Shown here: one piece after another, positions 1-64,000 of the stretch | How positions within the stretch are numbered: the stretch's first letter is position 1 | Layout of the letters: each line of letters starts with the position of its first letter | Assembly: GCF_026341775.1 (NCBI RefSeq) | Contig: NZ_JAPEOB010000002.1 | Location: 186,001-250,000, forward strand | Length of the DNA: 64,000 nucleotides | Direction: 5' to 3' | Origin: Streptomyces sp. NBC_00654 | GTDB lineage: Bacteria; Actinomycetota; Actinomycetes; Streptomycetales; Streptomycetaceae | Notes under the pieces: model-generated | What the model was told of the DNA's origin: nothing | Database searches by the model: none | What the model saw: only the letters and a program-made list of their open reading frames with translations | Program-made: the position numbers and the translations under genes

Positions 1-226
1 TTTCCGCGATCGGCGCCCATCCGTGCCGACGCCCTGCGAACCATGCCGGCGTCCCGGTCCTTCTCGCGCTCACGCGTGCCGCAGATGGGGGCGATCACCC
101 CACCCACCAGGTGACTCGCGACGAGGTCGGGCCGACATTCGATGAGCGACAGGCTCCCGCCGGGCCGCAGCCGGATGCCGCGGACGAAATATTGGGAAGC
201 AATCCGAACAGGGAGTGCGTCTTCGG
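1..226. other. Window edge and upstream region of PucR regulator
   Basis: No gene can be supported here. A minus-strand frame is open towards the window edge, but no family signature is visible in it. The last part holds the leader of the plus-strand regulator, with the purine-rich stretch AGGGAG at 210-215. Confidence 0.4.
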
Positions 227-1822
227 ATGAGGACAGCGGTGCTCAGGCACATCCTCGAAGCGCTGGGACCGGCGCCGCTGCACCTTCTGACTGCGCGGGA
301 CGGAGCCGATGTACCGGTGTCCGGCGCACTGATCCACGAACCGCGCGCGCCGCTGCCCCCGATGCGCAACGCCATGCTCTTCGCTGTGGGCGTGCGGCCT
401 TCGAGCGTCGAGGCAGCCGAGCTGCTCGGGCAGGCGGCGCTGGCCGGCTACACATGCTTGGTCATCAAGCGCTACGGCGAGTCGGCCGGCCGGCTGGTGG
501 CCACCGCAGCGGAGGCAGGGATCTCGCTTCTGGCAGCGGACGAGGACATTGCCTGGCATCATCTTGATGCCCTGGTCTCCTCCGTCCTGGCGGAAACCGG
601 GCGCACCGTTCATGGGGCCGGTGCGCCGGCCGTCGGGGACCTGTTCGCCCTGGCCAACGCGATCGCGGCCATGGTTGGCGGCGCGACGACCATCGAGGAT
701 CCGCGCCAGCGGATCCTGGCGTACTCCACTCTGCCCGACCAGCCGATCGATGAAGACCGACGGCAGGGCATTCTCGGCCTGCAGGTACCCGAACTCCCGG
801 CGAACGGTGCGCTGTACCGCGAGGTGCACGGCACCACGCTGGTTCAGAGGTTCACCGACCCGATCGGCCTGCCCCGCCTTGCCGTCAGTGTGCACGCCGG
901 GAGCGAACTGCTCGGGTCGATCTGGGTGGTCGACGCCGGCACTCTCGACCACGATGCCGTGCAGGCCCTCTCGCAGGCCGCGGCGACCGCGGCGTTGCAC
1001 CTGCTGGCGGCGCGTACAGCCGCTGATGTCGCCCGCCGCCAGCGCGCCGATGTGCTCCGACGGCTGCTGGCCGACCCGGCTGCCGTCAACATCGTGGCGC
1101 CGCAGCTCAGCCTGGACCCGGACGTCTCCGTGGCCGTGGCCGCCTTCGTCGTTGTGCCCTGCGGCGGCGATGGCATCGCCACCGCGCAGGCGGCCGCTCG
1201 GCTGGCGGACCTCGTCAGCGTGTACGTCGAGGCGCACTACGGGCGGCACGGGTGCGCACTGATCGAAGGCACCGTCTACGCGCTGTTGCCGGCGGGGCCT
1301 GCCGGGCAGTCGTACCACGGCTTCGTGGCCAACATCGCCCGGCGGGCGATGTCCGCCCTTCGGATTCCCGTCCATGCCGCACTCGGTTCCCACGTCGCCG
1401 GACTGCACCTGGCGGCCCGCTCACGCCAGGATGCCGATGTGGTGCTGAAGGTCCTCGCCGAGCGGCCGGCAGAGCCTGGCCTGCCCTCCGTCGCCACGAT
1501 CGACGAGGTCCGGGCGAGCGCGACCCTTCTGGAGCTGACCGAGGACCTTTCCGGCAATCCCCGGATGACGCAAGGGCTGGGACCTGCCATTCAGGTCTAC
1601 GACCGCGAGCACGCCACGGCCTACGCCAGAACGCTGCTCACGTACCTGAACGCCAACAGTGACATCGCCGCCGCCTCCCGCCGGCTCAACGTGCATCCGA
1701 ACACATGCCGATACCGGATCACGCGCGCCGAGGAGATCTTCCGCTTCAGCCTCGCCGACCAGGATGAGCGTCTCCTGCTCTGGATTCAGCTCCGCATCGG
1801 CGACCGGTTCACCGCACCATGA
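227..1822 (+). CDS. PucR/CdaR-family transcriptional regulator
   Basis: This is a DNA-binding regulator of about 531 residues. The last 60 residues form the PucR-type helix-turn-helix, seen in the pattern YLNANSDIAAASRRLNVHPNT followed by CRYRI. The N-terminal 350 residues are a sensor region rich in Ala and Leu without membrane segments. ATG 227 is chosen because AGGGAG lies about 11 bases upstream; GTG 215 in the same frame is an alternative. The gene runs tail-to-tail with the minus-strand peptide/racemase operon that ends at 2002. PucR-family proteins often control catabolism of nitrogen compounds, so regulation of that operon is a reasonable inference, but no operator was identified. Confidence 0.88.
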   Translation: MRTAVLRHILEALGPAPLHLLTARDGADVPVSGALIHEPRAPLPPMRNAMLFAVGVRPSSVEAAELLGQAALAGYTCLVIKRYGESAGRLVATAAEAGISLLAADEDIAWHHLDALVSSVLAETGRTVHGAGAPAVGDLFALANAIAAMVGGATTIEDPRQRILAYSTLPDQPIDEDRRQGILGLQVPELPANGALYREVHGTTLVQRFTDPIGLPRLAVSVHAGSELLGSIWVVDAGTLDHDAVQALSQAAATAALHLLAARTAADVARRQRADVLRRLLADPAAVNIVAPQLSLDPDVSVAVAAFVVVPCGGDGIATAQAAARLADLVSVYVEAHYGRHGCALIEGTVYALLPAGPAGQSYHGFVANIARRAMSALRIPVHAALGSHVAGLHLAARSRQDADVVLKVLAERPAEPGLPSVATIDEVRASATLLELTEDLSGNPRMTQGLGPAIQVYDREHATAYARTLLTYLNANSDIAAASRRLNVHPNTCRYRITRAEEIFRFSLADQDERLLLWIQLRIGDRFTAP

Positions 1823-2001
1823 CGCCACGGTTGCGGATGCTGATGACCGCGGAGCGGAGGGACGCGGTTCGGGCAGCGGTGGCAGTGCTCGCGGCGGGCC
1901 GACGCCGGGCATGCCGGAGGTCACTTCGGTCCGTGGACTTCAGCGGCTCCGACCACTGCCCGACGAACGGCCGGATCGCGTCCAGCGGTCTGTCCAGCGG
2001 T

Positions 2002-3108
2002 CTACAGAGGCAGCCACTGGGTACTGATGGTGACTGCCTTCAGTTCCTCGGGGAGGGGCATGACGCCGATACCGGGGCCTGTCGGCACCGGAAGGTGGCC
2101 GTCGCTCAGGACGAACGGAGCAGTGATGTCCGTCCGGTAGTAGCGGTCCGAGGCGGATGTGTCGCCGGGCAGTGTGAAGCCCGGCAGCGCTGCCAGTGCG
2201 ATGTTCGCCGCCCGGCCCAGGCCGGTCTCCAGCATCCCACCGCACCACACCGGCACGCCGTGAGCGACGCAGACGTCGTGGATGCGGCGGGCCTCGAGAT
2301 ACCCACCGACGCGTCCGGGCTTGACATTGACGATCGAACACGCGCCGAGCCTGATCGCGTCAGCAGCCGCGCGGGCCGATGTGATGGACTCGTCCAGACA
2401 GATGGGCGTGCGGACAGCCTCGGCCAGCTCGGCGTGGCCGAGGATGTCTTCTTCGTCGAGCGGCTGCTCGATCAGCAGCAGGCCGAAGGGGTCGAGCCTT
2501 GCGAGATGGTGCGCATCGGCGCGTGTGTACGCCGTGTTCGCATCGACCTGCAACAGCACATCGTCGCCGAACCGCTCGCGTACCGCGCGTACCGGTTCGA
2601 TGTCCCATCCGGGTTCGATCTTCAGCTTGATACGGACGTATCCCTCGTCGAGGTAGCCGCCGACGGCGTCGAGGAGCTCTCCGATGGAGGACATGATGCC
2701 GACCGAGACCCCGCAGGGGACACGGTCGTGTGCGGCGCCGAGCTCCTGCGCCAGCGGCCGGCCCAGGGCGCGCAGTTCCGCGTCGAGCACTCCCATTTCG
2801 AGCGCCGCCTTGGCCATCCGGTGTCCCTTAAACCGGGCCAGTGCGGGTGCGACGGCATTGGCGCTCAGCCGATCGTGCGCCGCGAGGGCGGGAACGAGGA
2901 AGCGGCTCAGTACATCCACCGCGGCGTCGGCGTACTCGGAGGAGTACAGCGGATCGACCGTGGCGACGCATTCTCCCCAGCCCTCCGCCTCGTCGGCGAC
3001 CACACGCAGGAGCAGGGCTTCGCGCTCCGTCTCGGTGCCGAACGAGGTACGGAACGGTGCCACGAGTGGCAGGCGGATCCGGCGGAGTTCCACTCCGGTC
3101 AGTTTCAT
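2002..3108 (-). CDS. N-acylamino-acid racemase / o-succinylbenzoate synthase family (NSAR type)
   Basis: This is an enolase-superfamily enzyme of 368 residues. The catalytic set is complete: KLK at 161-163 and Lys263 in VNVKPG act as the two acid/base lysines, and Asp189, Glu214 and Asp239 bind the metal. From memory, the protein reads very close to the Amycolatopsis N-acylamino-acid racemase, including the N-terminus MKLTGVELRR. Enzymes of this group racemise N-acyl, preferably N-succinyl, amino acids; many also have o-succinylbenzoate synthase activity. The start at 3108 overlaps the stop of the GNAT gene in an ATGA. A longer frame to 3150 lacks support. No menaquinone genes are nearby, while an M20 deacylase and an acyltransferase are, so the racemase role is favoured. 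Confidence 0.93.
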   Translation of the reverse strand: MKLTGVELRRIRLPLVAPFRTSFGTETEREALLLRVVADEAEGWGECVATVDPLYSSEYADAAVDVLSRFLVPALAAHDRLSANAVAPALARFKGHRMAKAALEMGVLDAELRALGRPLAQELGAAHDRVPCGVSVGIMSSIGELLDAVGGYLDEGYVRIKLKIEPGWDIEPVRAVRERFGDDVLLQVDANTAYTRADAHHLARLDPFGLLLIEQPLDEEDILGHAELAEAVRTPICLDESITSARAAADAIRLGACSIVNVKPGRVGGYLEARRIHDVCVAHGVPVWCGGMLETGLGRAANIALAALPGFTLPGDTSASDRYYRTDITAPFVLSDGHLPVPTGPGIGVMPLPEELKAVTISTQWLPL

Positions 3109-4022
3109 GCGTGCTGCCCTTCTGTTGTGTCGCGCTTGAGGACGTACCAACCGGACTTGTCGAATCCGGCGATGTGGAGGCCATCCGCCATCGCTGCCGT
3201 GAGCACCTCACGGAGCGCGGTGCGCCACGCCCGGCCGTGTTCGGGCTCTGCCGCGCGCAGCGACGTGATGTCCGGCGGCACGGCCACCAGCAGCGTGTCG
3301 CCGTCCGGCACGCCGGGCACCGGCAACCCGTCGTCGGAGCAGGCGAGCACCACCACGGCTCCGCGCCGCCGCTCGGACTCCGCGTCGCACGGCCGGACCG
3401 TTCCGGCGCCGGCGGCCGCCACTTCGGGCGTGTGCAAGGACCACCGGACGAGCAGCCGGTCGGTATCGTCGTATCCGTTGATGCCGTCGTGCATGCCGCC
3501 GTAGAAATTGGTCAGGTACTCCGTGGCCCCGGCGGCGAGTTTGGCCAGATTGAAGTACGCGTTGCGGCTGACGAGTGGGTCGAAGGTCCACGCGATCTCC
3601 GAGACGCCACGCGTCATCGCCCAGGCGCGCTGGTGCAGCTTGAGGGCGAAGCCGACGCTCCGGCCGTGTGCCGCCGCGGACACACCGGCGATGTGGCTGT
3701 GCATCGCCTCCGACGCGGGTGGGCCGAAGAAGCCGACACACGCGCCCACCAGCCGGGGTCCGTCGAACGCGCCGGTGACGTAGTTTCCGGCCTTGGCCAG
3801 GGCTCGCAGGAAGTCGAGCGGCACCGGCGGGCTCGCCGGGTCGGGGCGCCAGATCGTGTCGTAAAGCCTGTTCACCGCTTCGAGTTCACCGATTTCGGCG
3901 ACCTCGCGCACCTGAACGCCCGCCGCGCGCGCCGCCAGGTCTGCGGCGTTCACCGCGGCGTCAGGGCCCGGCTCCGCACCGGCGCGGAGACTGTACAAGT
4001 CCACCACTCGCTCCATTCTCAT
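3105..4022 (-). CDS. GNAT-superfamily acyltransferase, candidate D-amino-acid N-succinyltransferase
   Basis: The protein has about 305 residues and resembles the COG3375 type of GNAT protein. Visible landmarks are HSHIAGV, the GRSVGFALKLHQR stretch likely to bind acyl-CoA, and WTFDPLVSRNAYFN. The start at 4022 forms an ATGA overlap with the stop of the M20 gene, and the stop forms another ATGA with the racemase, so three genes are translationally coupled. In the pathway described from Geobacillus, a GNAT enzyme puts succinyl on D-amino acids, the racemase inverts the product and a deacylase releases the L-amino acid. Acyl donor and substrate are inferred from this neighbourhood only. Confidence 0.88.
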   Translation of the reverse strand: MRMERVVDLYSLRAGAEPGPDAAVNAADLAARAAGVQVREVAEIGELEAVNRLYDTIWRPDPASPPVPLDFLRALAKAGNYVTGAFDGPRLVGACVGFFGPPASEAMHSHIAGVSAAAHGRSVGFALKLHQRAWAMTRGVSEIAWTFDPLVSRNAYFNLAKLAAGATEYLTNFYGGMHDGINGYDDTDRLLVRWSLHTPEVAAAGAGTVRPCDAESERRRGAVVVLACSDDGLPVPGVPDGDTLLVAVPPDITSLRAAEPEHGRAWRTALREVLTAAMADGLHIAGFDKSGWYVLKRDTTEGQHA

Positions 4023-5206
4023 TCTCGTGACCTCGTCCGGAACGGTCGTGACCGGCCCGCTGGGGAGGGACCGGCCGACGCCTCGTCGAGCAACCCGGCG
4101 ACGAGCGCCGCGACCAGGGCGGCGCTTGCCGGCAACGCGGCTACCAGCACATGCTCGTCGTCGGCGTGGGCACCGCCGCCCACCGCGCCGAGCCCGTCCA
4201 GCGTGGGGGTGCCGACGCCGGCGGTGAAGTTGGCGTCCGAGCCGCCACCCACCGCAGCACGGATGGGTGGCGGCAGTCCCAGGTCGGCGGCCACGGCCAC
4301 GGCGCGCGCGTACAGGGCTGCCGACGCCTCCGCGGCCAGCGGCGGACAGTTCGGGCCGCCCGTGATCTCCACGCGCGCACCGTCCAGCATCGGCTGCAGG
4401 GCGCGCATCGCGGCGTCGATCCGGTGCTGCTCGGCGACGTCGCGGACCCTCACATCGACCGTGAACGCCCCGGAGGCCGGCACGGTGTTCGACGTGACAC
4501 CCGCAGACATCAGCGTCGGTGTGACCGTCGTGCCCCGGTCCGGGGCGGCGAGCGCGGTCACTGCCAGCACCTGACGAGCTGTCTCGACGGTGGCGTTGAC
4601 ACCGCGCTCGGGTTCCAGACCGGCGTGGGCGGCCCGGCCCGAGACGGCCACCTCGTACTGCGAGACACCTTTGCGCTCGGTCTTGAGCGCGCCTCCGTCG
4701 GCTGCCGCTTCCAGCACCAGAGCCGCGGCCAGGCCGGTGGCCTCGGTCTCGATGAGCGTCCGCGAGCCGGGCGCGCCGATCTCCTCGTCGGCGGTGATCA
4801 GAATCGTCACGCCCGAGGGGTCGGGAAGGCGGGCCGCGGCGTGCATCGCCAGCACCAGGCCCGCCTTCATGTCGAAGCAGCCCGGGCCGCGCAGCACGCC
4901 GTCGGCGACCGTGAACGGATGAGTCCTCAGCGTCCCTATCGGCCATACGGTGTCGTGGTGCCCGAGCAGCAGCACACGGGACGGCCCGTCGCCGAGGCGC
5001 CAGCGCAGGTGCGTACGCCCGTCCAGGACGATGCGTTCCGGGGCCACTCCGAGCCGCGCTGCGCCGATCCGTGCCACCGTGTCCGCGCTTCTGGCGAGCG
5101 CGGCCCGATCGCTGGACGGCGACTCGCACGTCACGAGCGCCTCGATGTCGGCGAGCATCTTCGGCAGCGCGGCGGTCATGTCGGCGACAAGCGTCGCGAG
5201 GTCCAT
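4019..5206 (-). CDS. M20-family metallopeptidase, candidate N-acyl-L-amino-acid deacylase
   Basis: This is a 395-residue M20/ArgE/DapE/CPG2-family hydrolase. It has the first metal motif GHHDTVWP at 82-89, GCFDMKAG at 109-116 and the catalytic glutamate pair in DEEIG at 140-144. A dimerisation region starting near RAAHAG follows. There is no signal peptide, so it should act in the cytoplasm. The start at 5206 lies one base after the stop of the preceding S9-S12 gene. Position between the peptidase fusion and the acyltransferase/racemase pair suggests hydrolysis of N-succinyl-L-amino acids, the last step of the N-succinyl pathway. A dipeptidase role remains possible. Confidence 0.92.
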   Translation of the reverse strand: MDLATLVADMTAALPKMLADIEALVTCESPSSDRAALARSADTVARIGAARLGVAPERIVLDGRTHLRWRLGDGPSRVLLLGHHDTVWPIGTLRTHPFTVADGVLRGPGCFDMKAGLVLAMHAAARLPDPSGVTILITADEEIGAPGSRTLIETEATGLAAALVLEAAADGGALKTERKGVSQYEVAVSGRAAHAGLEPERGVNATVETARQVLAVTALAAPDRGTTVTPTLMSAGVTSNTVPASGAFTVDVRVRDVAEQHRIDAAMRALQPMLDGARVEITGGPNCPPLAAEASAALYARAVAVAADLGLPPPIRAAVGGGSDANFTAGVGTPTLDGLGAVGGGAHADDEHVLVAALPASAALVAALVAGLLDEASAGPSPAGRSRPFRTRSRE

Positions 5207-5207
5207 G

Positions 5208-8200
5208 TCAGTCTTCCTTCGGCGTGGCGCGCAGGGCGACATGCAGATACCGCTCGCCTGTCGGCAGGGCGTAGAAGGTCACCGGAGCCCAGGACTTCCT
5301 CTCGGGGTCGTGGACGACGAACAGGTTCTCCTTGACCGGCACCATCGCCTGCTCGGTCTCCGGACCGGGCGTCGGACCGGCCGGCGGGCCGGTGACCGTC
5401 GTCCGCAGGATCGGACCGTCGTCCCCGTCGAGCACCTCCATCCGGACGCCCGCCCGCTCGTACGTGCCCAGATGGGGTCGTACGTCCTGCGGCACGGGCA
5501 GGGCCGGTGGGCCGAGCGGTGGCGGCATCGCCACGTCGGCGAGCTCGGCAAAGATCTCGCCGAACAGGTCCTCGTACAGCCCCGTCGTGTCGCCGCCGTT
5601 GGTGAGCAGAGCGACCGCAAGACGCTCGTCGGGCAGCAGGCGCAGACAGGAGACCTGTCCGCTCGTCGAGCCGTCGTGCCCGAGGAGCCGGCGGCCGTCC
5701 CAGCCGATACGGGACCAGCCGAGGCCCCATGAGTCGGCGCGGTCGTAGTGGGCCGGCAGTTCCACCTGGGCATCGGCCATCGCCGCGGCGCTCTCCTCGG
5801 TGAGCAGCCGGGTGCCATCGCGCGCCGTCCCGCCGGCGAGGTGCATTCGCGCGAACGTGAGCACGTCGGCGACGGTCGAGCTGATCAGGTCGGCGGGCGC
5901 CACCGCTCGCGGCAGTCCCCACACCGGTACACGCACCGGCTCGGTCCCGCCGCCGGTCATGTGGCCGACGGCGGTGCGGTGCAGCAGCGCCTCCTCGGGC
6001 AGCGTCACCGTACGCTCAAGGCCCAGCGGGGTGAAGAGCCGCTTCCGAATGGCCTCGTCCCACGTGTCGCCGGTCAGCTTCTCGATCACCCGGCCGGCCA
6101 GCGAGAAGCCGGCGTCGCAGTAGGACCAGGTCGCGTCCGGCGGATGGTTCTGCGCCACGCCGGCCAGCAGTGCCACGTACTTCTCCAGGCAGTCGTCTCC
6201 TCGTCCGGTGTCGGTGAGGACGTCGCCGTCGATGCCGCTCGTGTGCGTGAGCAGATGCCGCATGGTCACGTGCTTGGCGATGTCCGGCCCGGAAAGCCGC
6301 AGCTCGGGCAGGACTTCGGCGATCGGGGTGTCGAGGCGCAGCAGACCCTCGTCGACGAGCTGCATGACGACCGTCGCCGTCCAGACCTTGGTGATCGAGC
6401 CGATCTGGAATAGGGAGTCGGTCGTCGTCCCGACACCGGTGTCCTTGTTGAGCACGCCGTACGCAGCTTCGGCGAACTCGTCCTCGCTGCCGGAACCCAT
6501 CCGCAGGATGCCGAGCGTGGCTCCGGGTACGTGGTGGTACTCGGCAAGCGTGGTCAGCCGGCGCTGCCAGTGCGCGGCGTCGAGGCGGGGCCGTGCGGGA
6601 CCGGAGCTCCTGCCGGCGTACTGCTCGACCCAGTCCACGATGCGACGGTTGAAGTCGATCCGCTGCGACGGCGGCCCGTCGAGGACGAACAGGTGCGATG
6701 CCTGCGGGTAGAGCACGAGCCGGGTGGGTACGCCACGCCCCCGCAGCGCCGTGTGCCACTGCTGGGCCTGGCCGACCGGGCAGCCCAGGTCCGCCGTGCC
6801 GTGCAGGATCAGGGTCGGCGTCCTGACCTGGTCGACCCGGGTCAGCGGTGACATCGCCGCGTAGCGGTCCGGGGCGGTCCACGGAAGAGCACCGAGTTCG
6901 GACAGGCCGAACACATGGGCGTCGTCGGCCGTGCCGGTCAGGCTGACGAGGTCGCTGATCACTCCACCGGTCACCGCGGCCGCGAACCGGTCGTCCCGGC
7001 TGGTGAGGTAGCAGGTCAGATATCCGCCGTAACTGTAGCCGGAGACGGCCAGCCTGGCAGGGTCGGCGATCCCCGCTGCCACGAGATCGTCGATGGGTTC
7101 CAGGAGGTCCTTCGCATCGGCCTCGCCCCAGGCACCGACCGCGGCGTTCCAGTACCGCTCGCCGTACCCGTCGCTGCCGCGGGGGTTCAGCAGCAGTACG
7201 GCCCAGCCGCGCGCCACGAGTTCCTGGTGGTAGAGCTCCACCTCGTTGGCGGCACCGTTCCACGCGTTGTGCGGTCCGCCATGGATGTCCAGGAGCAGCG
7301 GGCGTGCACCTTCCACGGCCGGGTCGTGGACGAGCCAGCCCTGGACGACCGTGCCGTCCGAGACGGTGAACTCCCGTTCCTCGCGCGGGAACAGTTCGAC
7401 ATCGGCCAGACCCGCCCCGTGTTCGGTCCGGACCGCTTCCGCACCCGTCGCGAGGTCCACGGTGACGATCTCGCCGAACGAGGCCGGCGTGCCGAGCACC
7501 ATGACGGCCGTGTCACCCGCCACTGACAGGCCCATGACGTTCCGCCCGGCACCCGCGACGAGTGGACGGGGAGTGCCGCCCTCGGCGGACACCGCGTACA
7601 GATGGGTACAGCCGCGATCACGGGCGCAGAACAGGATCGTGCGACCGTTGTCGCCGAACTGCGGCAGGGCCCCGGGGTAGCCCGGACCACCCGGCATCAC
7701 GTTGCGGTCCAGTGCGGCGGCGGGCTCTTCCGGTGCGCCGCCGTCGAGCGGAACACGCAGGAGGCGGGCGTGGCCGGCCGGTTCGCCGGCAGTCCCCACG
7801 ACGAGGAGTGCCGTTGCGTCCGGCGTCCACAGGATCGGACCGGCGAACCCGTCGGGCAGGCCGGCCGGCTCCGGCTCCGCCGGCTCGCCGCTCACGTCGA
7901 GGACGTACAGGGGCATGCGGGCCCGCAGATCCGCGTCCGGAGCCATCGCCGCGGCGAACGCCAGCCGTTTCGAATCCGGTGACCAGGCAGGATGGCTGGC
8001 ATGCCAGTCCCCCTCGGTCACCTGGCGGCACCGTCCGGTGGCCAGGTCGAGGACGTGCAGGTGACGGCGTACGGCGCCCAGCAGACCCGCGCCGTCCTCC
8101 TGATAGGTGAGCCGGTCCGCGACGAGCGGTGCGTTCGCGCGAACCTCGGGCGACATGCCGTCCGAGCCGGCCGCGAGCGGATCCACCGCTGCCACGAAGG

Positions 8201-8588
8201 CGATCTTCGAGCCGTCCGGGCTCCACACGGGCGCACCGGCCCCGAGCGGAAGTGTGGTCAGTTGCCGGGCCTCCCCGCCGTCGGCGGGGAGCAGCCATAT
8301 CTGCGCTGCCCCGTCCCGCGAGCGCAGGAAGGCGATGTGTCCGCCGTCCGGTGACCACGCGGGTGAGGTGTCGGCCGTGCCGTGGGTCAGTTGCCGCGGC
8401 CGGCCGGTGCGGGTGCCGACGCGCCAGACGGCGCGCACGTTCCGGTCGGCTTCCGCGTCGCAGGTGCGCAGCACGTAGAGGCACTCGTTGCCGTCCGGCG
8501 ACAGTGCCGGCTGCTCCGGAACGGCGAACGTGGTCAGGTCGTCGATGCGCTGGCGGCGTGCCGCGCGCGAGGGCTTGGTCAAGGTCAT
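5208..8588 (-). CDS. S9 prolyl-oligopeptidase fused to S12 beta-lactamase-family hydrolase
   Basis: One frame of 1126 residues encodes two serine hydrolases. Residues 1-400 show beta-propeller repeats (WSPDGSKIAF, WSPDSKRLAF). Residues 410-660 are the S9 catalytic domain with Ser519 in GYSYGGY, Asp600 in HGTADLG and His632 in ASHLF. Residues 670-1030 form an S12 domain with SITK at 731-734, Tyr823 in SYCDAGF and HDGSTSGQ as third motif. The last 90 residues form a small beta-rich tail. Start 8588 follows a GAAGAG site; the longer frame to 8888 runs into the upstream ATPase gene. No signal peptide is seen, so cytoplasmic cleavage of imported peptides is likely. No frameshift is visible at the domain junction. 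Confidence 0.92.
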   Translation of the reverse strand: MTLTKPSRAARRQRIDDLTTFAVPEQPALSPDGNECLYVLRTCDAEADRNVRAVWRVGTRTGRPRQLTHGTADTSPAWSPDGGHIAFLRSRDGAAQIWLLPADGGEARQLTTLPLGAGAPVWSPDGSKIAFVAAVDPLAAGSDGMSPEVRANAPLVADRLTYQEDGAGLLGAVRRHLHVLDLATGRCRQVTEGDWHASHPAWSPDSKRLAFAAAMAPDADLRARMPLYVLDVSGEPAEPEPAGLPDGFAGPILWTPDATALLVVGTAGEPAGHARLLRVPLDGGAPEEPAAALDRNVMPGGPGYPGALPQFGDNGRTILFCARDRGCTHLYAVSAEGGTPRPLVAGAGRNVMGLSVAGDTAVMVLGTPASFGEIVTVDLATGAEAVRTEHGAGLADVELFPREEREFTVSDGTVVQGWLVHDPAVEGARPLLLDIHGGPHNAWNGAANEVELYHQELVARGWAVLLLNPRGSDGYGERYWNAAVGAWGEADAKDLLEPIDDLVAAGIADPARLAVSGYSYGGYLTCYLTSRDDRFAAAVTGGVISDLVSLTGTADDAHVFGLSELGALPWTAPDRYAAMSPLTRVDQVRTPTLILHGTADLGCPVGQAQQWHTALRGRGVPTRLVLYPQASHLFVLDGPPSQRIDFNRRIVDWVEQYAGRSSGPARPRLDAAHWQRRLTTLAEYHHVPGATLGILRMGSGSEDEFAEAAYGVLNKDTGVGTTTDSLFQIGSITKVWTATVVMQLVDEGLLRLDTPIAEVLPELRLSGPDIAKHVTMRHLLTHTSGIDGDVLTDTGRGDDCLEKYVALLAGVAQNHPPDATWSYCDAGFSLAGRVIEKLTGDTWDEAIRKRLFTPLGLERTVTLPEEALLHRTAVGHMTGGGTEPVRVPVWGLPRAVAPADLISSTVADVLTFARMHLAGGTARDGTRLLTEESAAAMADAQVELPAHYDRADSWGLGWSRIGWDGRRLLGHDGSTSGQVSCLRLLPDERLAVALLTNGGDTTGLYEDLFGEIFAELADVAMPPPLGPPALPVPQDVRPHLGTYERAGVRMEVLDGDDGPILRTTVTGPPAGPTPGPETEQAMVPVKENLFVVHDPERKSWAPVTFYALPTGERYLHVALRATPKED

Positions 8589-8657
8589 GGCTTCTCTTCG
8601 GTTGGAGGGTGTGCCGGGGATCTTCACGATCGGCAGGTGTCCCGGGGCCTGTCCGGC

Positions 8658-8772
8658 GTGTCCCGCCTGGCCCGCGACGGCCGTCACGCACGCTCGCGGC
8701 GTTGCCGGAATCGTCCTCGTACGTCCAGTACGAGGACGCTCCTCCGCCTTACGACGCACCGCGTCCGACGCC
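8658..8772. repeat. Partial copy of MITE-like repeat in operon gap
   Basis: The 218-base gap between the ATPase stop and the S9-S12 start is the widest in the transporter-enzyme part of this operon. It contains a degenerate copy of the repeat found at 31792-31998. Shared blocks include GTCCCGCCTGG, CACGCACGCTCGC and the hairpin CCTCGTAC-gtcca-GTACGAGG at 715-735 of this kilobase, followed by CTCCTCCGCCTT. The terminal inverted repeats of the full copy are missing here. The hairpin may affect expression of the downstream enzymes. Confidence 0.75.
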
Positions 8773-8806
8773 GCGCGCCGATCCACCGGGGATCGCGGGA
8801 CAGCCT

Positions 8807-9832
8807 TCAGGCGAGATGGCAGGCGACCTCGTGGCCCGGGTCCGTCGCGTCCGACGGGAGTCGCAGGTGTGGATCGGCCGTCGCACACCGCGCTTCGGCG
8901 ACGGGGCAGCGGGTGCGGAACCGGCAGCCGGACGGCACGTCGGCCGGGTCGGGGGCCTCGCCGGTCAGAACCTGCGGTGTCCCGGCCTTGCGGGGGTCCC
9001 GGTCGGGAACCACCGACAGCAGGGCCCGGGTGTAAGGGTGACGCGGAGCGCGGACCACTGTCTGCGCCGCGCCCTGCTCGACGATGCGGCCCAGGTACAT
9101 GACCGCGATGCGGTCCGCGAAGTGGGCTGCGGTGGAGAGGTCGTGAGTGATCATCAGGATTCCCATCCCGGGGTCGCGGCGCAGCGCGTCGAGGAGGGAG
9201 AGCACTCCGGCACGGACCGAGACGTCGAGCATGGACACGGGTTCGTCGGCGAGCAGCAGGTCAGGGCCGAGGACCAGTGCCGCGGCGATCGCCACGCGCT
9301 GACGCTGCCCGCCGGACAGCTCGTGCGGGTAGCGGTCGAGGAAGGCCCCCGCCGGCGCGAGGCCCGCCCGTTCCAGGGCCTCGGCGGCACGTCCGGCCCG
9401 GTCGCTCCGCGAACCGCCGATACCGTGGATGAGCATCGGTTCCACCAGCGTCTGGCTGACCCGGAACCGTGGATCCAGTGATTCGTAGGGATCCTGGTAG
9501 ATCATCTGCATCCGTCTGCGCAGGGGGCGCAACCTCCGTTCGGACAGGCCGGCGATCTCGGTTCCCTCCAGCTGGATCGAGCCGGAGGAAGGCGGGACCA
9601 TGCCGCTGATCGTCTGGATGGTCGTGGTCTTCCCGCAGCCGGACTCGCCGACCAGGGCGACCATCTCGCCGCGGGCCAGGCTGAGGCTGACTCCGTCGAC
9701 TGCGTGCACCCAGCGCCTTGTCCGGCGTGCCAGTACGTGGGTCAGGCCGCGACGCACGGGGTAGCGTGCCGCCAGTCCGTCCACTTCCAGCAGTGATTCC
9801 GCCGCTGGCCCCGCCGTGTGTGGCGTACTCAT
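8807..9832 (-). CDS. Oligopeptide/dipeptide ABC transporter ATPase (OppF/DppF type)
   Basis: This is a 341-residue ATP-binding protein. Walker A is GESGCGKTT, the signature is LSGGQRQR and Walker B ends in LLLADEP. The C-terminal part has the cysteine-containing oligopeptide-transporter extension (FRTRCP, then EVACHL). Its start at 9832 overlaps the stop of the other ATPase gene in ATGA, so both subunits are probably made together. It energises uptake of peptides delivered by the lipoprotein at 12766-14445. Confidence 0.95.
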   Translation of the reverse strand: MSTPHTAGPAAESLLEVDGLAARYPVRRGLTHVLARRTRRWVHAVDGVSLSLARGEMVALVGESGCGKTTTIQTISGMVPPSSGSIQLEGTEIAGLSERRLRPLRRRMQMIYQDPYESLDPRFRVSQTLVEPMLIHGIGGSRSDRAGRAAEALERAGLAPAGAFLDRYPHELSGGQRQRVAIAAALVLGPDLLLADEPVSMLDVSVRAGVLSLLDALRRDPGMGILMITHDLSTAAHFADRIAVMYLGRIVEQGAAQTVVRAPRHPYTRALLSVVPDRDPRKAGTPQVLTGEAPDPADVPSGCRFRTRCPVAEARCATADPHLRLPSDATDPGHEVACHLA

Positions 9833-10794
9833 TTCGCCCCCTGGAGTTCGTTGCGGTGACAGGCGGCACGGTGGTCCGGGCCGGTGGTACTCAGCGTTGG
9901 GCGCTCACTGTCGCACCGCTCCATCGGCACGTCGCACCGCGGCCGGAACGGGCAGCCGGCGATCACGGAGTCCAGCCGGGGCGGCCCCCCGGGGATCGTG
10001 GTGATCCGCTCCTCCCCGTAGAGGTCGGGTGTGGCGGCGAACAGCAGCCGGGTGTAGGGATGGCGGGCGGCATGGTAGAGATCGGCGACCGGCCCGTCCT
10101 CCACGATCTCGCCGCCGTACATGACGGCGGCCCGCTCACAGGTCTGGGCGACCACCGGCAGATCGTGCGTCACCAGAATCAGCGCGAGGCCCAGCTCGTC
10201 GCAGAGACGGGTCAGCAGTTCCAGGACCTGCGCCTGGACCATCACGTCCAGCGCGGTGGTCGGCTCGTCGGCGAGCAGGATCTTCGGCTCGCAGGCGAGG
10301 GCCATCGCGATCGCCGCGCGTTGGCGCATCCCGCCGGAGAACTCGTGCGGGTAGCGTTTCCCGGCCGCGGCGGGGATTCCGACCAGCTCCAGCAGTTCAC
10401 CGGCGCGGCCGCGGGCCCGAGCCCGGTCCGCGACGCCGTGGTGGACCATCGGTTCGGCGATCTGCCAGGCGACGGTCTTCATCGGGTTGAAGGCGTTCAT
10501 CGCGCCCTGGAACACCATGGCGATGTCCCGCCAGCGGAACGGGCGGACCGATTCCTCGCCGCCGCGCAGAATGTCGGTGCCGTTGATGCGGACCTCGCCC
10601 GCCACCGAGGCGGTCGGCGGCAACAGCCCCATCAGCGCCAGGATCGTCGTGGTCTTGCCGCACCCGGACTCGCCCACGAGGCCGAGCCGCTGCCCCGCGT
10701 CCAGGTCGAAGCTCACCCCGTTGACCGCGTGTACCCGGCCGCCGTGCTTCTGGTCGAACCAGACATGCAGGTCCCTGCACTCCAGAAGGCTCAT
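9829..10794 (-). CDS. Oligopeptide/dipeptide ABC transporter ATPase (OppD/DppD type)
   Basis: The protein has 321 residues from MSLLECRDLHV. Walker A is GESGCGKTT, the signature is FSGGMRQR and Walker B ends in ILLADEP. A C-terminal FRPRCD segment marks the oligopeptide/dipeptide subfamily. Start 10794 is chosen because it forms an ATGA overlap with the stop of the upstream permease; an upstream extension of the frame runs inside that permease. It should pair with the ATPase at 8807-9832 as a heterodimer. Confidence 0.95.
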   Translation of the reverse strand: MSLLECRDLHVWFDQKHGGRVHAVNGVSFDLDAGQRLGLVGESGCGKTTTILALMGLLPPTASVAGEVRINGTDILRGGEESVRPFRWRDIAMVFQGAMNAFNPMKTVAWQIAEPMVHHGVADRARARGRAGELLELVGIPAAAGKRYPHEFSGGMRQRAAIAMALACEPKILLADEPTTALDVMVQAQVLELLTRLCDELGLALILVTHDLPVVAQTCERAAVMYGGEIVEDGPVADLYHAARHPYTRLLFAATPDLYGEERITTIPGGPPRLDSVIAGCPFRPRCDVPMERCDSERPTLSTTGPDHRAACHRNELQGAK

Positions 10795-11744
10795 ATCGCG
10801 TCCTCGCCTCTTCCGATCAGCGGGCGCAGCCGCCAGCGGCGTACTGAGAGATGGGCAACCTTCAACCGGGGGTTGAGGGTGTCTTCGATGGCCTGGCCGA
10901 GCAGGAAGCAGCCGACGATCACCGCGGCGATCACGAATCCGTCCGGGACGATCGCCCACCAGGCTCCGGAGCTGATCGCGGTGCGCTGGAACGCGTTGTT
11001 CAGGATGGTTCCCCAGGTCGTCACGCCTGGGTCCTGCAGGCCCAGGAACGCCAGTGCTGTCTCCAGGTAGATCGCCACGGCCACGGTCAGCACGGTGTTG
11101 GCGACCAGGAGCGGTCCGACCTGCGGCAGGATGTGCCGTCCGATGATGCGGGCGTTGCCGGCGCCCAGTCCGCGCGTGCGTTTGATGTAGACACGCTCAC
11201 GGATCGACATGACCTGGGCTCGGATGATGCGGGCGGTGGAGGTCCACTCGAGGATGCCGATCACCATGATCACGTGGAACAGACTCGCCCCCCACACTTC
11301 GGCGATCACCATGGCGAGCACCAGGTCGGGAATGACCAGCAGGTAGTCCGTGATCCGCATCAGCGAGGTATCGACCCAGCCGCCGAAGTAACCGGACAGG
11401 ATCCCGAATCCTCCCCCGATCACCATGGAGATCAGGGTGGCGGCGAAGCCGACCAGCAGCGAGACACGCCCGCCCTGTATGAGTTCCGACAGCATGTCGA
11501 TGCCACCGTCGTCACAACCGAGCCAGTGCTGCGCCGACGGCGGGGCGTAGACCGCGCAGGTCTGCGCTGTCGCGCTGTACGGCGATATGTAGGGCCCGAT
11601 CACGGACAGAACGACGAAGAACACGATGACGGCAAGGCCCGCGACGGCGGCCTTGTGCTCACGCAACGCGGTGCGAAGGAAACCGCTCGGGTGTGGACCG
11701 ACGGCCTCCGCGCCGGGTGACGCCTTGCTGATCTGCACACTCAT
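10791..11744 (-). CDS. Oligopeptide ABC transporter permease (OppC/DppC type)
   Basis: This is a 317-residue inner-membrane permease. A first membrane segment lies near residues 32-52 (AVAGLAVIVFFVVLSV), followed by an extracytoplasmic loop with two cysteines and several further segments. The EAA-type cytoplasmic loop contains RTRGLGAGNARII. The gene starts in an ATGA overlap with the OppB-type permease and ends in another with the ATPase gene, so it belongs to one transcript. It forms half of the membrane channel. Confidence 0.94.
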   Translation of the reverse strand: MSVQISKASPGAEAVGPHPSGFLRTALREHKAAVAGLAVIVFFVVLSVIGPYISPYSATAQTCAVYAPPSAQHWLGCDDGGIDMLSELIQGGRVSLLVGFAATLISMVIGGGFGILSGYFGGWVDTSLMRITDYLLVIPDLVLAMVIAEVWGASLFHVIMVIGILEWTSTARIIRAQVMSIRERVYIKRTRGLGAGNARIIGRHILPQVGPLLVANTVLTVAVAIYLETALAFLGLQDPGVTTWGTILNNAFQRTAISSGAWWAIVPDGFVIAAVIVGCFLLGQAIEDTLNPRLKVAHLSVRRWRLRPLIGRGEDAI

Positions 11745-12706
11745 CGCTGGATCCTCGGGTCGAGTCGGGCGTAGACCAGGTCGGCGAGGAAGTTCAGGAG
11801 GATCACCGAGACGGTCAGGATCAGGAATCCGCCTTGCAGCATGGGGTAGTCCCGCTGGCTGATTGCGGTGTACATGGCCAGGCCGATACCGGGCCAGCTG
11901 AAGAGCACCTCGATCAGCACGGCGCCGCCGACGATGTATCCGAGGTCCAGAGCGATCAGCGTGACCATCGGCAGCATCGCGTTGCGCGCCGCATGCCTCC
12001 AGACGATGCGCCGGGCCGGCAGGCCCTTGGCCCGCGCGGTCAGGACGTAGTCCTCTCCGAGGATCTCCAGCATCGACGAGCGTACGACCAGTGTGTAGCC
12101 GCCGTAGGCGGTGAGCATCAGCGTGACGACCGGCAGGATCGCGTGTGTACCGATGTCACCCAGGTGTTGCCAGAACGGCGCGGGCTCGAAGAGGAACTCG
12201 TTCATCATCCCGCCCGACGGAAGGACGCCGGCGAAAAGGATCAGGAGCACCAGACCGATCCACTGGCTGGGCAGCGCGTACGCGAAGATCGCCAGGTTCG
12301 TACTCAGGTGATCGGCTGCTGACGCGCGCCGCCAGGCAGAGACGACTCCCGCGAGGACGCCCGCGACGATCGCGGCGACGGTACCGGCCAGCACCAACGG
12401 CACCGTGTTCATCAGGTCCGCGACCAGCAGTTCGCGCACCGGCTGCCGATGGGCGAACGACATGCCCATGTCCCCGTGGCAGAGGTTGCGCAAATAGATC
12501 AGATACTGCTCCCATTTCGATTTGTCCAGCCCGAATTCCACGGTCAGCGCGTGCTTGAGCTGGGGGCTGGCGTGCGGCACCCGGGCCAAGTTCGTCACCG
12601 CGTCACCCGGCAGCACGCGAAAGAGGAAGAAGTTGGTCGTCACCGCCACGAAGATCGTGGTCAGCGCGAACGCCGCTCTCTTCAGCAGATGTTCCGTGCG
12701 GTTCAC
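11741..12706 (-). CDS. Oligopeptide ABC transporter permease (OppB/DppB type)
   Basis: This 321-residue permease starts at a GTG preceded by GGGGGAGG. It has the N-terminal membrane segment followed by FFLFRVLPGD, typical of this subfamily, and an EAA loop with TARAKGLPARRI. About six membrane segments can be drawn. It follows the binding-protein gene by 59 bases and overlaps the next permease by four. Confidence 0.94.
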   Translation of the reverse strand: MNRTEHLLKRAAFALTTIFVAVTTNFFLFRVLPGDAVTNLARVPHASPQLKHALTVEFGLDKSKWEQYLIYLRNLCHGDMGMSFAHRQPVRELLVADLMNTVPLVLAGTVAAIVAGVLAGVVSAWRRASAADHLSTNLAIFAYALPSQWIGLVLLILFAGVLPSGGMMNEFLFEPAPFWQHLGDIGTHAILPVVTLMLTAYGGYTLVVRSSMLEILGEDYVLTARAKGLPARRIVWRHAARNAMLPMVTLIALDLGYIVGGAVLIEVLFSWPGIGLAMYTAISQRDYPMLQGGFLILTVSVILLNFLADLVYARLDPRIQR

Positions 12707-12765
12707 AGGCCTCCCCCTTCAGCCGGGGAGTGGGTGAGCCGACTCCGCATGTCGTGGCTCATCGC

Positions 12766-14445
12766 TCACCCGACCCGGTGGACGGTCTGGAACGGGATCT
12801 TCGAGGTTGCCGAGAACGAACTGCCCTCGATCATCGGCAGGTCGGTCCAGGACGCGGAGTGCGCCTCGATCGAATCCGGATAGTCCAGCACCAGGTACAA
12901 ATGCTCCCGGGCGGCGGTCTGTTGCATTTGATGGACGATCCGCTGCCGGACCGCCGGGTTCATCGCCGTGGCCTGCTTCGCGTACAGCCCGTCCCAGGAC
13001 TTGGTGCAGTACCCGGTGTCGTTGAGGCTGTACCGGGACCGGCAGGTCAGATAGGAGAGCATCCCGTCCGGGTCCGTCGTGAGCGAGAAGCCCCACATCG
13101 CGGCCTCGAAACTCTGGTACTTCTTGGCGAAGAGGGCCTCATTGGCAGCGGAGGCGTCCATGTGCTTCGGGACGAGCCGGACGCCGATCTTCTTGAAGCC
13201 GGCCTGAATGATCAGGAACGAGCGGGCCCCGTACCCGTTGGTGATGCTGGCGGGCATGATCACGGTGTACGACATCGGGTGGCCGTTCGCGATCCGGATC
13301 TTGTCGGGCCCCATGCGGTATCCGGCTTCGTCCAGGAGACGGTTCGCCGCGGCCGGGTCGTACGGGGTCGGCTTGATCGTCGGGTCGCTCCAGTGCCCGG
13401 TCGACGGCGGGATGATCGACGCCCCGGGCCGGCCGAAGCCGAGCAGTGCCGTCCTGACGATCGCGTTCCTGTCGATCGCTCGGTCGAATGCCTGCCTGAC
13501 CAGCGGGTCGACCAGCTCACGGTGGTCGGCCGCCTGATTCGGGTTCGCGTTGAGGATGAAGTCGTCGAACGCCGCTCCGGGGGCTGACGCCACGACGAGG
13601 CCCGCCGATTTCAGCGCGGCCACCGAAGTCGGCGCCACCGACTGCACCCCGTCGAGACGGCCGTTCTTCAGTGCGGTGATCATCGCGTCGTCGGTGTCGA
13701 AGAACTGCAGACCGAGTCCGTCGATGTGCGGGGCGGGGCCGTAGTACCGCAGGTTGCGCTTCAGCAGTGCGATGCGGCCCTGGGCGTACTTGACCAGGGT
13801 GAACGGGCCGCCGGAAACGACCGGTGCCGGATTGGTGAAGGTGAGCAGGCCCTTGCCGTCGCCGGCCGCGAACCGCGCCCATATGTGCTCGGGCAGGATC
13901 TGTATGCCCGACATCTGGGCGAGGACGTTGGCGACCGGCCGGGAGTACTTCAGCACCAGGGTGTTGGGATCGGGTGCGGTGGCGCTCTCCATGTAGGCGA
14001 CGTAGCCTGCCAGGCTGCCCGTGGGGCCTTCCTGGTGCTTGATAACCGTTTCGAAGGTCCAGGCCGCGTCCGCGGCTGTCAGTGGTTCGCCGTCGGACCA
14101 TTTCGCGCCGGGCTCGGTGTGGAACGTCCAGGTCTTTCCGTCCGGCGACATCTGCCAGCTGTCGGCGAAGTCCGGCACGGTCTTCAGCGCGGGGTCGACC
14201 TGGACCAGGGACGGATAGATGTTCTCGAAGACCGCGTACGACGACGAGTTCACGGCGACGAACGGGTTCATCGAGTCGATCGGTTCGGTGCCGCCGAGCC
14301 GGAAGACGTTCGGGGTGGCCGAACTGTTGCAGGCGGCGCTGAAGCAGAGGGCCATCACGACGGCGACGGCAACGCCACTTCGCCGCAAGCGGCTCGGTCC
14401 ACGTGACCGGGCAGGGCAAGGAGCGAGGGTGCGTCTGAATCTCAT
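12766..14445 (-). CDS. Peptide-binding lipoprotein of ABC transporter (SBP family 5)
   Basis: The 559-residue protein has an arginine-rich N-terminus, a hydrophobic stretch and the lipobox-like FSAAC with Cys39, so it should be lipid-anchored outside the membrane. Family 5 features follow: IDSMNPF near the start, then WTFHTEPGAKWSDGEPLTA. Start 14445 is preceded by GAGGTGATG; the longer frame to 14610 runs into the gap with no better site. It heads the transporter genes and determines which peptides enter. The fold gives no clue to chirality of the substrate. Confidence 0.94.
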   Translation of the reverse strand: MRFRRTLAPCPARSRGPSRLRRSGVAVAVVMALCFSAACNSSATPNVFRLGGTEPIDSMNPFVAVNSSSYAVFENIYPSLVQVDPALKTVPDFADSWQMSPDGKTWTFHTEPGAKWSDGEPLTAADAAWTFETVIKHQEGPTGSLAGYVAYMESATAPDPNTLVLKYSRPVANVLAQMSGIQILPEHIWARFAAGDGKGLLTFTNPAPVVSGGPFTLVKYAQGRIALLKRNLRYYGPAPHIDGLGLQFFDTDDAMITALKNGRLDGVQSVAPTSVAALKSAGLVVASAPGAAFDDFILNANPNQAADHRELVDPLVRQAFDRAIDRNAIVRTALLGFGRPGASIIPPSTGHWSDPTIKPTPYDPAAANRLLDEAGYRMGPDKIRIANGHPMSYTVIMPASITNGYGARSFLIIQAGFKKIGVRLVPKHMDASAANEALFAKKYQSFEAAMWGFSLTTDPDGMLSYLTCRSRYSLNDTGYCTKSWDGLYAKQATAMNPAVRQRIVHQMQQTAAREHLYLVLDYPDSIEAHSASWTDLPMIEGSSFSATSKIPFQTVHRVG

Positions 14446-14579
14446 GGGGACATCACCTCGGGTACGGGTGGGAGTGGAGATCCTGTGGTCCTGCGGGGAG
14501 GGGGACGCGACCGCTGCGGTGTCGGTGCTCGGCGATCCGGTGACGCTCGTCGCGTCGGAGGGGTCGTCCGGTTCCGGTC

Positions 14580-15953
14580 TCAGGGGGTGAACGACCGGTA
14601 CAGAGCGCACCCGGAGTGTGTGGCGCGGGTCGCGGTGCCGCCGATCACGGTGTCGAACCGCAGACGCTCCGGTGACCGTTCGTCCGCGCCGATCCGGAAG
14701 CTGCCGTCCGGCAGTTGGGTGAGCACCTGCTCGTCACCGTCGCCCATACAGGCCCACAGCCCGCCGTCGCGTGCGAGGACGCGCAGGCCGGGCAGCCAGG
14801 GGTTGTGACAGCGGTAGTGGCCGACGATCGGCTCCCACGCCGGAGGCGGGGGGTCGGCGCGAGGAGGCTCCTCGTCGTACGGCAGAACGGTGAGTTCGGG
14901 GACCGGCTCTCCCGCAGCTTCGGCGCGTACGGCGGCGAGAGCGTGCAGCGCTGCTTCCTGCCAGGGGCCGGGCCCGTTGGCAAGGACGACGGCTCCGATC
15001 CCCGCGTCGAGGTCGCAGGCGACCGCCGAGTAGTAGCCGATCATTCCACCGGAATGCCAGACATGACGGCGCCCGTCGATCTCGCCCGTCCTGATGCCCA
15101 GGCCGTAGGAGCAGCCGAGGTCGTCGTCGACGGCGATCGCGGGGAGGAACATCTCGTCCCGGCCGCGGTCCGACAGCAGGCGGCCGGTGCCCGTACCGAG
15201 CAGAAGTCTCAGCCAAGCCGTCATGTCCAGCGCGGTGGCGGCGATGCTGCCGTCCGCGGTGGCGGTTTCGAGCCAGGTCGCGGGTATCAGACCCTCGGTC
15301 GGGACCGGGGCACCGGCGCCGGAGCGCGGTTCGTAGCCCACCGCCAGCCGGGGCCGCACCTCGTCGGTGATCGCTGGTACCGAGGACGTCATGCCCAGCG
15401 GAGCCAGCAGGAACTCTCTCAGAATCTGGTGGTAGGGCCGCTCGTGGACGGCTTCCAGGACAAGGCCCAGCGCCTTGTAGCCGACGTTGGAGTAGTGGAA
15501 CCAGGTCCCCGGTGGGGACGTCGCCTCAGTTTCGCGCAGCGACCAGACCTCGAACGCCGCTTCCCCCGAGAAGTCCGAGCCCTCGATGATCCCCGCGGTG
15601 TGCGTCATCAGGTGCCGTACGGTGGCGGGGGCGAAGCGCGAGCGCACCCGGAACCACGGCAGGTACCGGGCCACCGGCTGATCGAGGTCGATCAGCCCCG
15701 CGTCCTGGGCCTGCAGCAGCAGCGCACAGGTGAATCCTTTCGAGACCGAGCCGATCTCGAAGAGCGTGTCGGCGGTGACCGGCCGCCCGGCGGCGACGTC
15801 GGCGAGCCCGTGCGCGCTCGACGCCAGGACACCGGTGCGGTCGGTCACGGCCATCGACAGCCCGGCGGCGAACGGCGCTTCGCGCAATGCTCGCTCGGCA
15901 CTCCCGACGGCCTTGAGGGGCGATGGTGCCGGTGGATGGGACATGGAGTTCAT
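14580..15953 (-). CDS. Serine hydrolase of the beta-lactamase/D-aminopeptidase family (S12)
   Basis: This is a 457-residue S12-family protein. The active-site motif SVSK lies at 69-72, the tyrosine motif YSN at 154-156 and the third motif as HSGG near residue 300. The family includes class C beta-lactamases, D-Ala-D-Ala carboxypeptidases, D-aminopeptidases and esterases; motif reading cannot tell them apart. No signal peptide is visible. It starts the operon, about 134 bases before the binding-protein gene. ATG 15944 is an alternative start. Together with the racemase module, hydrolysis of D-residue peptides or amides is a reasonable hypothesis. Confidence 0.9.
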   Translation of the reverse strand: MNSMSHPPAPSPLKAVGSAERALREAPFAAGLSMAVTDRTGVLASSAHGLADVAAGRPVTADTLFEIGSVSKGFTCALLLQAQDAGLIDLDQPVARYLPWFRVRSRFAPATVRHLMTHTAGIIEGSDFSGEAAFEVWSLRETEATSPPGTWFHYSNVGYKALGLVLEAVHERPYHQILREFLLAPLGMTSSVPAITDEVRPRLAVGYEPRSGAGAPVPTEGLIPATWLETATADGSIAATALDMTAWLRLLLGTGTGRLLSDRGRDEMFLPAIAVDDDLGCSYGLGIRTGEIDGRRHVWHSGGMIGYYSAVACDLDAGIGAVVLANGPGPWQEAALHALAAVRAEAAGEPVPELTVLPYDEEPPRADPPPPAWEPIVGHYRCHNPWLPGLRVLARDGGLWACMGDGDEQVLTQLPDGSFRIGADERSPERLRFDTVIGGTATRATHSGCALYRSFTP

Positions 15954-16926
15954 AGCGGGATCACCCTGTTCAGCGAGTACGAATCGGGTCCGATGGCGTT
16001 GCGGCTGTGTGTCGCCGTGTATGAGCGGCGCTGATGTCCGGAAGCAGCACCGGCTGCGGGGGCAGCAGGTGCAGTCCCTGCCACGGGGAAAGTCTGGACC
16101 GGTGGGTACGCGTCTTCGTTGGAGGCGATTTCAGAAGTTCCTTCGGAGCCTTGTGGAATCGGCCAAACGGCAGTGGCGCTGCCCGTGCCGGATGGAGGTG
16201 CTCGCCGGCGGCGGTGTGGTCAGCGGGCAGCCGGATCCCCCAGCGGCCCGGCCCGGCAACTTTCGGGCTGGGCCCAGTTGGCCGAGCAGGCCCCGGTCAG
16301 GACGTCGACAGAGTGCTCGCCACCGGCGAGGGATACAACCGGCCCGCCCACCACAACGTCGGCACCGAACCCCGCAGGACGGGCTGACGAGCGACGTCGA
16401 GGATCAGCACACTGAACGCATGCGATACGAGGAGAAAGGGAAGCTCACCGCCGCGAGAGTCTTCATCCCGGTGGCCATACTTGTCGCTTCACCGGTGCTG
16501 CGCATAGCCGGAGCACCGATCCGCCGCCGCTGCCTTCACTACGTCTACCGGGATGAGGCACCACTCATCCTGGAAATGAGCAAGGCCGCAGCAGTATCCA
16601 CTGGTTCGTTGTCACCAGCCGCCTCCTCGATTGGCTCTGCCGGCCCACAGAGTCGCTCGCGCGACTTATCTCACGCCGAGGTTGAACGGCAGGCATGGAT
16701 CTCCCGGACTTGCTGCGTCGTCGAACGCTCCGATCGTCGGCACACCCTCGTTGGTGAACGCCAGGGGATGTTCCGGCATGGGCCTTGGACCCTGATCCTG
16801 GACGGACGGACACTGGATCCGAGGATCTGAGAACGGCTGTCCCGTGTTCATGAAGCGCCAGGAAACCCGGCGATGAGCACGGGAGACGAACTCGCCGTGC
16901 TTCGGTCGTTTCTCCGCCGCCGCAGG
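15954..16926. other. Non-coding or degraded stretch
   Basis: No intact gene is supported over about 970 bases. A minus-strand frame at 16666-16851 reads as 61 residues with an unusually protein-like segment (PLAFTNEGVPTIGAFDDA) and could be a fragment of a lost gene, but the family was not recognised. The promoter of the peptide operon probably lies in 15954-16100. Confidence 0.4.
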
Positions 16927-17511
16927 TCAAGGATCACTTCGGTGCCGGCCCGCGTACATCCGTTCATAGATCTGTTCCACCACCGACTGTTTCCTGGAGT
17001 TGTACTCCATCGCGTAGCAGGCGCCGGGCGCGGCGGCTGCCTTCGCTTGCGCGTACAACTCGCGGTCGTCCGGGTGTGACCGCAGCCAGTCCCGAAACAT
17101 CAGGTGCCGCGAGAGTTCGGGCGTGCCGGGTCCGAACACATGAAGATTCACGCGCGGTTGCGCAAGTCGGAGCATGCGATGCTCGTGCCACCACGGCTCG
17201 CGTACCGTGAGGTCGTAGCCGAGTGCGGTGAGTTGTGGAACGTATGTTTCCTCCCGGCGCGGGTCCCTGACGGTGAGGTCGATGTCGATGACGTCCTTGG
17301 CCGCGAGGCCCGGCACCGCGGTGGAACCCACGTGGGCGATTTCGAGGGCCCTGTCCCCCAGCGCCTCCGCGATCCGGGCCTCAAGGGCCGTATACCGGCC
17401 GGGCCATTCCTCGTCGTACGGAACCACCTCGATGTGCTCAACCGTCGGGGCGCCGTGTACCCAGGGGTTTCCTTCTTCCGCCTGCACCGGTTCCCGGTCG
17501 TCGTTCGCCAT
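16927..17511 (-). CDS. GrpB-family (nucleotidyltransferase-like) protein
   Basis: The protein has 194 residues. It carries the GrpB/UPF0157 landmarks VVPYDEEWP, HVGSTAVPGLAAKDVIDIDL with the metal-site DID pattern, and the end motif YNSRKQSVVEQIYERM. The family adopts a nucleotidyltransferase fold; the substrate is generally unknown. ATG 17511 is preferred to the long upstream extension, which has Pro- and Gly-rich composition. It stands alone, with no clear operon partner. Confidence 0.9.
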   Translation of the reverse strand: MANDDREPVQAEEGNPWVHGAPTVEHIEVVPYDEEWPGRYTALEARIAEALGDRALEIAHVGSTAVPGLAAKDVIDIDLTVRDPRREETYVPQLTALGYDLTVREPWWHEHRMLRLAQPRVNLHVFGPGTPELSRHLMFRDWLRSHPDDRELYAQAKAAAAPGACYAMEYNSRKQSVVEQIYERMYAGRHRSDP

Positions 17512-18172
17512 CTGATCGACCCTACTGGAGGGCACCGTGGCGGAGCACGCGGTGCGGTGCCAGGGATGCCGCCCCGGAGCCGGCCCAGGATTCGGGTGAA
17601 GGCCACATCCGCTCCCACCGGCGCCGGGGCACCCTGGTGGCACGGCCGGATCTGCGACACGGCGCCTGTCGGGTGCCCGCCACCACCGCACAGTGGACGA
17701 ATCCGCCTGCTATGAGACCGCGTTGGACCCGAGGCGGGCGAGGCCGGTTTCCTTGCCATGGTCCACGCGGTTGCCGTCGGCACGCCGGCGTCCGGCCGTC
17801 CGGCGAGACGCGCGGGCTGCGCGCCGACGCCTCACCGGAGGTGATTGCCCGCAGCTCACCGTCCTCGGCCGCGTAGACCTCAGTAGACAGCTGTGAACGG
17901 CCTTGTTCTCGGCGGTGTCACGTACGTCGGTCGGCAGCATCGCGGTCTTCTTCGCGTTACGTCGGCGCGGGGTGTCGCCCGACACCCCGCGCCGACGGCG
18001 TTCCTACTCATCCACTGCTGTCGGAGGACTGCCGCAGGGCCGCTCGACAGCCCGGTTCCCCTCGGTCACCGGCCTTCTTCCGCTGTGCGCCCGGTATCCG
18101 GCGGGCTCCGCTCACCCGTTCCAAGGCCTGCGGGACGCGCCCCGAACCTTCCGGTGACATGGCTTGGTCGGC
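17512..18172. other. Intergenic stretch with hairpin
   Basis: No gene is supported between the GrpB-like gene and the end of the FAD oxidoreductase. The only strong structure is the hairpin at 17960-17997. Confidence 0.5.
17960..17997. terminator. Strong hairpin downstream of FAD oxidoreductase
   Basis: Perfect 18-base arms, CGTCGGCGCGGGGTGTCG and its complement, are separated by two bases. It lies about 175 bases beyond the minus-strand oxidoreductase stop and may end that transcript. There is no U-tract, as is usual in Streptomyces. Confidence 0.6.
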
Positions 18173-19477
18173 TCAGCCCATGACCGTGCCGGAGGAGGTG
18201 TTGGGACGGCGTTTGCGGGAGAAGGTTCCGAGGTTGATGTGATGGCCGGTGTACTCGCAGGCGTAGCGCAACGGCTGTCGGTCATGGTCGTGGCCCGCCT
18301 CCGTCCCGTGAACCAGGGTGGTGACGAAACGGCCGACGAGGGGGGCGTTCTTGAACTGGTTGCCGCTGGTGCCGATGGCGACGTAGAAGCCGTCGAGGTC
18401 GGTGCGGTCGTAGATGGGCGCCCAGTCGTCGGTGACGTCGTACACGCCGGCGACCCCGCTGGGCCTGTTGGGAACGCGCAGTCCGGGCAGCCGACGGGCG
18501 GCGCGGGTCACCTGGGTGCGAAAGCCTGTCACAGTGGCGCCGGGGGCGGCCCGGTCGGGGTCGTCGACCCATTCCAGCGGGTCGCAGTCCGGTTCCGTGC
18601 CGCCGACCAGGAGGAAGTCCCGCCCGGCGGGGCGCAGGTAGATGCCGAGGTCGAGGTCGGCGACGACCGGCCCCAGGTCGTCCGCCGGATGGTAGCCGGG
18701 TGGGGCGGCGACCTGGTGTACCTCCTGGCGCAGGGGGCGCACCCGCACGGTGAACTCGGCGCCGACCCCCGCGAGTCGGTTGAGCGCGCCGGACCAGGGG
18801 CCCGCGGCGTTGACCAGCACGGGGGCCGAGAGCCGTGAACCGTCGGCGAGCCGCACGCCGCAGACCCGGTCGCCCCGTTGCAGGACGGCGGTCACCTCGG
18901 TGTTGAAGCAGAAGGTCACGCCGCGTTCCCGCGCCGCCTCGGCCAGGTTGAGGGTCGCGAGATGCGGATCGTCGATGTAGCCGGCGTCGGGGGTATGGAG
19001 GGCCCCCAGGTGCGTGGTGGCATCGGCGAAGAACTCATCGTCGTCCACGGGCGTGGGTGGCCAGTAGCGGCCGGTGTCGAGAGCCGGCAGCCGCTCTGCG
19101 AGTTCCGCCGCGTCCCATTCCTGGTACGGGACGCCGGCCTGATCGAACAGCTGTGTGGCGCGACCCCGTGGCGCCTGAGGCGCGTCCAGGGCGACGAGGC
19201 CGGTGCGTACGAAGGAGGCAAGTCGACCCGAGCCGCTCTTTTCCAGGTGCTCCGGCCACTGCTCCCAACAGTGCCTGGACTCCCAGGCGGTCGCCACGCT
19301 GTCGAGGGCAGAGTAGTTGAAGCGGACGATCGCGCTGGAGGCACCGGTGGAGCCCACGCCGGCCCCATCAAGTTTGTCCACCACAGTGACACGCAGACCG
19401 GACTTGACCAGTTCGAGTGCCGCCGAGCAGCCGATCACACCGGCGCCGACCACGAGGACGTCTGCGGTATCGGACAC
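18173..19477 (-). CDS. FAD-dependent amine/amino-acid oxidoreductase (DAO family)
   Basis: This 434-residue flavoprotein starts with the Rossmann motif VVGAGVIGCSAALEL near residue 9. It has the DAO-family elements GSTGASSAIVR, VLVNAAGPWSG in the middle and YVAIGTSGNQFKNAP near the C-terminus. It resembles sarcosine oxidase/glycine oxidase-like enzymes that oxidise amino groups to imines. The GTG start is preceded by AGAGGTGA. It is divergent from a PucR-type regulator, and the shared 353-base region holds a perfect palindrome, so control by that regulator is likely. The substrate is not predictable. Confidence 0.9.
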   Translation of the reverse strand: MSDTADVLVVGAGVIGCSAALELVKSGLRVTVVDKLDGAGVGSTGASSAIVRFNYSALDSVATAWESRHCWEQWPEHLEKSGSGRLASFVRTGLVALDAPQAPRGRATQLFDQAGVPYQEWDAAELAERLPALDTGRYWPPTPVDDDEFFADATTHLGALHTPDAGYIDDPHLATLNLAEAARERGVTFCFNTEVTAVLQRGDRVCGVRLADGSRLSAPVLVNAAGPWSGALNRLAGVGAEFTVRVRPLRQEVHQVAAPPGYHPADDLGPVVADLDLGIYLRPAGRDFLLVGGTEPDCDPLEWVDDPDRAAPGATVTGFRTQVTRAARRLPGLRVPNRPSGVAGVYDVTDDWAPIYDRTDLDGFYVAIGTSGNQFKNAPLVGRFVTTLVHGTEAGHDHDRQPLRYACEYTGHHINLGTFSRKRRPNTSSGTVMG

Positions 19478-19708
19478 TACGTCACCTCTTCTTCGTGCGA
19501 TGGGCGCTGTACGGGGTGAGCGCCGGGGCCGGCTCGTTCATGGTGCGGCGGCATCGCCCTGGAGCCCCCTGCTCCGGGCCGCCGCAGGGAGTTCACCGGG
19601 GTGGGCGGGGTCGGGTGGTGGTAGCGGGAATCCGACGCCGGGAGGCGGCCCGGCTCGGTGGGTGGCCGGTGGCTTTGCGGTCCGGTCGGCTCTGCGGAAG
19701 ACGATAGG

Positions 19709-19739
19709 AGTTGTGGGGCACCCCCGGCACCCCACAACT
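19709..19739. promoter_or_regulatory. Candidate operator between FAD oxidoreductase and PucR regulator
   Basis: The perfect inverted repeat AGTTGTGGGG with an 11-base centre and CCCCACAACT lies in the divergent promoter region 19478-19830. Its position, about 90 bases before the regulator start, fits an operator for autoregulation and control of the oxidoreductase. The role is inferred. The rest of this region shows no gene. Confidence 0.5.
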
Positions 19740-19830
19740 GTCGCGAGAGTACCCCTGTACGAGTCGACAAGTGTCGCCCCACCGCTGGACGCCCCGCGCA
19801 CGGTGCCGCCGCGCCCGGCGGGGCCTTACC

Positions 19831-21057
19831 ATGCAAGACATGGCCTCCGAACTGCAGCAATTGATCGATGCGCTCAGCGTTCGGCTGGGGCGGTCCGTGG
19901 CTATGGACGACGCACAGATCCGGCTGCTCGCCCACACCGCGCACACCGGCGACATCGACAACGCCCGCATCGAGTCGATCATGCGCCGCGGGGTATCGCC
20001 CACGTTGTCCGCCCATGTCACCCGGCACGGTGCCGCCCGCGCCGCCGATATCTTCACCGTCCCGCCGTGCCCGGAGATCGGCTTCGCGGTGGAGCGGACC
20101 GGCATGCCGGTCCGGTACAACGGGGCGCTGCAGGGGTACCTCTGGCTGATCGGCCCGGCCACCCCGAGGGACGCCGAGGCACTGCGGGAAACAGCCGGGC
20201 AGGCCGCCCTGATCCTGCACCGCGATCACCTGGCCGACGAGGTTTCCCGCAGTCACGAACGTGAACACGTCCGTGATCTGGTCGCCCCTGACCTCGCTGT
20301 ACGGGAGGAGGCTGCCGCCGCGCTCGTCGAGGAGGGACTGGCCGTGGCCGGACCGGTCGTCGCCCTGGTGGCCACGGTGGCGCACAGGACCGGGGAACCG
20401 CTCGCCGAACAGCAACGGCTGGCCATGGCTCTCACCCTCGGCCACGCTCGGCGGAGACTGCCGCCCTCCCGCGCCCTCGTCCTGTCCCGGCCGGATCATG
20501 CCCTGCTGCTCACCATCTGGCCGGGTGGCCGGAGTGACGGCATCGAGCGCTCCGTCGGTGAATTGGCCGGTGTCCTGCACGAGAGACTGGTCGCCGAACT
20601 CGGCACCGGCCCAGGGACGTCGTGCTGGGTGGGTATCGGCGGGACACACCGCCGCCTGAACGAGGCCCATATCTCCTACCGGGAGGCCCGTCAGGCCAGC
20701 GAGGTAGCACGTGCTACCGGTGTCATGGGCCCGGTGGCCGCCTATCCGCGCCTGGGGGTCTACGCGCTGCTGGCCAAGCTCCCACCGGACGAGCTGGCCG
20801 AGAGTATCCATCCCGGCCTGTGCCGACTGCTGGAGCCCGGGTCCGGGCAGCAGGACCTGGTCGAGACCCTGCGCACCTACCTCGACCAGGGCGGCGACGC
20901 CCAGCGGGCCACCGCGCTGCTGCACATCCACCGCTCCACGCTCTACCAGCGGCTACGGCGCGTCAAAGAGCTGACCGGCCTGGACATGTCCCATGGAGAT
21001 GATCGGCTCACCGCCCACCTCGGCCTGAAGATGGCGCAGTTGCACCGTCCTGTGTGA
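19831..21057 (+). CDS. PucR-family transcriptional regulator
   Basis: The protein has 408 residues from ATG 19831 (ATG 19840 is equally possible). The C-terminal helix-turn-helix reads TYLDQGGDAQRATALLHIHRS then TLYQRLRRV, the hallmark of the PucR/CdaR family. The N-terminal 200 residues are a GAF-like sensor region with no membrane segment. It is divergent from the DAO-family oxidoreductase at 18173-19477 and probably senses its substrate. The frame extends upstream to 19711, but that part lies in the operator region. Confidence 0.9.
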   Translation: MQDMASELQQLIDALSVRLGRSVAMDDAQIRLLAHTAHTGDIDNARIESIMRRGVSPTLSAHVTRHGAARAADIFTVPPCPEIGFAVERTGMPVRYNGALQGYLWLIGPATPRDAEALRETAGQAALILHRDHLADEVSRSHEREHVRDLVAPDLAVREEAAAALVEEGLAVAGPVVALVATVAHRTGEPLAEQQRLAMALTLGHARRRLPPSRALVLSRPDHALLLTIWPGGRSDGIERSVGELAGVLHERLVAELGTGPGTSCWVGIGGTHRRLNEAHISYREARQASEVARATGVMGPVAAYPRLGVYALLAKLPPDELAESIHPGLCRLLEPGSGQQDLVETLRTYLDQGGDAQRATALLHIHRSTLYQRLRRVKELTGLDMSHGDDRLTAHLGLKMAQLHRPV

Positions 21058-22001
21058 CGCTCCGCTCGCCCTGGGCGCGCGGCCGGCCGACTCCGCACGA
21101 ACGGTGCCCGGCCCCGGGGCACGCGGTACGCACGATGCCCTGCCGTGTCCAACGCCTCCGGTCCGCGCGGCCGTCAAGGCGGTGTCGGTCGCGCCCGGCC
21201 GCGGTCATCGTGGCCGGCTCGCCCGGCGTCGGGCTCTGGGGGACCGCGGCCGCCGTTCTCCTCGGCACCGCGGCGATGCTGTCCAGCGCGATGTCGGGGG
21301 CGCTGCGCGGGACAGGAGGGGGTGGCACGCGCGGTGATCGTCCGCTGCGCCGGCCGGGTTTCGCCAGGGTACTGGTCGTCCTGCTGGGCGTCGGCGGTGT
21401 ACTCGGCGTCGCGGAGATCGCGGCGCCGGCGGTCGCCGCGCAGCCCGCCGTGCGACTCGGTCACTGGTTTGGACCCCACGGTGAGTCGCCGCGGTCCGCG
21501 GCACCGATGCCGGGGCATCGGTGCCGCGTCAGCTTCTCTCCAGTCCGCCGGCGGACCTGCGGAGAACGAGGTCCTGGCCGACGTCCCGTAACGGCGCGCA
21601 GAAGCCATGACACATACGCCCCGAGAACCGCCACAGAGTGATCCCGGAGCCTGGATGTGCGTGGTGATTCGACGCCCGATCCAGTCCCGCTGGGCCCGGA
21701 CCCGATTTCCGAGAAAGGGACAGGGGGATTCATATGTCGATTGGCAGTCCGGGGGCCGGGGAAATCACGAACCCGGGCACCCACAGAACCGGTCGCAGCA
21801 ATCCCCCGCTACACGGTTTATGCCATCTTGGTCACCGGAACATCGGCGGCCATGCGCGGTAGGCGAAGAGCCTTGGGTGCTGGCGGGTGATTTGAGCCCA
21901 GCACGGTTGGGCCCTCTTGAGCGCCCGGATTCGCCGGTCCTTCTTGCGGATCCAGCGCATCAGGTCACTGCCGGCCAAAGATGACCTCGCCGATTCGATT
22001 C
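21058..22001. other. Intergenic stretch with hairpin and possible small ORFs
   Basis: No gene is firmly supported. A plus-strand frame around 21205-21470 has two hydrophobic segments (AAVLLGTAAMLSSAM and VLVVLLGVGGVLGVAE) and could be a remnant of a small membrane protein. At 21734 an ATG behind AGGGGGA opens a 42-codon frame (MSIGSPGAGEITNPG...). Neither resembles a known family. Confidence 0.35.
21497..21528. terminator. Perfect hairpin downstream of PucR regulator
   Basis: Fifteen-base arms CGCGGCACCGATGCC and GGCATCGGTGCCGCG flank two bases. The very stable stem suggests a transcription terminator, though it is about 440 bases after the regulator gene. Confidence 0.55.
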
Positions 22002-22463
22002 CTACGACGTCGACCGGCTCGGCTGTGTGTCCGTCTCCTTGAGCTGATACAGCTCGGGCACGGAGACCTTGATCGGCTCCTGGGTGGTCCGGGCGATCAC
22101 GACCACTGCGGGCTCATTGGGGTCGGGGTTCTCCTCGCGGTGCGGGACGAATGGGGGGACGAGGAAGAAATCACCCGGGTTGGCGGCGAGCCGTACCTCC
22201 TGTGTGCCATCGTGGTAGATGAACACGGGGTGACCGCTGACCACGTAGATACCAGCCTCCGAATCCCCGTGATGATGGTTGTCCGTCGAGCTCAGCGGCG
22301 GGTTCTCCACCAGGCCCATCCAGAGCTTCTTCGAGCCAACGGTGCCTCCGCTGATAGCCGCGTAGCCGTCCAGTTCGCCGGATGCCACGTGGTGGACCCG
22401 GTTGTTGATCGGCGCGCGGTCACCAGAGTCCGATGCGGGCCCGGCACCTTCATGAGTAGCCAT
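22002..22463 (-). CDS. Cupin-domain protein
   Basis: This is a small 153-residue single-domain cupin. Motif 1 is seen in STDNHHHGDSEAGIYVVSGH, which supplies metal-binding histidines and a glutamate. Motif 2 is seen in PGDFFLVPPFVPHRE. Start 22463 is preceded by GAAAGGC. It is divergent from the VOC protein gene at 22950. Many such stand-alone cupins are dioxygenases or isomerases, or bind small ligands; no specific function can be given. Confidence 0.88.
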   Translation of the reverse strand: MATHEGAGPASDSGDRAPINNRVHHVASGELDGYAAISGGTVGSKKLWMGLVENPPLSSTDNHHHGDSEAGIYVVSGHPVFIYHDGTQEVRLAANPGDFFLVPPFVPHREENPDPNEPAVVVIARTTQEPIKVSVPELYQLKETDTQPSRSTS

Positions 22464-22949
22464 TGTGAAGCCTTTCGAATCGAATTTCCTGACCTGGACC
22501 AGACTGCAACTCCCGTACTGAAGCAGGCAATCACTCTTGCTGTTCCGGCAAAGCGCATGCTTCCGGCACCTGGGAATCCGCTCACACCTCCATGGCACAC
22601 ACGCAGCATGCGACGGCACAGAACAATCCGATGGCGCCAGGATCTCGAAGGCGTGCGGGGTGAGGGCGGCGGGGTCGGTCCGGGACAGGACCGCAGTGAC
22701 GAGCCGTTCGCAGGGGGCGCGGTCCAGGGGCAACCGGGCTCCGGAACACCCATGAGGTCGTACAGAACGGTGTGCCTGTTCGGTTCATCAGCCCTCACCC
22801 TGCAGGTTCCGCTGGGTCGCGGACGGCCAGTGGTCACCCGACAATCGAGTTCGGCGGTCCGGGGATGTCGAGAACGCGGCACCGGCCGGCACCGTCCCAG
22901 GGACATCAGTGGCCGCCACCGGCCGCACGAGGAAGAAGGAGAAACCAGC
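22464..22949. other. Divergent intergenic region between cupin and VOC genes
   Basis: About 490 bases without a supported gene. It should hold promoters for both neighbours. No clear palindrome was found. Confidence 0.4.
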
Positions 22950-23390
22950 ATGGCGATTCAGCGGATGGACAACGTCGGCATCGTCGTCGAGGACATGGAT
23001 GCCGCCATCACGTTCTTCGTGGAACTCGGTATGGAGCTGGAAGGCAGAGCGGAGGTCGAGGGCCTCTTCGCCGACCAGTGCACCGGACTCGACGGCGTCC
23101 ACTGTGACATCGCGATGGTCCGGACCCCGGACGGTCACAGTCGGCTCGAGCTGGCGAAATACCGCAGCCCCGCGGCGATCGGCGCCGGGCCACGCAACCA
23201 GCCGCACAACGTTCTGGGCACGCACCGCGTCATGTTCACCGTCGACGACATCCAGGACACCGTTGCCCGCCTGCGCCCTCATGGCGCCGAACTCGTCGGC
23301 GAGATCGCCCGGTTCGAGGACAGCTATCTGCTCTGCTACATCCGCGGCCCGGAGGGCATCATCGTCGGACTGGCCGAGCAACTGCGCTGA
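22950..23390 (+). CDS. VOC-family (glyoxalase/bleomycin-resistance fold) protein
   Basis: The protein has 146 residues, starting behind AGAAGGAGA. The N-terminal half begins MAIQRMDNVGIVVEDMDAAI and continues FFVELGMELEG. The second half has HRVMFTVDDIQDTVARLR and ends in ...EGIIVGLAEQL. This is the paired beta-alpha-beta-beta-beta arrangement of glyoxalase, dioxygenase and antibiotic-binding proteins. Likely metal ligands include the histidine of HRVMFTV and the glutamate near the C-terminus. The substrate is unknown. It faces away from the cupin gene, which may act in the same process. Confidence 0.9.
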   Translation: MAIQRMDNVGIVVEDMDAAITFFVELGMELEGRAEVEGLFADQCTGLDGVHCDIAMVRTPDGHSRLELAKYRSPAAIGAGPRNQPHNVLGTHRVMFTVDDIQDTVARLRPHGAELVGEIARFEDSYLLCYIRGPEGIIVGLAEQLR

Positions 23391-23995
23391 GAAGGAGAAA
23401 CCGAACCACACAGCCGAACGAGATCATCGAGGTTCCGCAGCTCCATCGCGGTGGACGAGGACATGCGGAACTTCGGGACACGAGGCACCCACGGCGGCAC
23501 AGGGGCACAGGGGCACAGGGGCACAGGGGCACAGGGGGCACAACAACACGCACTGCAGTCCTGTATCCGCCGTCGTTCTCGGTCCGGAAGCCGCTGCTCA
23601 TCCATAGCCGGTCGCGCTGCAGGGACACGGACTTGCTGACCCCACCGTGTCGCACGACGACTTTGGGTCGATCACCGCCGTGGTGCTGCGGTCGACGACG
23701 AAGGCGGCCGACGCCCCCGCGCTGCTGGCCCGCAGCCTTACCCCGGAAGCGATGCGACCGGTCCGGTAGCGCGACAGCCACCGGACATTCGCCAGCAGCA
23801 TCGCCTCCGGCGTCCCGTGACCCCGGGCTGGCAGGGAGGACAACATCGCCGACGGGCGCCCCTGCGGCCCGTACGGGCCCACCAGGAGACCCCGCCCGGC
23901 CGCACAGCGGCCAAGGAGGGGCACAGCGCCTCGGGGAACTGCCGCACGGTGGACCCCCGTCGGATGTTTCCGGCAGGGGCTCGAAGGGTGTCGGT
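23391..23995. other. Intergenic stretch with short tandem repeat
   Basis: No gene is supported. It includes the tandem repeat at 23496-23543 and then GC-rich sequence whose frames lack any recognisable family. Confidence 0.45.
23496..23543. repeat. Tandem repeat of GGCACAGGGG unit
   Basis: A ten-base unit close to GGCACAGGGG occurs about five times in a row, shortly after the VOC gene. It is not part of a convincing coding frame. Confidence 0.8.
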
Positions 23996-24418
23996 TCAGC
24001 CGAGACGGAATTGCTGGTTGGGCTTGCCCTTGTCGGTCCACTGGACGAGCTTGGCGCCGTCCGCGGTGTCCTCGCCGACGACGGACAGAAGCTTGCCGCT
24101 GTGGCGTGCCTCCAGGGAGAAGTACCCCTCGTCCTTCTGAACGAGCTTCCACTCCTGGTTGGGCTTGCTCTTATTCGTCCACTGGACGACCGTCCCGCCG
24201 TCCTCGGTGTCCGAGGCGGTGACGGACAGGGCCTTGCCGCTGTGCACCGCGATGACGTGGTAATAACCGCCCGTCGTCGCGACCAGATTCCAGTGCTGAT
24301 TGGTCTTGTTCTTGTCCGTCCACTGGACGACCTCAGCACCGTCCTCGGTCCCCGAAGCGGTGACGGACACCACCTTCCCGCTGTGACGGGCCACCAGCGC
24401 AGCAGTGAAAACAGCCAT
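23996..24418 (-). CDS. Ricin-type beta-trefoil lectin-like protein
   Basis: This 140-residue protein consists almost only of three repeats of about 45 residues. Each has a HSGK...SV core (ARHSGKVVSVTA, AVHSGKALSVTA, ARHSGKLLSVVG) and a VQWT...NQ element (VQWTDKNKTNQHW, VQWTNKSKPNQEW, VQWTDKGKPNQQF). This is the beta-trefoil pattern of ricin-B-like carbohydrate-binding domains. No signal peptide or catalytic domain is attached, so it may act in the cytoplasm or leave by an unusual route. A sugar ligand is inferred from the fold only. Confidence 0.88.
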   Translation of the reverse strand: MAVFTAALVARHSGKVVSVTASGTEDGAEVVQWTDKNKTNQHWNLVATTGGYYHVIAVHSGKALSVTASDTEDGGTVVQWTNKSKPNQEWKLVQKDEGYFSLEARHSGKLLSVVGEDTADGAKLVQWTDKGKPNQQFRLG

Positions 24419-24939
24419 GACTACTCCTCATTCGACGGTCAACCGACCACCGAAGTAACCATCACCTCCCCGCCTGTCATCGGACAACCGAGCCATATGA
24501 CCAGAACACGGCGTCCGACGGCTCAGAAGAATCGTCAAGCCCTCGAACAACCCGCTCTCCCCGACCCCCGGACCATGGAACGCCCGTCTGCCGGCACAGC
24601 ACCACCCTGCGTCCCACAGCCCCATACAACGCTGACACCTGTTTCCCAAGTAGGAGGAGAGATGTCAGCGCGGCCGCCCCTCTGACCTACAGCGCCCGAC
24701 CAGCACGGACACCGGTACCCCGGAGAACCATGGGCAGGTACGGGTCATGACACTTGGACGGCAAAGCTGCCTGCCTGACCAGCAAGCCGCCCTCGGCGAG
24801 GGACAGCGTCGGCGGGTGGATCGCCAACAGCAGCCGGAACGTTGCTCTGCGCAACAAGACCGTGGACCCGGGCCCTCCCGGTGCTCGGGCCACCAAGGCG
24901 TAGGCCTGCCTGACGAATCCTCCGGGGCCGGACCCAGGC
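24419..24939. other. Intergenic stretch, degraded upstream part of toxin-like gene
   Basis: No intact frame. A plus-strand frame at about 24758-24903 may be the frame-shifted upstream part of the endonuclease-toxin remnant that begins near 24940. Confidence 0.35.
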
Positions 24940-25185
24940 GGACTGGTCGAACCTTGTCCCGTACTGGCAACTCGGGATGAACATCAAAGGGGTGAGCATG
25001 CACCGCTACGAGATCCTGGTCAGGAAGGCGGTGGACGCGCTGCCCAAGGACGCTGCCGTGCACTACGTGGTGACTCCCTCCTACCGGAACTCCTCCAGCA
25101 CGATCCCGCAGGGCGTCAGCATGAACGCCACGGTTCAACTGCCCAACGGTGCGTCATGGCCCGTCTTCAATGAGACGAGCCCCCT
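24940..25185 (+). pseudogene. Fragment of DNA/RNA non-specific endonuclease-type toxin domain
   Basis: The frame reads NLVPYWQLGMNIKGVSMHRYE, then AVHYVVTPSYRNSSSTIPQGV and NATVQLPNG. This pattern (NLVP near the start, then V.Y.VTP.Y, then a long-strand end) is characteristic of the C-terminal part of DNA/RNA non-specific endonuclease domains found at the tips of polymorphic toxins. The catalytic N-terminal part is not intact and the frame later runs into unrelated Arg/Pro-rich sequence, so this is debris. Family assignment is by eye. Confidence 0.5.
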
Positions 25186-25705
25186 GAACACCCCCCTACG
25201 ACCATGGGCCAAATCTTGGGAACTGAGACCGGTACCACGTGGCGGTCGCATGACCCGCACCACCCCGCCGAGCCCGGCCGACATCGCGACGGTCTTCCCG
25301 CGGCTCGCGCCGCCGGCCCACCCACCGGGCACCGGCCGTACTGCCGACGACCTTCCCGCAGGACGTCCACCTGCTGCGTACGTTGCGGGCGACTGCCCAC
25401 AGTCGGCCGCGAGGCGCTCGCTCCTGCACTCCGCAAGAACGCGCCGTGGTGGACCGGATCAACGCCGCCCGTCCTTGTCCGGAGGGGCCGATCGCCATGC
25501 TTGCGATCACCCAGGGGGGAACATGCCCAGGACCCAGCTGTTCTGGCGATCCGCCACTGCTGCCGGCGATGTCCTCACCACGCCTCCACAGCCCGCCGAG
25601 ATCCAGTACGAGGACTATCTACCGCGCGCAAGTCCGGGCCTGGAGCGTCCGGCAGAAGACCGGCGCGCAGCCAGGCAGCGCCTACGACGGGGCGGAGGAC
25701 ACGTA
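25186..25705. other. Degraded stretch
   Basis: Plus-strand frames continue from the toxin fragment with low-quality Arg/Pro-rich composition. A frame ending at 25775 (...DTYYDCELVEVGLYSSSTEA...) overlaps the transposase remnant on the other strand. Nothing is supported. Confidence 0.4.
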
Positions 25706-25880
25706 CTACGACTGTGAGTTGGTCGAGGTGGGCTTGTACTCGTCCAGCACGGAGGCTCGGTTGAACTGGTACTGACCGATGAAGAGGTCTTGTGGTCTGG
25801 TGGCATCGGCAAGGCTTTTGACGGTGCGGTGCGTCATGCGGAGCCGGCGGCCGATGGAACGGCGGCTGTGGCCACCGTGG
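25706..25880 (-). pseudogene. ISL3-family transposase fragment (HTH region), copy 1
   Basis: The minus-strand frame contains GHSRRSIGRRLRMTHRTVKS, then QDLFIGQ and SVLDEYKP. This matches the helix-turn-helix segment after the zinc-binding part of ISL3-family transposases. Only about 55 residues remain. A related fragment lies at 28048-28200 in the same orientation. Confidence 0.65.
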
Positions 25881-25931
25881 CCGTGGCCGCCCCGCTGCGG
25901 GCCGCTGGTCGCGGGCCGAAGCGTCCGCGTG

Positions 25932-26858
25932 TCAGGGCACGGTGATGACGATCTTGCCGCGCGCGTGGCCGGTAGCGCTGACGTCATGAGCTGTGGCGGC
26001 CTCCTTCAGCGGGAACACGGCGTGCAGCGGGACGGTGAGGCGGCCGTGGTCGGCGAGGTCGGCCGCCAGCGGTAGTCCTGCCCAGCCCGGCGACTCTCCG
26101 GCTTCGGAGCGGGAGAACCGCACTCCGTGCCGGCCGGCGTCGAAGTCCGCGATGGTCACCACATGGTGCGGGTCGCCGACGATGGCCACCAGTTCGGCAA
26201 GAGAGCCCTTACCCGCCGCGTCCAGAACCACATCGACACCGAGCGGAGCCAGTGGGGCAAGGCGATCGGCCAGCCCCGCCCCGTAGGTGACCGGTACGAC
26301 ACCGAGCCGGTCGAGGAAGCCGTGGTTGCCTTCGCTCGCGGTGCCGATCACGGTGAGGCCGCGGGCCTGGGCGAGTTGCGCAGCTATGGTGCCGACGCCT
26401 CCGGCGGCACCATCGATCAACAAGGTCATGCCTTCGGCGGCTTCCAGTGCGTCCAGTACACGTGTGGCTGTGTCGATATTGCCCGCGGCGCCACCCGCTT
26501 CTTCGAAAGACCATGACCGAGGCTTGGACGCCCACGCCTCCAGCACGGCGTACTGGGCCGCGGCGCCTCCCTGATCCACGAAGGGGACGAGGCCGAAGAC
26601 CGCATCTCCCACGGCGGTGCCGGTCACCCCCTCTCCCACCTCGTCGACGATTCCCGCGGCATCCATGCCGGGGATGTGGGGGAAGTCCATGGTGACGATG
26701 TCCCGCAGCATCCCCGAGCGCAAGTACCAGTCAGCAGGGGTGACGCCGGTGGCACGCACCGCGATACGGACCTGACCCCGCCCGGCGTGCGGCTCTTCGA
26801 CCTCCTCGACACAAAGGGTCTCCGAACCGCCATAGCGGTGGTACTGCACAGCAAACAT
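25932..26858 (-). CDS. NADP-dependent quinone-oxidoreductase-like MDR protein
   Basis: This 308-residue medium-chain reductase begins MFAVQYHRYGGSETL, behind GTACGGAGGTT. It has VRATGVTPADWYLRSG, the substrate-domain segment FPHIPGMDAAGIVDEVG and the dinucleotide-binding GAAGGVGTIAAQLA. It lacks the cysteine-rich structural zinc loop of alcohol dehydrogenases, so it is a zinc-free quinone-oxidoreductase type. It is divergent from a TetR regulator; a typical arrangement is induction by electrophiles or quinones. The substrate is inferred only at class level. Confidence 0.92.
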   Translation of the reverse strand: MFAVQYHRYGGSETLCVEEVEEPHAGRGQVRIAVRATGVTPADWYLRSGMLRDIVTMDFPHIPGMDAAGIVDEVGEGVTGTAVGDAVFGLVPFVDQGGAAAQYAVLEAWASKPRSWSFEEAGGAAGNIDTATRVLDALEAAEGMTLLIDGAAGGVGTIAAQLAQARGLTVIGTASEGNHGFLDRLGVVPVTYGAGLADRLAPLAPLGVDVVLDAAGKGSLAELVAIVGDPHHVVTIADFDAGRHGVRFSRSEAGESPGWAGLPLAADLADHGRLTVPLHAVFPLKEAATAHDVSATGHARGKIVITVP

Positions 26859-26971
26859 GGGCAACCTCCGTACACATGGCACGTCGTTCAGCAGGAGAAC
26901 TCGCAGCCACTCACCTCTGCGGCGGCGAGCCGACCGCGGGGCACCGCGGCACCAGATCACGCTAACCCGCT

Positions 26972-26993
26972 AAACGGTCGACCCCTTCCGTTT
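26972..26993. promoter_or_regulatory. Candidate TetR operator
   Basis: The inverted repeat AAACGG-N10-CCGTTT sits in the 152-base gap between the divergent oxidoreductase and TetR genes, just before the TetR start. Position and symmetry fit a dimeric repressor site controlling both genes. Confidence 0.5.
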
Positions 26994-27010
26994 GTGACTA
27001 AGTGGGAGAC

Positions 27011-27691
27011 ATGCCTGCCCAACTGTCTCGGAACCCGCCCCCCTCCGCCTCCGGCACCCCCGCCCCGGGGCAGAGAGCCGACGCCCGGCACAACCGCGCC
27101 CGGCTCCTCCAGGCCGCCCGTGAGGCGTACGCCCTCAACGGCACCGACGTATCTTCCAGCGCAATCGCCCGCAGAGCGGGCGTGGGTGCCGCCACCCTCT
27201 ACCGGCACTTCCCGACACGCGGCGCGCTGATCGCCGCCGCGTTCTCCGAACAACTCAGCCAGTGCGTCGCAGCCCTCGACGAGGCCCTTCAGGACGACGA
27301 TCCCTGGCACGGACTTCGCGACGTCCTTACCAAGGTGTGCACGATGCAGGCCCAGGACCGCGGGTTCAGCGCCGCGTTCCTCTCCCAATTTCCCGACGTG
27401 CCCGACGTCCATCGCGAGCGTGCCCGCGCCGAGGCATCCCTCGCCCAGCTGGTACAGCGTGCGAAGGACACCGGACAGCTGCGCAAGGACTTCGACCCCA
27501 GCGACATCACCCTCCTGCTCCTGGCCAACAACGGCGTCGTGCGAGAGTCCCCGGCGGCCTCCATGGCCGCATCCCGCCGCCTGCTCGCCTACTTCCTCCA
27601 GTCCTGCCTGCCGACGGACGGCACACCCCTGCCCCAGCCCGCGCCACTCCGCCTTGACGACCTCTACAAGCCACCTCATCGAACGGGGTGA
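27011..27691 (+). CDS. TetR-family transcriptional regulator
   Basis: The protein has about 226 residues. The N-terminal helix-turn-helix reads ARLLQAAREAYALNG, then SSSAIARRAGVGAATLYRHFP at roughly 30-75, the standard TetR pattern. The C-terminal ligand domain includes a Leu-rich helix set. ATG 27011 has GGGAG very close upstream; GTG 27002 in the same frame is an alternative and could be leaderless. It faces away from the quinone-oxidoreductase-like gene and probably represses it. Confidence 0.9.
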   Translation: MPAQLSRNPPPSASGTPAPGQRADARHNRARLLQAAREAYALNGTDVSSSAIARRAGVGAATLYRHFPTRGALIAAAFSEQLSQCVAALDEALQDDDPWHGLRDVLTKVCTMQAQDRGFSAAFLSQFPDVPDVHRERARAEASLAQLVQRAKDTGQLRKDFDPSDITLLLLANNGVVRESPAASMAASRRLLAYFLQSCLPTDGTPLPQPAPLRLDDLYKPPHRTG

Positions 27692-27879
27692 CCACCGGCG
27701 TCCACCCGGGGGCACGCGCCCCTGACGTGAATGTTTCTCAGACCCCACCACCGCACCGCCGTCATTTCTGCCCGACATTTCGCAGCCTCATGATCGCCAA
27801 CCGCCTCCGAAGACCGTCGCCAAACGCTGTATCTAGAAGCCAACGAAGCCAAACGGCCCATCCAAGGAAACATGAAGAA

Positions 27880-28035
27880 CCCGTCGCCATCGACGGCCAG
27901 AAGCACGTGGTGAAGCTCGGTGCATTCATCAGAAACACCAAAAACCGCCACGACCGGCTCACCCAGGAGCAGTGTGAGGTGCTCGCGGAGTTCGGGGTGG
28001 AGTGGGCGCAACACCGGATCACGACCCTTCGCTGA
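27880..28035 (+). pseudogene. C-terminal fragment of helicase-associated-domain protein
   Basis: The frame reads KLGAFIRNTKNRHDRLTQEQ then LAEFGVEWA before its stop. This is the repeat seen in Streptomyces helicase-associated domain proteins (G.FI.NTK.RR..LT..Q...L..LG..WA). Only the last unit is left. The region 27692-27880 upstream has no supported gene. Another fragment of the same family lies at 48740-49030. Confidence 0.55.
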
Positions 28036-28047
28036 ACCGGCAGATCA

Positions 28048-28200
28048 TCAGTTCTGCCACTGCCCCTGGAAGGGGTCTTCCAGCGTTGCCGCGCCGGCCG
28101 GCCGTTGGACGGTGCGGTACGTCATGCCGAGCTGTCGTTGGATCGCACGCCGGCTGTGGCCGACGGCCAGAAACGCGCAGACGGTGACGCCACCCTAACG
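28048..28200 (-). pseudogene. ISL3-family transposase fragment (HTH region), copy 2
   Basis: The reverse strand reads LAVGHSRRAIQRQLGMTYRT, then VQRPAGAATLEDPFQGQWQN and a stop. It aligns with copy 1 at 25706-25880 through GHSRR.I...L.MT.RTV, so both come from related ISL3 elements. Confidence 0.65.
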
Positions 28201-28640
28201 GGGTACTGCCCGACAGATCACGGGATAGTACATTAGGGATGGCAACGAAGAAGACAAGTGACTGAACTTCAGGACCTATGTCCGAGCACCCAACGCGGTT
28301 TGCCCAGTACCAGTAGCAGAATCGCGAAGAGGGACCGGTACGGCCGCTTCTGTTTCCCACCCCAAGGAAATGACCGGCTGCGGGAAAACGTAGCTGGATG
28401 ACGATCGACGTCATGTCAGCCACGGCCCGGCGAGCGGTCCGCCAGACGCACTTCTTCCGCTCCCCGGTTGCGCGGCCGACTTCAGGTCCGCCGGCATCCC
28501 TCAACGCGCCTGCCCCAGCTCGACTTTCATCCGCTTGGGCCGACGAGTCGGCGCGCCACCCCCTCGTGCACCAACCGAGCCAAAGTGTCATGGCACGCAC
28601 CGCCACTGCCACCACTCCACCTCACAACAGGAGTTGACCC
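28201..28640. other. Intergenic leader region of Cys-rich protein
   Basis: No gene is supported. The stretch is less GC-rich than its surroundings, and ends with CAGGAG before the ATG at 28641. Confidence 0.4.
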
Positions 28641-30149
28641 ATGAGTGGATGCGGCTGCGGGCAGTCCCCCATCGCCATCGGCGGCTGTCAGCCCTCCAAG
28701 CCGGCCTGTCCCCCCGTTACTTGTCCCGGCTCCAAGCCGTGCGAGCACTGCGAGACGATCCCACTGCGCGACTCCGCGCCGTACCGGGTCGCAGCGACCG
28801 CGAGCAGCACCGACCCGACGCCGTACTACACCATCGCCAACACCCATGCCGCACTGGACCCTGTCGTCGCCCAGACCATCCTGAACAGCGGCACGGGCAC
28901 GTTCCCGGCCGACGACGGGACGCACAACGGCCAGCACACCTGGCTCGCCGGCGTCGTGCACATCGACCCCACGTCACTGCGGGGCAACCCCACCAGCGTC
29001 ACGATCAGCGCCTCGGTCCATGTCCACAACGACGGCAGGAACACGGCCTGCCGGCTCTACGGCCGCTTCGCCCTGTGGAACGGCACGACCCCGATCCGCA
29101 CCGATCTCCTGGGCCCACCCGATCTGCCGGCGGGTGGTGACGACAACGGCGTCATCGCACCGACCGTCGTGTCCCTCGCGGACGTTCTCGCGGGGAAGAT
29201 CGTCATCGAGCTCAACCTGGAAACAGGCAACGACGACACCTGCCGAGTCGGCCCCAAGCAGTGGACCGTCGACAGCTTCGTCCTCATCGTCCAGGCGTCC
29301 GCCCCGGGCTGCGGCAGGCCGTTCCTCCGTACGACCTGCCGCAACTGCGACGGCACGGTCACCTGCACGACCGACACCCTCGACGGCTCGACTCCCTACG
29401 CCGCGGTCCCGCCGGTCATCCCGGTCGCCTCCTGCCGGGATGGATGCGCCACCGCCCGCCCTCCGTGCATCTCCACCGACCGGGGCAACGCCATCACCCG
29501 GGGCAGCGACGGGTGTCTGTACGCGCCCGACACACCGGCTCTGGACCCGTCCCCGTGCAATGCCGCACGGAACACGACCGGTGGACTGCTCGTGCCGCGG
29601 ATCGGCCTGACGGGTATCGCTCCTGGCAGCAACAGCAGCATCGAACGGTCGGTGGACATCGACGTCACCGGCACGCCCGGCTGCCCCGAAAGGTGGGAGA
29701 TCGGCGCCCGCCTCACGCCGGTGAGCGCGTTCCTCAACGCCGAGCGGCAGCACGCCAACCTCCTGGCCCGGACCGGTACCGACGTGCCGATCCCCGAGTC
29801 CGACATCGTGCTCCCGGAAGCCGGGGTGTACCACATCGACAGCGATGTACGGTACGCGCTCGGTTCCGCCACCGGCGGCAGCGGCTACATCATCGGCTGG
29901 CTCAGGGACGAGACCACGGACACCCTCCTGACGAGCTTCACCCAGATCGCGGCGATCAACGCAGCGATGCAGGAGCAGCAAGGCGGAACCACACACATCA
30001 TGACCGAGTACACGGTCGCCTCCGGCCCCCGGACGGTCCGCCTGCACCTGATGTTCGTCCTCACCGGCGGCAAGATCTCCAACGCCGAGGCCGGCGGCAC
30101 CGACAGCAATGGCGCAACCCGGATGCGCTTCCTCAAGGTCAGGGATTAG
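28641..30149 (+). CDS. Unrecognised protein with Cys-rich N-terminus
   Basis: This intact 502-residue frame starts behind CAACAGGAG. The first 40 residues have nine cysteines (MSGCGCGQ, GGCQ, KPACPPVTC, CEHCE). Two more Cys clusters lie near 230-290 (RTTCRNCDGTVTC, ASCRDGC, RPPC). The last 180 residues read like a beta-sandwich with the segments VPRIGLTGIAPG, GVYHIDSDVRYAL and GPRTVRLHLMFVLTGG. There is no signal peptide or membrane segment. The end reminds one of trimeric tail-fibre or C1q-like domains, but no family can be named. Phage-derived structural protein is one guess. No other phage gene is nearby. Confidence 0.82.
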   Translation: MSGCGCGQSPIAIGGCQPSKPACPPVTCPGSKPCEHCETIPLRDSAPYRVAATASSTDPTPYYTIANTHAALDPVVAQTILNSGTGTFPADDGTHNGQHTWLAGVVHIDPTSLRGNPTSVTISASVHVHNDGRNTACRLYGRFALWNGTTPIRTDLLGPPDLPAGGDDNGVIAPTVVSLADVLAGKIVIELNLETGNDDTCRVGPKQWTVDSFVLIVQASAPGCGRPFLRTTCRNCDGTVTCTTDTLDGSTPYAAVPPVIPVASCRDGCATARPPCISTDRGNAITRGSDGCLYAPDTPALDPSPCNAARNTTGGLLVPRIGLTGIAPGSNSSIERSVDIDVTGTPGCPERWEIGARLTPVSAFLNAERQHANLLARTGTDVPIPESDIVLPEAGVYHIDSDVRYALGSATGGSGYIIGWLRDETTDTLLTSFTQIAAINAAMQEQQGGTTHIMTEYTVASGPRTVRLHLMFVLTGGKISNAEAGGTDSNGATRMRFLKVRD

Positions 30150-30346
30150 CAGGACGTCGCTTCGCGGCCCGGCGATCGGGGCGGCCGGCACCGCCCACCC
30201 CCGATCAGGGTCGCGACCTCGCTGATCAGATCCGCACCCGGACCCGGACCGGATGGACACCCGGATTCGCCGAGACGACCTCGCGCGCTGGTCGCTCCCG
30301 GGCCACGTCCATGCAAGTGCCCAGTTGGCGGAGTGCGGCATGGTGC

Positions 30347-30391
30347 GACGGAGTGCGCGCACCCCTCCGTCCTGAGTGCGCGCACTCCGTC
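30347..30391. terminator. Bidirectional terminator-like hairpin
   Basis: Perfect 16-base arms GACGGAGTGCGCGCAC and GTGCGCGCACTCCGTC enclose 13 bases. The hairpin stands between two convergent genes (28641-30149 plus, 30440-31039 minus) and should serve both. The rest of the 290-base gap is empty. Confidence 0.75.
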
Positions 30392-30439
30392 AAGCGGCGA
30401 GGCCCTGGCCACCGGGCTCGGCAAGGCGTCGGCCAGGGT

Positions 30440-31039
30440 TCAGTTCTTGACCGGCCACTCCAGCGGTGCGCTGGAGAAGCCCTGGCTCAGTTGGACCGCG
30501 GCGGCCTTCTGGCCCTCGGGAATGAGGAAGGCGGTGCAGATCTTCTCGGACTGTCCCGCGCTCAGCTTCTTCAGGGTGTCGGGCTCCGGGCAGTTCGGCC
30601 ACTTGGCATCACCCATGAAGACGATGAGGGCCTTGGTGCGCTCGCCCTTGTCCGTCTTGACGACCAGGTCGTTGTCCATGTCGCCGACTTCCATGGCCTT
30701 GCCGCTCTTGTGGGTGAGGGTGGACCACACGTACACGGGAATCTTGGGGGCCTTGTCCTTGGCCTTGTCCAGCCCGGAGTTGTCCATGTCGGCCGTCGTT
30801 CCGGTCTGCACCTTCGTGGGCGTCACCGTGAACTTGCTGTCCTTCGACTCCTTCATGGTGCTTTCCTGCGGCGGGCTCGCCTCGCCCAGGCGGTAGGTCT
30901 TGCCGTCCGAGGAGGAGGAACCGGCGGAGCCGGAGCCGCGCCGGCCCTTCCCTGAATCCGAGTCGTTGCAACCGGCCAGCACCGCAACCAGCGCCAAGGC
31001 GCCCACCGCCGCCGGTACAGCACGAGTCCACATGCGCAT
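30440..31039 (-). CDS. Secreted lipoprotein of unknown function
   Basis: The protein has 199 residues with a signal peptide (MRMWTRAVPAAVGALALVAV) and lipobox LAGC at about residue 24, followed by a Ser/Gly/Lys linker. The globular part includes VYVWSTLTHKSGKAMEVGDMD, then DNDLVVKTDKGE and two cysteines (WPNCPEPD, EKICTAF). This resembles extracytoplasmic immunoglobulin-like Streptomyces lipoproteins of the DUF4352-like kind, without certainty. ATG 31039 has GAAGAG upstream; 31033 is the alternative. It is monocistronic. Confidence 0.85.
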   Translation of the reverse strand: MRMWTRAVPAAVGALALVAVLAGCNDSDSGKGRRGSGSAGSSSSDGKTYRLGEASPPQESTMKESKDSKFTVTPTKVQTGTTADMDNSGLDKAKDKAPKIPVYVWSTLTHKSGKAMEVGDMDNDLVVKTDKGERTKALIVFMGDAKWPNCPEPDTLKKLSAGQSEKICTAFLIPEGQKAAAVQLSQGFSSAPLEWPVKN

Positions 31040-31214
31040 ATCTCTTCGCTCTCCCCGTTTGAAGTGTTCTGGTTGAGCCGGGCCGGGCGGCGTTGCCCCC
31101 ACAGCCGACTCACAGCTCAGGCGCGCACGATACCGCCAGAGCGCAACCGTCCGCTCGCCGGGGGTCCGGCACCGCCCTTCCCGCCGGGGCAGAACCGCCG
31201 AGCTCGGTCATCAG

Positions 31215-31600
31215 CGCGGCGCCGGTCCGGATCTCGCACCGCGTGGATGGGTTCAGCGCTTCGCGGTCCCTCTCAACCGAGGTGAGCGGTCTGTCCGTGC
31301 CGTACGCGGCGGCCGGCTGCCCGGCGCCGGCGGCGTACTGCCACCAGAAGCGGGCCCCGTCACCGGTCTCGGTCAACTGCAGGACACAGGCCAGAACCAG
31401 CGCGCTGCGCGGCTCGGCACCTGGTCGGTGACGAAGGCCGCCACGGCTGCGGCGGGGGTGTGGCCGACGAGCGTCTCGCACAGCGCACGCAGGTCCGCGG
31501 CCGCCGCCGTTCGGGGCCGTACGTCCCCGTGGCCCGCAGCATCGGGACGAGGTGCGCATGGCTCCGCCTCTCCGCTCGGAACGACGTCGCGCGGCTCAGC
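31215..31600 (-). pseudogene. Frame-shifted remnant of conserved Streptomyces protein
   Basis: Three successive minus-strand frames carry pieces of one conserved actinobacterial protein: HLVPMLRATGTYGP, then ADLRALCETLVGHTPAAAVAAF, then LVLACVLQLTETGDGARFWW followed by QYAAGAGQPAAAY. At least two frameshifts separate them. The last motif is common at the end of a Streptomyces helical protein of unknown function. The gene is dead. Confidence 0.6.
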
Positions 31601-31791
31601 ACGCCAGCTCCGCCGGCGGAACCCGAAAGAAGCGGCGTCGGCCCGAGCCTCTAGCAGGTCGTCCGCGAGATGCGGCTACTCCTCGCAGTCCGGACCGGCG
31701 TCTGCCCCACCTGCCACCGCAACGTACCCATGGCGACACCAACCTGACCAAGCACTACTCGGTAGCAGTGAGGCCGGCCAGCCGACTTCTG

Positions 31792-31998
31792 CTAGGGCGT
31801 GTGTCGCAAGTCCCGCCTGGCTCGCGACGCCCGGCACGCACGCTCGCCGCGCTGTCCGCGTTGTCCGCGTTGTCCGCGTTGTCGGAGTGTTCTCGTACGT
31901 CCAGTACGAGGACACTCCTCCGCCTTGCGATCGCACGCACCGGACGCCGTGAGCCCCGCCCTTCGGGCGGACGGCGCTACTTTCGGCACACGCCCTAG
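31792..31998. repeat. MITE-like element with terminal inverted repeats
   Basis: This 207-base element is bounded by CTAGGGCGTGTGTCG and CGGCACACGCCCTAG, 14 of 15 bases complementary. It contains tandem TGTCCGCGT units, the hairpin around TCTCGTACGTCCAGTACGAGG and a second small hairpin CCCGCCCTTCGGGCGG. It has no coding capacity. A partial copy lies at 8658-8772. The last TAG of the right end, read on the minus strand, is the stop codon of the sigma gene. Confidence 0.85.
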
Positions 31999-33002
31999 TC
32001 GTCATTGAGGTAGTCCTGCAGCATGTGTGAGCGTGAGGGGTGGCGCAGCTTGCTCATCGTCTTGGCCTCGACCTGGCGTATGCGTTCGCGTGTCACGCCG
32101 TAGACCTTGCCGATCTCCTCCAGAGTCCTGGGGCTGCCTCCCAAGAGCCCGTACCGCAGGGAGATGATGCCGGCTTCGCGCGGGGTCATCTCCGCCAGGA
32201 TGGTCTGGATGGCTTGCCGGAGCAGGCCGAAGGCGACCACGTCCCAGGCGGAGGGCGAGTCGCTGTCCATGATGAGGTCGCCGAACTCGGTGTTCCCGTC
32301 GTCGGACAGAGTCGTCTCCAACGAGACGGGTTCCTTGTTGTAGGCGTTGAGTTCGGCCAGCCGTTCCACCGGGACGTCCGCCTTCTCGGCCAGTTCCTCC
32401 GGGGCGGGCTCGTCGCCGGATTTGCTGATCAGCTCACGGCGGATCCGTGCCACGCGGTTGATGATCTCCACTGTGTGCACCGGTATGCGGATGGTGCGGC
32501 TCTGGTCGGCCAGGGCCCGGGTGACCGCCTGTTTGATCCACCAGGTCGCATACGTGGAGAACTTGAAGCCCTTGGCGTAGTCGAACTTCTCCACGGCTCT
32601 GATCAGCCCGGTGTTGCCTTCCTGGATCAGGTCCAGGAACTGCAGTCCGCGCCCGGTGTAGCGCTTGGTGACGGCGACCACCAGGCGGAGGTTGGCCTCG
32701 GTGAAATGGTTCTTCGCGCGGCGGCCGTCCTCAGCGAGGAGGGCCAGTTCCCGGCGCACGTGCGTGTCCGGGCCCGGTCCTTCGGCGAGGAGATGTTCGG
32801 CATACAGACCGGCTTCGATGCGCTTGCTCAGTTCCACCTCCTGCTCGGCGGTCAGCAGTGGGACCTTGGCGATGAGCCGCAGGTAGTCCCTGACCTGATC
32901 GACCGTACTGTCTCCCGAGGGGAGCCTGGGGGCGGGGGCGTCGGTCTCGTCGTACTCCGGGAGCAGGATTTCCTCCGGGCGCTGTGTGTCTGTGGCGTTC
33001 AC
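31995..33002 (-). CDS. Group 1/2 RNA polymerase sigma factor (HrdB/HrdD-like)
   Basis: The 335-residue protein has sigma70 region 1.2 ([19 protein letters not shown]), region 2 ([37 protein letters not shown]), region 3 and region 4 with [19 protein letters not shown] then [10 protein letters not shown]. It lacks the long acidic N-terminus of HrdB and matches HrdA/HrdD in size. Start 33002 overlaps the uvrA-like stop in an ATGA, so translation was coupled to that gene. Because uvrA is now split by an IS, expression may be reduced or depend on a promoter within the IS or uvrA. The stop codon is supplied by the MITE-like repeat. Confidence 0.94.
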
Positions 33003-35669
33003 ATGGGCTCCAGCAGGGCGTTCAGATACCGTCCGGTGTGGGACCGGGCGTTGGCCGCGACCTGTTCCGGGGTGCCTTCGGCGATGACCTCGCCGCCCCG
33101 GTGTCCGCCGTCCGGCCCCATGTCGATCAGGTGATCGGCTGACTTGATCACGTCGAGGTTGTGCTCGATGACGACGACCGTGTTGCCGCCGTCGACCAGT
33201 CGTTGAAGCGCCGCCAGCAGACGGTCGACATCGGCGATGTGGAGGCCGGTGGTGGGTTCGTCCAGCACGTAGAGGGTGCGCCCACGAGTGCGGCGCTGGA
33301 GCTCGGCGGCGAGCTTGACGCGCTGCGCCTCACCGCCGGACAGGGTGGTGGCTGCCTGGCCGAGCTTCACATATCCGAGCCCGACGTCGTCCAGGGCCCG
33401 CAGATGCCGGGAGATGATCTGATGCCCGCCGAAGAAGTCCAGGCTCTCCGCCACGGTCATGGCGAGCACGTCCGCGATGGACCTCCCCCTGTAATGCACG
33501 TCGAGGGTCTCCTGGTTGTACTGGGCGCCCTGGCACACCTCGCACGGGACGTAGACGTCCGGAAGGAAGTTCATCTCGACCTTGATGGTGCCGTCGCCGT
33601 AGCAGTGTTCGCAGCGGCCGCCTTTGACGTTGAAGGAGAACCGGCCGGCCTGGTAGCCGCGCACTTTCGCCTCCGGGGTCCGGGCGAACAGCTTGCGCAG
33701 GTGGTCGAAGACGCCCGTGTACGTCGCCGGGTTGGAGCGGGGGCTGCGGCCTATCGGCGACTGGTCGACCTGGACCACCTTGCCGATGTACTCGATGCCG
33801 GTGATGGTGCGGTGCCGGCCCGGCACCCTGTGTGCGCGGTGGATGCGCCGGGCGAGCGCGGTGTGCAGAATGTCATTGACCAGGGTCGACTTGCCCGAGC
33901 CCGAGACGCCGGTGACCACGGTGAACAGGCCGAGCGGGAACGACACCGTCACGTTGCGCAGGTTGTGCTCGGATGCCCCGTGCACAGTGAGGGCGCGGCC
34001 CTGTGCCGGCTCTCTGCGCCGGGTGGGCAGGGGGATCGTACGGCGTCCGGAGAGGTAGGCGCCGGTGACGGACTCAGGATGTACGGCCAGTTCCTGTACG
34101 GTGCCCGAGCAGACGATCCGGCCGCCGTGCGCGCCTGCACCGGGGCCGACGTCCACCACCCAGTCGGCGCCCCGCAGCGTCTCCTCGTCGTGCTCGACGA
34201 CGATCACCGTGTTGCCGCGGTCGCGCAGCCGCTTCAGGGTCTCGATGAGCCGCTGGTTGTCGCGCTGGTGCAGCCCGATGGACGGCTCGTCCAGCACGTA
34301 CAGCACACCGGTCAGCCCCGCGCCGATCTGGGTCGCAAGCCGGATCCGCTGCGCCTCCCCGCCCGAAAGGGACGCGGCGGGCCGGTCGAGCGAGAGGTAG
34401 TCCAGGCCGACATCGAGCAGGAACCGCAGCCGCTCGCTGATCTCCGAGAGAACGGCCTCGGAGATCAGCTGTTCACGGGTGCTCAGTTCCAACGCCTCGA
34501 TGAACGTGGCGAGTTCACCGAGTGGAAGGGCGGCGGTCTGAGCGATGCTGCGCCCGCCGACCGTGACCGCGAGGACCTCCGGGGCGAGCCTCGCGCCCCC
34601 GCAGGCCGCACACGGCTCCGCGCGCATGTATCCGGCGAACCGGTTCTGACCGGCTGCGGACTCGGCACCCTCGGCGTAGCGGCGCTTGATGTGCGGTATG
34701 ACTCCTTCGAAGCGGGCCACGTGCGAGCGGTCACGTCCGAAGCGGTTCCGGTACGTGAGGTGCAGCCGCCGATCCGCCCCGTGCAACACCATCTGACGTG
34801 AATCGACGGAGAGTTCACGCCAGGGGGTGGTGACGCTGAAGCCGGCGTCTGCGCCCAGGGCTTCGAGCAGGCGGGCGTAGTGATCGGCGCCGCTGGTGTT
34901 GGCCCAGGGGGCGATGGCGCCCTCCGCCAGGGACATGGTGTCGTCCGGCACGACGAGAGCGGGGTCGACCTCCACGCGCGAGCCGAGGCCGCTGCAGGTG
35001 GGGCAGGCGCCCCAGGGCGCGTTGAAGGAGAACAGCCGGGGCTCCAGCGACTCCAGGCCGATGTCGTGGGAGCGCGGGCAGGCCATCTCCTCGGAGAGCA
35101 CCAGCTCGCGGCCGGGCGAGTCGAGTTCCTGATCCACGAACTCGACCCGGAGGACGCCGCATCCGAGCCCCAGCGCGGTTTCCACGGATTCCGTCAGCCG
35201 CTGTCGGATACCCGGCTTGACGGTCAGCCGGTCGATGACGGCGTCGATCGAGTGCTTCTTGCGCTTGTCCAGTGCGGGTGGCGTGGTCAGCGCAAAGACC
35301 GTCCCGTCAACCCGGACCCGGCTGAATCCATAGGCGGACAACTGCCGGAAGAGTTCGGCATGTTCGCCCTTGCGGTCGCGGACGACCGGGGCCAGCACCT
35401 GGAAGCGGGTCCCCTCATCTTCGTCCAACAGCAGGTCGACGATGCGCTGCGGTGTCTGCCGGCTGACCGGCTCGCCGCACTCGGAGCAATGGGGGTGGCC
35501 GATCCGGGCGTACAGCAGGCGCAGGTGGTCGTAGACCTCGGTGACGGTGCCCACCGTGGAACGCGGGTTGCGACTCGACGTCTTCTGATCAATGGCGATC
35601 GCTGGGGACAGTCCCTCAATGGCATCGACGTCGGGCGTGTCGAGCTGCCCGAGGAACTGCCGCGCATAA

Positions 35670-36650
35670 GAGCGACCGGCAAATGGTGGGCGGGGCTGCC
35701 CAGCCGGGCCCGAACGCAAGGCAGGCACGAGCCTGAGTGATCATGGAGTTCTTGACGCTCAGTGATCACCCGGAGGGCTCGTGCCTGCGGTCCCATCATG
35801 CCTTTTGGAACCCCTGTGGGACCAATTCGCCGTTCTGCTGCCCGTGCGGAACGAATACGCCGAGAGCCATCCGCTGGGTTGTCACCGGCGACGGGTTCCA
35901 GACCGGACCGTCTTCAAGTACATCGTGCTCGCGCTGGTCCACGGCTCCGGCTACGAGCGGATCGCTGGCGCCGGATGCTCCGACCGAACGATCCGACGCC
36001 GCGTCAAACAGTGGGCTGAACTGGGGATATCCGAGAAGGTCCATGCCCTCGCACTCGAGGCCTACGACCGCATGATCGGCCTCGGGCTGAGCGAGATCTC
36101 GGTGGACGGCTGCATCACCAAGGCCCCGTCCGGCGGTGACAAGGCCGGGCGGTCACCGGTGGACCGGGGCAAGCAGGGGCTGAAACGCTCCGTCGCCTCC
36201 GATGCCTGTGGTGTCCCGCTCGGGATCGTCTCCGACGGGGCCAACCGGCACGATTCACCCTTGCTCGGCCCCACCCTGGACGCGGCGCAGGCGCAGGTCG
36301 GCGCGATGCCGGAGACCGTCAACGTCAACCTCGACCGCGGCTACGACAGCGCCAAGTCCCGTTTACTGATAGCCGAGTTGGGTTTCACGGCCGAGATCGC
36401 CCGCAAGGGAGTGCCCGCCCCGATCCAAGCCGGCAAGCGCTGGGTGGTCGAGCGCACCCACTCGTGGATGAACGACTACGGCAAGCTCCGGCGCTGCACC
36501 GAGAGGAGCGGCGAGGTCGTGGACTTCTACCTCTACCTCGCCGCCACTCTCGTCACGCTCCGCATGCTCATCCGACGCTCGACGAGCCGCTACCGCTGGG
36601 ACGGCCGCCCCACCACCCGACGCCTCAAGTGATCCATTTGCCGGTCGGTC
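35670..36650 (+). mobile_element. IS5-family insertion sequence (981 bp) inside uvrA paralogue
   Basis: The ends are GAGCGACCGGCAAATGG at 35670-35686 and the complement of GACCGACCGGCAAATGG at 36634-36650, 16 of 17 bases matching. A TAA target duplication flanks it at 35667-35669 and 36651-36653. A three-base TNA-type duplication fits the IS1031/IS427-like groups of IS5. The element carries one intact transposase gene, so it may still be active. Confidence 0.94.
35781..36632 (+). CDS. IS5-family DDE transposase
   Basis: The 283-residue protein starts at GTG behind CGGAGGG. Its N-terminal 90 residues contain the helix-turn-helix GSGYERIAGAGCSDRTIRR. The DDE residues can be placed as Asp in ISVDGCITK, Asp in NLDRGYDSAKS and Glu in VVERTHSWMNDY, followed by the usual R/K helix. 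It catalyses movement of the surrounding 981-bp element. Confidence 0.95.
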   Translation: MPAVPSCLLEPLWDQFAVLLPVRNEYAESHPLGCHRRRVPDRTVFKYIVLALVHGSGYERIAGAGCSDRTIRRRVKQWAELGISEKVHALALEAYDRMIGLGLSEISVDGCITKAPSGGDKAGRSPVDRGKQGLKRSVASDACGVPLGIVSDGANRHDSPLLGPTLDAAQAQVGAMPETVNVNLDRGYDSAKSRLLIAELGFTAEIARKGVPAPIQAGKRWVVERTHSWMNDYGKLRRCTERSGEVVDFYLYLAATLVTLRMLIRRSTSRYRWDGRPTTRRLK

Positions 36651-37060
36651 TAAGCGGAGAGGGATTCGATATAACGCCGCTGCCCCTCGGCGAATATGGT
36701 ATCGAATGCCAGGCTTGACTTTCCGGATCCCGATACACCAGTGAACACGATAAGCGCATCCCGGGGCAGCTCGACGGATACGTCACGGAGATTGTGCTGC
36801 CGGGCACCCTTGACGACGAGCCGATTTCTCACTTCGCAAACCTCAGGTGGTGTCGAGAACGAGCCGAGACCAACCGTAACACCGCGCCACCACACGCCAG
36901 GCTCGCTATTCAGCACCAGATCTGTGTGGCAAATATCGCCCTTGACAGGGAAGCTCATCGCATGAGCAAAGAAAACCCGAGCAGGCTGGGAAAGCAGCGA
37001 GAAAACGCACGGGTGACTCTTGACCTCGCACAGAATGTTTGAGCAAGGGAAGGGACGGTT

Positions 37061-37953
37061 CAGTGAGCCTTTTCCAACCTCACGCTGATGCGTGGTGAAG
37101 GACAAGGACGGCCTTCACGACGTTGGTGATGCGGTTGGTGCTGCAGCGGAGCTTCCGCAGGAGGCGCCACCCCTTGAGGGTGGCCATGGCCTGCTCACCG
37201 AGGCAGCGGATCTTGGCGTGGGTGGTGCTGTGGCGGAGCTTCCACCGTTTGAGGCGCCGACCCCGAAACGGTACGCGGACGGGTCTGCCGGCGCCTTGGT
37301 ACGCCTTGTCCGCCCAGCATCTGAGTCCGGCTTCGGTAAGGGCTTCAATGATCCCGTGCTGTCGTGCGGCGGTCAGGTCGTGAGTCGAGCCGGGCAGAGT
37401 CGGCGGGACCCAGAGCAGCCGTCCAAACGGGTCGGTGAGGACCTGCACGTTCATGCCGTGACGCTTGTGTTTCCCGGAGCAATAGGGAGTGTCGGCGGCG
37501 ATGCGGTCGATCGGCAGCAGGGCGCCGTCGAGGATGACGAATGCCTTCTCCCTGATCGTCCGCATCGCCTCGGTCAAGGACAGGGCGAGGGTGGCCAGGG
37601 CCTCGACGGCTTCACGTATGTAGCGGTAGACAGTCGCGATCCCGACGCCGAACCCGGCGGCCAGCTGGGCGTAGGTGTCACCGCACCGCAGGTGAGCCAG
37701 GACGAGCAGAGCCTGACGCTCCGCGGGAAGGCGCCGCTAACGCGTACCGATCTCCTGCCGGCTGGCCTTCAGCCGTTCGGTCAGGAACCGCAGGGTGCGG
37801 CTGGACAGATCAATCGCCGACGGGTAGACAAGCACGCGAAGCTCCTGGCAGACACGGGTGATCTTGGTCGAGAACCCGTCTACCAGGAGCTTCGTCGTTG
37901 CGCATGCCCGTCCAACTCGCGGCCATCACCACCAGCTCGGAAAAGGCTCACTG
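37061..37953 (-). mobile_element. Inactivated IS5-type element, copy 1 (893 bp)
   Basis: Perfect 15-base inverted ends CAGTGAGCCTTTTCC (37061-37075) and GGAAAAGGCTCACTG (37939-37953) bound the element. Target duplications could not be recognised. Its transposase has an internal amber stop. A related copy of the same length and opposite orientation lies at 39751-40643. The bases between the uvrA start and this element (36833-37060) hold no gene. Confidence 0.85.
37080..37835 (-). pseudogene. IS5-family (DDE_4-type) transposase with internal stop
   Basis: From GTG 37835 the frame reads VLVYPSAIDLSSRTLRFL to IGTR, then hits TAG at 37737-37739. In the same frame it resumes RRLPAERQALLVLAHLRCGD, then GVGIATVYRYIREAVEAL and runs to the end. 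The DDE core has VILDGALLPIDRI, YSGKHKRHGMNVQVL and CWADKAYQGAG. The amber replaces a tryptophan codon in the related copy (TRWRRL against SRWRRL), so a single base change killed the gene. Confidence 0.88.
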
Positions 37954-38404
37954 ATTGAGTCGGCAACTGTCATGCTGCTCAGGCTTCTTGGTCCTGAGTT
38001 GCGATCCGAGTCGGGGAGCGAGACTCTGCTATTGGCGACGCAGCATTACTCTGGCGAGCCTTGGAGGATCGCAATGGCAAGCCCACCATCGATTTCGCAG
38101 GGTATGCAGTCGTCGGTTGCAGGTAGCTCTGACTGCGTTCGGGCTCTATGGCAGCAGCCAAACGGGATATTCGGCGAAATCACACGTTTCGCCGTCATGG
38201 CGTTTTCAAACAGCGTGGGGGCTTGACTCTGCGGGCGTAGTGGACCCGGAAAATTGGTCGGCACTGGGGAGTCGAACTTTCATTATGGATTAGCTGACCC
38301 AACCAGCTGCAGATGAGTTTCCCGCATTAATTCGTGCAGCGTCGTGAAATCCAAAGCAGGGCTCCCTTTTCCCGTCGGCTTTACCCTGAGGCGAGGAGCG
38401 CCCA
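37954..38404. other. Lower-GC intergenic stretch upstream of secreted protein
   Basis: No gene is supported over 450 bases. Base composition is lower in GC than in the neighbours, hinting at foreign origin with the following gene. GAGGCGAGGAG precedes the next start. Confidence 0.45.
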
Positions 38405-39685
38405 ATGAGGCATCACAGTTCACTGATGCGTAAGTGTGGGGTTTTCATACTGACGGGAGTTCTGTCAGTCGCGCTCCTTCAATTCTCTGCGGCAGGGGCC
38501 GTCGCCGAAACAGGGAGTCGTGCGCCATTCTCCCACTGCACCAAGACCTTGCCCGAGGGGAACGAGGGTGCGCCCTGTCGGGCCGGTGGAGATCGTTCCG
38601 CAGGCGAGCCGTGGCGTGCATCGAAAAATTCCCTCGAAGCCACCGCCCGGGAAGGTCCGATCAAGGCGGAGACACCGAAACGCCTCCAGTTCCGGCTGCT
38701 GGGGTTTCGGGAACTGGCGTCCACCGACACATCCAATGATGAAGTGTGGCTAGCGGCATCCGGCCTGGATTCCTCGGCTGTGACCATCGGCAAGGACAGG
38801 AAGCCGGTTGTCGACCTCATCCAGGCGCCCATGATCGGTGACGTCTCCGACAACAGGGTACGAGGCCCCTGGGCCGCCAACCCGCACGAACTGATCGACT
38901 TCGATTTGCAGCGACCCGGCGACTATCCGCGAACGTACACTGTCACGCTCTACATCGTGGAAGAGAATGAGGGAGAGCTGGGCAAGGCTTTTGACGAACT
39001 CCGAGCAGAAACCGGCGGGAAGATACGCGAAGTCGTCCAGAAGGCCGCTACCGCGGCTGCGGCCACCGCTGCCGGAGCAGCGATAGGTTCCGCAATACCT
39101 GGAGTGGGGACCGTGGTCGGGGCTGCGGTCGGGGCGTTGGCCGGCGTCACTTTCGACGCACTCGCAGATGCCATCAGCGCCGCCCTCAATGACGAGATCT
39201 TTCCTCCGGTCCCTCTCACCCTCACAGTCCCGAATCCGGCGCTCGTCGCAGAACAGGGAGGGGTCGGGGACACCCAGACTCTCACCGTGAAGAAGGGAGG
39301 AGCCCACTACGAGATTGACTACGACTGGCATGTCGTCACCGCCCCGGCGGGCAATCCGCCCCCCGTGCCCGACAACATGAATGAGGCACTTGACCAGATC
39401 GGCGTGGATTTCAGCGTTCCGGAGTCCACCATGCGTGACTGGCTTGCCAACCCCTCCTACACGCCTTACCCGGCCATCGCCCAAGCACTGCTCAACATGG
39501 GGCGGAAGTTCAAATCCCCTATCTATCTCGACGTGATCGTCTGGAAGTACGAACATGCCGAGGGAGTGAAATCGCCACGTATCGTTTCGGACGTGAAAAC
39601 CGACATCCTGAAGCAGGCGGTTCTGGCTGCCTCGAACGAGCGGTACGGAACGGAACTGAGAGATTTCGAGCAACTGTTGAAATAG
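38405..39685 (+). CDS. Secreted protein with glycine-zipper segment, function unknown
   Basis: This 426-residue protein has a signal peptide (about 35 residues, GVFILTGVLSVALLQFSAAG then AVAETG). The central part has the charged helix LGKAFDELRAETGGKIREVV followed by an Ala/Gly-rich hydrophobic stretch of about 45 residues (GAAIGSAIPGVGTVVGAAVG then ALAG). The C-terminal half contains PVPLTLTVPNPALV and YDWHVVTAP. Glycine-zipper stretches occur in pore-forming toxins, colicin-type proteins and some outer-layer proteins, so membrane insertion is plausible. No family was recognised. It stands alone between two dead IS copies in inverted orientation. Confidence 0.85.
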   Translation: MRHHSSLMRKCGVFILTGVLSVALLQFSAAGAVAETGSRAPFSHCTKTLPEGNEGAPCRAGGDRSAGEPWRASKNSLEATAREGPIKAETPKRLQFRLLGFRELASTDTSNDEVWLAASGLDSSAVTIGKDRKPVVDLIQAPMIGDVSDNRVRGPWAANPHELIDFDLQRPGDYPRTYTVTLYIVEENEGELGKAFDELRAETGGKIREVVQKAATAAAATAAGAAIGSAIPGVGTVVGAAVGALAGVTFDALADAISAALNDEIFPPVPLTLTVPNPALVAEQGGVGDTQTLTVKKGGAHYEIDYDWHVVTAPAGNPPPVPDNMNEALDQIGVDFSVPESTMRDWLANPSYTPYPAIAQALLNMGRKFKSPIYLDVIVWKYEHAEGVKSPRIVSDVKTDILKQAVLAASNERYGTELRDFEQLLK

Positions 39686-39704
39686 TGGTTGTGGCTCGCG
39701 TCAT

Positions 39705-39738
39705 GCGGCTCCCGTCCACAGTCATGGACGGGAGCCGC
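39705..39738. terminator. Terminator hairpin of secreted-protein gene
   Basis: Fourteen-base perfect arms GCGGCTCCCGTCCA and TGGACGGGAGCCGC enclose six bases, 20 bases after the stop codon at 39685. Its position strongly supports factor-independent termination. Confidence 0.8.
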
Positions 39739-39750
39739 GTCCATGACGCA

Positions 39751-40643
39751 CAGAGTCTGTTTCCAGCCTGACGGAGGTTGGACGGGCAGCCCCGGCAGCG
39801 GACATAAGAAAGCCCCTGGTGGACGGGTTCACGACCAAGATCACCAGTCTGCCGGGAGCTTTCGCGTGCTTGTCCACCCGTCCGGCATCGATCTGTCCAG
39901 CCGCACTCTGCATCACCTCTCCGGTCTCCTCGCAGGCCACCGCCGTCGCATCGGCTCCCGGTGGCGTCGCCTGACCTGCGGCCGGCAGGCCCTGCTCGTC
40001 CTGGCCCACCTTCGCCGCGGCGACATCTACGCCCCCTTGCAGCAGGCTTCCGCGTCGGGATCGAGACCGTCTACCGGTACATGCGCGACGCCGTCGACCT
40101 TCTTGCCACTCGGACGCCCACGCTGGAGCAGGCCATGACGACGGTGTCGAGGCAGGCGTACGTGATCCGACGGCACCGAGCTGCCGATCGACCGGATCGC
40201 TGCCGACCAGCCGTACCACTCGGGGAAGAAGAAGCGCCACGGGATGAACGTGCAGGTTCTCGCGGATCCAGCCGGCCGTCCGATCCGGGCCTCGGACGCG
40301 CTGCCCGGAGCCGTGCACGATCTGACCGCGGCCCGGACCGGACCCACGGCATTCCCGCCGTTCTCGCCGCCGACGACATCAAGTGCTGGGCTGACAAGGC
40401 ATGTCAGGCGCAGGCCCTGCTGTCCGTGTCCCCGTTTCCGGGGCAAGAACCTGCGCGGCCGGCGTCGCCGTCACAACCGCGACGACGCCAAGGTCCGCGG
40501 CCTCGGCGAACGCGCCACGGCCACCCTCAAATGCTGGCGGCTCCTGCGGAAGCTCCGTTGCGGCACCACCCGGATCACCGCCGTCGTCCGTGCCGTCGTG
40601 GCCCTCGAACTCGCCACCTGATCAAGATGGAAAAGGCTCACTG
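39751..40643 (+). mobile_element. Degenerate IS5-type element, copy 2 (893 bp)
   Basis: The right end GGAAAAGGCTCACTG (40629-40643) equals that of copy 1, while the left end CAGAGTCTGTTTCC has decayed from CAGTGAGCCTTTTCC. Internal landmarks, such as TGGACGGG and GACGGGTTC.CGACCAAGATCAC before the transposase start, match copy 1. The orientation is opposite to copy 1. Confidence 0.75.
39866..40620 (+). pseudogene. IS5-family transposase with frameshifts
   Basis: Starting at GTG 39866 the frame reads VLVHPSGIDLSSRTLHHLSG, then SRWRRLTCGRQALLVLAHLR. A one-base loss near 40039 shifts it; the next piece, in another frame, is GFRVGIETVYRYMRDAVDLL. Further pieces (GMNVQVLADPAGRPIR, GLGERATATLKCWRLLRKLR) lie in yet another frame. 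The gene is beyond function. Confidence 0.85.
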
Positions 40644-40931
40644 TCCCCCCGGAGAACGCCCCGACCCGACCACCGGTCACCACGCGGTCGAGTGACACAC
40701 ACCAGCGAAACCCCACCCCGTAGACCGGCCGCCTGTGACACGCGGGGCGGTGCACACCGTTTCCGGGGCCGAACCCGTGCTCTTGGACGTACTCGCCGTA
40801 CGTCATGCCGATGACGTACGGCGGCAGGACCGGCGTCCACGAGAAGAACCGGTCATGATTGGATACGCACGGTCGTCGCGGACCACCATCGACGTGTTCC
40901 CGTTGGAGAGGACGCCCGGCTTCCTTCACTT
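40644..40931. other. Intergenic stretch with hairpin
   Basis: No gene is supported. The hairpin CCGTACGTCAT-gccg-ATGACGTACGG lies at 40796-40821. A minus-strand frame (TYGEYVQEHGFGPGNGVHRP) might be a gene remnant but has no recognised family. Confidence 0.4.
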
Positions 40932-41500
40932 TCAGCAGCAGCGTTCGTCCGGCACTTTGGGCAGCATCTGGAGGCTGACGGGCTCAGGATTGATCACGAG
41001 AGCGCGGGTCCTGTCCCAGTACCGCGCGAGCTGCTTCATCGTCGCGTTGGACTCCTCCAGGAGTATCAGCAGCCGCGGGCCGATGGCGTCCGGGGCGGCT
41101 CCGATGCCCAGTTCGTCGGCGACACGCGTTCGGCGCCGGCCTCCCATGCCGAGCTGGACCAGGGCGTCGTGCATGTCGGCGATGTCGCGGTAGTAGGTTG
41201 ACGCCGGGCAGGCGGTTCGCCCACGGGTGGAGATCCGCTTGATGTCGAGGACGGACACGAGCGAGCCGTGGTGGAGCATCTGGCAGGCGATGCACCGCAG
41301 GGACACCGACTTGCCGCCGCCGGTGGAGGCGTTGACCAGGTTGTGCGGGGATTCGGCGTCCAGGTCGACGGAGACGATCCGCGCACCGGCACGGAATCCG
41401 ACGGTCGGCGCGAGCCTGCTCTGTGACCATGCGGCCGCCCGCTCGTTCCCAGGACGAAGTCTCCGCATCCGGTAACACGTGCGGCGGCGGTCCCGGTCCC
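40932..41500 (-). pseudogene. FtsK/SpoIIIE-type conjugative transfer ATPase fragment
   Basis: The minus strand carries a Walker A region (NLVNASTGGGKSVSLRCIACQ), VSVLDIKRIS, YYRDIADMHDALVQLGMGG and a Walker B-like RLLILLEESNATMKQLARYW. This is the motor domain of FtsK/SpoIIIE-like Tra proteins from actinomycete integrative elements. The N-terminal part is frame-shifted and the C-terminal third is missing: after RYW the frame turns into unrelated residues. It marks a former conjugative element. Confidence 0.75.
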
Positions 41501-41621
41501 GACACGTTTCCGCGGCGGCGGAGAGCCGGGGCCTCAAGAACAACCAAGCTGGAAGGGAATCGGGCGACGCCGCCGCAGTATCCGGACCCCATTCTCCCGC
41601 GCCATCAACCGAGGTGAACCC

Positions 41622-43859
41622 GTGACCGTCATAGTGGGAACCCTGCCGGTACAGGAAACGGTGCACCGACTGCGTGCCCATCTCGCCGGACTCGTCGACG
41701 TACAGGGCCGCCTGCACTGCCCGTGTTCCAGCCGTGTCCTGGAATCCGCCCTCACGCTGCGCCTGCTCGATACCGAAGGCTGCCACCACCAAGCCCGCGC
41801 GCGTCTGCGCGCCTTCCTTGAGAAGGCGTCCAGCCGGCCCGGCGCAGGTGGGCTGGACCGGCTCCTGGCCCGTGCCGCCCTGTCACGGCCTCCCGCGCCG
41901 GGAGCCGGGGACGATGACGTTCTGGCAGGGTTCGTGCACCACACCGCCGTACGCAAGCGGATACTCATGGACACCGTCCTCCACCTCGCCGGCACTCCGG
42001 GCACGCTGCCCCGCCGTGGTCCGGAAGAGTTCGTCGCCGGGGAACTGCACAGCTGGAAGCGGCCGGAGATGCTGGCCTGTCACCTCATCCACCTTCACGC
42101 CCACCGGGACACCGGCCAGGTCGCGGCCGCCGATCTGGAGCCGCTGGCCGCCGTCCTGAGCGGCGAGCACATCCACGAACGCAACCACTTGTCCCACCTG
42201 CTGTACCTGTTCGCGCTGCGCCCCTACTCGGCCCATCGGCACCTGGTCGACGCGGGCATCGAGCGCCTGGTGGCCACCCAGGGCGCGGACGGCGGGTTCT
42301 CCCTGAGCCGGGACATCGACACCTGGGTCACCTCGGTCGGCGGCCTGGCCCTGTCCGAGGCGGGAGCCGACCGGGGTCTCCTGGACCGGACCTGCGCCTG
42401 GCTCGCCGCCCGCCAAGCCGACGACGGAGGGTGGTCTTTCACCGAAGGCGTCGCCCAGACCGACGCCGACACCGCCTACACCGTCCTCAAACTTCTCCAC
42501 CGGCATGCCCCCGCCCGGTACGCCAACAGCCTGGAGGCCGGTCATGCCTACCTGCGGCGGATGCAGAACCCCGACGGAGGCTGGCCCGTCTACCGGCGAA
42601 CCAACCCGTCCGAGGCGGCCATGACCGGCGGCGCGTTGTCCGCGCTCTGCGACCGGCCCCACGCCAATGCCGCCGCCATCACCGCAGGCGCGCGCTGGCT
42701 GATCCGCAACCAGCAGGGCGACGGCGCCTTCGAACGCAGTTGGAGCCTGTCGGAGGGCAACGCGCTGTTCCGCTCAGTCCACGGCCTGAACGCCGCCCTC
42801 GGCCATCACCTCCTGGACCCCGAGACCGCCGGCCACGCCCGCACCGCCGTCCACCGGGCCAGCGACTGCCTCCGCGCCGGCCAGAACGATGACGGCGGGT
42901 GGGGACATGGCAACGGGGCACCCAGCGACCCGATTTCCACCGGATACGCGCTCGCCGCCCTCGGCCCCGACGCCCGGCCGGACGTCCTGCATGCCGCCGC
43001 CACCTATCTCATTGCCCGCCAGCGACCGGACGGGGGATTCGACTCCACCCCGGACACCGTCTCGCCCCGGCCCATCCCGCTGGACCTGCCTGCCCTCGCA
43101 CCCGCCTACATCCTGCGCGGCCTCACCCATGCCCTTCCCACCGGCCCGCCGCCGCCTCGGAAGGCAGCGGTGAGGCCCGGCCGGGCTCCGGCACACACCG
43201 TTCAACCCGCACCAGGTACAAGCAGGTACCGAGCACAGATCTTCGACTTCGACGGCACCCTCGTCGACACGGCCGAGGTCAACCTGCACGCCGTCCACGC
43301 CGCACTGACCGCTCACGGTACGCACGTCCCACTGCGGTGGCTGCGCACCGTTCCACTCGCCGACCTCGGCGTGCTGCGCCGTCATCTGCTGGCCGCTCAC
43401 GGCTTGGTGCCGGCCTGCACGGACGCCGACATCGTACGCGCTGCCCGCGGCTACTGGCTGGCCCATACCCACCAGGTCCGTCCGGTCGCCGCAGTGGCCG
43501 CCGCCGCTCACGCCGCCGCGGAGAAAGGCCCCGTCGCGGTGGCATCCGCCAACGACGGCCACATCGTCCGAGCCGGACTCGCCGCCGCCGGACTCGCCCA
43601 CCTCTTCACCATCATCGTCACCCGCGAGGATGTGGCCGCCCTGAAACCGGCCCCGGACGCCTTCCTCACCGCGGCATCCCTCCTCGAAGTGGAACCCGCC
43701 CGCTGCCTCGCCTACGAGAACACCGACGAAGGCATCAGCGCAGCCCACACCGCCCGGATGGACACCATCGACATCCGCGCCACCCCCTGGACCGTCCGCC
43801 GACCACCGCACACGTACAGGTCCCGGTCGTTCTCGCCGAAAAGCAACACGTGGGAATGA
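41622..43859 (+). CDS. Terpene-cyclase-like (squalene/prenyltransferase repeat) - HAD phosphatase fusion
   Basis: One intact frame of 745 residues, GTG start behind CGAGGTGAA. Residues about 200-500 form an alpha/alpha-barrel with repeated QW-type motifs: QGADGGF, QADDGGW, QNPDGGW, QQGDGAF, QNDDGGW and QRPDGGF. Acidic motifs occur at DIDTW (231-235) and DADTA (281-285); the second sits where class II cyclases have DxDD, or DxDTT in drimane-type enzymes. After a Pro-rich linker, residues 537-730 are a HAD domain: DFDGTLVDT, VASANDG, LKPAPDAFL and AYENTDEG, where the usual second acid of motif IV is Asn. Known bifunctional drimenol synthases join these domains in the other order. A phosphatase-coupled class II cyclase is the best hypothesis. 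It lies among integrative-element debris. Confidence 0.85.
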   Translation: MTVIVGTLPVQETVHRLRAHLAGLVDVQGRLHCPCSSRVLESALTLRLLDTEGCHHQARARLRAFLEKASSRPGAGGLDRLLARAALSRPPAPGAGDDDVLAGFVHHTAVRKRILMDTVLHLAGTPGTLPRRGPEEFVAGELHSWKRPEMLACHLIHLHAHRDTGQVAAADLEPLAAVLSGEHIHERNHLSHLLYLFALRPYSAHRHLVDAGIERLVATQGADGGFSLSRDIDTWVTSVGGLALSEAGADRGLLDRTCAWLAARQADDGGWSFTEGVAQTDADTAYTVLKLLHRHAPARYANSLEAGHAYLRRMQNPDGGWPVYRRTNPSEAAMTGGALSALCDRPHANAAAITAGARWLIRNQQGDGAFERSWSLSEGNALFRSVHGLNAALGHHLLDPETAGHARTAVHRASDCLRAGQNDDGGWGHGNGAPSDPISTGYALAALGPDARPDVLHAAATYLIARQRPDGGFDSTPDTVSPRPIPLDLPALAPAYILRGLTHALPTGPPPPRKAAVRPGRAPAHTVQPAPGTSRYRAQIFDFDGTLVDTAEVNLHAVHAALTAHGTHVPLRWLRTVPLADLGVLRRHLLAAHGLVPACTDADIVRAARGYWLAHTHQVRPVAAVAAAAHAAAEKGPVAVASANDGHIVRAGLAAAGLAHLFTIIVTREDVAALKPAPDAFLTAASLLEVEPARCLAYENTDEGISAAHTARMDTIDIRATPWTVRRPPHTYRSRSFSPKSNTWE

Positions 43860-44014
43860 TCCGCAGGTCAGGGCGTGGGTCCCATCACGGCGGACCGGTC
43901 GCCGTGTTCGCGCAGCCCGGAGATCACCGCCGTCTCCATCGACCTGTCGGACTTCTCCGTCACCCTCAACGGCAGCACGTTCGATGCGCGGGCCGTCGCC
44001 GGACACGGCATGAC

Positions 44015-44210
44015 CCGCACCAGCATCAGCTCGGCATTCGGGCGAAGCCGGCCCGCAACCCCGCTCTCTTGGATCTCGCCGCCGAGCTTCCCGCTGTCGT
44101 CCTGAGCCGCCTCCCCGGCATCACCATCCGGTCGGCCACTCGCTGGACCCAACGCTCCGGGGCCTCCCGCAACGGCTACGCGGCCGACCTCTCCCGCCGC
44201 GGGGCGGGAG
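44015..44210 (+). pseudogene. C-terminal fragment of Streptomyces integrase-like protein
   Basis: The frame reads LGIRAKPARNPALLDLAAEL, then VVLSRLPGITIRSATRWTQR and YAADLSRR. Streptomyces tyrosine-recombinase-like proteins share this tail (LLGIHI..ATRW...YAA..S). The upstream part to 43870 is out of frame and lacks catalytic residues. It probably derives from the same lost integrative element as the FtsK fragment. Confidence 0.6.
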
Positions 44211-44325
44211 ACTCCCCAAGTTCCATGGCCGGGCCTGCCCCAGGGGAGACGTGTCCCAGGCGTGGACCACCCGGGAGGCCGGTCCAGCGGCACAGGCGGG
44301 CCGGGCCAGACCACCTGACGTCGCG

Positions 44326-45066
44326 TCAGCCCGTGACCCCGGGCACGACCAGGCCGGTTTCGTACGCGATCACCACCGCGTGGGTCCGGTTCTGCGCGCC
44401 GAGTTTGGTCAGCACGTTCCCGACATGCGTCTTCACCGTCTCCAGGCTCACCCTGCACGACTCCGCGATGTCCGGGTTGGACCGGCCGGTGGCCATCAGG
44501 CGCAGCACCTCCTCCTCCCGGCCCGTCAGCGCCGCCTGCGGCAGCGCTTCGGCGGATCCCAGGGGGCGGGCGGTGACCATCCGACGCAGGGCCGCCGGAA
44601 AGAGGATCGCCTCGCCCGCCGCGACCACCCGCACCGCCTCCGCGATCTTGGGGACGGGGAGACGCTTGAGCACGAAGCCGCTGGCCCCGGCACTGAGCGC
44701 GGCGGTGACGTAGTCGTCGTTCTCGAAGGTGGTGATCACCACGACTTTCGGCGGGTCGGCCGGCCCGGCGAGGAGCTGCCGGGTCGCCTCTATGCCGTTG
44801 CGGCGCGGCATCCGTACGTCCATCAGGACCACGTCCGGCCGCAACCGCCGCGCCTGCTCGACTGCTTCGATGCCGTCGGCGGCCTCCCCGACGACGGTGA
44901 TCCCGGGCCGCATTCCGAGCAGCGTGCGCAGACCGCTGCGGGTCACCTCGTCGTCGTCCGCGATCAGGAGGGTGGTGCAGCTGGCGGCACCGGGGGTGTC
45001 AGTTGTGACGGCTGTGCTCGTGTCGGGGCCGGTCACGACCGCTGCGGCCGCTTGTGAGCCGATCAT
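44326..45066 (-). CDS. NarL/LuxR-family response regulator
   Basis: The protein has 246 residues. The receiver domain contains LIADDDEVTRSGLRTLL, the phosphorylated Asp in VVLMDVRMPRRNG, VVVITTFEND and the Lys in FVLKRLP. The output helix-turn-helix reads LTGREEEVLRLMATGRSNPD, then VSLETVKTHVGNVLTKLGA. Start 45066 overlaps the kinase stop in ATGA. With its kinase it forms a NarL-type two-component system; the target genes may include the divergent DUF4190-like membrane protein, a guess based on position. Confidence 0.96.
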   Translation of the reverse strand: MIGSQAAAAVVTGPDTSTAVTTDTPGAASCTTLLIADDDEVTRSGLRTLLGMRPGITVVGEAADGIEAVEQARRLRPDVVLMDVRMPRRNGIEATRQLLAGPADPPKVVVITTFENDDYVTAALSAGASGFVLKRLPVPKIAEAVRVVAAGEAILFPAALRRMVTARPLGSAEALPQAALTGREEEVLRLMATGRSNPDIAESCRVSLETVKTHVGNVLTKLGAQNRTHAVVIAYETGLVVPGVTG

Positions 45067-46337
45067 GCGGGCAAGCGTACCGGCAGCCGGACCGCCAGCC
45101 GCCAGTGCTCCGGTCCGTCCGGACCGGCCTCGATTTCGCCGTGCAGGAGCCGCACGCGCTCGAAGAGGCCGGACAGGCCGTGCCCGGACGTTGGGAAGGT
45201 ACCCTGGCTCATTCCGCTCCCGGCTCCGGTCCGGTTGACCACGTCGAGCTGCAGCGAGTCCGGCGTGGCCGCCACCTTGACCCGGATCGGACCGCCCGCT
45301 CCGTGCCGCAGCGCGTTCGTCAGCCCTTCCTGCAGGATCCGGTACGCCGCCCGGGAGAGCGTCCCCTGCACCTGCGCACAGTCGCCCGACAGCCACGGCT
45401 CCACCGCCGCGCCCGCGTGCCGCAGCCGGTCGAGCAGCTCGGGCAGGTCGGCCAGGGTGCGGGCAGGCGCCGTCCCCGCTTTCTCCTCGCGCAGCATGCC
45501 CAGCACATAGTCCAGGTCCTCGAGGGCGGCCCGGGTCGACTCCTCGATGCTGCGCAGGGCGGCCCGCGCCGCCACCGGGTCGGCACAGAGCATCTCGCCC
45601 GCCACCGCTGCCTGGATCGTGGCGGCCGTCAGCGTGTGCCCGATCGAGTCGTGCAACTCGTGGGCCAGCCGGTTGCGTTCGGCCAGCACCCGCTCCCGCT
45701 CGGCCGCCAGCGCGAGCCGCTCGGCCGGCGACGGACCCAGAAGTCTGGGCGCCAGCCACCGCAGGGCGTACGTCACCGCAAGGCAAAGAGCCGCCGCCAG
45801 CAGCAGGCAGCAGAATGCCGCCGCCCAGCTCTGCCAGCCGCTCTCCGCCCGCAGCGACCAGCCGTTCACACTCACCCCGGCCTCGGCGCCCGCCCAACCG
45901 CCGGGAAGGAGCAGGCCCGCGATGAACAGCAGGACGCTCAGCTGCGCCCCCGCCCACCCCAGCGCCACATGCGACAGCAGCCAGAGCGGGGTCCGCCAAC
46001 GGTCGGCGCCCAGTGCCGCGGAAGAAGCCGCCCCCTCACCGGGCGGGCCCGCACCCCGACGCTCGCCCACGGGATCCGGCAATGGCACCCGCAGCATCCG
46101 CCGGGCGCAAGCGATCAGCACCCGCCGCGTGGTACGAGCCAGCCCGATCACACCGATCAGTACGGACCAGGCCAGCACGGTCAGAGCGAACTGCACTCCC
46201 ACGGAAGCGGATGGCCACGCCATCGCCGGCAGTGCTGCGAAAGGCAGCAATGGAAGGCTCGCCAACGCGCCGCAGTAGGCGAATAGCGCACCCGAATACG
46301 TGGAGCCGCGCAGCAGCGGCCGGATTCCTCTGAACAT
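45063..46337 (-). CDS. Sensor histidine kinase (NarL/DesK type)
   Basis: The kinase has 424 residues. About four membrane segments lie in the first 200 residues (SLPLLPFAALPAMAW, FALTVLAWSVLIGVIGLA, LSVLLFIAGLLLPGGW, CCLLLAAALCLAVTYALRWL). The HisKA_3 domain has the phospho-acceptor in RLAHELHDSIGHTL, and the ATPase domain has EGLTNALRHG and SGHGLSGLFERV. ATG 46337 is chosen before the first membrane segment; the ribosome site is weak. The signal sensed is unknown. Confidence 0.93.
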   Translation of the reverse strand: MFRGIRPLLRGSTYSGALFAYCGALASLPLLPFAALPAMAWPSASVGVQFALTVLAWSVLIGVIGLARTTRRVLIACARRMLRVPLPDPVGERRGAGPPGEGAASSAALGADRWRTPLWLLSHVALGWAGAQLSVLLFIAGLLLPGGWAGAEAGVSVNGWSLRAESGWQSWAAAFCCLLLAAALCLAVTYALRWLAPRLLGPSPAERLALAAERERVLAERNRLAHELHDSIGHTLTAATIQAAVAGEMLCADPVAARAALRSIEESTRAALEDLDYVLGMLREEKAGTAPARTLADLPELLDRLRHAGAAVEPWLSGDCAQVQGTLSRAAYRILQEGLTNALRHGAGGPIRVKVAATPDSLQLDVVNRTGAGSGMSQGTFPTSGHGLSGLFERVRLLHGEIEAGPDGPEHWRLAVRLPVRLPA

Positions 46338-46480
46338 AGCCAGGCAAGTATGGCCGGACGGCCCACCGGCGGCCTCCCCCGATCGGGGGAGCGAATTCTC
46401 CCGCCTTCCCGCGATGTGTCCGTTGGCCCCGGAAACCAGAATCGGGGTCTCACCAGTTGACGGGACGGAAGGACGGGCTG

Positions 46481-46903
46481 TTGAACGCTCAGAGGATCGA
46501 GACGCCGCTGAACCACACGGTGTCCGCGCAGGACCAGGCCGTACGGACTCTGACGGCAACGAACGGAGTGGCACAGGGCCTGACAACACCGAAGAACAGC
46601 CTGGCCACGGCCGCCATGACACTGGGCATCATCAGCCTGTGCACCTCGGTCGTCTTCATCGGCGGCCCGCTCGCCGTGATCGGTCTGATCCTGGGCATCG
46701 CCGCGCTGATGGCGGCCAAGCGGACCGGTATGGGCCGGGGCAAGGCCGTCACCGCCGTGGTGACGTCGTCCCTCGCGATCGTGGTGTCCGGGCTGGTCGC
46801 CGTCTTCATGGTCTGGTACGCGAACAAGACGCAGGAGTGCTACCAGCCCGACAGCTTCCACCAGTACACGCAGTGCGTCCGCGAGCACCTGAACGGAAAC
46901 TGA
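46481..46903 (+). CDS. DUF4190-like small membrane protein
   Basis: The protein has 140 residues if TTG 46481, preceded by GGAAGGACGG, is the start; TTG 46457 would add eight residues. Two membrane segments (LATAAMTLGIISLCTSVVFI then GGPLAVIGLILGIAALM; VVTSSLAIVVSGLVAVFMVW) are joined by AAKRTGMGRGKAV, the typical DUF4190 arrangement. A short extracellular tail has two cysteines (QECYQ, QCVREH). It is divergent from the two-component genes. Confidence 0.85.
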   Translation: MNAQRIETPLNHTVSAQDQAVRTLTATNGVAQGLTTPKNSLATAAMTLGIISLCTSVVFIGGPLAVIGLILGIAALMAAKRTGMGRGKAVTAVVTSSLAIVVSGLVAVFMVWYANKTQECYQPDSFHQYTQCVREHLNGN

Positions 46904-46979
46904 ACGGCCTTCCCTGCCCCTCACTCACCGGTGAACCGGCTGGTCCTTGGTGGGCCGCAGGGGCAGCGTGGCCGCCGTG

Positions 46980-47265
46980 CCCTGCCCACTCCCCTCGACA
47001 AGGACGAGCATCATCGTGCGAAGCAGAAACACCCGCAAGGCCCCCTGCTCGCCGCCGGCCTCGCGGCGGCCACACTTTCGGCGCTGACACCCGCAATGGC
47101 CGCGGCCGCGTACACGGCATCCGACGCCTCCACTGCAAAGGACCCCCTGCGGCAGTACACGCGGCAGAAGCTCCAGTGGAAACGCTGTGACGCGAAGGGC
47201 CGCGTCACCTTCCAGTGCGCGACGCTCAACGGCGACCCTGGCGGCAGGACGATCGGTCTGGGGGG
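46980..47265 (+). pseudogene. N-terminal remnant of secreted tripeptidyl-aminopeptidase-like hydrolase
   Basis: The pieces are a signal-like segment (LLAAGLAAATLSALTPAMAA), then DPLRQYTRQKLQWKRCDAKG, RVTFQCATLN and DPGGRTIGL. This resembles the mature N-terminus of Streptomyces secreted alpha/beta hydrolases of the tripeptidyl aminopeptidase group (W..C...FQCATL.VPLDY..P.G.TI.L), with an internal gap. The GTG start at 47016 is out of frame with the rest. The catalytic domain is gone. Confidence 0.5.
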
Positions 47266-47290
47266 CGGTGCTCATTGCGACGGCCAGGGC

Positions 47291-47353
47291 CGTGACGGCG
47301 GTGACGGCGGTGACGGCCGTGACGGCGGTGACAGCGGTGACAGCGGTGACGGT
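47291..47353. repeat. Nine-base tandem repeats (GTGACGGCG unit)
   Basis: About seven units of GTGACGGCG or GTGACAGCG follow each other. On the minus strand they encode Ala-Val-Thr repeats after MTPTSRLFTV from ATG 47377, like an expanded signal peptide. Nothing coherent follows on that strand. The bases from 47354 to 47627 hold no supported gene. Confidence 0.8.
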
Positions 47354-47627
47354 GAACAGACGGGAGGTCGGTGTCATGCTGTGTTCAGACGCGACGTGCG
47401 GCGCGTAGGTACGCCCGAGACTCTTGCGGAACCGTCGCACGGCCGAGCGCCCTCACCAAGTACGACGGGTCCACCCCGGTCACTGACACACCGCGTGTCG
47501 CCGGGCCCGGCAGGCGTCGGCAGGCGTCGGGATCAACGCCCGGCGCCGGTCCCACCATCGTCGTCCGGGCGGTTGATTGTCCCCTCGTGCACGCGGGCGC
47601 GGCACGTGCTGACCGCGTGCACCGCCC

Positions 47628-48293
47628 CTACTTGGCCGTGTGCGTGGGGTAGACCTGAACGTCGGTGTAGGCGCCCTTGATCGCCCCCGCGCCCGCAGGC
47701 CACGTCAGGCTCACGGTGTGGGTCTCGTTCGGGGGCGTCACCAGGATGTTGGTCGGGGACGCGAGGCTGCCGCCGGTGTTGTCGATGTCGTAGGCGAGGT
47801 TGAAGACAGCGGCGTCGCCCGGCTTCAGGATGGTGACACGCGGCTGGGCCTGGCCGCGCTCGATGGGGTTCGAGGTGTTGTCGGCGTCCTTGATGTCGAC
47901 CCCCGCGAAGCCCGTCGCCGAGCAGGTGGTCGAACCCCGGTTGATCATGGTGATGTCGATCCTGCCGGATTCCGCATCGGGCGCGGCGTCCGTGGCGTCG
48001 ATGGCCAGGTCCTCCGTCTTGCAGAACGTGACCTTGCCTCCGGTCTCCGTCGTGCCGTTCGCGGCGTCCGCGCGGGCCTCGGTGCCCTCACCGGAGCCAG
48101 ACTTCGCGTCGCTGACCGCCGAGCCGCCGGAGCCCGAGCCACCCTCCGACTTCGTACCACCGTCCGAGGACGGAACAGACGAGGAGTTCTTGGAGGACGA
48201 GTCCTTCGCGGAGCCGTCGCCGCCGCAGGCCGTGAGCGAAAGGGTGGCGGCGACACCGATGGCGGCGAGAGCGGTGATGCGGGTGTACTTCAC
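47628..48293 (-). CDS. DUF4232-domain lipoprotein
   Basis: The 221-residue protein starts at GTG and has signal peptide TRITALAAIGVAATLSLTAC with lipobox LTAC. A low-complexity Ser/Gly linker of about 60 residues follows. The globular part has the DUF4232 features TFCKTEDL, DITMINRGSTTCSATGFAG, then VDIKD and a C-terminal TVSLTWPAGAG. Two cysteines likely form a disulfide. These lipoproteins are abundant in Streptomyces; no function is known. It appears monocistronic. Confidence 0.92.
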   Translation of the reverse strand: MKYTRITALAAIGVAATLSLTACGGDGSAKDSSSKNSSSVPSSDGGTKSEGGSGSGGSAVSDAKSGSGEGTEARADAANGTTETGGKVTFCKTEDLAIDATDAAPDAESGRIDITMINRGSTTCSATGFAGVDIKDADNTSNPIERGQAQPRVTILKPGDAAVFNLAYDIDNTGGSLASPTNILVTPPNETHTVSLTWPAGAGAIKGAYTDVQVYPTHTAK

Positions 48294-48739
48294 AGTGTTC
48301 CCCCATGAGTAGCGCGGTGCTTGTGGTCTGAAGCATTTGTATCCCGCACCGAGTTACAGGCGGTCCTCCGCGACGTCTTCGTTCTGTCACAGGCGTATTG
48401 ACCTCACGGTCCGCCAAGGCCTCACCGTACGGTCACCACCCGCCTGGCCCGAACTCCCGCACCACCAGAGCCTCGACCAGCCTCAGCAACTCCCTGAGCA
48501 GGGTTCGCATATGGGTCCTGAGAGCAGAGCTCGGGGCGGGAGCGGCGAGGGTACAGCTCCGGGATGGAAAGGCGTGGCGACACCGTGAAGCCGTTGCCGA
48601 AGCTCCTCGCTCCGGACGTTCCACCGGGCCCACGGGCAATTGGCCCCGCGACACGAAGCGGTATGAGGGGCGAAGCCGACGACGATCTGGTGGCTGTCGG
48701 GCAGCTGATGGCCAGCCTCCGCAAAAGAAGGACAGCCCC
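48294..48739. other. Intergenic stretch
   Basis: No gene is supported between the lipoprotein gene and the helicase-associated fragment. Frames on both strands have random-looking Arg/Pro-rich composition. Confidence 0.4.
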
Positions 48740-49030
48740 GGCAAAGACACAGGAGCGGGCCGAGACCCGCACCGAACAGCTCGCCACCATCGATGGAGAC
48801 TGGGACTGCCCGTGGCCGCTGGACTGGCAACGCCGCAACCGGGTCCTCGCCTAAGGGCTGTCCCGGCATCCAGGCCGGGTGCTGTTCGAGGGTGATGATC
48901 TGAGGAAGTGGCTGGCACAGCAACGGCGGGCGCGCACCTGGGCACAGCTGACCGCTGAGCAGCAGGAACGGCTCGAATGGCTGGGCGTGACGCCCGACGA
49001 GCCCGCCCCCGAACCGGTGAAAACACACAC
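48740..49030 (+). pseudogene. Helicase-associated-domain protein fragment
   Basis: Two neighbouring frames show DCPWPLDWQRRNRVLA, a stop, then GVLFEGDDLRKWLAQQRRAR and LTAEQQERLEWLGVTP. These are consecutive units of the Streptomyces helicase-associated domain. The stop codon at the join and missing helicase core show it is a remnant. It runs directly into an IS21 remnant. Confidence 0.6.
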
Positions 49031-49503
49031 AGCGTCAAGAAGTGCCTGCCTCTCTGCCTGATCGGCGACTCCGGCACCGGCAAGTCCCACGTGCTGATCT
49101 CGCTCAGCACCGAGGCCGCGATGGCCGGCTACCGGTCACGTACGTCCTGGCGACGAAGCTGGTCAACGAACTCGTCGAGGCCGCCGACGAGAAGCAGGTG
49201 ACCAAGACCATCGCCCGTTGCGGCCGCGTCGACTCCCCTGTATCGACGAGTTCGGATACATGGAACTCGACTACCGCGGCGCCGAACTCCTCTTCGAGGT
49301 TTGACCGAGAGAGAGGAGAAGAACAGCGTGACGATCGCTTCGAACGAAGCCTGCTCTGAGTGGACAACGACGTTCACCGACCCGCGCCTTTGCGCGGCCA
49401 TCGTCGACCGCCTCACCCTGGGCGGCAACATCATCGAGACCGGCACCGACTCCTACCGTCTCGTCACCACTCGCGCCCGAGCCGGGCAGCAGGCCGCTGG
49501 CTG
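49030..49503 (+). pseudogene. istB: IS21-family istB ATPase remnant
   Basis: Pieces in different frames give the IstB order: CLIGDSGTGKSHVLISLSTE (Walker A), YVLATKLVNELVEAADEKQV, TKTIARCGRVD, then after a gap REEKNSVTIASNEACSEW and CAAIVDRLTLGGNIIETGTD to YRL. At least two frameshifts separate them. The transposase gene istA is not present next to it. Confidence 0.85.
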
Positions 49504-49569
49504 ACCTCGCTTCATCGGTCGGCATGGGCCTCGACTCGCCCTGTCAGACGTGTGGGGCAGGATGACACC

Positions 49570-50202
49570 ATGCCACAGCAGATCTTGCCCCCGTCGGAGT
49601 CCTGGCGCCTGATCGACGCCTGGCTGGCCACTCACATGGCCTCCGATTTCGTACTCCTCAATCCGCCCGCGACACCGGACGAGATCCGAAATGCGGAACG
49701 GATCCTCGGGGCCCGACTGCCCGATGATCTCGCTGAATCTCTGCAATGCCACAACGGCGTGAGCGCCTGGACAACCATCCTGCCGGAGCAGTCCCCGCTC
49801 ACAGTGAGCGGCATCGTGGACCATTGGCAGACCTGCATGGACGTCGCGGCGGAGAACGAGGGCCTGACCCCTCGCCCCTGGGAAGAGGAGCCTTGGTGGC
49901 ACCGCCTCTGGGTTCCCTGGGCTGAGAGCGCCGATGGCGCGGCGCAGGTCATCGACCGACGTCCTGGTCCTGACACGGGGCGTCTCGGCTGGGCGGGCCA
50001 CAGCGGTGGCGGTGACTTCACCGAATCCTGGCCTGATCTGGCAAGCCTTCTCCACGCGGTCGCGCGAGCACTTCATGGAGGTGGAGGCGTCCGCGGACTA
50101 CACCCCTACCTCACCACGCAAGGTGGGATGTGGTGGGACGAAGAGGGCTGCGGCGAGCTGAACGGTCACCCGCTGAGGTCCGCACCGATCGGGTTGCCCT
50201 AA
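49570..50202 (+). CDS. SMI1/KNR4 (SUKH) family protein
   Basis: The protein has 210 residues. Landmarks are LLNPPATPDEIRNAERILGA followed by RLPDDLAESLQCHNG at about 30-65 and, later, WVPWAESADG and GGDFTESWPDLASLLHAVAR, all typical of the SUKH superfamily. Members often serve as immunity proteins against polymorphic toxins, though many have other regulatory roles. No intact toxin is next to it. The longer upstream frame overlaps the istB remnant and is not used. Confidence 0.88.
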   Translation: MPQQILPPSESWRLIDAWLATHMASDFVLLNPPATPDEIRNAERILGARLPDDLAESLQCHNGVSAWTTILPEQSPLTVSGIVDHWQTCMDVAAENEGLTPRPWEEEPWWHRLWVPWAESADGAAQVIDRRPGPDTGRLGWAGHSGGGDFTESWPDLASLLHAVARALHGGGGVRGLHPYLTTQGGMWWDEEGCGELNGHPLRSAPIGLP

Positions 50203-50343
50203 CCACCAGCCACGCAGTCCTCCGCCGAGCCGACGCGAACCACCCAGCCTCTCCAACTTCTCAGGTTCTGGCTCAACTTCTGGGCTCTGTCGCTATTTTG
50301 GGGGTACCGGCTTGTGGGCCTTGACCCCGGAGCTTGAACACAT

Positions 50344-51246
50344 CTATGCGGCTCGGGTCAGGGTAGTTGATAGTGGGTGGAAGGTGGTCTCGTAGGCGAT
50401 CGGGGAGCGTTGTCCGAGGCGGGAATGCCGGCGTCGGGTGTTGTATCGGGTCAGCCATCGGAAGGCGTCGAGCCGGGCCTCACGCTCGCTTGGCCAGCCC
50501 CTTTGCCCCTTCAGCGTCTCTCTTTTGAAGGTCGCGTTGAACGACTCCGCCAGTGCGTTGTCCGCGCTGGACCCGACCGCGCTCATGCTCTGACGGACCC
50601 CTGCTGACCTGCAGGCTTCGGCGAATTCTCGGCTCGTGTATTGCGAGCCGTGGTCGGTGTGCATCACCGCCCCGGCCAGGCTCCCGCGGGTCCGCTCGGC
50701 GGCGGCCAGGGCGTCGGTAACGAGTTCGGTCCGCATGTGATCGGCGACTGCCCACCCCGCCAGGCGTCTCGAGCAGAGGTCGATGACGGTCGCGAGATAG
50801 CAGAACTTCCCGCCACCGATCCTCAGGTAGGTGATGTCGCCGACGTACTTCGTGTTCGGGGCCGTGGCGGTGAAGTCACGCCCGATCAGGTCCGGCGCCT
50901 TCGGCGCGGCCGGGTCCGCGACGGTGGTGCGCTGCCGGCGCCGCAGCCGGACGCCCTCGAGCCCGATCGTCCGCATGATCCTCGCAACCCGCTTGTGGTT
51001 GACCGCCTGGCCGCCGTCGTCGCGGAGCTCAGCGGTGATTCTCGGGGCGCCGTAGGTGCCGTCGGAGTCCTCGTGGACCTTGCGTATCCGGGCGGCGAGC
51101 TGGGCGTCAGCGGCCTGCCGGGCCACCCTGGCAGGGGCGGTCCGGCGCCAGTAGTAGAAGCTCGAGCGGGAGATCCCGAGAATGTCACAGAGCCGCTTGA
51201 CGCCGAACCGGCGCTGATGATCTTCAACGAACTGGCAGCGGGTCAC
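50344..51246 (-). CDS. IS3-family transposase OrfB (integrase core)
   Basis: The frame has 300 residues from a GTG that overlaps the OrfA stop; a programmed frameshift fusion with OrfA is the usual alternative. The HTH_21 part has RRFGVKRLCDILGISRSSFY. The rve core carries the DDE residues in YVGDITYLRIG, MHTDHGSQYTS and NALAESFNATFKRE. The C-terminus YNTRRRHSRLGQRSP is standard for IS3. Confidence 0.95.
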   Translation of the reverse strand: MTRCQFVEDHQRRFGVKRLCDILGISRSSFYYWRRTAPARVARQAADAQLAARIRKVHEDSDGTYGAPRITAELRDDGGQAVNHKRVARIMRTIGLEGVRLRRRQRTTVADPAAPKAPDLIGRDFTATAPNTKYVGDITYLRIGGGKFCYLATVIDLCSRRLAGWAVADHMRTELVTDALAAAERTRGSLAGAVMHTDHGSQYTSREFAEACRSAGVRQSMSAVGSSADNALAESFNATFKRETLKGQRGWPSEREARLDAFRWLTRYNTRRRHSRLGQRSPIAYETTFHPLSTTLTRAA

Positions 51247-51605
51247 CAGCGCGTCTCCGTCGCGAAATACCGGGCCGCCTTGCGGAGGATGTCGCGTTCT
51301 TCCTCCAGCTCGCGGATCCTCTTGCGCGCGGCGGCCAGCTCCGCCTGAACCAGCTCGCCGCCAGGCTGCGGCGCAGCCGCAGGCGCGGAGTGGGCACCGG
51401 CACGGCGTCCGTCGGCGGCCCGGATCCAGTTCCGCAGCGTCTCGGTGTTCACCCCGAGATCGGTGGCAACAGACTTGATCGTCGCTCCCGGACGCGACCG
51501 GTAGAGCGCCACCGCGTCCGCCTTGAACTCGGTGGGATAGTGCTTCATCCCCACAGGGACTCCGTTCTCCTGGACCATCAAGATCCAAGTCTCTCCGGTG
51601 TCCAA
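51243..51605 (-). CDS. IS3-family transposase OrfA (HTH protein)
   Basis: The frame has about 120 residues, the conserved part starting at MKHYPTEFKADAVALYRSRP near residue 20. A helix-turn-helix (SVATDLGVNTETLRNWIR) is followed by a C-terminal leucine-zipper helix (AELAAARKRIRELEEERDIL). The likely start is ATG 51548 in that frame; the first residues run into the IS end. It overlaps OrfB by four bases. Confidence 0.92.
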   Translation of the reverse strand: MDTGETWILMVQENGVPVGMKHYPTEFKADAVALYRSRPGATIKSVATDLGVNTETLRNWIRAADGRRAGAHSAPAAAPQPGGELVQAELAAARKRIRELEEERDILRKAARYFATETRW

Positions 51606-51617
51606 ACTCCGGGGTCA

Positions 51618-51953
51618 GGGCCCCAGCACGGCCAGGTCGAACAGGTCGGAGCGGACAGGCACCGCTTCCGCGGTGCCGGCCAGGTATTGGACCGCAGGAT
51701 GGGAGTTGAAGCGCTGAGCCTGGATGAGCATGGGTAAGGAGGCATCAACACCGACCATCCTCGACGGCTTCAACCAGCGGGCCATCGCCGAGCAGAACAT
51801 ACCGGTTCCCGCTCCGATCTCCACTACAGCAGGTGACGAACGGTCTGCGAAGGAACCCATCAGCTGCGCCCAGTCGCGAAATGATTCATCAGGCATCTCA
51901 TTGCCGCCCTGATAGACGCCTGCCAGCCGCTCATCGTCATAGACCCTGCTCAT
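51618..51953 (-). pseudogene. Class I SAM-methyltransferase truncated by IS3
   Basis: The first 110 residues remain: MSRVYDDERLAGVYQGG, motif I VVEIGAGTGMFCSAMARWL, the acidic VGVDASLPML and AGTAEAVPVRSDLFDLAVLG. The gene stops at the IS end, and the catalytic C-terminal half is not found on the other side. Another methyltransferase tail at 57811-58270 reads as a different family. Confidence 0.8.
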
Positions 51954-52009
51954 ACCGAGGATGCTGATGGCTCTGACGTCTCAGGGCAAGAGCACCTGCC
52001 CGTGCAGGT

Positions 52010-52482
52010 TCAAGACGCGCAGTCGGCGCACAGGGCGCGACCCGGCGCTCGTGAGGGCGGCGGATCACCGTGGCAATTGGATCCATGTCTCGGACCTGCC
52101 CGGCCAGGACCGGGCGGCACCCCTCGCCCGGCTCGCCGCCATGGGCCCCAACACCCGCACAGCGGCGTGGTCGTGTGGCCGCAGGTGACGGACGGACGCA
52201 TCGAGAGCTCGCCGAGGAGGCGGGCGGGGTCGGCCACCGTCGCCGCGGCAAAACCGACAACCCGGCCCTCCGTTTCCGCCACCCAGACCTCCATCACGCT
52301 CTGCGGAGCACCTGACGCACCGCTCGCTCCTGGTACTCCCGCCAGTCACCGTGCAGACGGAGGAAAAGATCCTTCCCGAGAACACTCCGCATGGAGGCGA
52401 ATACCGGGGCCCATGCCCGAAGAGACAACTCAACGACAACCACCTCATCGAGGTGGCTGTACTCCCGGATGCGAACGTCCAT
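52010..52482 (-). pseudogene. Frame-shifted GNAT N-acetyltransferase
   Basis: The first frame has MDVRIREYSHLDEVVVVELS then RAWAPVFASMRSVLG and a stop at 52294. The next frame continues with MEVWVAETEGRVVGFAAATV, then loses the acetyl-CoA-binding R..G.G.A region to another shift. At least two lesions separate the pieces. No intact gene lies between 51954 and 52010. Confidence 0.65.
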
Positions 52483-52793
52483 GAGTCCCACACCAACACC
52501 GCGCCCGAGACCAGGCGGTGAACCTCCGCAGACACGACCCCGAAACCACCAACCGGCACGGCCGGCGAGCCCGAGTGCTCAGTGCCCGCGTCCGGTACCC
52601 GGGCTGCGGGAGGTCGTCCCCGGGGGAGCCGCTGGCGATCAATCGCCAGGAGACACCCGGCCAGGTGGGTTCCGGCCAGACGTCTCCTGTGAGCGGTTGA
52701 TGACGGTCGGCGGTTCCGCGCCCCTCCACGAGAGGGATGCTGCTGTCCGTAGCCCGGGGCCCGCGCCTGGTATCGAGCCATCACGGCGAGTGG
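52483..52793. other. Intergenic stretch
   Basis: No gene, repeat or clear hairpin is supported in these 311 bases. Confidence 0.4.
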
Positions 52794-53231
52794 TCACCGA
52801 GCGGATCCCGGTGGAACACCGAGCTGTTCCAGAACGCCCTGGTGGTCCCAGTTGAACCATGCCTCGGTGATCTTTCCGCCCTCGAACCTCAAGGCGGCGG
52901 CCTGGCCGGACACCTCGAACGTCCTGCCGCTCGGGGGGATTCCCTGGTACTCGCCGATGTGGCGACCGCGCACGGTGAACCGCGCGCACACCGGATCGTC
53001 TTCGGCCACCATGCTCGCCACGTTGTGTCCCAGCCGGAAGGGTGCCAGCAGCTCCCGGTAGACCTGCGCGGCCTCGTCCCGGCCCACCGTCTCCTGGGGC
53101 ATGGCCGGGTCGTGCTCCAGACAGCCCGCGGTACACAGGTGGGCGTAAGCGGCCACGCGGTCCCGGTCCTCCGTCTCCTCAAGGAAACGGACGGCCACAG
53201 CCTCATCGCGCGGTTCCAGTCCCGGGTTCAT
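52794..53231 (-). CDS. SnoaL-like / NTF2-family protein
   Basis: The protein has 145 residues from ATG 53231, behind GTGAGGG. Features are AVRFLEETEDRDRVAAYAHL, HDPAMPQETVGRDEAAQVYR, then RFTVRGRHIGEYQGIPPSGR followed by TFEV and ITEAWFNWDHQGVLEQLG. This is the SnoaL-like polyketide-cyclase/ester-cyclase pattern with the typical H.G.F.G..P.G....V strand pair. Many members are not cyclases, and no polyketide genes are near, so the role is open. Confidence 0.9.
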   Translation of the reverse strand: MNPGLEPRDEAVAVRFLEETEDRDRVAAYAHLCTAGCLEHDPAMPQETVGRDEAAQVYRELLAPFRLGHNVASMVAEDDPVCARFTVRGRHIGEYQGIPPSGRTFEVSGQAAALRFEGGKITEAWFNWDHQGVLEQLGVPPGSAR

Positions 53232-53684
53232 ACCCTCACCCGGGACCACCACGCAGATGTCGCGGTTGTCGCGCGGCGGGATACTCCGCCCACGGCTCGA
53301 CAGGCGCAGCGGTCACCCGGCCGGGCCGCGGGCTCTGCACCACCCCGGCCCACCAGCGAGCCCCTCGCAACATCGCACACCACAGGGAGCAGGCTCGCCC
53401 AGGCACAGCGCGACGTCCCTGCGGAACTCGGGTGGTATGGGCGTAGCAGCGGTCGCGGCTGTTTGGCCGGATGCGCCGGAGCTCACGGGCTGAGACGGCG
53501 TCACCAGTCCCGCGATCCGGTGCATCCGGCTCTCACCTTCTTCGTTTCTGGATGTGTCCGGACCACCTGTGAATACGCGGCCGTGGTCGTCATGGTTTCG
53601 CCTGCGGAGGGCCTGGCCCCTGCACGCCCTGTACGGACTCGTTCTCTTGGGGGCGTTCTTCAGAACGGACTGCCTGGTGTCCGG
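53232..53684. other. Intergenic stretch
   Basis: No gene is supported. The inverted repeat CCCGGGT...ACCCGGG flanks the start of the SnoaL-like gene (53221-53244) and could influence its translation. Confidence 0.45.
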
Positions 53685-55070
53685 CTAGTTCCTGGGTGCG
53701 GTGGCCTCGTAGTACTTGTAGAGCGCCGTACCCTCCTTGATGGCCTTCTGCCAGGTGCGGTCCGTGACCAGGTAGGAGTTCATGTCGAGTGAGGCCGCTC
53801 CGCCTTCCCCCACCGCGGCCGCAATACGCCGTACCGCGCCCTCGCGCACGTCCCCCGCAGCGAAGACGGCGTCCACTCCTGTTGTCGTGAGCGAGCCCAG
53901 GGTGCTGTCGACTCCTCCGGTGATCACCGCGCCGGCCTTCCGGTAGCGGCGCTGTTGAACATCCTCGTCGGAGACGATCCGCAGCCCGAGGCCCTGGAGC
54001 CACTGGGTGTCGGCGACGCCCCCGGTCAGGACGTGGAGAGCGGTCAGGCCGAGTGGTTCCACGTTCTCGGGGTGTCCGGTCGTCCCGAACTCGACGCCTG
54101 TCAGTTTCCTGTCCTTCCCCAGACAGCTGAAGACCTCGGTTCCCTCGTGAACGGTGATGAGGTGCCGGCCCACGTACTCCCTGACCCTGTCCACGTTGCC
54201 GGGGATCGTGTCCTTGCCGAATTTGCCGCGGACGAACATGACTACCTGGAGCTTCTGTGCCGGGTCTTTGGCCTTCTCCTCGGCGAGCAGGATCGCGGCT
54301 ACGGAGGCGGTGTCTCCCGCGCCGACAATCCCGATGACGCCTTCCTTCCTCGCCCTGGTGATGTCGGTTGGCAGTGTGCCGTAGTACACGCCCCGGCCCA
54401 GGTACTGCTCCTCGCCCGTGCATCCGAGCCGGTTGGGCTTGAGCCCTGCGGCGATCAGGACCATTCCCGCATAGAGATCGACGGTGTCCGTGCCATCGGT
54501 CTTCCGGACGGCGAGCTTGTACGTGGGATAGAGGGACGAGTCCCGGGTCCCGGTCCGCCTGGGATCCTCGATCCGCGTGATCCCGGTGGCCCTGCAGCCG
54601 GGAAGCCACTCGACACCGGCCGTGTTGATCTGCCCCATCCAGGTATGAGCCAGATCAAGGGCCTTGGTCCCCGCGGGGATACCCAGGTAGTTGTTGATCG
54701 GATTGAGCGCTGTGCCGGCCGCCCCGCCGGGGGCGTTGTCCTCGACGATGAGCGTGGTCCAGCCGAACAGAGTCTTCGCGTTCAGCGCGGCGGACACGCC
54801 CGCCGGACCGCTCCCCACGACGACAAGGTCGTAGGAGTCCTTCCCCGTGTAAGTGTTCAGCTTCAGATGCGCCGTCAGCCCACCCAGATCGAACCCGTTG
54901 ACAACGACCGGCTCACCACCGCCGGGAGGCGTGAGCTCCACACTGACCGTGTCCGCGTTCCTCTCCTCGACGTGTACGAATTCGACATGGTTGAGTTCCA
55001 GAAATCGCTCCACGCGCAGGACTTCCTGCTCCGAGTGCTCTCCGTGAACGACGGCCGTCCAGTCCTGCAT
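53685..55070 (-). CDS. Thioredoxin-reductase-like flavoprotein without CxxC
   Basis: This 461-residue protein begins MQDWTAVVHG, behind CAGGAGGAG. Residues 1-75 form a small extra domain, perhaps glutaredoxin-like (RFLELNHVEFVHVEE), with no cysteine pair. The FAD-binding motif is VVVGSGPAGVSAALNAK and the NADPH motif IGIVGAGDTASVAAILLAEE. The end of the FAD domain has DAVFAAGDVREGAVRRI. Where thioredoxin reductases have a CATC-type redox pair, this protein reads RGVYYGTLPTD. It should therefore pass electrons to a partner in another way. The substrate is unknown and no partner gene adjoins it. Confidence 0.92.
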   Translation of the reverse strand: MQDWTAVVHGEHSEQEVLRVERFLELNHVEFVHVEERNADTVSVELTPPGGGEPVVVNGFDLGGLTAHLKLNTYTGKDSYDLVVVGSGPAGVSAALNAKTLFGWTTLIVEDNAPGGAAGTALNPINNYLGIPAGTKALDLAHTWMGQINTAGVEWLPGCRATGITRIEDPRRTGTRDSSLYPTYKLAVRKTDGTDTVDLYAGMVLIAAGLKPNRLGCTGEEQYLGRGVYYGTLPTDITRARKEGVIGIVGAGDTASVAAILLAEEKAKDPAQKLQVVMFVRGKFGKDTIPGNVDRVREYVGRHLITVHEGTEVFSCLGKDRKLTGVEFGTTGHPENVEPLGLTALHVLTGGVADTQWLQGLGLRIVSDEDVQQRRYRKAGAVITGGVDSTLGSLTTTGVDAVFAAGDVREGAVRRIAAAVGEGGAASLDMNSYLVTDRTWQKAIKEGTALYKYYEATAPRN

Positions 55071-55739
55071 GACTGCTCCTCCTGAAGTTTCAGCGGTGAG
55101 GGCCGGGCACTTGACCCCACACGGCACGCGGCCCTCTGGTCCCCCGGTCACGGGGATTGCGCTCTGCGCCCTGTCCCTGCGGCAACCACAGGCTGCACAG
55201 CCCTGCCGGACGGCTGGTTTCCCCGCCCAACAGGAAAACGATCAGGCATGCCACAAGAAGTGGTCCAAGAAAAAGAAGCCCACCAGACCCACGTCCTCGA
55301 CGCCCAGCCGGAGCTGGTCCGGCCGCCGTTCGCCTGCGCTCCAGCAGCGGCTCCGGGCACCACGTTCACGCACAGGGGGCAGCCGGCCGACCTCTTCGTC
55401 GGCGCGGACGTTGACGTCGATGGTGACGTGCTCAGCGGAGTATCCGGTGACGGGTCTGAAGATGACCCGGGCCTGCGGAACTCGCACTCCGCGGGCCCGC
55501 CCACAAGGTCAGGCGGCGCTGAACTCGTAGGCGTGACCGCCGCCGCCACTCCACCCACTGCGGATCATCCAGAACGGCCTCGACGACGTCGGCACTGTGG
55601 TGTGTCAGTAGGCGGTGACGGCTCGAAAATCATCTGGAGGCTGCTGGCTGCTGCAGTCCTGTCCGAGGACGCTGGGCAGATCCGCCTCCACCGCGTTGCA
55701 GGTGATCACCATGCCGGAGCGGCCCACGGAGACGGCCGC
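55071..55739. other. Intergenic stretch
   Basis: Nearly 670 bases without a supported gene. Frames on both strands lack family features. Confidence 0.4.
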
Positions 55740-55875
55740 AATGCCGATCCGGATCGGGGTACGCCCGCTGCTCGACCGTGGACCAGGAGATAGCCAGCCA
55801 CTGGCCGCGTTGGAGAGAGCCGACTGCACGAAGGTGTTCCAGGAGAAGATCTCCCCCGGACGCGTCGGCGCCCCC
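55740..55875 (+). pseudogene. Serine-recombinase (resolvase) N-terminal fragment
   Basis: The frame reads MPIRIGVRPLL, then QPLAALERADCTKVFQEKIS. This resembles the start of resolvases (RIGYARVST.DQ......AL..AGC..VF.EKIS), with the catalytic YARVS segment destroyed. Only about 45 residues remain. Confidence 0.45.
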
Positions 55876-56875
55876 CGAAGATGGAGGCCGCACCGGACCA
55901 GGCGGTGATCCTCACCGTGCACGAGATGAAGCCTCTGGCCCGCAAGACTCGCGGGCCGCGGCAGCGGCAGCGGCAGCGGTGATGGCAACGGTGACGGAAC
56001 TCGCGCGCGACTTCCATGACACCGACGTCGAGGTGACCTGGGAGCCGCCCTCGTGGGAGCGGCACTGACACCGCTGGCAGCACTCCGTAGTCTGCTCTGA
56101 CACAGGACGGCATGATGTTTGGCGGGAGACCCTGTCGGGGCGGGTGAATCTCCCTCGCGTACGTGGGGATTGCATGCCGGGGAGTGATGCCGAACCTCAC
56201 GGCGCAGGCGGGTGGATTTCGCGGGTCCAGTGAAGCGGCGGCAGAGGATTCCCAAGTACGTCGGGGGTCACCAGCGTGAGAAGCGGTTGCCAACGGCTGG
56301 GTTCACAGGTCGACGACGCGTTCTTGCGGCAGCCGCCAGGTCGACGACCCCGTCCCAGCGCCTGCTTCTCCTAAGCCGACTTCCCGCATTCCCGCGGACG
56401 CTGCCCCACGGACACCGGCGTGCTCGGGAGGCCGCTCTGATCCCGTCGTGGCCGAGAGGCTGAGCCTCCGCCCCATCAGCGGACGGCGCTGCCGCTTGTC
56501 GGGTACGGCAGAGCGCCTCGAACTTGGCTGCCGGCAGAGCCCGTTGCCGTTTCATCCTGCCCATGCCGGACCGACTCACTCCCGAACAGGAAGCTACGAG
56601 TCAAGATTTTCTCGCCCTTGGGCAACGGGCCCGACGACTCGGTTGGTGAATCGTGAAGCAAAGGGTGATGCCGACGTGATCGACTTGCGCGACCGGGCAA
56701 TCAGGATCATCTTTGTAAATTGAGAAGCAGAGCACCGAGAGCGCGATATCCGCCTGCACTCTCGACTAATTTTCGCGAAAGTCCAGGCGGTAGGGAATCA
56801 GTTGGATCCTCAGCGGTCTCGGTGAATGCTGACGGTCGCACGATACAAAGGTCGAACCGGATTCGGGAGAAGGCA
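55876..56875. other. Long intergenic stretch
   Basis: About 1 kb without a convincing gene. A plus-strand frame ending at 56068 (ELARDFHDTDVEVTWEPPSWERH) could be a gene tail of unknown family. GC content falls after about 56590, towards the small genes that follow. Confidence 0.4.
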
Positions 56876-57187
56876 ATGGCCACTCAGACGACTTCCCATT
56901 ACGTTGTCCAAAGCATACCCGTGGGAGCACGGAGGGACCTGACATGGGGCCCTAACTCATACTTCGACCAAGGGTCGTTCAGTGTTTCCGCGCACCCTGT
57001 CACCACCCTCAGGCAGACGCTCTTCTGGCTCACGGTTGACGACATATCGATGGGCAAGAAGGACATCGGATCCGGCGACATAAGTAATGTCCAGTCCTAC
57101 CTCTGGGTGAAGGTGAGGAACAGCGGGTTGGCCGGTCAAGGAAATGTGACTTCTTACACCGCCTACCTCACTCGGAACATCCCCTGA
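56876..57187 (+). CDS. Small protein of unknown function
   Basis: The frame has 103 residues from ATG 56876, with GGAGAAGG just upstream, a good ribosome site. It starts MATQTTSHYVVQSIPVGARR and is rich in polar and aromatic residues in alternating pattern (YFDQGSFSVSAHPVTT, LFWLTVDDISMG, VTSYTAYLTRN), suggesting a beta-sandwich. No signal peptide, membrane segment or cysteine is present. Its GC content is lower than the window average. The next small gene follows after 82 bases and may be co-transcribed. Confidence 0.7.
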   Translation: MATQTTSHYVVQSIPVGARRDLTWGPNSYFDQGSFSVSAHPVTTLRQTLFWLTVDDISMGKKDIGSGDISNVQSYLWVKVRNSGLAGQGNVTSYTAYLTRNIP

Positions 57188-57269
57188 GCGAGCCACGGCC
57201 GATCAATCAAGCGGACAGCGGACAGCGGACAGTCCGGAAGGTCATACAGCCGGTACTGGAGGGATAGGC

Positions 57270-57506
57270 ATGCGCGTTTCCATCACTCATGATGCCCAGG
57301 GATTCATCACGGCTCTCGCAGCATCGCCCCCCGATGCACCGGTGGCGAGCCTCACTCCACAGGCAGGCGAGAGCGTCACGGAACTGGATGTTCCGGAGGT
57401 GAGCGCCGAGGGCGACCCTCAACAGATAGTCGAGCGCCTGACGGACCTGGTCGAGAACTACCGCATCGACGTTCGCGCCGAAGCACTGACACGCAAGCAG
57501 GGCTGA
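57270..57506 (+). CDS. Small conserved-looking hypothetical protein
   Basis: This 78-residue frame begins MRVSITHDAQGFITALAASP behind CTGGAGGG. The C-terminal half is a charged helix (PQQIVERLTDLVENYRIDVR). It lies downstream of the 103-residue gene on the same strand, so the two may form a small operon. The leader contains three GCGGACA units in tandem (57211-57231). No function can be assigned. Confidence 0.65.
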   Translation: MRVSITHDAQGFITALAASPPDAPVASLTPQAGESVTELDVPEVSAEGDPQQIVERLTDLVENYRIDVRAEALTRKQG

Positions 57507-57810
57507 CTGCGAGTTGGTCGCGTGCGGGCCAAGCGCTCTCTGGTCATCAGGATCAGAGGCGAAGAGCGGGATCATCCAGCGCAGTACCTTTTTGCCGACG
57601 CGGGCTTCGAGCGTGGCGGGGTGCTTCACCGCCTGGTTCATCCTCGCGCCGCCCATCATCCGCATCAAGGGTGGCTGAGGCGGAGAAGCCGTTCGACGGG
57701 CTTACGTCGCCACTTTCGGCCGGGGTGACCACGTCACCCCCTGACAGGGTTAAACGGCAAGCTGAGCAGCGCCTTCCGCCCTGTGTACGGCAGGCCCCAT
57801 CCGGATCTGT
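57507..57810. other. Intergenic stretch
   Basis: No gene is supported between the small gene and the methyltransferase remnant, which converge here. Confidence 0.4.
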
Positions 57811-58270
57811 CTATCGGGTGGCAATGAGGGCCTCGGTGCGGATCGTTTCCTCGTACTGGCCCGAGGGGTCGTACGTCAGGAGCGCGCGGCGCAGCTCCAC
57901 CTCGAAGGGTTCCCTGCGTTCCCCGAGCTGCGCCGGGGTGGAATAGGAGTTGCTCAGTTCCAGGCCGATCAGCTCCTCCGCGCTACGCGCCACGACCTGG
58001 TCGAACGGCACCACCTCGATCATGGAGAACGGCGGGCGTTCCACCGCGCTCTGGCAGGTCTCCGTCGGCTTGGGGTAGGCCCCGGCCCCCGCCCTGCGGG
58101 CCGTTCCGACGTAGGCGGATCGGACGTCTGCGACCACCGGTGCCCAGCCGGGCAGGAGCGTGGTGCCGGGCGGTCCGGCCGGTTGCCGTGCCGGTCGAAC
58201 TGGCGGGCCGTAGCCCGGTCGACGGCCTCGCGCCGCCGCTCGGGGAACTCACGGGATGTCGCCCACCAGA
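57811..58270 (-). pseudogene. SAM-methyltransferase C-terminal remnant, frame-shifted
   Basis: The first piece reads WATSREFPERRREAVDRATA. A frameshift near 58190 leads to PPGTTLLPGWAPVVADVRSA, then PFSMIEVVPFDQVVARSAEE, LSNSYSTPAQLGERREPFE and a normal stop. This is the C-terminal half of a class I methyltransferase (the S.R.P...L......F...L segment). The SAM-binding N-terminal half is missing. Confidence 0.6.
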
Positions 58271-58436
58271 GCAGCCTCACCTGAGCGCCACCACACCCCT
58301 GTCCTTGAGGTTCCGATGGAGGTATATGGTCGTATTGGTGAATTGCTCACCGTGTGCGCCATGTCGGGTACATACGTCACCTGCGGCACGACCCGATGCA
58401 TGGTGTGAGCAGGAATGACGAAGGAGTCGGTGCAAA

Positions 58437-59501
58437 GTGAAGGCTGCACGCTATTACGACCGCGGTGACATCCGTATCGAGGATGTCCCGGAGCCCGCTG
58501 TCCGACCGGGCACGGTGGGCATCGACGTCGCGTACTGCGGGATCTGCGGCACGGACCTGCACGAGTACCTGGACGGACCGATCTTCGTGCCGCCGGCCGG
58601 CCATCCGCACCCGGTGTCGGGCGAGGCCGCCCCCGTGACCCTCGGCCACGAGATGTCCGGCACCGTCTACGCGGTGGGCGAGGGCGTCGAAGGCGTGAAG
58701 CCGGGCGACCGCGTCGTCGTGGAGCCCTACATCCTGCGCCCCGGCGTCGACACCAGCGAGAACAACCCGACCTACCACATCTCGCCCGACATGAACTTCA
58801 TCGGGCTCGGCGGCCGCGGCGGCGGGCTCGCGGAGAAGATCGTCGTCGAGCGCCGTTGGGTCCACCCGGTCGGCGACGTCCCGCTGGACCAGGCTGCCCT
58901 GATCGAACCGCTCTCGGTGGGTTACCACGCCTTCCAGCGCTCGGGCGCGAAGGCGGGCAACTTCGCCCTCGTCGGCGGCGCCGGTCCCATCGGGCTGCTC
59001 ACCTGCGCGGTCCTCAAGGCGATGGGCGTCGAGGTCGCGGTCTCCGAACTCAGCCCGCTGCGCCGCCAGAAGGCGCTGGACGCCAAGGTCGCCGACCACG
59101 TCATCGACCCCGCTACCACCGACGTCGCCGAGGAAGTCCGGCGTCTCACCGGCGGCAAGGGCGCGGACGTCGCCTTCGAGGCCACCTCCGTCAACGTGGT
59201 CCTCGATACGCTGTTCGACGCGGTGAAGCCGGGCGGTGTCATCACGGTCATCTCGATCTGGGGCAAGCCGGCCTCGATCGACATGCAGAAGCTCGTCCTC
59301 AAGGAGGTCGACCTGCGCGGCACCATCGCGTACGTCAACTCCCACCCGCAGACCATCAAGCTCGTGCAGGAAGGGCGCATCGACCTTGCGCCGTTCATCA
59401 CGAAGACCATCGGACTGGACGACCTCGTCGGCGAGGGCTTCGAGACACTGATCCACCACAACGAGACCGCCGTCAAGATCCTGGTCGATCCCCGCGCCTG
59501 A
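58437..59501 (+). CDS. Zinc-dependent 2,3-butanediol dehydrogenase-like enzyme
   Basis: This 354-residue medium-chain dehydrogenase starts at GTG behind AAGGAG. Catalytic zinc ligands are in YCGICGTDLHEY and GHEMSGTV (GHE motif). The structural zinc loop with four cysteines is absent; the matching segment reads RPGVDTSENNPTYHISPDMN. The NAD-binding motif is VGGAGPIGLLTC. The pattern CGICGTDLHEYLDGPIFVP is typical of (R,R)-butanediol dehydrogenases of actinobacteria. It likely interconverts acetoin and 2,3-butanediol. It has no operon partner and is followed by a perfect palindrome. Confidence 0.92.
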   Translation: MKAARYYDRGDIRIEDVPEPAVRPGTVGIDVAYCGICGTDLHEYLDGPIFVPPAGHPHPVSGEAAPVTLGHEMSGTVYAVGEGVEGVKPGDRVVVEPYILRPGVDTSENNPTYHISPDMNFIGLGGRGGGLAEKIVVERRWVHPVGDVPLDQAALIEPLSVGYHAFQRSGAKAGNFALVGGAGPIGLLTCAVLKAMGVEVAVSELSPLRRQKALDAKVADHVIDPATTDVAEEVRRLTGGKGADVAFEATSVNVVLDTLFDAVKPGGVITVISIWGKPASIDMQKLVLKEVDLRGTIAYVNSHPQTIKLVQEGRIDLAPFITKTIGLDDLVGEGFETLIHHNETAVKILVDPRA

Positions 59502-60033
59502 CGCGCACGGCGAGATGTCCATGCCCTCGCAGGACGCTTCGGCAGGTTCGAACCTGCGCGGGTGAGGGCGTGGGCGGCTCTCGCCGAAAACCCCCTCACC
59601 CGCCCCGTTCTCGCGGATCATGATCCGCGAGAACGGGGCGCCGCTGTTCCTCGGCGGCGATGTCGCTCGACCGTTCGCGTCGAGACCCTGACGTCGACGG
59701 CCGTGCCTTCGCCGCGCCCGATCCCGTGCCGCGCGACCTGGCGCAAGGTGTCGTCGTGGTCGCCGGGCCGACGCGGGCACAGGCACTTCCACGACGCGGC
59801 GAAGACCTACCCTGGGAAACGAAATGATCAATGAGAGCCGCACATCTTGAATCCCGCTGGTCAGTGGAGCTGCTTGGGAGATCGGTGGCGCACTCGCCCT
59901 GGTCGGGAGCGGGAGACTGGCGTGTAGACCATCTGACTCGTCGGGGATACGGGTTTCCGGTTTCGGCCGCGCTGGGGCGGCGGGCGGCGGGCTTCTACGA
60001 TCGCGGGCGGGTGTCGCACCGTTGGGGAGGGGA
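59502..60033. other. Intergenic stretch with palindrome
   Basis: No gene is supported. The 40-base palindrome at 59601-59640 is the only marked structure. Confidence 0.45.
59601..59640. terminator. Perfect 40-base palindrome after the dehydrogenase gene
   Basis: The arms CGCCCCGTTCTCGCGGATCA and its exact complement meet without a spacer, about 100 bases after the stop codon. It would form a very stable hairpin in RNA and fits a terminator. A dimeric protein site is the alternative. Confidence 0.7.
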
Positions 60034-60395
60034 ACCGCGTCGTCGCTGGAGAAGATCTCAGCTCGCCGTGCCGAGCTGGATCAGCTCGCGGAAACGCTGG
60101 CCGAGGTGGACGCCGAGCGCGAGGAACTCGCGGTCCCGGAACGGGTCCTTACGCGTCTGTACGAGCAGAAAGCCGAGGCTGTCCCCGGTGGGCAGGGCGC
60201 CGGTCCAACGCGGCGGGTGCAGGTCGCGGGCCGGCCGGTGCTGAAGGTGCCGCACCGCAATGAGGCTTCGGGCGCGTCCGTGCTCTCACTGGCCCTCCAC
60301 GCGGGCGCCTGCACACTGATGGGCCAGCTCGATGCCGAACTCGTCGTCGCCGAGCTGCACCGGGGTGGTGACGACAAACGGATCGAAGCGTCCGG
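60034..60395 (+). pseudogene. Fragment of Streptomyces coiled-coil protein
   Basis: The frame reads ARRAELDQLAETLAEVDAER, then EELAVPERVLTRLYEQ and VQVAGRPVLKVPHRNE. This N-terminal coiled-coil with the VAGR...L.PHR segment belongs to a small conserved Streptomyces protein. The downstream winged-helix-like half is replaced by unrelated sequence that joins the IS256 remnant. Confidence 0.5.
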
Positions 60396-60944
60396 GACGT
60401 GCTGATGCTGGTCCGCGACGGCCTCTCCGCCCTGCCCGACGCGGTCAGCACCGTCTGACCCCGGACCGTGGTGCAGACCTGCGTGGTCCACCTGATCCGC
60501 AACAGCCTGCGCTACGCCTCGCGCCGCGACCGGGCCGATATCGTCCGCGACCTCAAGCCCGTCTGCACCGCCGCCAACGAGGACCAGGCTCGCACCCGGC
60601 TGGAAGAGTTCGCCGTGAAATGGGGCAGGAAGTACCCATCGATGCCCGGAGCCTGGGAACGGGCCTGGAGCGAGTTCGTACCCTTCCTCGGCCTGCCGGA
60701 CGCGATCCGCCAGGTCGTCCACACCACGAACGCCATCGAGAGTCCGAACGCCCGCTACCGGGGCGCGGCCCAAGCCCGCGGCCACTTCCCCAATGAGACC
60801 GCCGCCCTCAAGCGCCTCTATCTGACCACCCTCCCCCTGAACCCCACCGGCCGCGGCCGCCAGCGCTGGAACAACCGCTGGAAGACCGCCCTCAACGAGT
60901 TCGACGTCCTCTTCGACGGCCGCCTCACCGCCAACCGAGCGTAG
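60396..60944 (+). pseudogene. IS256-family (Mutator) transposase C-terminal remnant
   Basis: The frame reads DVLMLVRDGLSALPDAVSTV, then TGA at 60456-60458 where the family has Trp, and continues in frame with VVQTCVVHLIRNSLRYASRR, VVHTTNAIESPNARYRGAAQ and FPNETAALKRLYL to the end. The N-terminal half with the first catalytic Asp is missing. The nonsense codon and truncation mean it is inactive. Confidence 0.85.
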
Positions 60945-61079
60945 GCCGATCAGCCCACCGAAGAACCTGTAGGCCAAACAGACGGTCTACACCAGATTCC
61001 TGACAGACCCGCGCCCGAGCCCGTACTCCCGTTGCAGATCGCGATCTTGCTGGTCGGGGTCGGCCCGGAAACGGGCGCG

Positions 61080-61350
61080 GCCACCGGTGATCATCGGTGT
61101 GTGAAGACTGAGGATCAGACGGTGGCCACAGGTCACAGCCTGGGTCCTGCCCGCTGGCAGGAGATGTTCGCGCTCTTGCTGGGCCGCATCACGGGACGGT
61201 CCGTCCGAGTGGAACGCCGACGCCGGGCACGGGCGTTCGTGCTCGGGTTGTTGTCGGACCCGCCGCACGAAGACTGCAGGACGCCAGGGGCTGTCCCGTA
61301 CGGCCTGCGGCACCTGCTGTCGCGAGCCAGATGGGTCCTGCCTCTGTCGG
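61080..61350 (+). pseudogene. IS701-type transposase N-terminal fragment
   Basis: The frame has RWQEMFALLLGRITGRSVRV, then ERRRRARAFVLGLLSDPPHE and GLRHLLSRARW. Streptomyces IS701-type transposases begin W...F..L..RIAGRF.RVEPR.RARAFVLGLL and later (G)MQ.LL..A.W. A deletion is visible between PPHED and GLRHLL, and the catalytic part is lacking. The short gap 60945-61079 has no gene. Confidence 0.65.
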
Positions 61351-61389
61351 CCTCGCTCTCTGCGCTCGTGGCGCACTTGAACGTCGAGC

Positions 61390-61671
61390 TCAGAGCAGGT
61401 CGCGTTCCATGAAGTCGTCCGTCTCCTCCCCGTCGATGAAGCGGCAGGCTCCTGTTGTCAGGTCGACCGCGACCGGCAGGTTTCCGCCGAGTTGCATGTC
61501 CTCGCGACCATGGTCGAGGTAATCGACGTGGTCGTAAGGAGCGATGAACTGTCCTCCGTCGGTGAAGCAGTACTCGGGGATGATCCGGACACGGGAGGAC
61601 GGGCCCCAGGACCTGCTTTCCTCAGCGAGGAACTCCGCGGCCCTGCGCTCGGCCTGTTCCCTGTCGAGCAT
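61390..61671 (-). CDS. YrhB/Imm35-like small protein
   Basis: The 93-residue protein starts MLDREQAERRAAEFLAEE, then has VRIIPEYCFTDGGQFIAPYD, then GGNLPVAVDLTTGACRFIDG. The order (helix with A...L, a strand with Y/F-rich core, GG..P..VD..TG....) matches YrhB/immunity-protein-35-like proteins. Such proteins often protect against peptidase or other polymorphic toxins. No toxin gene is adjacent. ATG 61671 has only a weak ribosome site. Confidence 0.65.
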   Translation of the reverse strand: MLDREQAERRAAEFLAEESRSWGPSSRVRIIPEYCFTDGGQFIAPYDHVDYLDHGREDMQLGGNLPVAVDLTTGACRFIDGEETDDFMERDLL

Positions 61672-61989
61672 GTCAGTTGGTCCTCATGAGGTAGTAGTTG
61701 CGGTATCTGCTGGCGGCCGGATTGGCCTTGGAGGCATCCTCGGCGCACGCACATCTCCGGCAGGCACGGTGGCATGGATTTCACGAGGTCGACGTAGCCA
61801 CTTCCCTGCACGGTGCCACAGGCAGACGACAGGAATCGGCAGGATGGAGCGGCAGGCACGGGAGTTCGATGTGATCCGCCGGCGTAGAAACCGTGATGGT
61901 CGCCGGTCTCTTGCCTGCGCTGTCGTCACGTCAACTCCAGCTGGGCTCGGACGATCTACGCGATCCCTGAACTTGCAACCGCCCTGGGA

Positions 61990-62200
61990 TGAGATGCTCC
62001 GACCCGCGCGGCGAGCACATTCGGCGGGGACCACGCCGGAGTACGGCCGGAACGAGATCCCGGCATGCCGAAGTCCGTAGAGCCGCTGGGCCGGCCCAGC
62101 GGAGAGTTCCGTGCGGGTCAGCACGTGCTCTCGCGCCTTCGCCCACGCAGGACCACGCGGTGGAGCCGAGCCCGGACCCGGTCCAGGCCCCACTGCGCGA
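61990..62200 (-). pseudogene. Tyrosine integrase C-terminal remnant
   Basis: The minus-strand frame includes WAKAREHVLTRTELSAGPAQ then RLYGLRHAGISFRPYSGVVP and AECARRAGRSISS. This matches the catalytic box of tyrosine recombinases (LRHAG.S....AGV...E.ARRAGHS), with the final tyrosine segment missing. It probably derives from an integrative element. Bases 61672-61989 and 62201-62439 show no gene. Confidence 0.6.
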
Positions 62201-62439
62201 ACCGCCGGTGCACCGTCTGCCAGGCCGGGCCGGACACTGGCGGAAGCCGCCGCCAGTGTTCGGCACGGGGTGGCCAGAGCTTGCGGGGCCACCGGGCATG
62301 ACGCTGTGGAGGGAAGGCACGCCTCGTACTGCGTCCGCGACTTGACGAGTGGGTCCACCAACAGCGACTGCTGCGAGCCCTGTTGCCTCACCCGGCGTCC
62401 ACCGAACGCGTCATTGCCCCCGGCCAGGACGAGAAGGAG

Positions 62440-63042
62440 TCACTGCCCTTCGGGCACCAAGAACATGACCAGCGAACCGCGCACACCGGAACTCACTTCG
62501 CTCACTTCGTGCAGCAGGTCGTTGGTGCCGACGAGAATCGAGCCGCGGCGAAGGATGAACCGGCGGGATTGCTCGTTGTCCATGTGAGCCACAAACTCAC
62601 CCCCAGTGTAGTCATCGCTGAGGCCGATCACGACGTTGGCGCAGTACTCCGGGTTCGATTCCGAGTCGGTGTGCCGTCCTATGTATTGGCCCTGCTGCAT
62701 GTAGTTGGCCTGCGCCCGTCGCACGGACACTTTGTGGCCACACAGCTCGCCCCAGTAGGCCATTGCCTCACTCTTGGCAATGATCTCAAGGATCTTCTCG
62801 GCGATGTGCGGCGCTGCCACCTCATGAGGTACGGATCTGGACTCGGACACCGCGATGTCGAAGGAGTCGACGACTATGCGCCCGACCTCGACACTGTTGT
62901 TGTCGCCGATTCCCACATCACGCGGCAGCTTCTCGCAAAGCCCGACCAGCCGATCGATCTCCTCTGCGGAGTAGGGCCCGCCATCGGGTCCGTCGATCAT
63001 CAGGACGGAATCCTGTATGAGCAGTTCGCGGTTGGTACTCAT
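62440..63042 (-). CDS. 2-oxoglutarate/Fe(II)-dependent oxygenase
   Basis: This 200-residue protein has the facial triad: His and Asp in QYIGRHTDSESNPEY and a second His in VGTNDLLHEVSEV, followed by Arg in SGVRGSLVMFLV for 2-oxoglutarate. The strand ANVVIGLSDDYTGGEFVAH is typical of the prolyl-4-hydroxylase-like (P4Hc) fold. It follows the DDAH-like gene by 27 bases on the same strand, so they form one operon. Hydroxylation of an amino acid, free or bound, is plausible. The substrate is unknown. Confidence 0.93.
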   Translation of the reverse strand: MSTNRELLIQDSVLMIDGPDGGPYSAEEIDRLVGLCEKLPRDVGIGDNNSVEVGRIVVDSFDIAVSESRSVPHEVAAPHIAEKILEIIAKSEAMAYWGELCGHKVSVRRAQANYMQQGQYIGRHTDSESNPEYCANVVIGLSDDYTGGEFVAHMDNEQSRRFILRRGSILVGTNDLLHEVSEVSSGVRGSLVMFLVPEGQ

Positions 63043-63069
63043 GATTCAGCCTCCCTATTGGCCTCTGGG

Positions 63070-63876
63070 TCAGCGAAGCACCAGCGTGCAGCACTTGACG
63101 CTGCCGCCGGCCTTGAGAAGTTCCGATACGTCCACTCCGATGGGGCTGAAACCCCGTTTCTCCAACTGCAGAATCAGCCCGGTGGCACTCTTGGGCAGAA
63201 GCACGTTCCGACCGTCCGAAAAGGCGTTGAGTCCGAACACCGCGGCGTCGTCGTCCGACGCGATGACGGCGTCCGGGAACATCTCCTTCAGAACTGCCTG
63301 GCTGCCGGTCGTGAACGCCGCCGGATAGTACATGACTTCAGTATCTGACAATACGGCCAGTGCGGTGTCCAAGTGGTAGTGCCTCGGGTTGACCAGGGTC
63401 AGCCCCGTGACCGGAAGCCCGAAGAACTCCTGAGCTTCGGCGTGTGACCTGGAGTCCGTACGGAAGCCCGTGCCGGCCAGGATCCGGCGGCCGACGGTCA
63501 GGTAGTCGCCTTCTCCCTCATTGATGAACTCCGGCCACAAGACATCCTCGTAACCGTTCCGCACGAACCAATCCAGATAGGCGGGCCCTTCGGCCGTGCG
63601 CTCGACATGCCGGAATCGGGCACCCAGGACCTTTCCGTCGACGACCGTGGCACCGTTCGCAGCGAAGACCATGTCCGGGAGGCCGGGGACAGGGTCCACT
63701 ACCTCAACGGCGTGCCCGAGGTGCGTGTAGAGCCGGCGGAGCTCCTCCCACTGACGCACCGCCAGGCCGTTGTCGACCGGCTTCTCCGGTGCCATCCATG
63801 GGTTGATCGAGTAGACGACGTCGAAGTGCTGAGGACGGCACATCAGCAGTCGGTGTGGCTTGGCCGTACGGAACAT
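63070..63876 (-). CDS. DDAH-like amidinohydrolase (guanidino-modifying enzyme family)
   Basis: The 268-residue protein has DDAH/arginine-deiminase-superfamily motifs: MCRPQHFDVVYSINPWM near the start, LPDMVFAANGATV, FINEGEGDYL with the acidic pair, the catalytic His in VNPRHYHLDTAL and the nucleophilic Cys in GGSVKCCTLVLR. DDAH hydrolyses methylated arginines to citrulline and methylamines; relatives act on arginine or ornithine-type substrates. ATG 63876 begins the frame; the upstream region up to 64000 should hold the promoter. It is transcribed ahead of the 2OG oxygenase. Confidence 0.92.
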   Translation of the reverse strand: MFRTAKPHRLLMCRPQHFDVVYSINPWMAPEKPVDNGLAVRQWEELRRLYTHLGHAVEVVDPVPGLPDMVFAANGATVVDGKVLGARFRHVERTAEGPAYLDWFVRNGYEDVLWPEFINEGEGDYLTVGRRILAGTGFRTDSRSHAEAQEFFGLPVTGLTLVNPRHYHLDTALAVLSDTEVMYYPAAFTTGSQAVLKEMFPDAVIASDDDAAVFGLNAFSDGRNVLLPKSATGLILQLEKRGFSPIGVDVSELLKAGGSVKCCTLVLR

Positions 63877-64000
63877 TCACCGCTCCGTTCTAGAATTCGT
63901 GGTTCCGAAATGAGACAGCATCGAACGCCTTCGATTCGGCTCGATGTGAATCTGGTTGTCAGCGGCTCCGAGACTCGTCGGTCCACCCGATTCCGCGTCC
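63877..64000. other. Upstream region of DDAH-like gene, window edge
   Basis: The leader of the minus-strand gene. The inverted arrangement CGAACGCCTTCGATTCG is visible near 63924-63940. No further gene can be seen. Confidence 0.35.

What the first reader, a model, noticed from the sequence alone, without database searches (positions are those of the whole stretch)
41622..43859. Class II terpene-cyclase-like domain fused to a HAD phosphatase in reversed order
Six QW-type repeats and two DxDT motifs (DIDTW, DADTA) are joined to a C-terminal HAD domain with DFDGTLVDT. Bifunctional drimenol-type synthases that cyclise and then dephosphorylate farnesyl diphosphate are known, but carry the HAD domain at the N-terminus. 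Here the order is swapped, the acidic motif is altered and HAD motif IV has Asn. This could be a new terpene-forming enzyme class.
Basis: partly seen in the sequence, partly recalled or inferred. Interest (0 to 1): 0.8.

Follow-up and report, generated by a model that had tools for sequence, protein, structure and literature searches.

The report
Terpene cyclase fused to its phosphatase
A soil bacterium of the Streptomyces kind carries one protein that joins a terpene ring-forming enzyme to a phosphate-removing enzyme in the opposite order from the known fusions, and relatives keep the same two parts as neighbouring genes, so it is most likely a self-contained maker of a cyclic terpene alcohol that arose independently.

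The parts
41622..43859 (+). TC-HAD fusion gene, 745 aa, GTG start, TGA stop
   Evidence: open without stops in own genome
41611..41616 (+). Shine-Dalgarno-like GAGGTG, 5 nt before the GTG start
   Evidence: read
41622..43145 (+). class II terpene cyclase, beta-gamma didomain type (residues 1-508)
   Evidence: AlphaFold2 model and Foldseek/VIA matches to SsDMS
42462..42476 (+). DADTA (D281-A285): catalytic DxDT acid motif, D283 = SsDMS D303
   Evidence: alignment; conservation
42312..42326 (+). DIDTW (231-235): resembles DxDT but does not align with the catalytic motif
   Evidence: aligned to a stretch without the acids in SsDMS; position 231 Asp in 14 of 60 rows
43146..43223 (+). linker (residues 509-534), predicted disordered 511-532
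   Evidence: pLDDT below 50 at 511-532
43170..43172 (+). in-frame GTG (V517) at the place of the HAD start codon of unfused relatives; vestige of the GTGA/ATGA overlap
   Evidence: junction comparison with L088: 36 nt here against 38 nt there; codon checked
43224..43787 (+). HAD_2 phosphatase domain (residues 535-722)
43245..43259 (+). HAD motif I DFDGT (D542, D544)
43545..43547 (+). HAD motif II Ser642
   Evidence: S in 42, T in 2 of 44 rows
43644..43646 (+). HAD motif III Lys675
   Evidence: 44 of 44 rows
43716..43721 (+). HAD motif IV Glu699-Asn700
   Evidence: position 699 E 41, D 3 of 44; position 700 N 30, D 14 of 44

Best explanation
A bifunctional class II terpene cyclase-phosphatase made by fusing a translationally coupled cyclase-HAD gene pair. 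Shown: one intact ORF; SsDMS-like beta-gamma cyclase fold (predicted) with the catalytic Asp kept; a HAD domain predicted to fold, with motifs I-III kept; unfused pairs in relatives. Inferred: D283 protonates the distal double bond of a prenyl diphosphate, probably FPP; a bicyclic drimane-like diphosphate forms in the beta-gamma cavity; it leaves still bearing diphosphate and is hydrolysed, probably in two Mg2+-dependent steps through an aspartyl-phosphate at D542, to the cyclic alcohol, which a P450 may oxidise where one is present. The fusion supplies phosphatase and cyclase in fixed 1:1 ratio.
Against: No activity data. N700 replaces an acidic residue; in AsDMS both acids of that pair, D195 and D196, are essential, and AstC, with a non-canonical HAD site, has no phosphatase activity in vitro, so the HAD could be weak or inactive. 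F248 and Y505 of SsDMS, changed in the solved mutants, are Leu here by the alignments, so product and chain length may differ. No prenyl synthase or P450 was found beside the gene (10 ORFs tested), and none of the genome's five prenyl synthase genes lies on this contig. One of 13 plasmid HADs has no cyclase next to it. The flexible linker leaves domain arrangement and channelling unpredicted. The HAD tree does not resolve the two fused forms as a clade.
Confidence: 0.72

Rival explanations
1. Same two-step logic but on GGPP: a labdane- or halimane-like diterpene alcohol rather than a drimane.
For: SsDMS residues F248 and Y505 are Leu here. A cyclase in what may be the neighbouring lineage (fork support 87/73, not strong), S. 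clavuligerus L092, lies next to a class I terpene synthase, an arrangement that I recall from labdane-type diterpene pairs. The prenyl synthase beside L009 scores best with an encapsulin-cargo polyprenyl transferase model and then a GGPP synthase model, both below cut-off.
Confidence: 0.22
2. The HAD domain is catalytically weak or inactive; the protein is a diphosphate synthase and other phosphatases finish the job.
For: Motif IV is E-N; AstC is a precedent for a non-canonical HAD site without activity; SsDMS-type clusters carry a Nudix hydrolase.
Against: The E-N variant is conserved in stand-alone partner proteins together with D542, D544, S642 and K675; HAD dN/dS 0.32 against L088; repeated pairing of the HAD with cyclases.
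Confidence: 0.15
3. The HAD is a sugar-phosphate phosphatase joined by accident.
For: NCBIfam nearest models are the beta-phosphoglucomutase family and sugar phosphatases.
Against: In the lists shown, those scores are below the curated cut-offs except for the generic HAD-IA model; stand-alone HADs of this clade sit beside class II cyclases in 12 of 13 plasmid records.
Confidence: 0.05
4. Assembly or frameshift artefact, or a decaying gene.
For: The gene lies among transposase-like pieces, and the fusion differs from the L088 pair by a net 2-nt change at the junction.
Against: A second strain has an in-frame fusion with a different linker length (P0002); no stop inside; third-position GC 0.86 and 0.84 in the two domains and dN/dS 0.32.
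Confidence: 0.05

Closest known systems
SsDMS, drimenyl diphosphate synthase of Streptomyces showdoensis (7xq4, 7xr7, 8zg0 and others)
   Same: class II cyclase, 36-38% identity, same predicted fold over nearly the whole cyclase; described as beta-gamma in PMC13244436
   Different: no HAD domain; DVDD instead of DADT; F248 and Y505 are Leu here; PMC11035983 tells of a Nudix hydrolase next to SsDMS-type cyclases
HAD-TCbeta drimenol synthases (AsDMS; fungal AstC)
   Same: one chain joins a class II cyclase to a HAD domain; DxDT as first four letters of the acid motif; expected order of reactions
Uncharacterised N-terminal HAD-class II cyclase fusions (P0018, P0087, P0089)
   Same: SsDMS-like cyclase fused to a HAD
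   Different: HAD at the N-terminus, PF12710 as best HAD family, in another part of the cyclase tree
Stand-alone cyclase plus HAD gene pairs (Streptomyces NBC plasmids, WAC06614, Kitasatospora CB01950)
   Same: same cyclase clade, same HAD clade, same order
   Different: two genes: 4-nt overlap in the eight plasmid junctions read, short gaps in L009 (4 nt) and L010 (17 nt)

Membership tests
SsDMS-type class II beta-gamma cyclase | beta-gamma fold of about 500 aa | tested here: met
SsDMS-type class II beta-gamma cyclase | catalytic middle Asp of DxDD | tested here: met
   D283 aligns with D303; D in 55 of 60 rows
SsDMS-type class II beta-gamma cyclase | full DxDD | tested here: not met
   fourth residue is Thr284; DxDTT is reported for other drimenol synthases
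SsDMS-type class II beta-gamma cyclase | FPP to drimenyl diphosphate | not testable with these tools
   needs an assay
HAD-TCbeta | HAD at the N-terminus | tested here: not met
   HAD_2 at residues 540-716 of 745
HAD-TCbeta | beta-domain-only cyclase | tested here: not met
   cyclase aligned over 7-505 with the beta-gamma SsDMS
HAD-TCbeta | DxDTT motif | tested here: not met
   DADTA; the first four positions fit, the fifth is Ala
HAD-IA phosphatase (HAD_2) | motifs I, II, III | tested here: met
   D542/D544, S642, K675; HAD_2 64.2 bits against cut-off 23.8
HAD-IA phosphatase (HAD_2) | acidic pair in motif IV | tested here: not met
   E699-N700
HAD-IA phosphatase (HAD_2) | Mg2+-dependent dephosphorylation | not testable with these tools
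   needs an assay

The most novel reading that the evidence does not exclude
A separate, independently evolved family of class II cyclase-HAD partnerships in actinobacteria: one HAD clade, most of it with an unusual Glu-Asn metal motif, serves several distant class II cyclase lineages, as coupled gene pairs, TC-P450-HAD operons and now a TC-HAD fusion, and the fused enzyme makes a terpene alcohol that is not drimenol.
Probability: 0.35. Interest if true: 0.7.

Novelty: new variant of a known kind. Interest (0 to 1): 0.52.

Why it matters
It suggests that joining a class II cyclase to its own phosphatase arose more than once with different cyclase types, HAD subfamilies and domain orders. The fused and unfused versions of one pair, about 79% identical in each domain, are a natural experiment on whether fusion improves hand-over of the diphosphate intermediate, a matter under study for AsDMS and AstC. 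The HAD is also a genome-mining handle for terpene alcohol gene clusters in actinobacteria.

Tried and rejected
Whole-genus searches with n of 400, 150 and 120 gave no answer; smaller ones did; 6 of 41 genomes have a match at E<=1e-20, own genome included, one of them (G028) only through the HAD part; 11 of 91 genomes have a cyclase match at E<=1e-40, own included; only 11 candidates per genome were scored; of 81 genomes, only the own one has the HAD at E<=1e-30; G094, which has a HAD match at 4.3e-45 with the full-length query, was not in that set.

Rejected: DIDTW as a second catalytic motif. Rejected as unlikely: descent from HAD-TCbeta by domain swapping. Left open: whether the two fusions are one event. 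The cyclase tree joins them (96/87), the HAD tree does not resolve them, and the stretch before the old start codon is 12 residues here and 11 in P0002.

P0033, labelled SsDMS in those calls, carries Ala at the catalytic position, so it seems a mutant construct; it is the one A in the 60-row count for D283.

Promoter and terminator scan of 41200-44300 found nothing. The SsDMS paper (PMC10064485) is not held; what I say of it comes from other papers and PDB titles. The HAD and cyclase of L117 were not placed in a tree; 'related HAD' rests on 51% identity to ours and a motif like P0150 and its kin.

Chosen before counts: alignment A1 holds the query, 59 cyclase relatives (P0002 among them) and 42 HAD relatives, picked from the 120 and 87 proteins listed; N-terminal HAD fusions and class I fusions were left out of it. 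One search listed 120 of 135 hits, and only 7994 candidates were scored. Three extra places (16 places in 13 records) were not examined. Four of the seven NBC records (NBC_00012, 00046, 01592, 01650) were judged from the two-piece tblastn rows alone.

Full report
WHAT IS THERE. The ORF at 41622-43859 (+) is 745 aa with a GTG start and a Shine-Dalgarno-like GAGGTG. It is open without interruption in its own genome, a 9.6-Mb assembly in 15 contigs. Pfam places squalene-hopene cyclase domains in the first part and HAD_2 at 540-716. phmmer against solved structures puts six distinct SsDMS sequences first, E 2.5e-76 to 6.5e-75, from residue 16 to 504-510; the next cyclase is at 2.3e-15 (named as SsDMS).

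MOTIFS. In the alignment to SsDMS the catalytic DVDD (D303 in the PDB titles) falls on D281-A-D283-T284. Over 60 cyclase rows, position 281 is Asp in 60 and position 283 in 55 (Glu in 4, Ala in 1, apparently a mutant construct); position 284 is Asp in 33 and Thr in 14. DIDTW at 231 aligns with a stretch of SsDMS that lacks those acids. In 44 HAD rows, D542 is kept in 42 (2 gaps), D544 in 43 (1 gap), S642 in 42 (Thr in 2), K675 in 44; position 699 is Glu in 41 and Asp in 3; position 700 is Asn in 30 and Asp in 14. Ten of the 14 Asp rows are outer HADs (P0158-P0169); four lie inside the cyclase-associated clade (P0138, P0150, P0151, P0154). So Asn is a trait of most of the clade, not of the fusion.

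GENE PAIRS. In Streptomyces NBC_01362 and NBC_01005 plasmids the cyclase and a 'HAD family phosphatase' overlap by four bases. The HAD query finds 13 plasmid records at E<=1e-20. In 12 of them a class II cyclase gene is directly upstream: seven NBC records with the same cyclase clade (L088, L089 and L109 read directly), three S. atratus, NBC_01591, NBC_00376. The exception is NBC_00984, where no cyclase match was found in 12.6 kb. Eight junctions were read (L088, L089, L091, L106, L107, L108; L090 and L109); all show ATGA or GTGA. The S. atratus-type cyclase is only 29% identical over 326 aa to ours and has DNDTT. Of 79 genome-contig loci, two (L009, L010) match well into the HAD, to residues 719 and 722, and both have separate adjacent ORFs with gaps of 4 and 17 nt. 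L009 adds a polyprenyl synthetase upstream on the other strand and a P450 overlapping the HAD stop.

THE FUSION. From the CTT/TTT-CCC-ACC anchor to the HAD start codon there are 38 nt in L088 and 36 nt here. The old start survives as an in-frame GTG at 43170, followed by the same AGGCCC. A net two-base difference therefore accounts for the lost cyclase stop and the joined frames. P0002 from Streptomyces sp. NPDC006482 is also fused, with an N-terminally shorter gene call of 642 aa; its stretch before the old start is one residue shorter. By the Pfam columns it was the only other C-terminal HAD fusion among the 120 proteins listed. Pairwise dN/dS against L088 is 0.32 for each domain.

TREES. 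In the cyclase tree (42 rows) the window protein and P0002 form a clade (96/87) inside a 13-row clade (99/99) that holds eight of the nine rows labelled as pairs; the ninth, S. atratus, is on a very long branch. The three N-terminal HAD fusions lie elsewhere. In the HAD tree (47 rows) a 37-row clade (100/98) holds the nine HADs labelled as paired and both fused ones. Some of the pair labels (P0004/P0124, P0006/P0132, P0010/P0130) rest on equal organism and contig length, not on a read junction.

LITERATURE. AsDMS: HAD at the N-terminus, TCbeta only, cyclisation by D333, stepwise dephosphorylation by D43 with D195/D196 essential (PMC12365925: introduction, first part of results, two further sections). 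Fungal AstC lacks phosphatase activity in vitro; SsDMS is described there as a beta-gamma enzyme (PMC13244436: two sections and passages). DxDTT in bacterial drimenol synthases (PMC9128629, passages). A Nudix hydrolase beside SsDMS-type cyclases (PMC11035983, abstract and one section). Also seen: abstract of PMC12453296, passages of PMC12860625 and PMC9814783. Seven searches, judged by their listings, turned up no report of a C-terminal HAD on a class II cyclase or of this gene pair; the library holds only openly licensed PMC papers, so this does not show that none exists.

CONCLUSION. The domain reading is firm. That it cyclises and dephosphorylates a prenyl diphosphate is well supported by homology, predicted fold and repeated pairing, but is inference. 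FPP is the likelier substrate; the product is not predictable from these data.

Noticed in passing
window 32999-37105 (-) with 35781-36632 (+): A uvrA-like gene (UvrA domains at 32999-35728; an apparent N-terminal piece at 36650-37105, read, recalled signature) appears split by a transposase-like ORF.
   Followed up: no
window 37080-37577, 39689-40695, 50344-51588: Transposase-like pieces near the fusion gene, the first two judged from the translations; 50344-51588 has an rve integrase core.
   Followed up: no
window 44326-46622 (-): LuxR-type response regulator and histidine kinase pair just downstream of the fusion; the NBC_01362 plasmid carries a kinase-regulator pair upstream of its cyclase-HAD pair. 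Relatedness not tested.
   Followed up: no
window 43159-43172: GGAAGG stretch before the in-frame GTG 43170: free HAD might also be translated from inside the fusion gene.
   Followed up: no
P0087 (Saccharothrix syringae): N-terminal HAD-cyclase fusion whose catalytic motif reads DAGD, lacking the middle Asp: possibly inactive or altered cyclase.
   Followed up: no
P0025, P0043, P0048, P0085: SsDMS-like cyclase fused to a class I terpene synthase domain (PF19086), 880-974 aa.
   Followed up: no
L092 4986-7539: S. clavuligerus cyclase with Glu at the catalytic acid position (DIET) directly after a class I terpene synthase gene.
   Followed up: partly
   Followed up: partly
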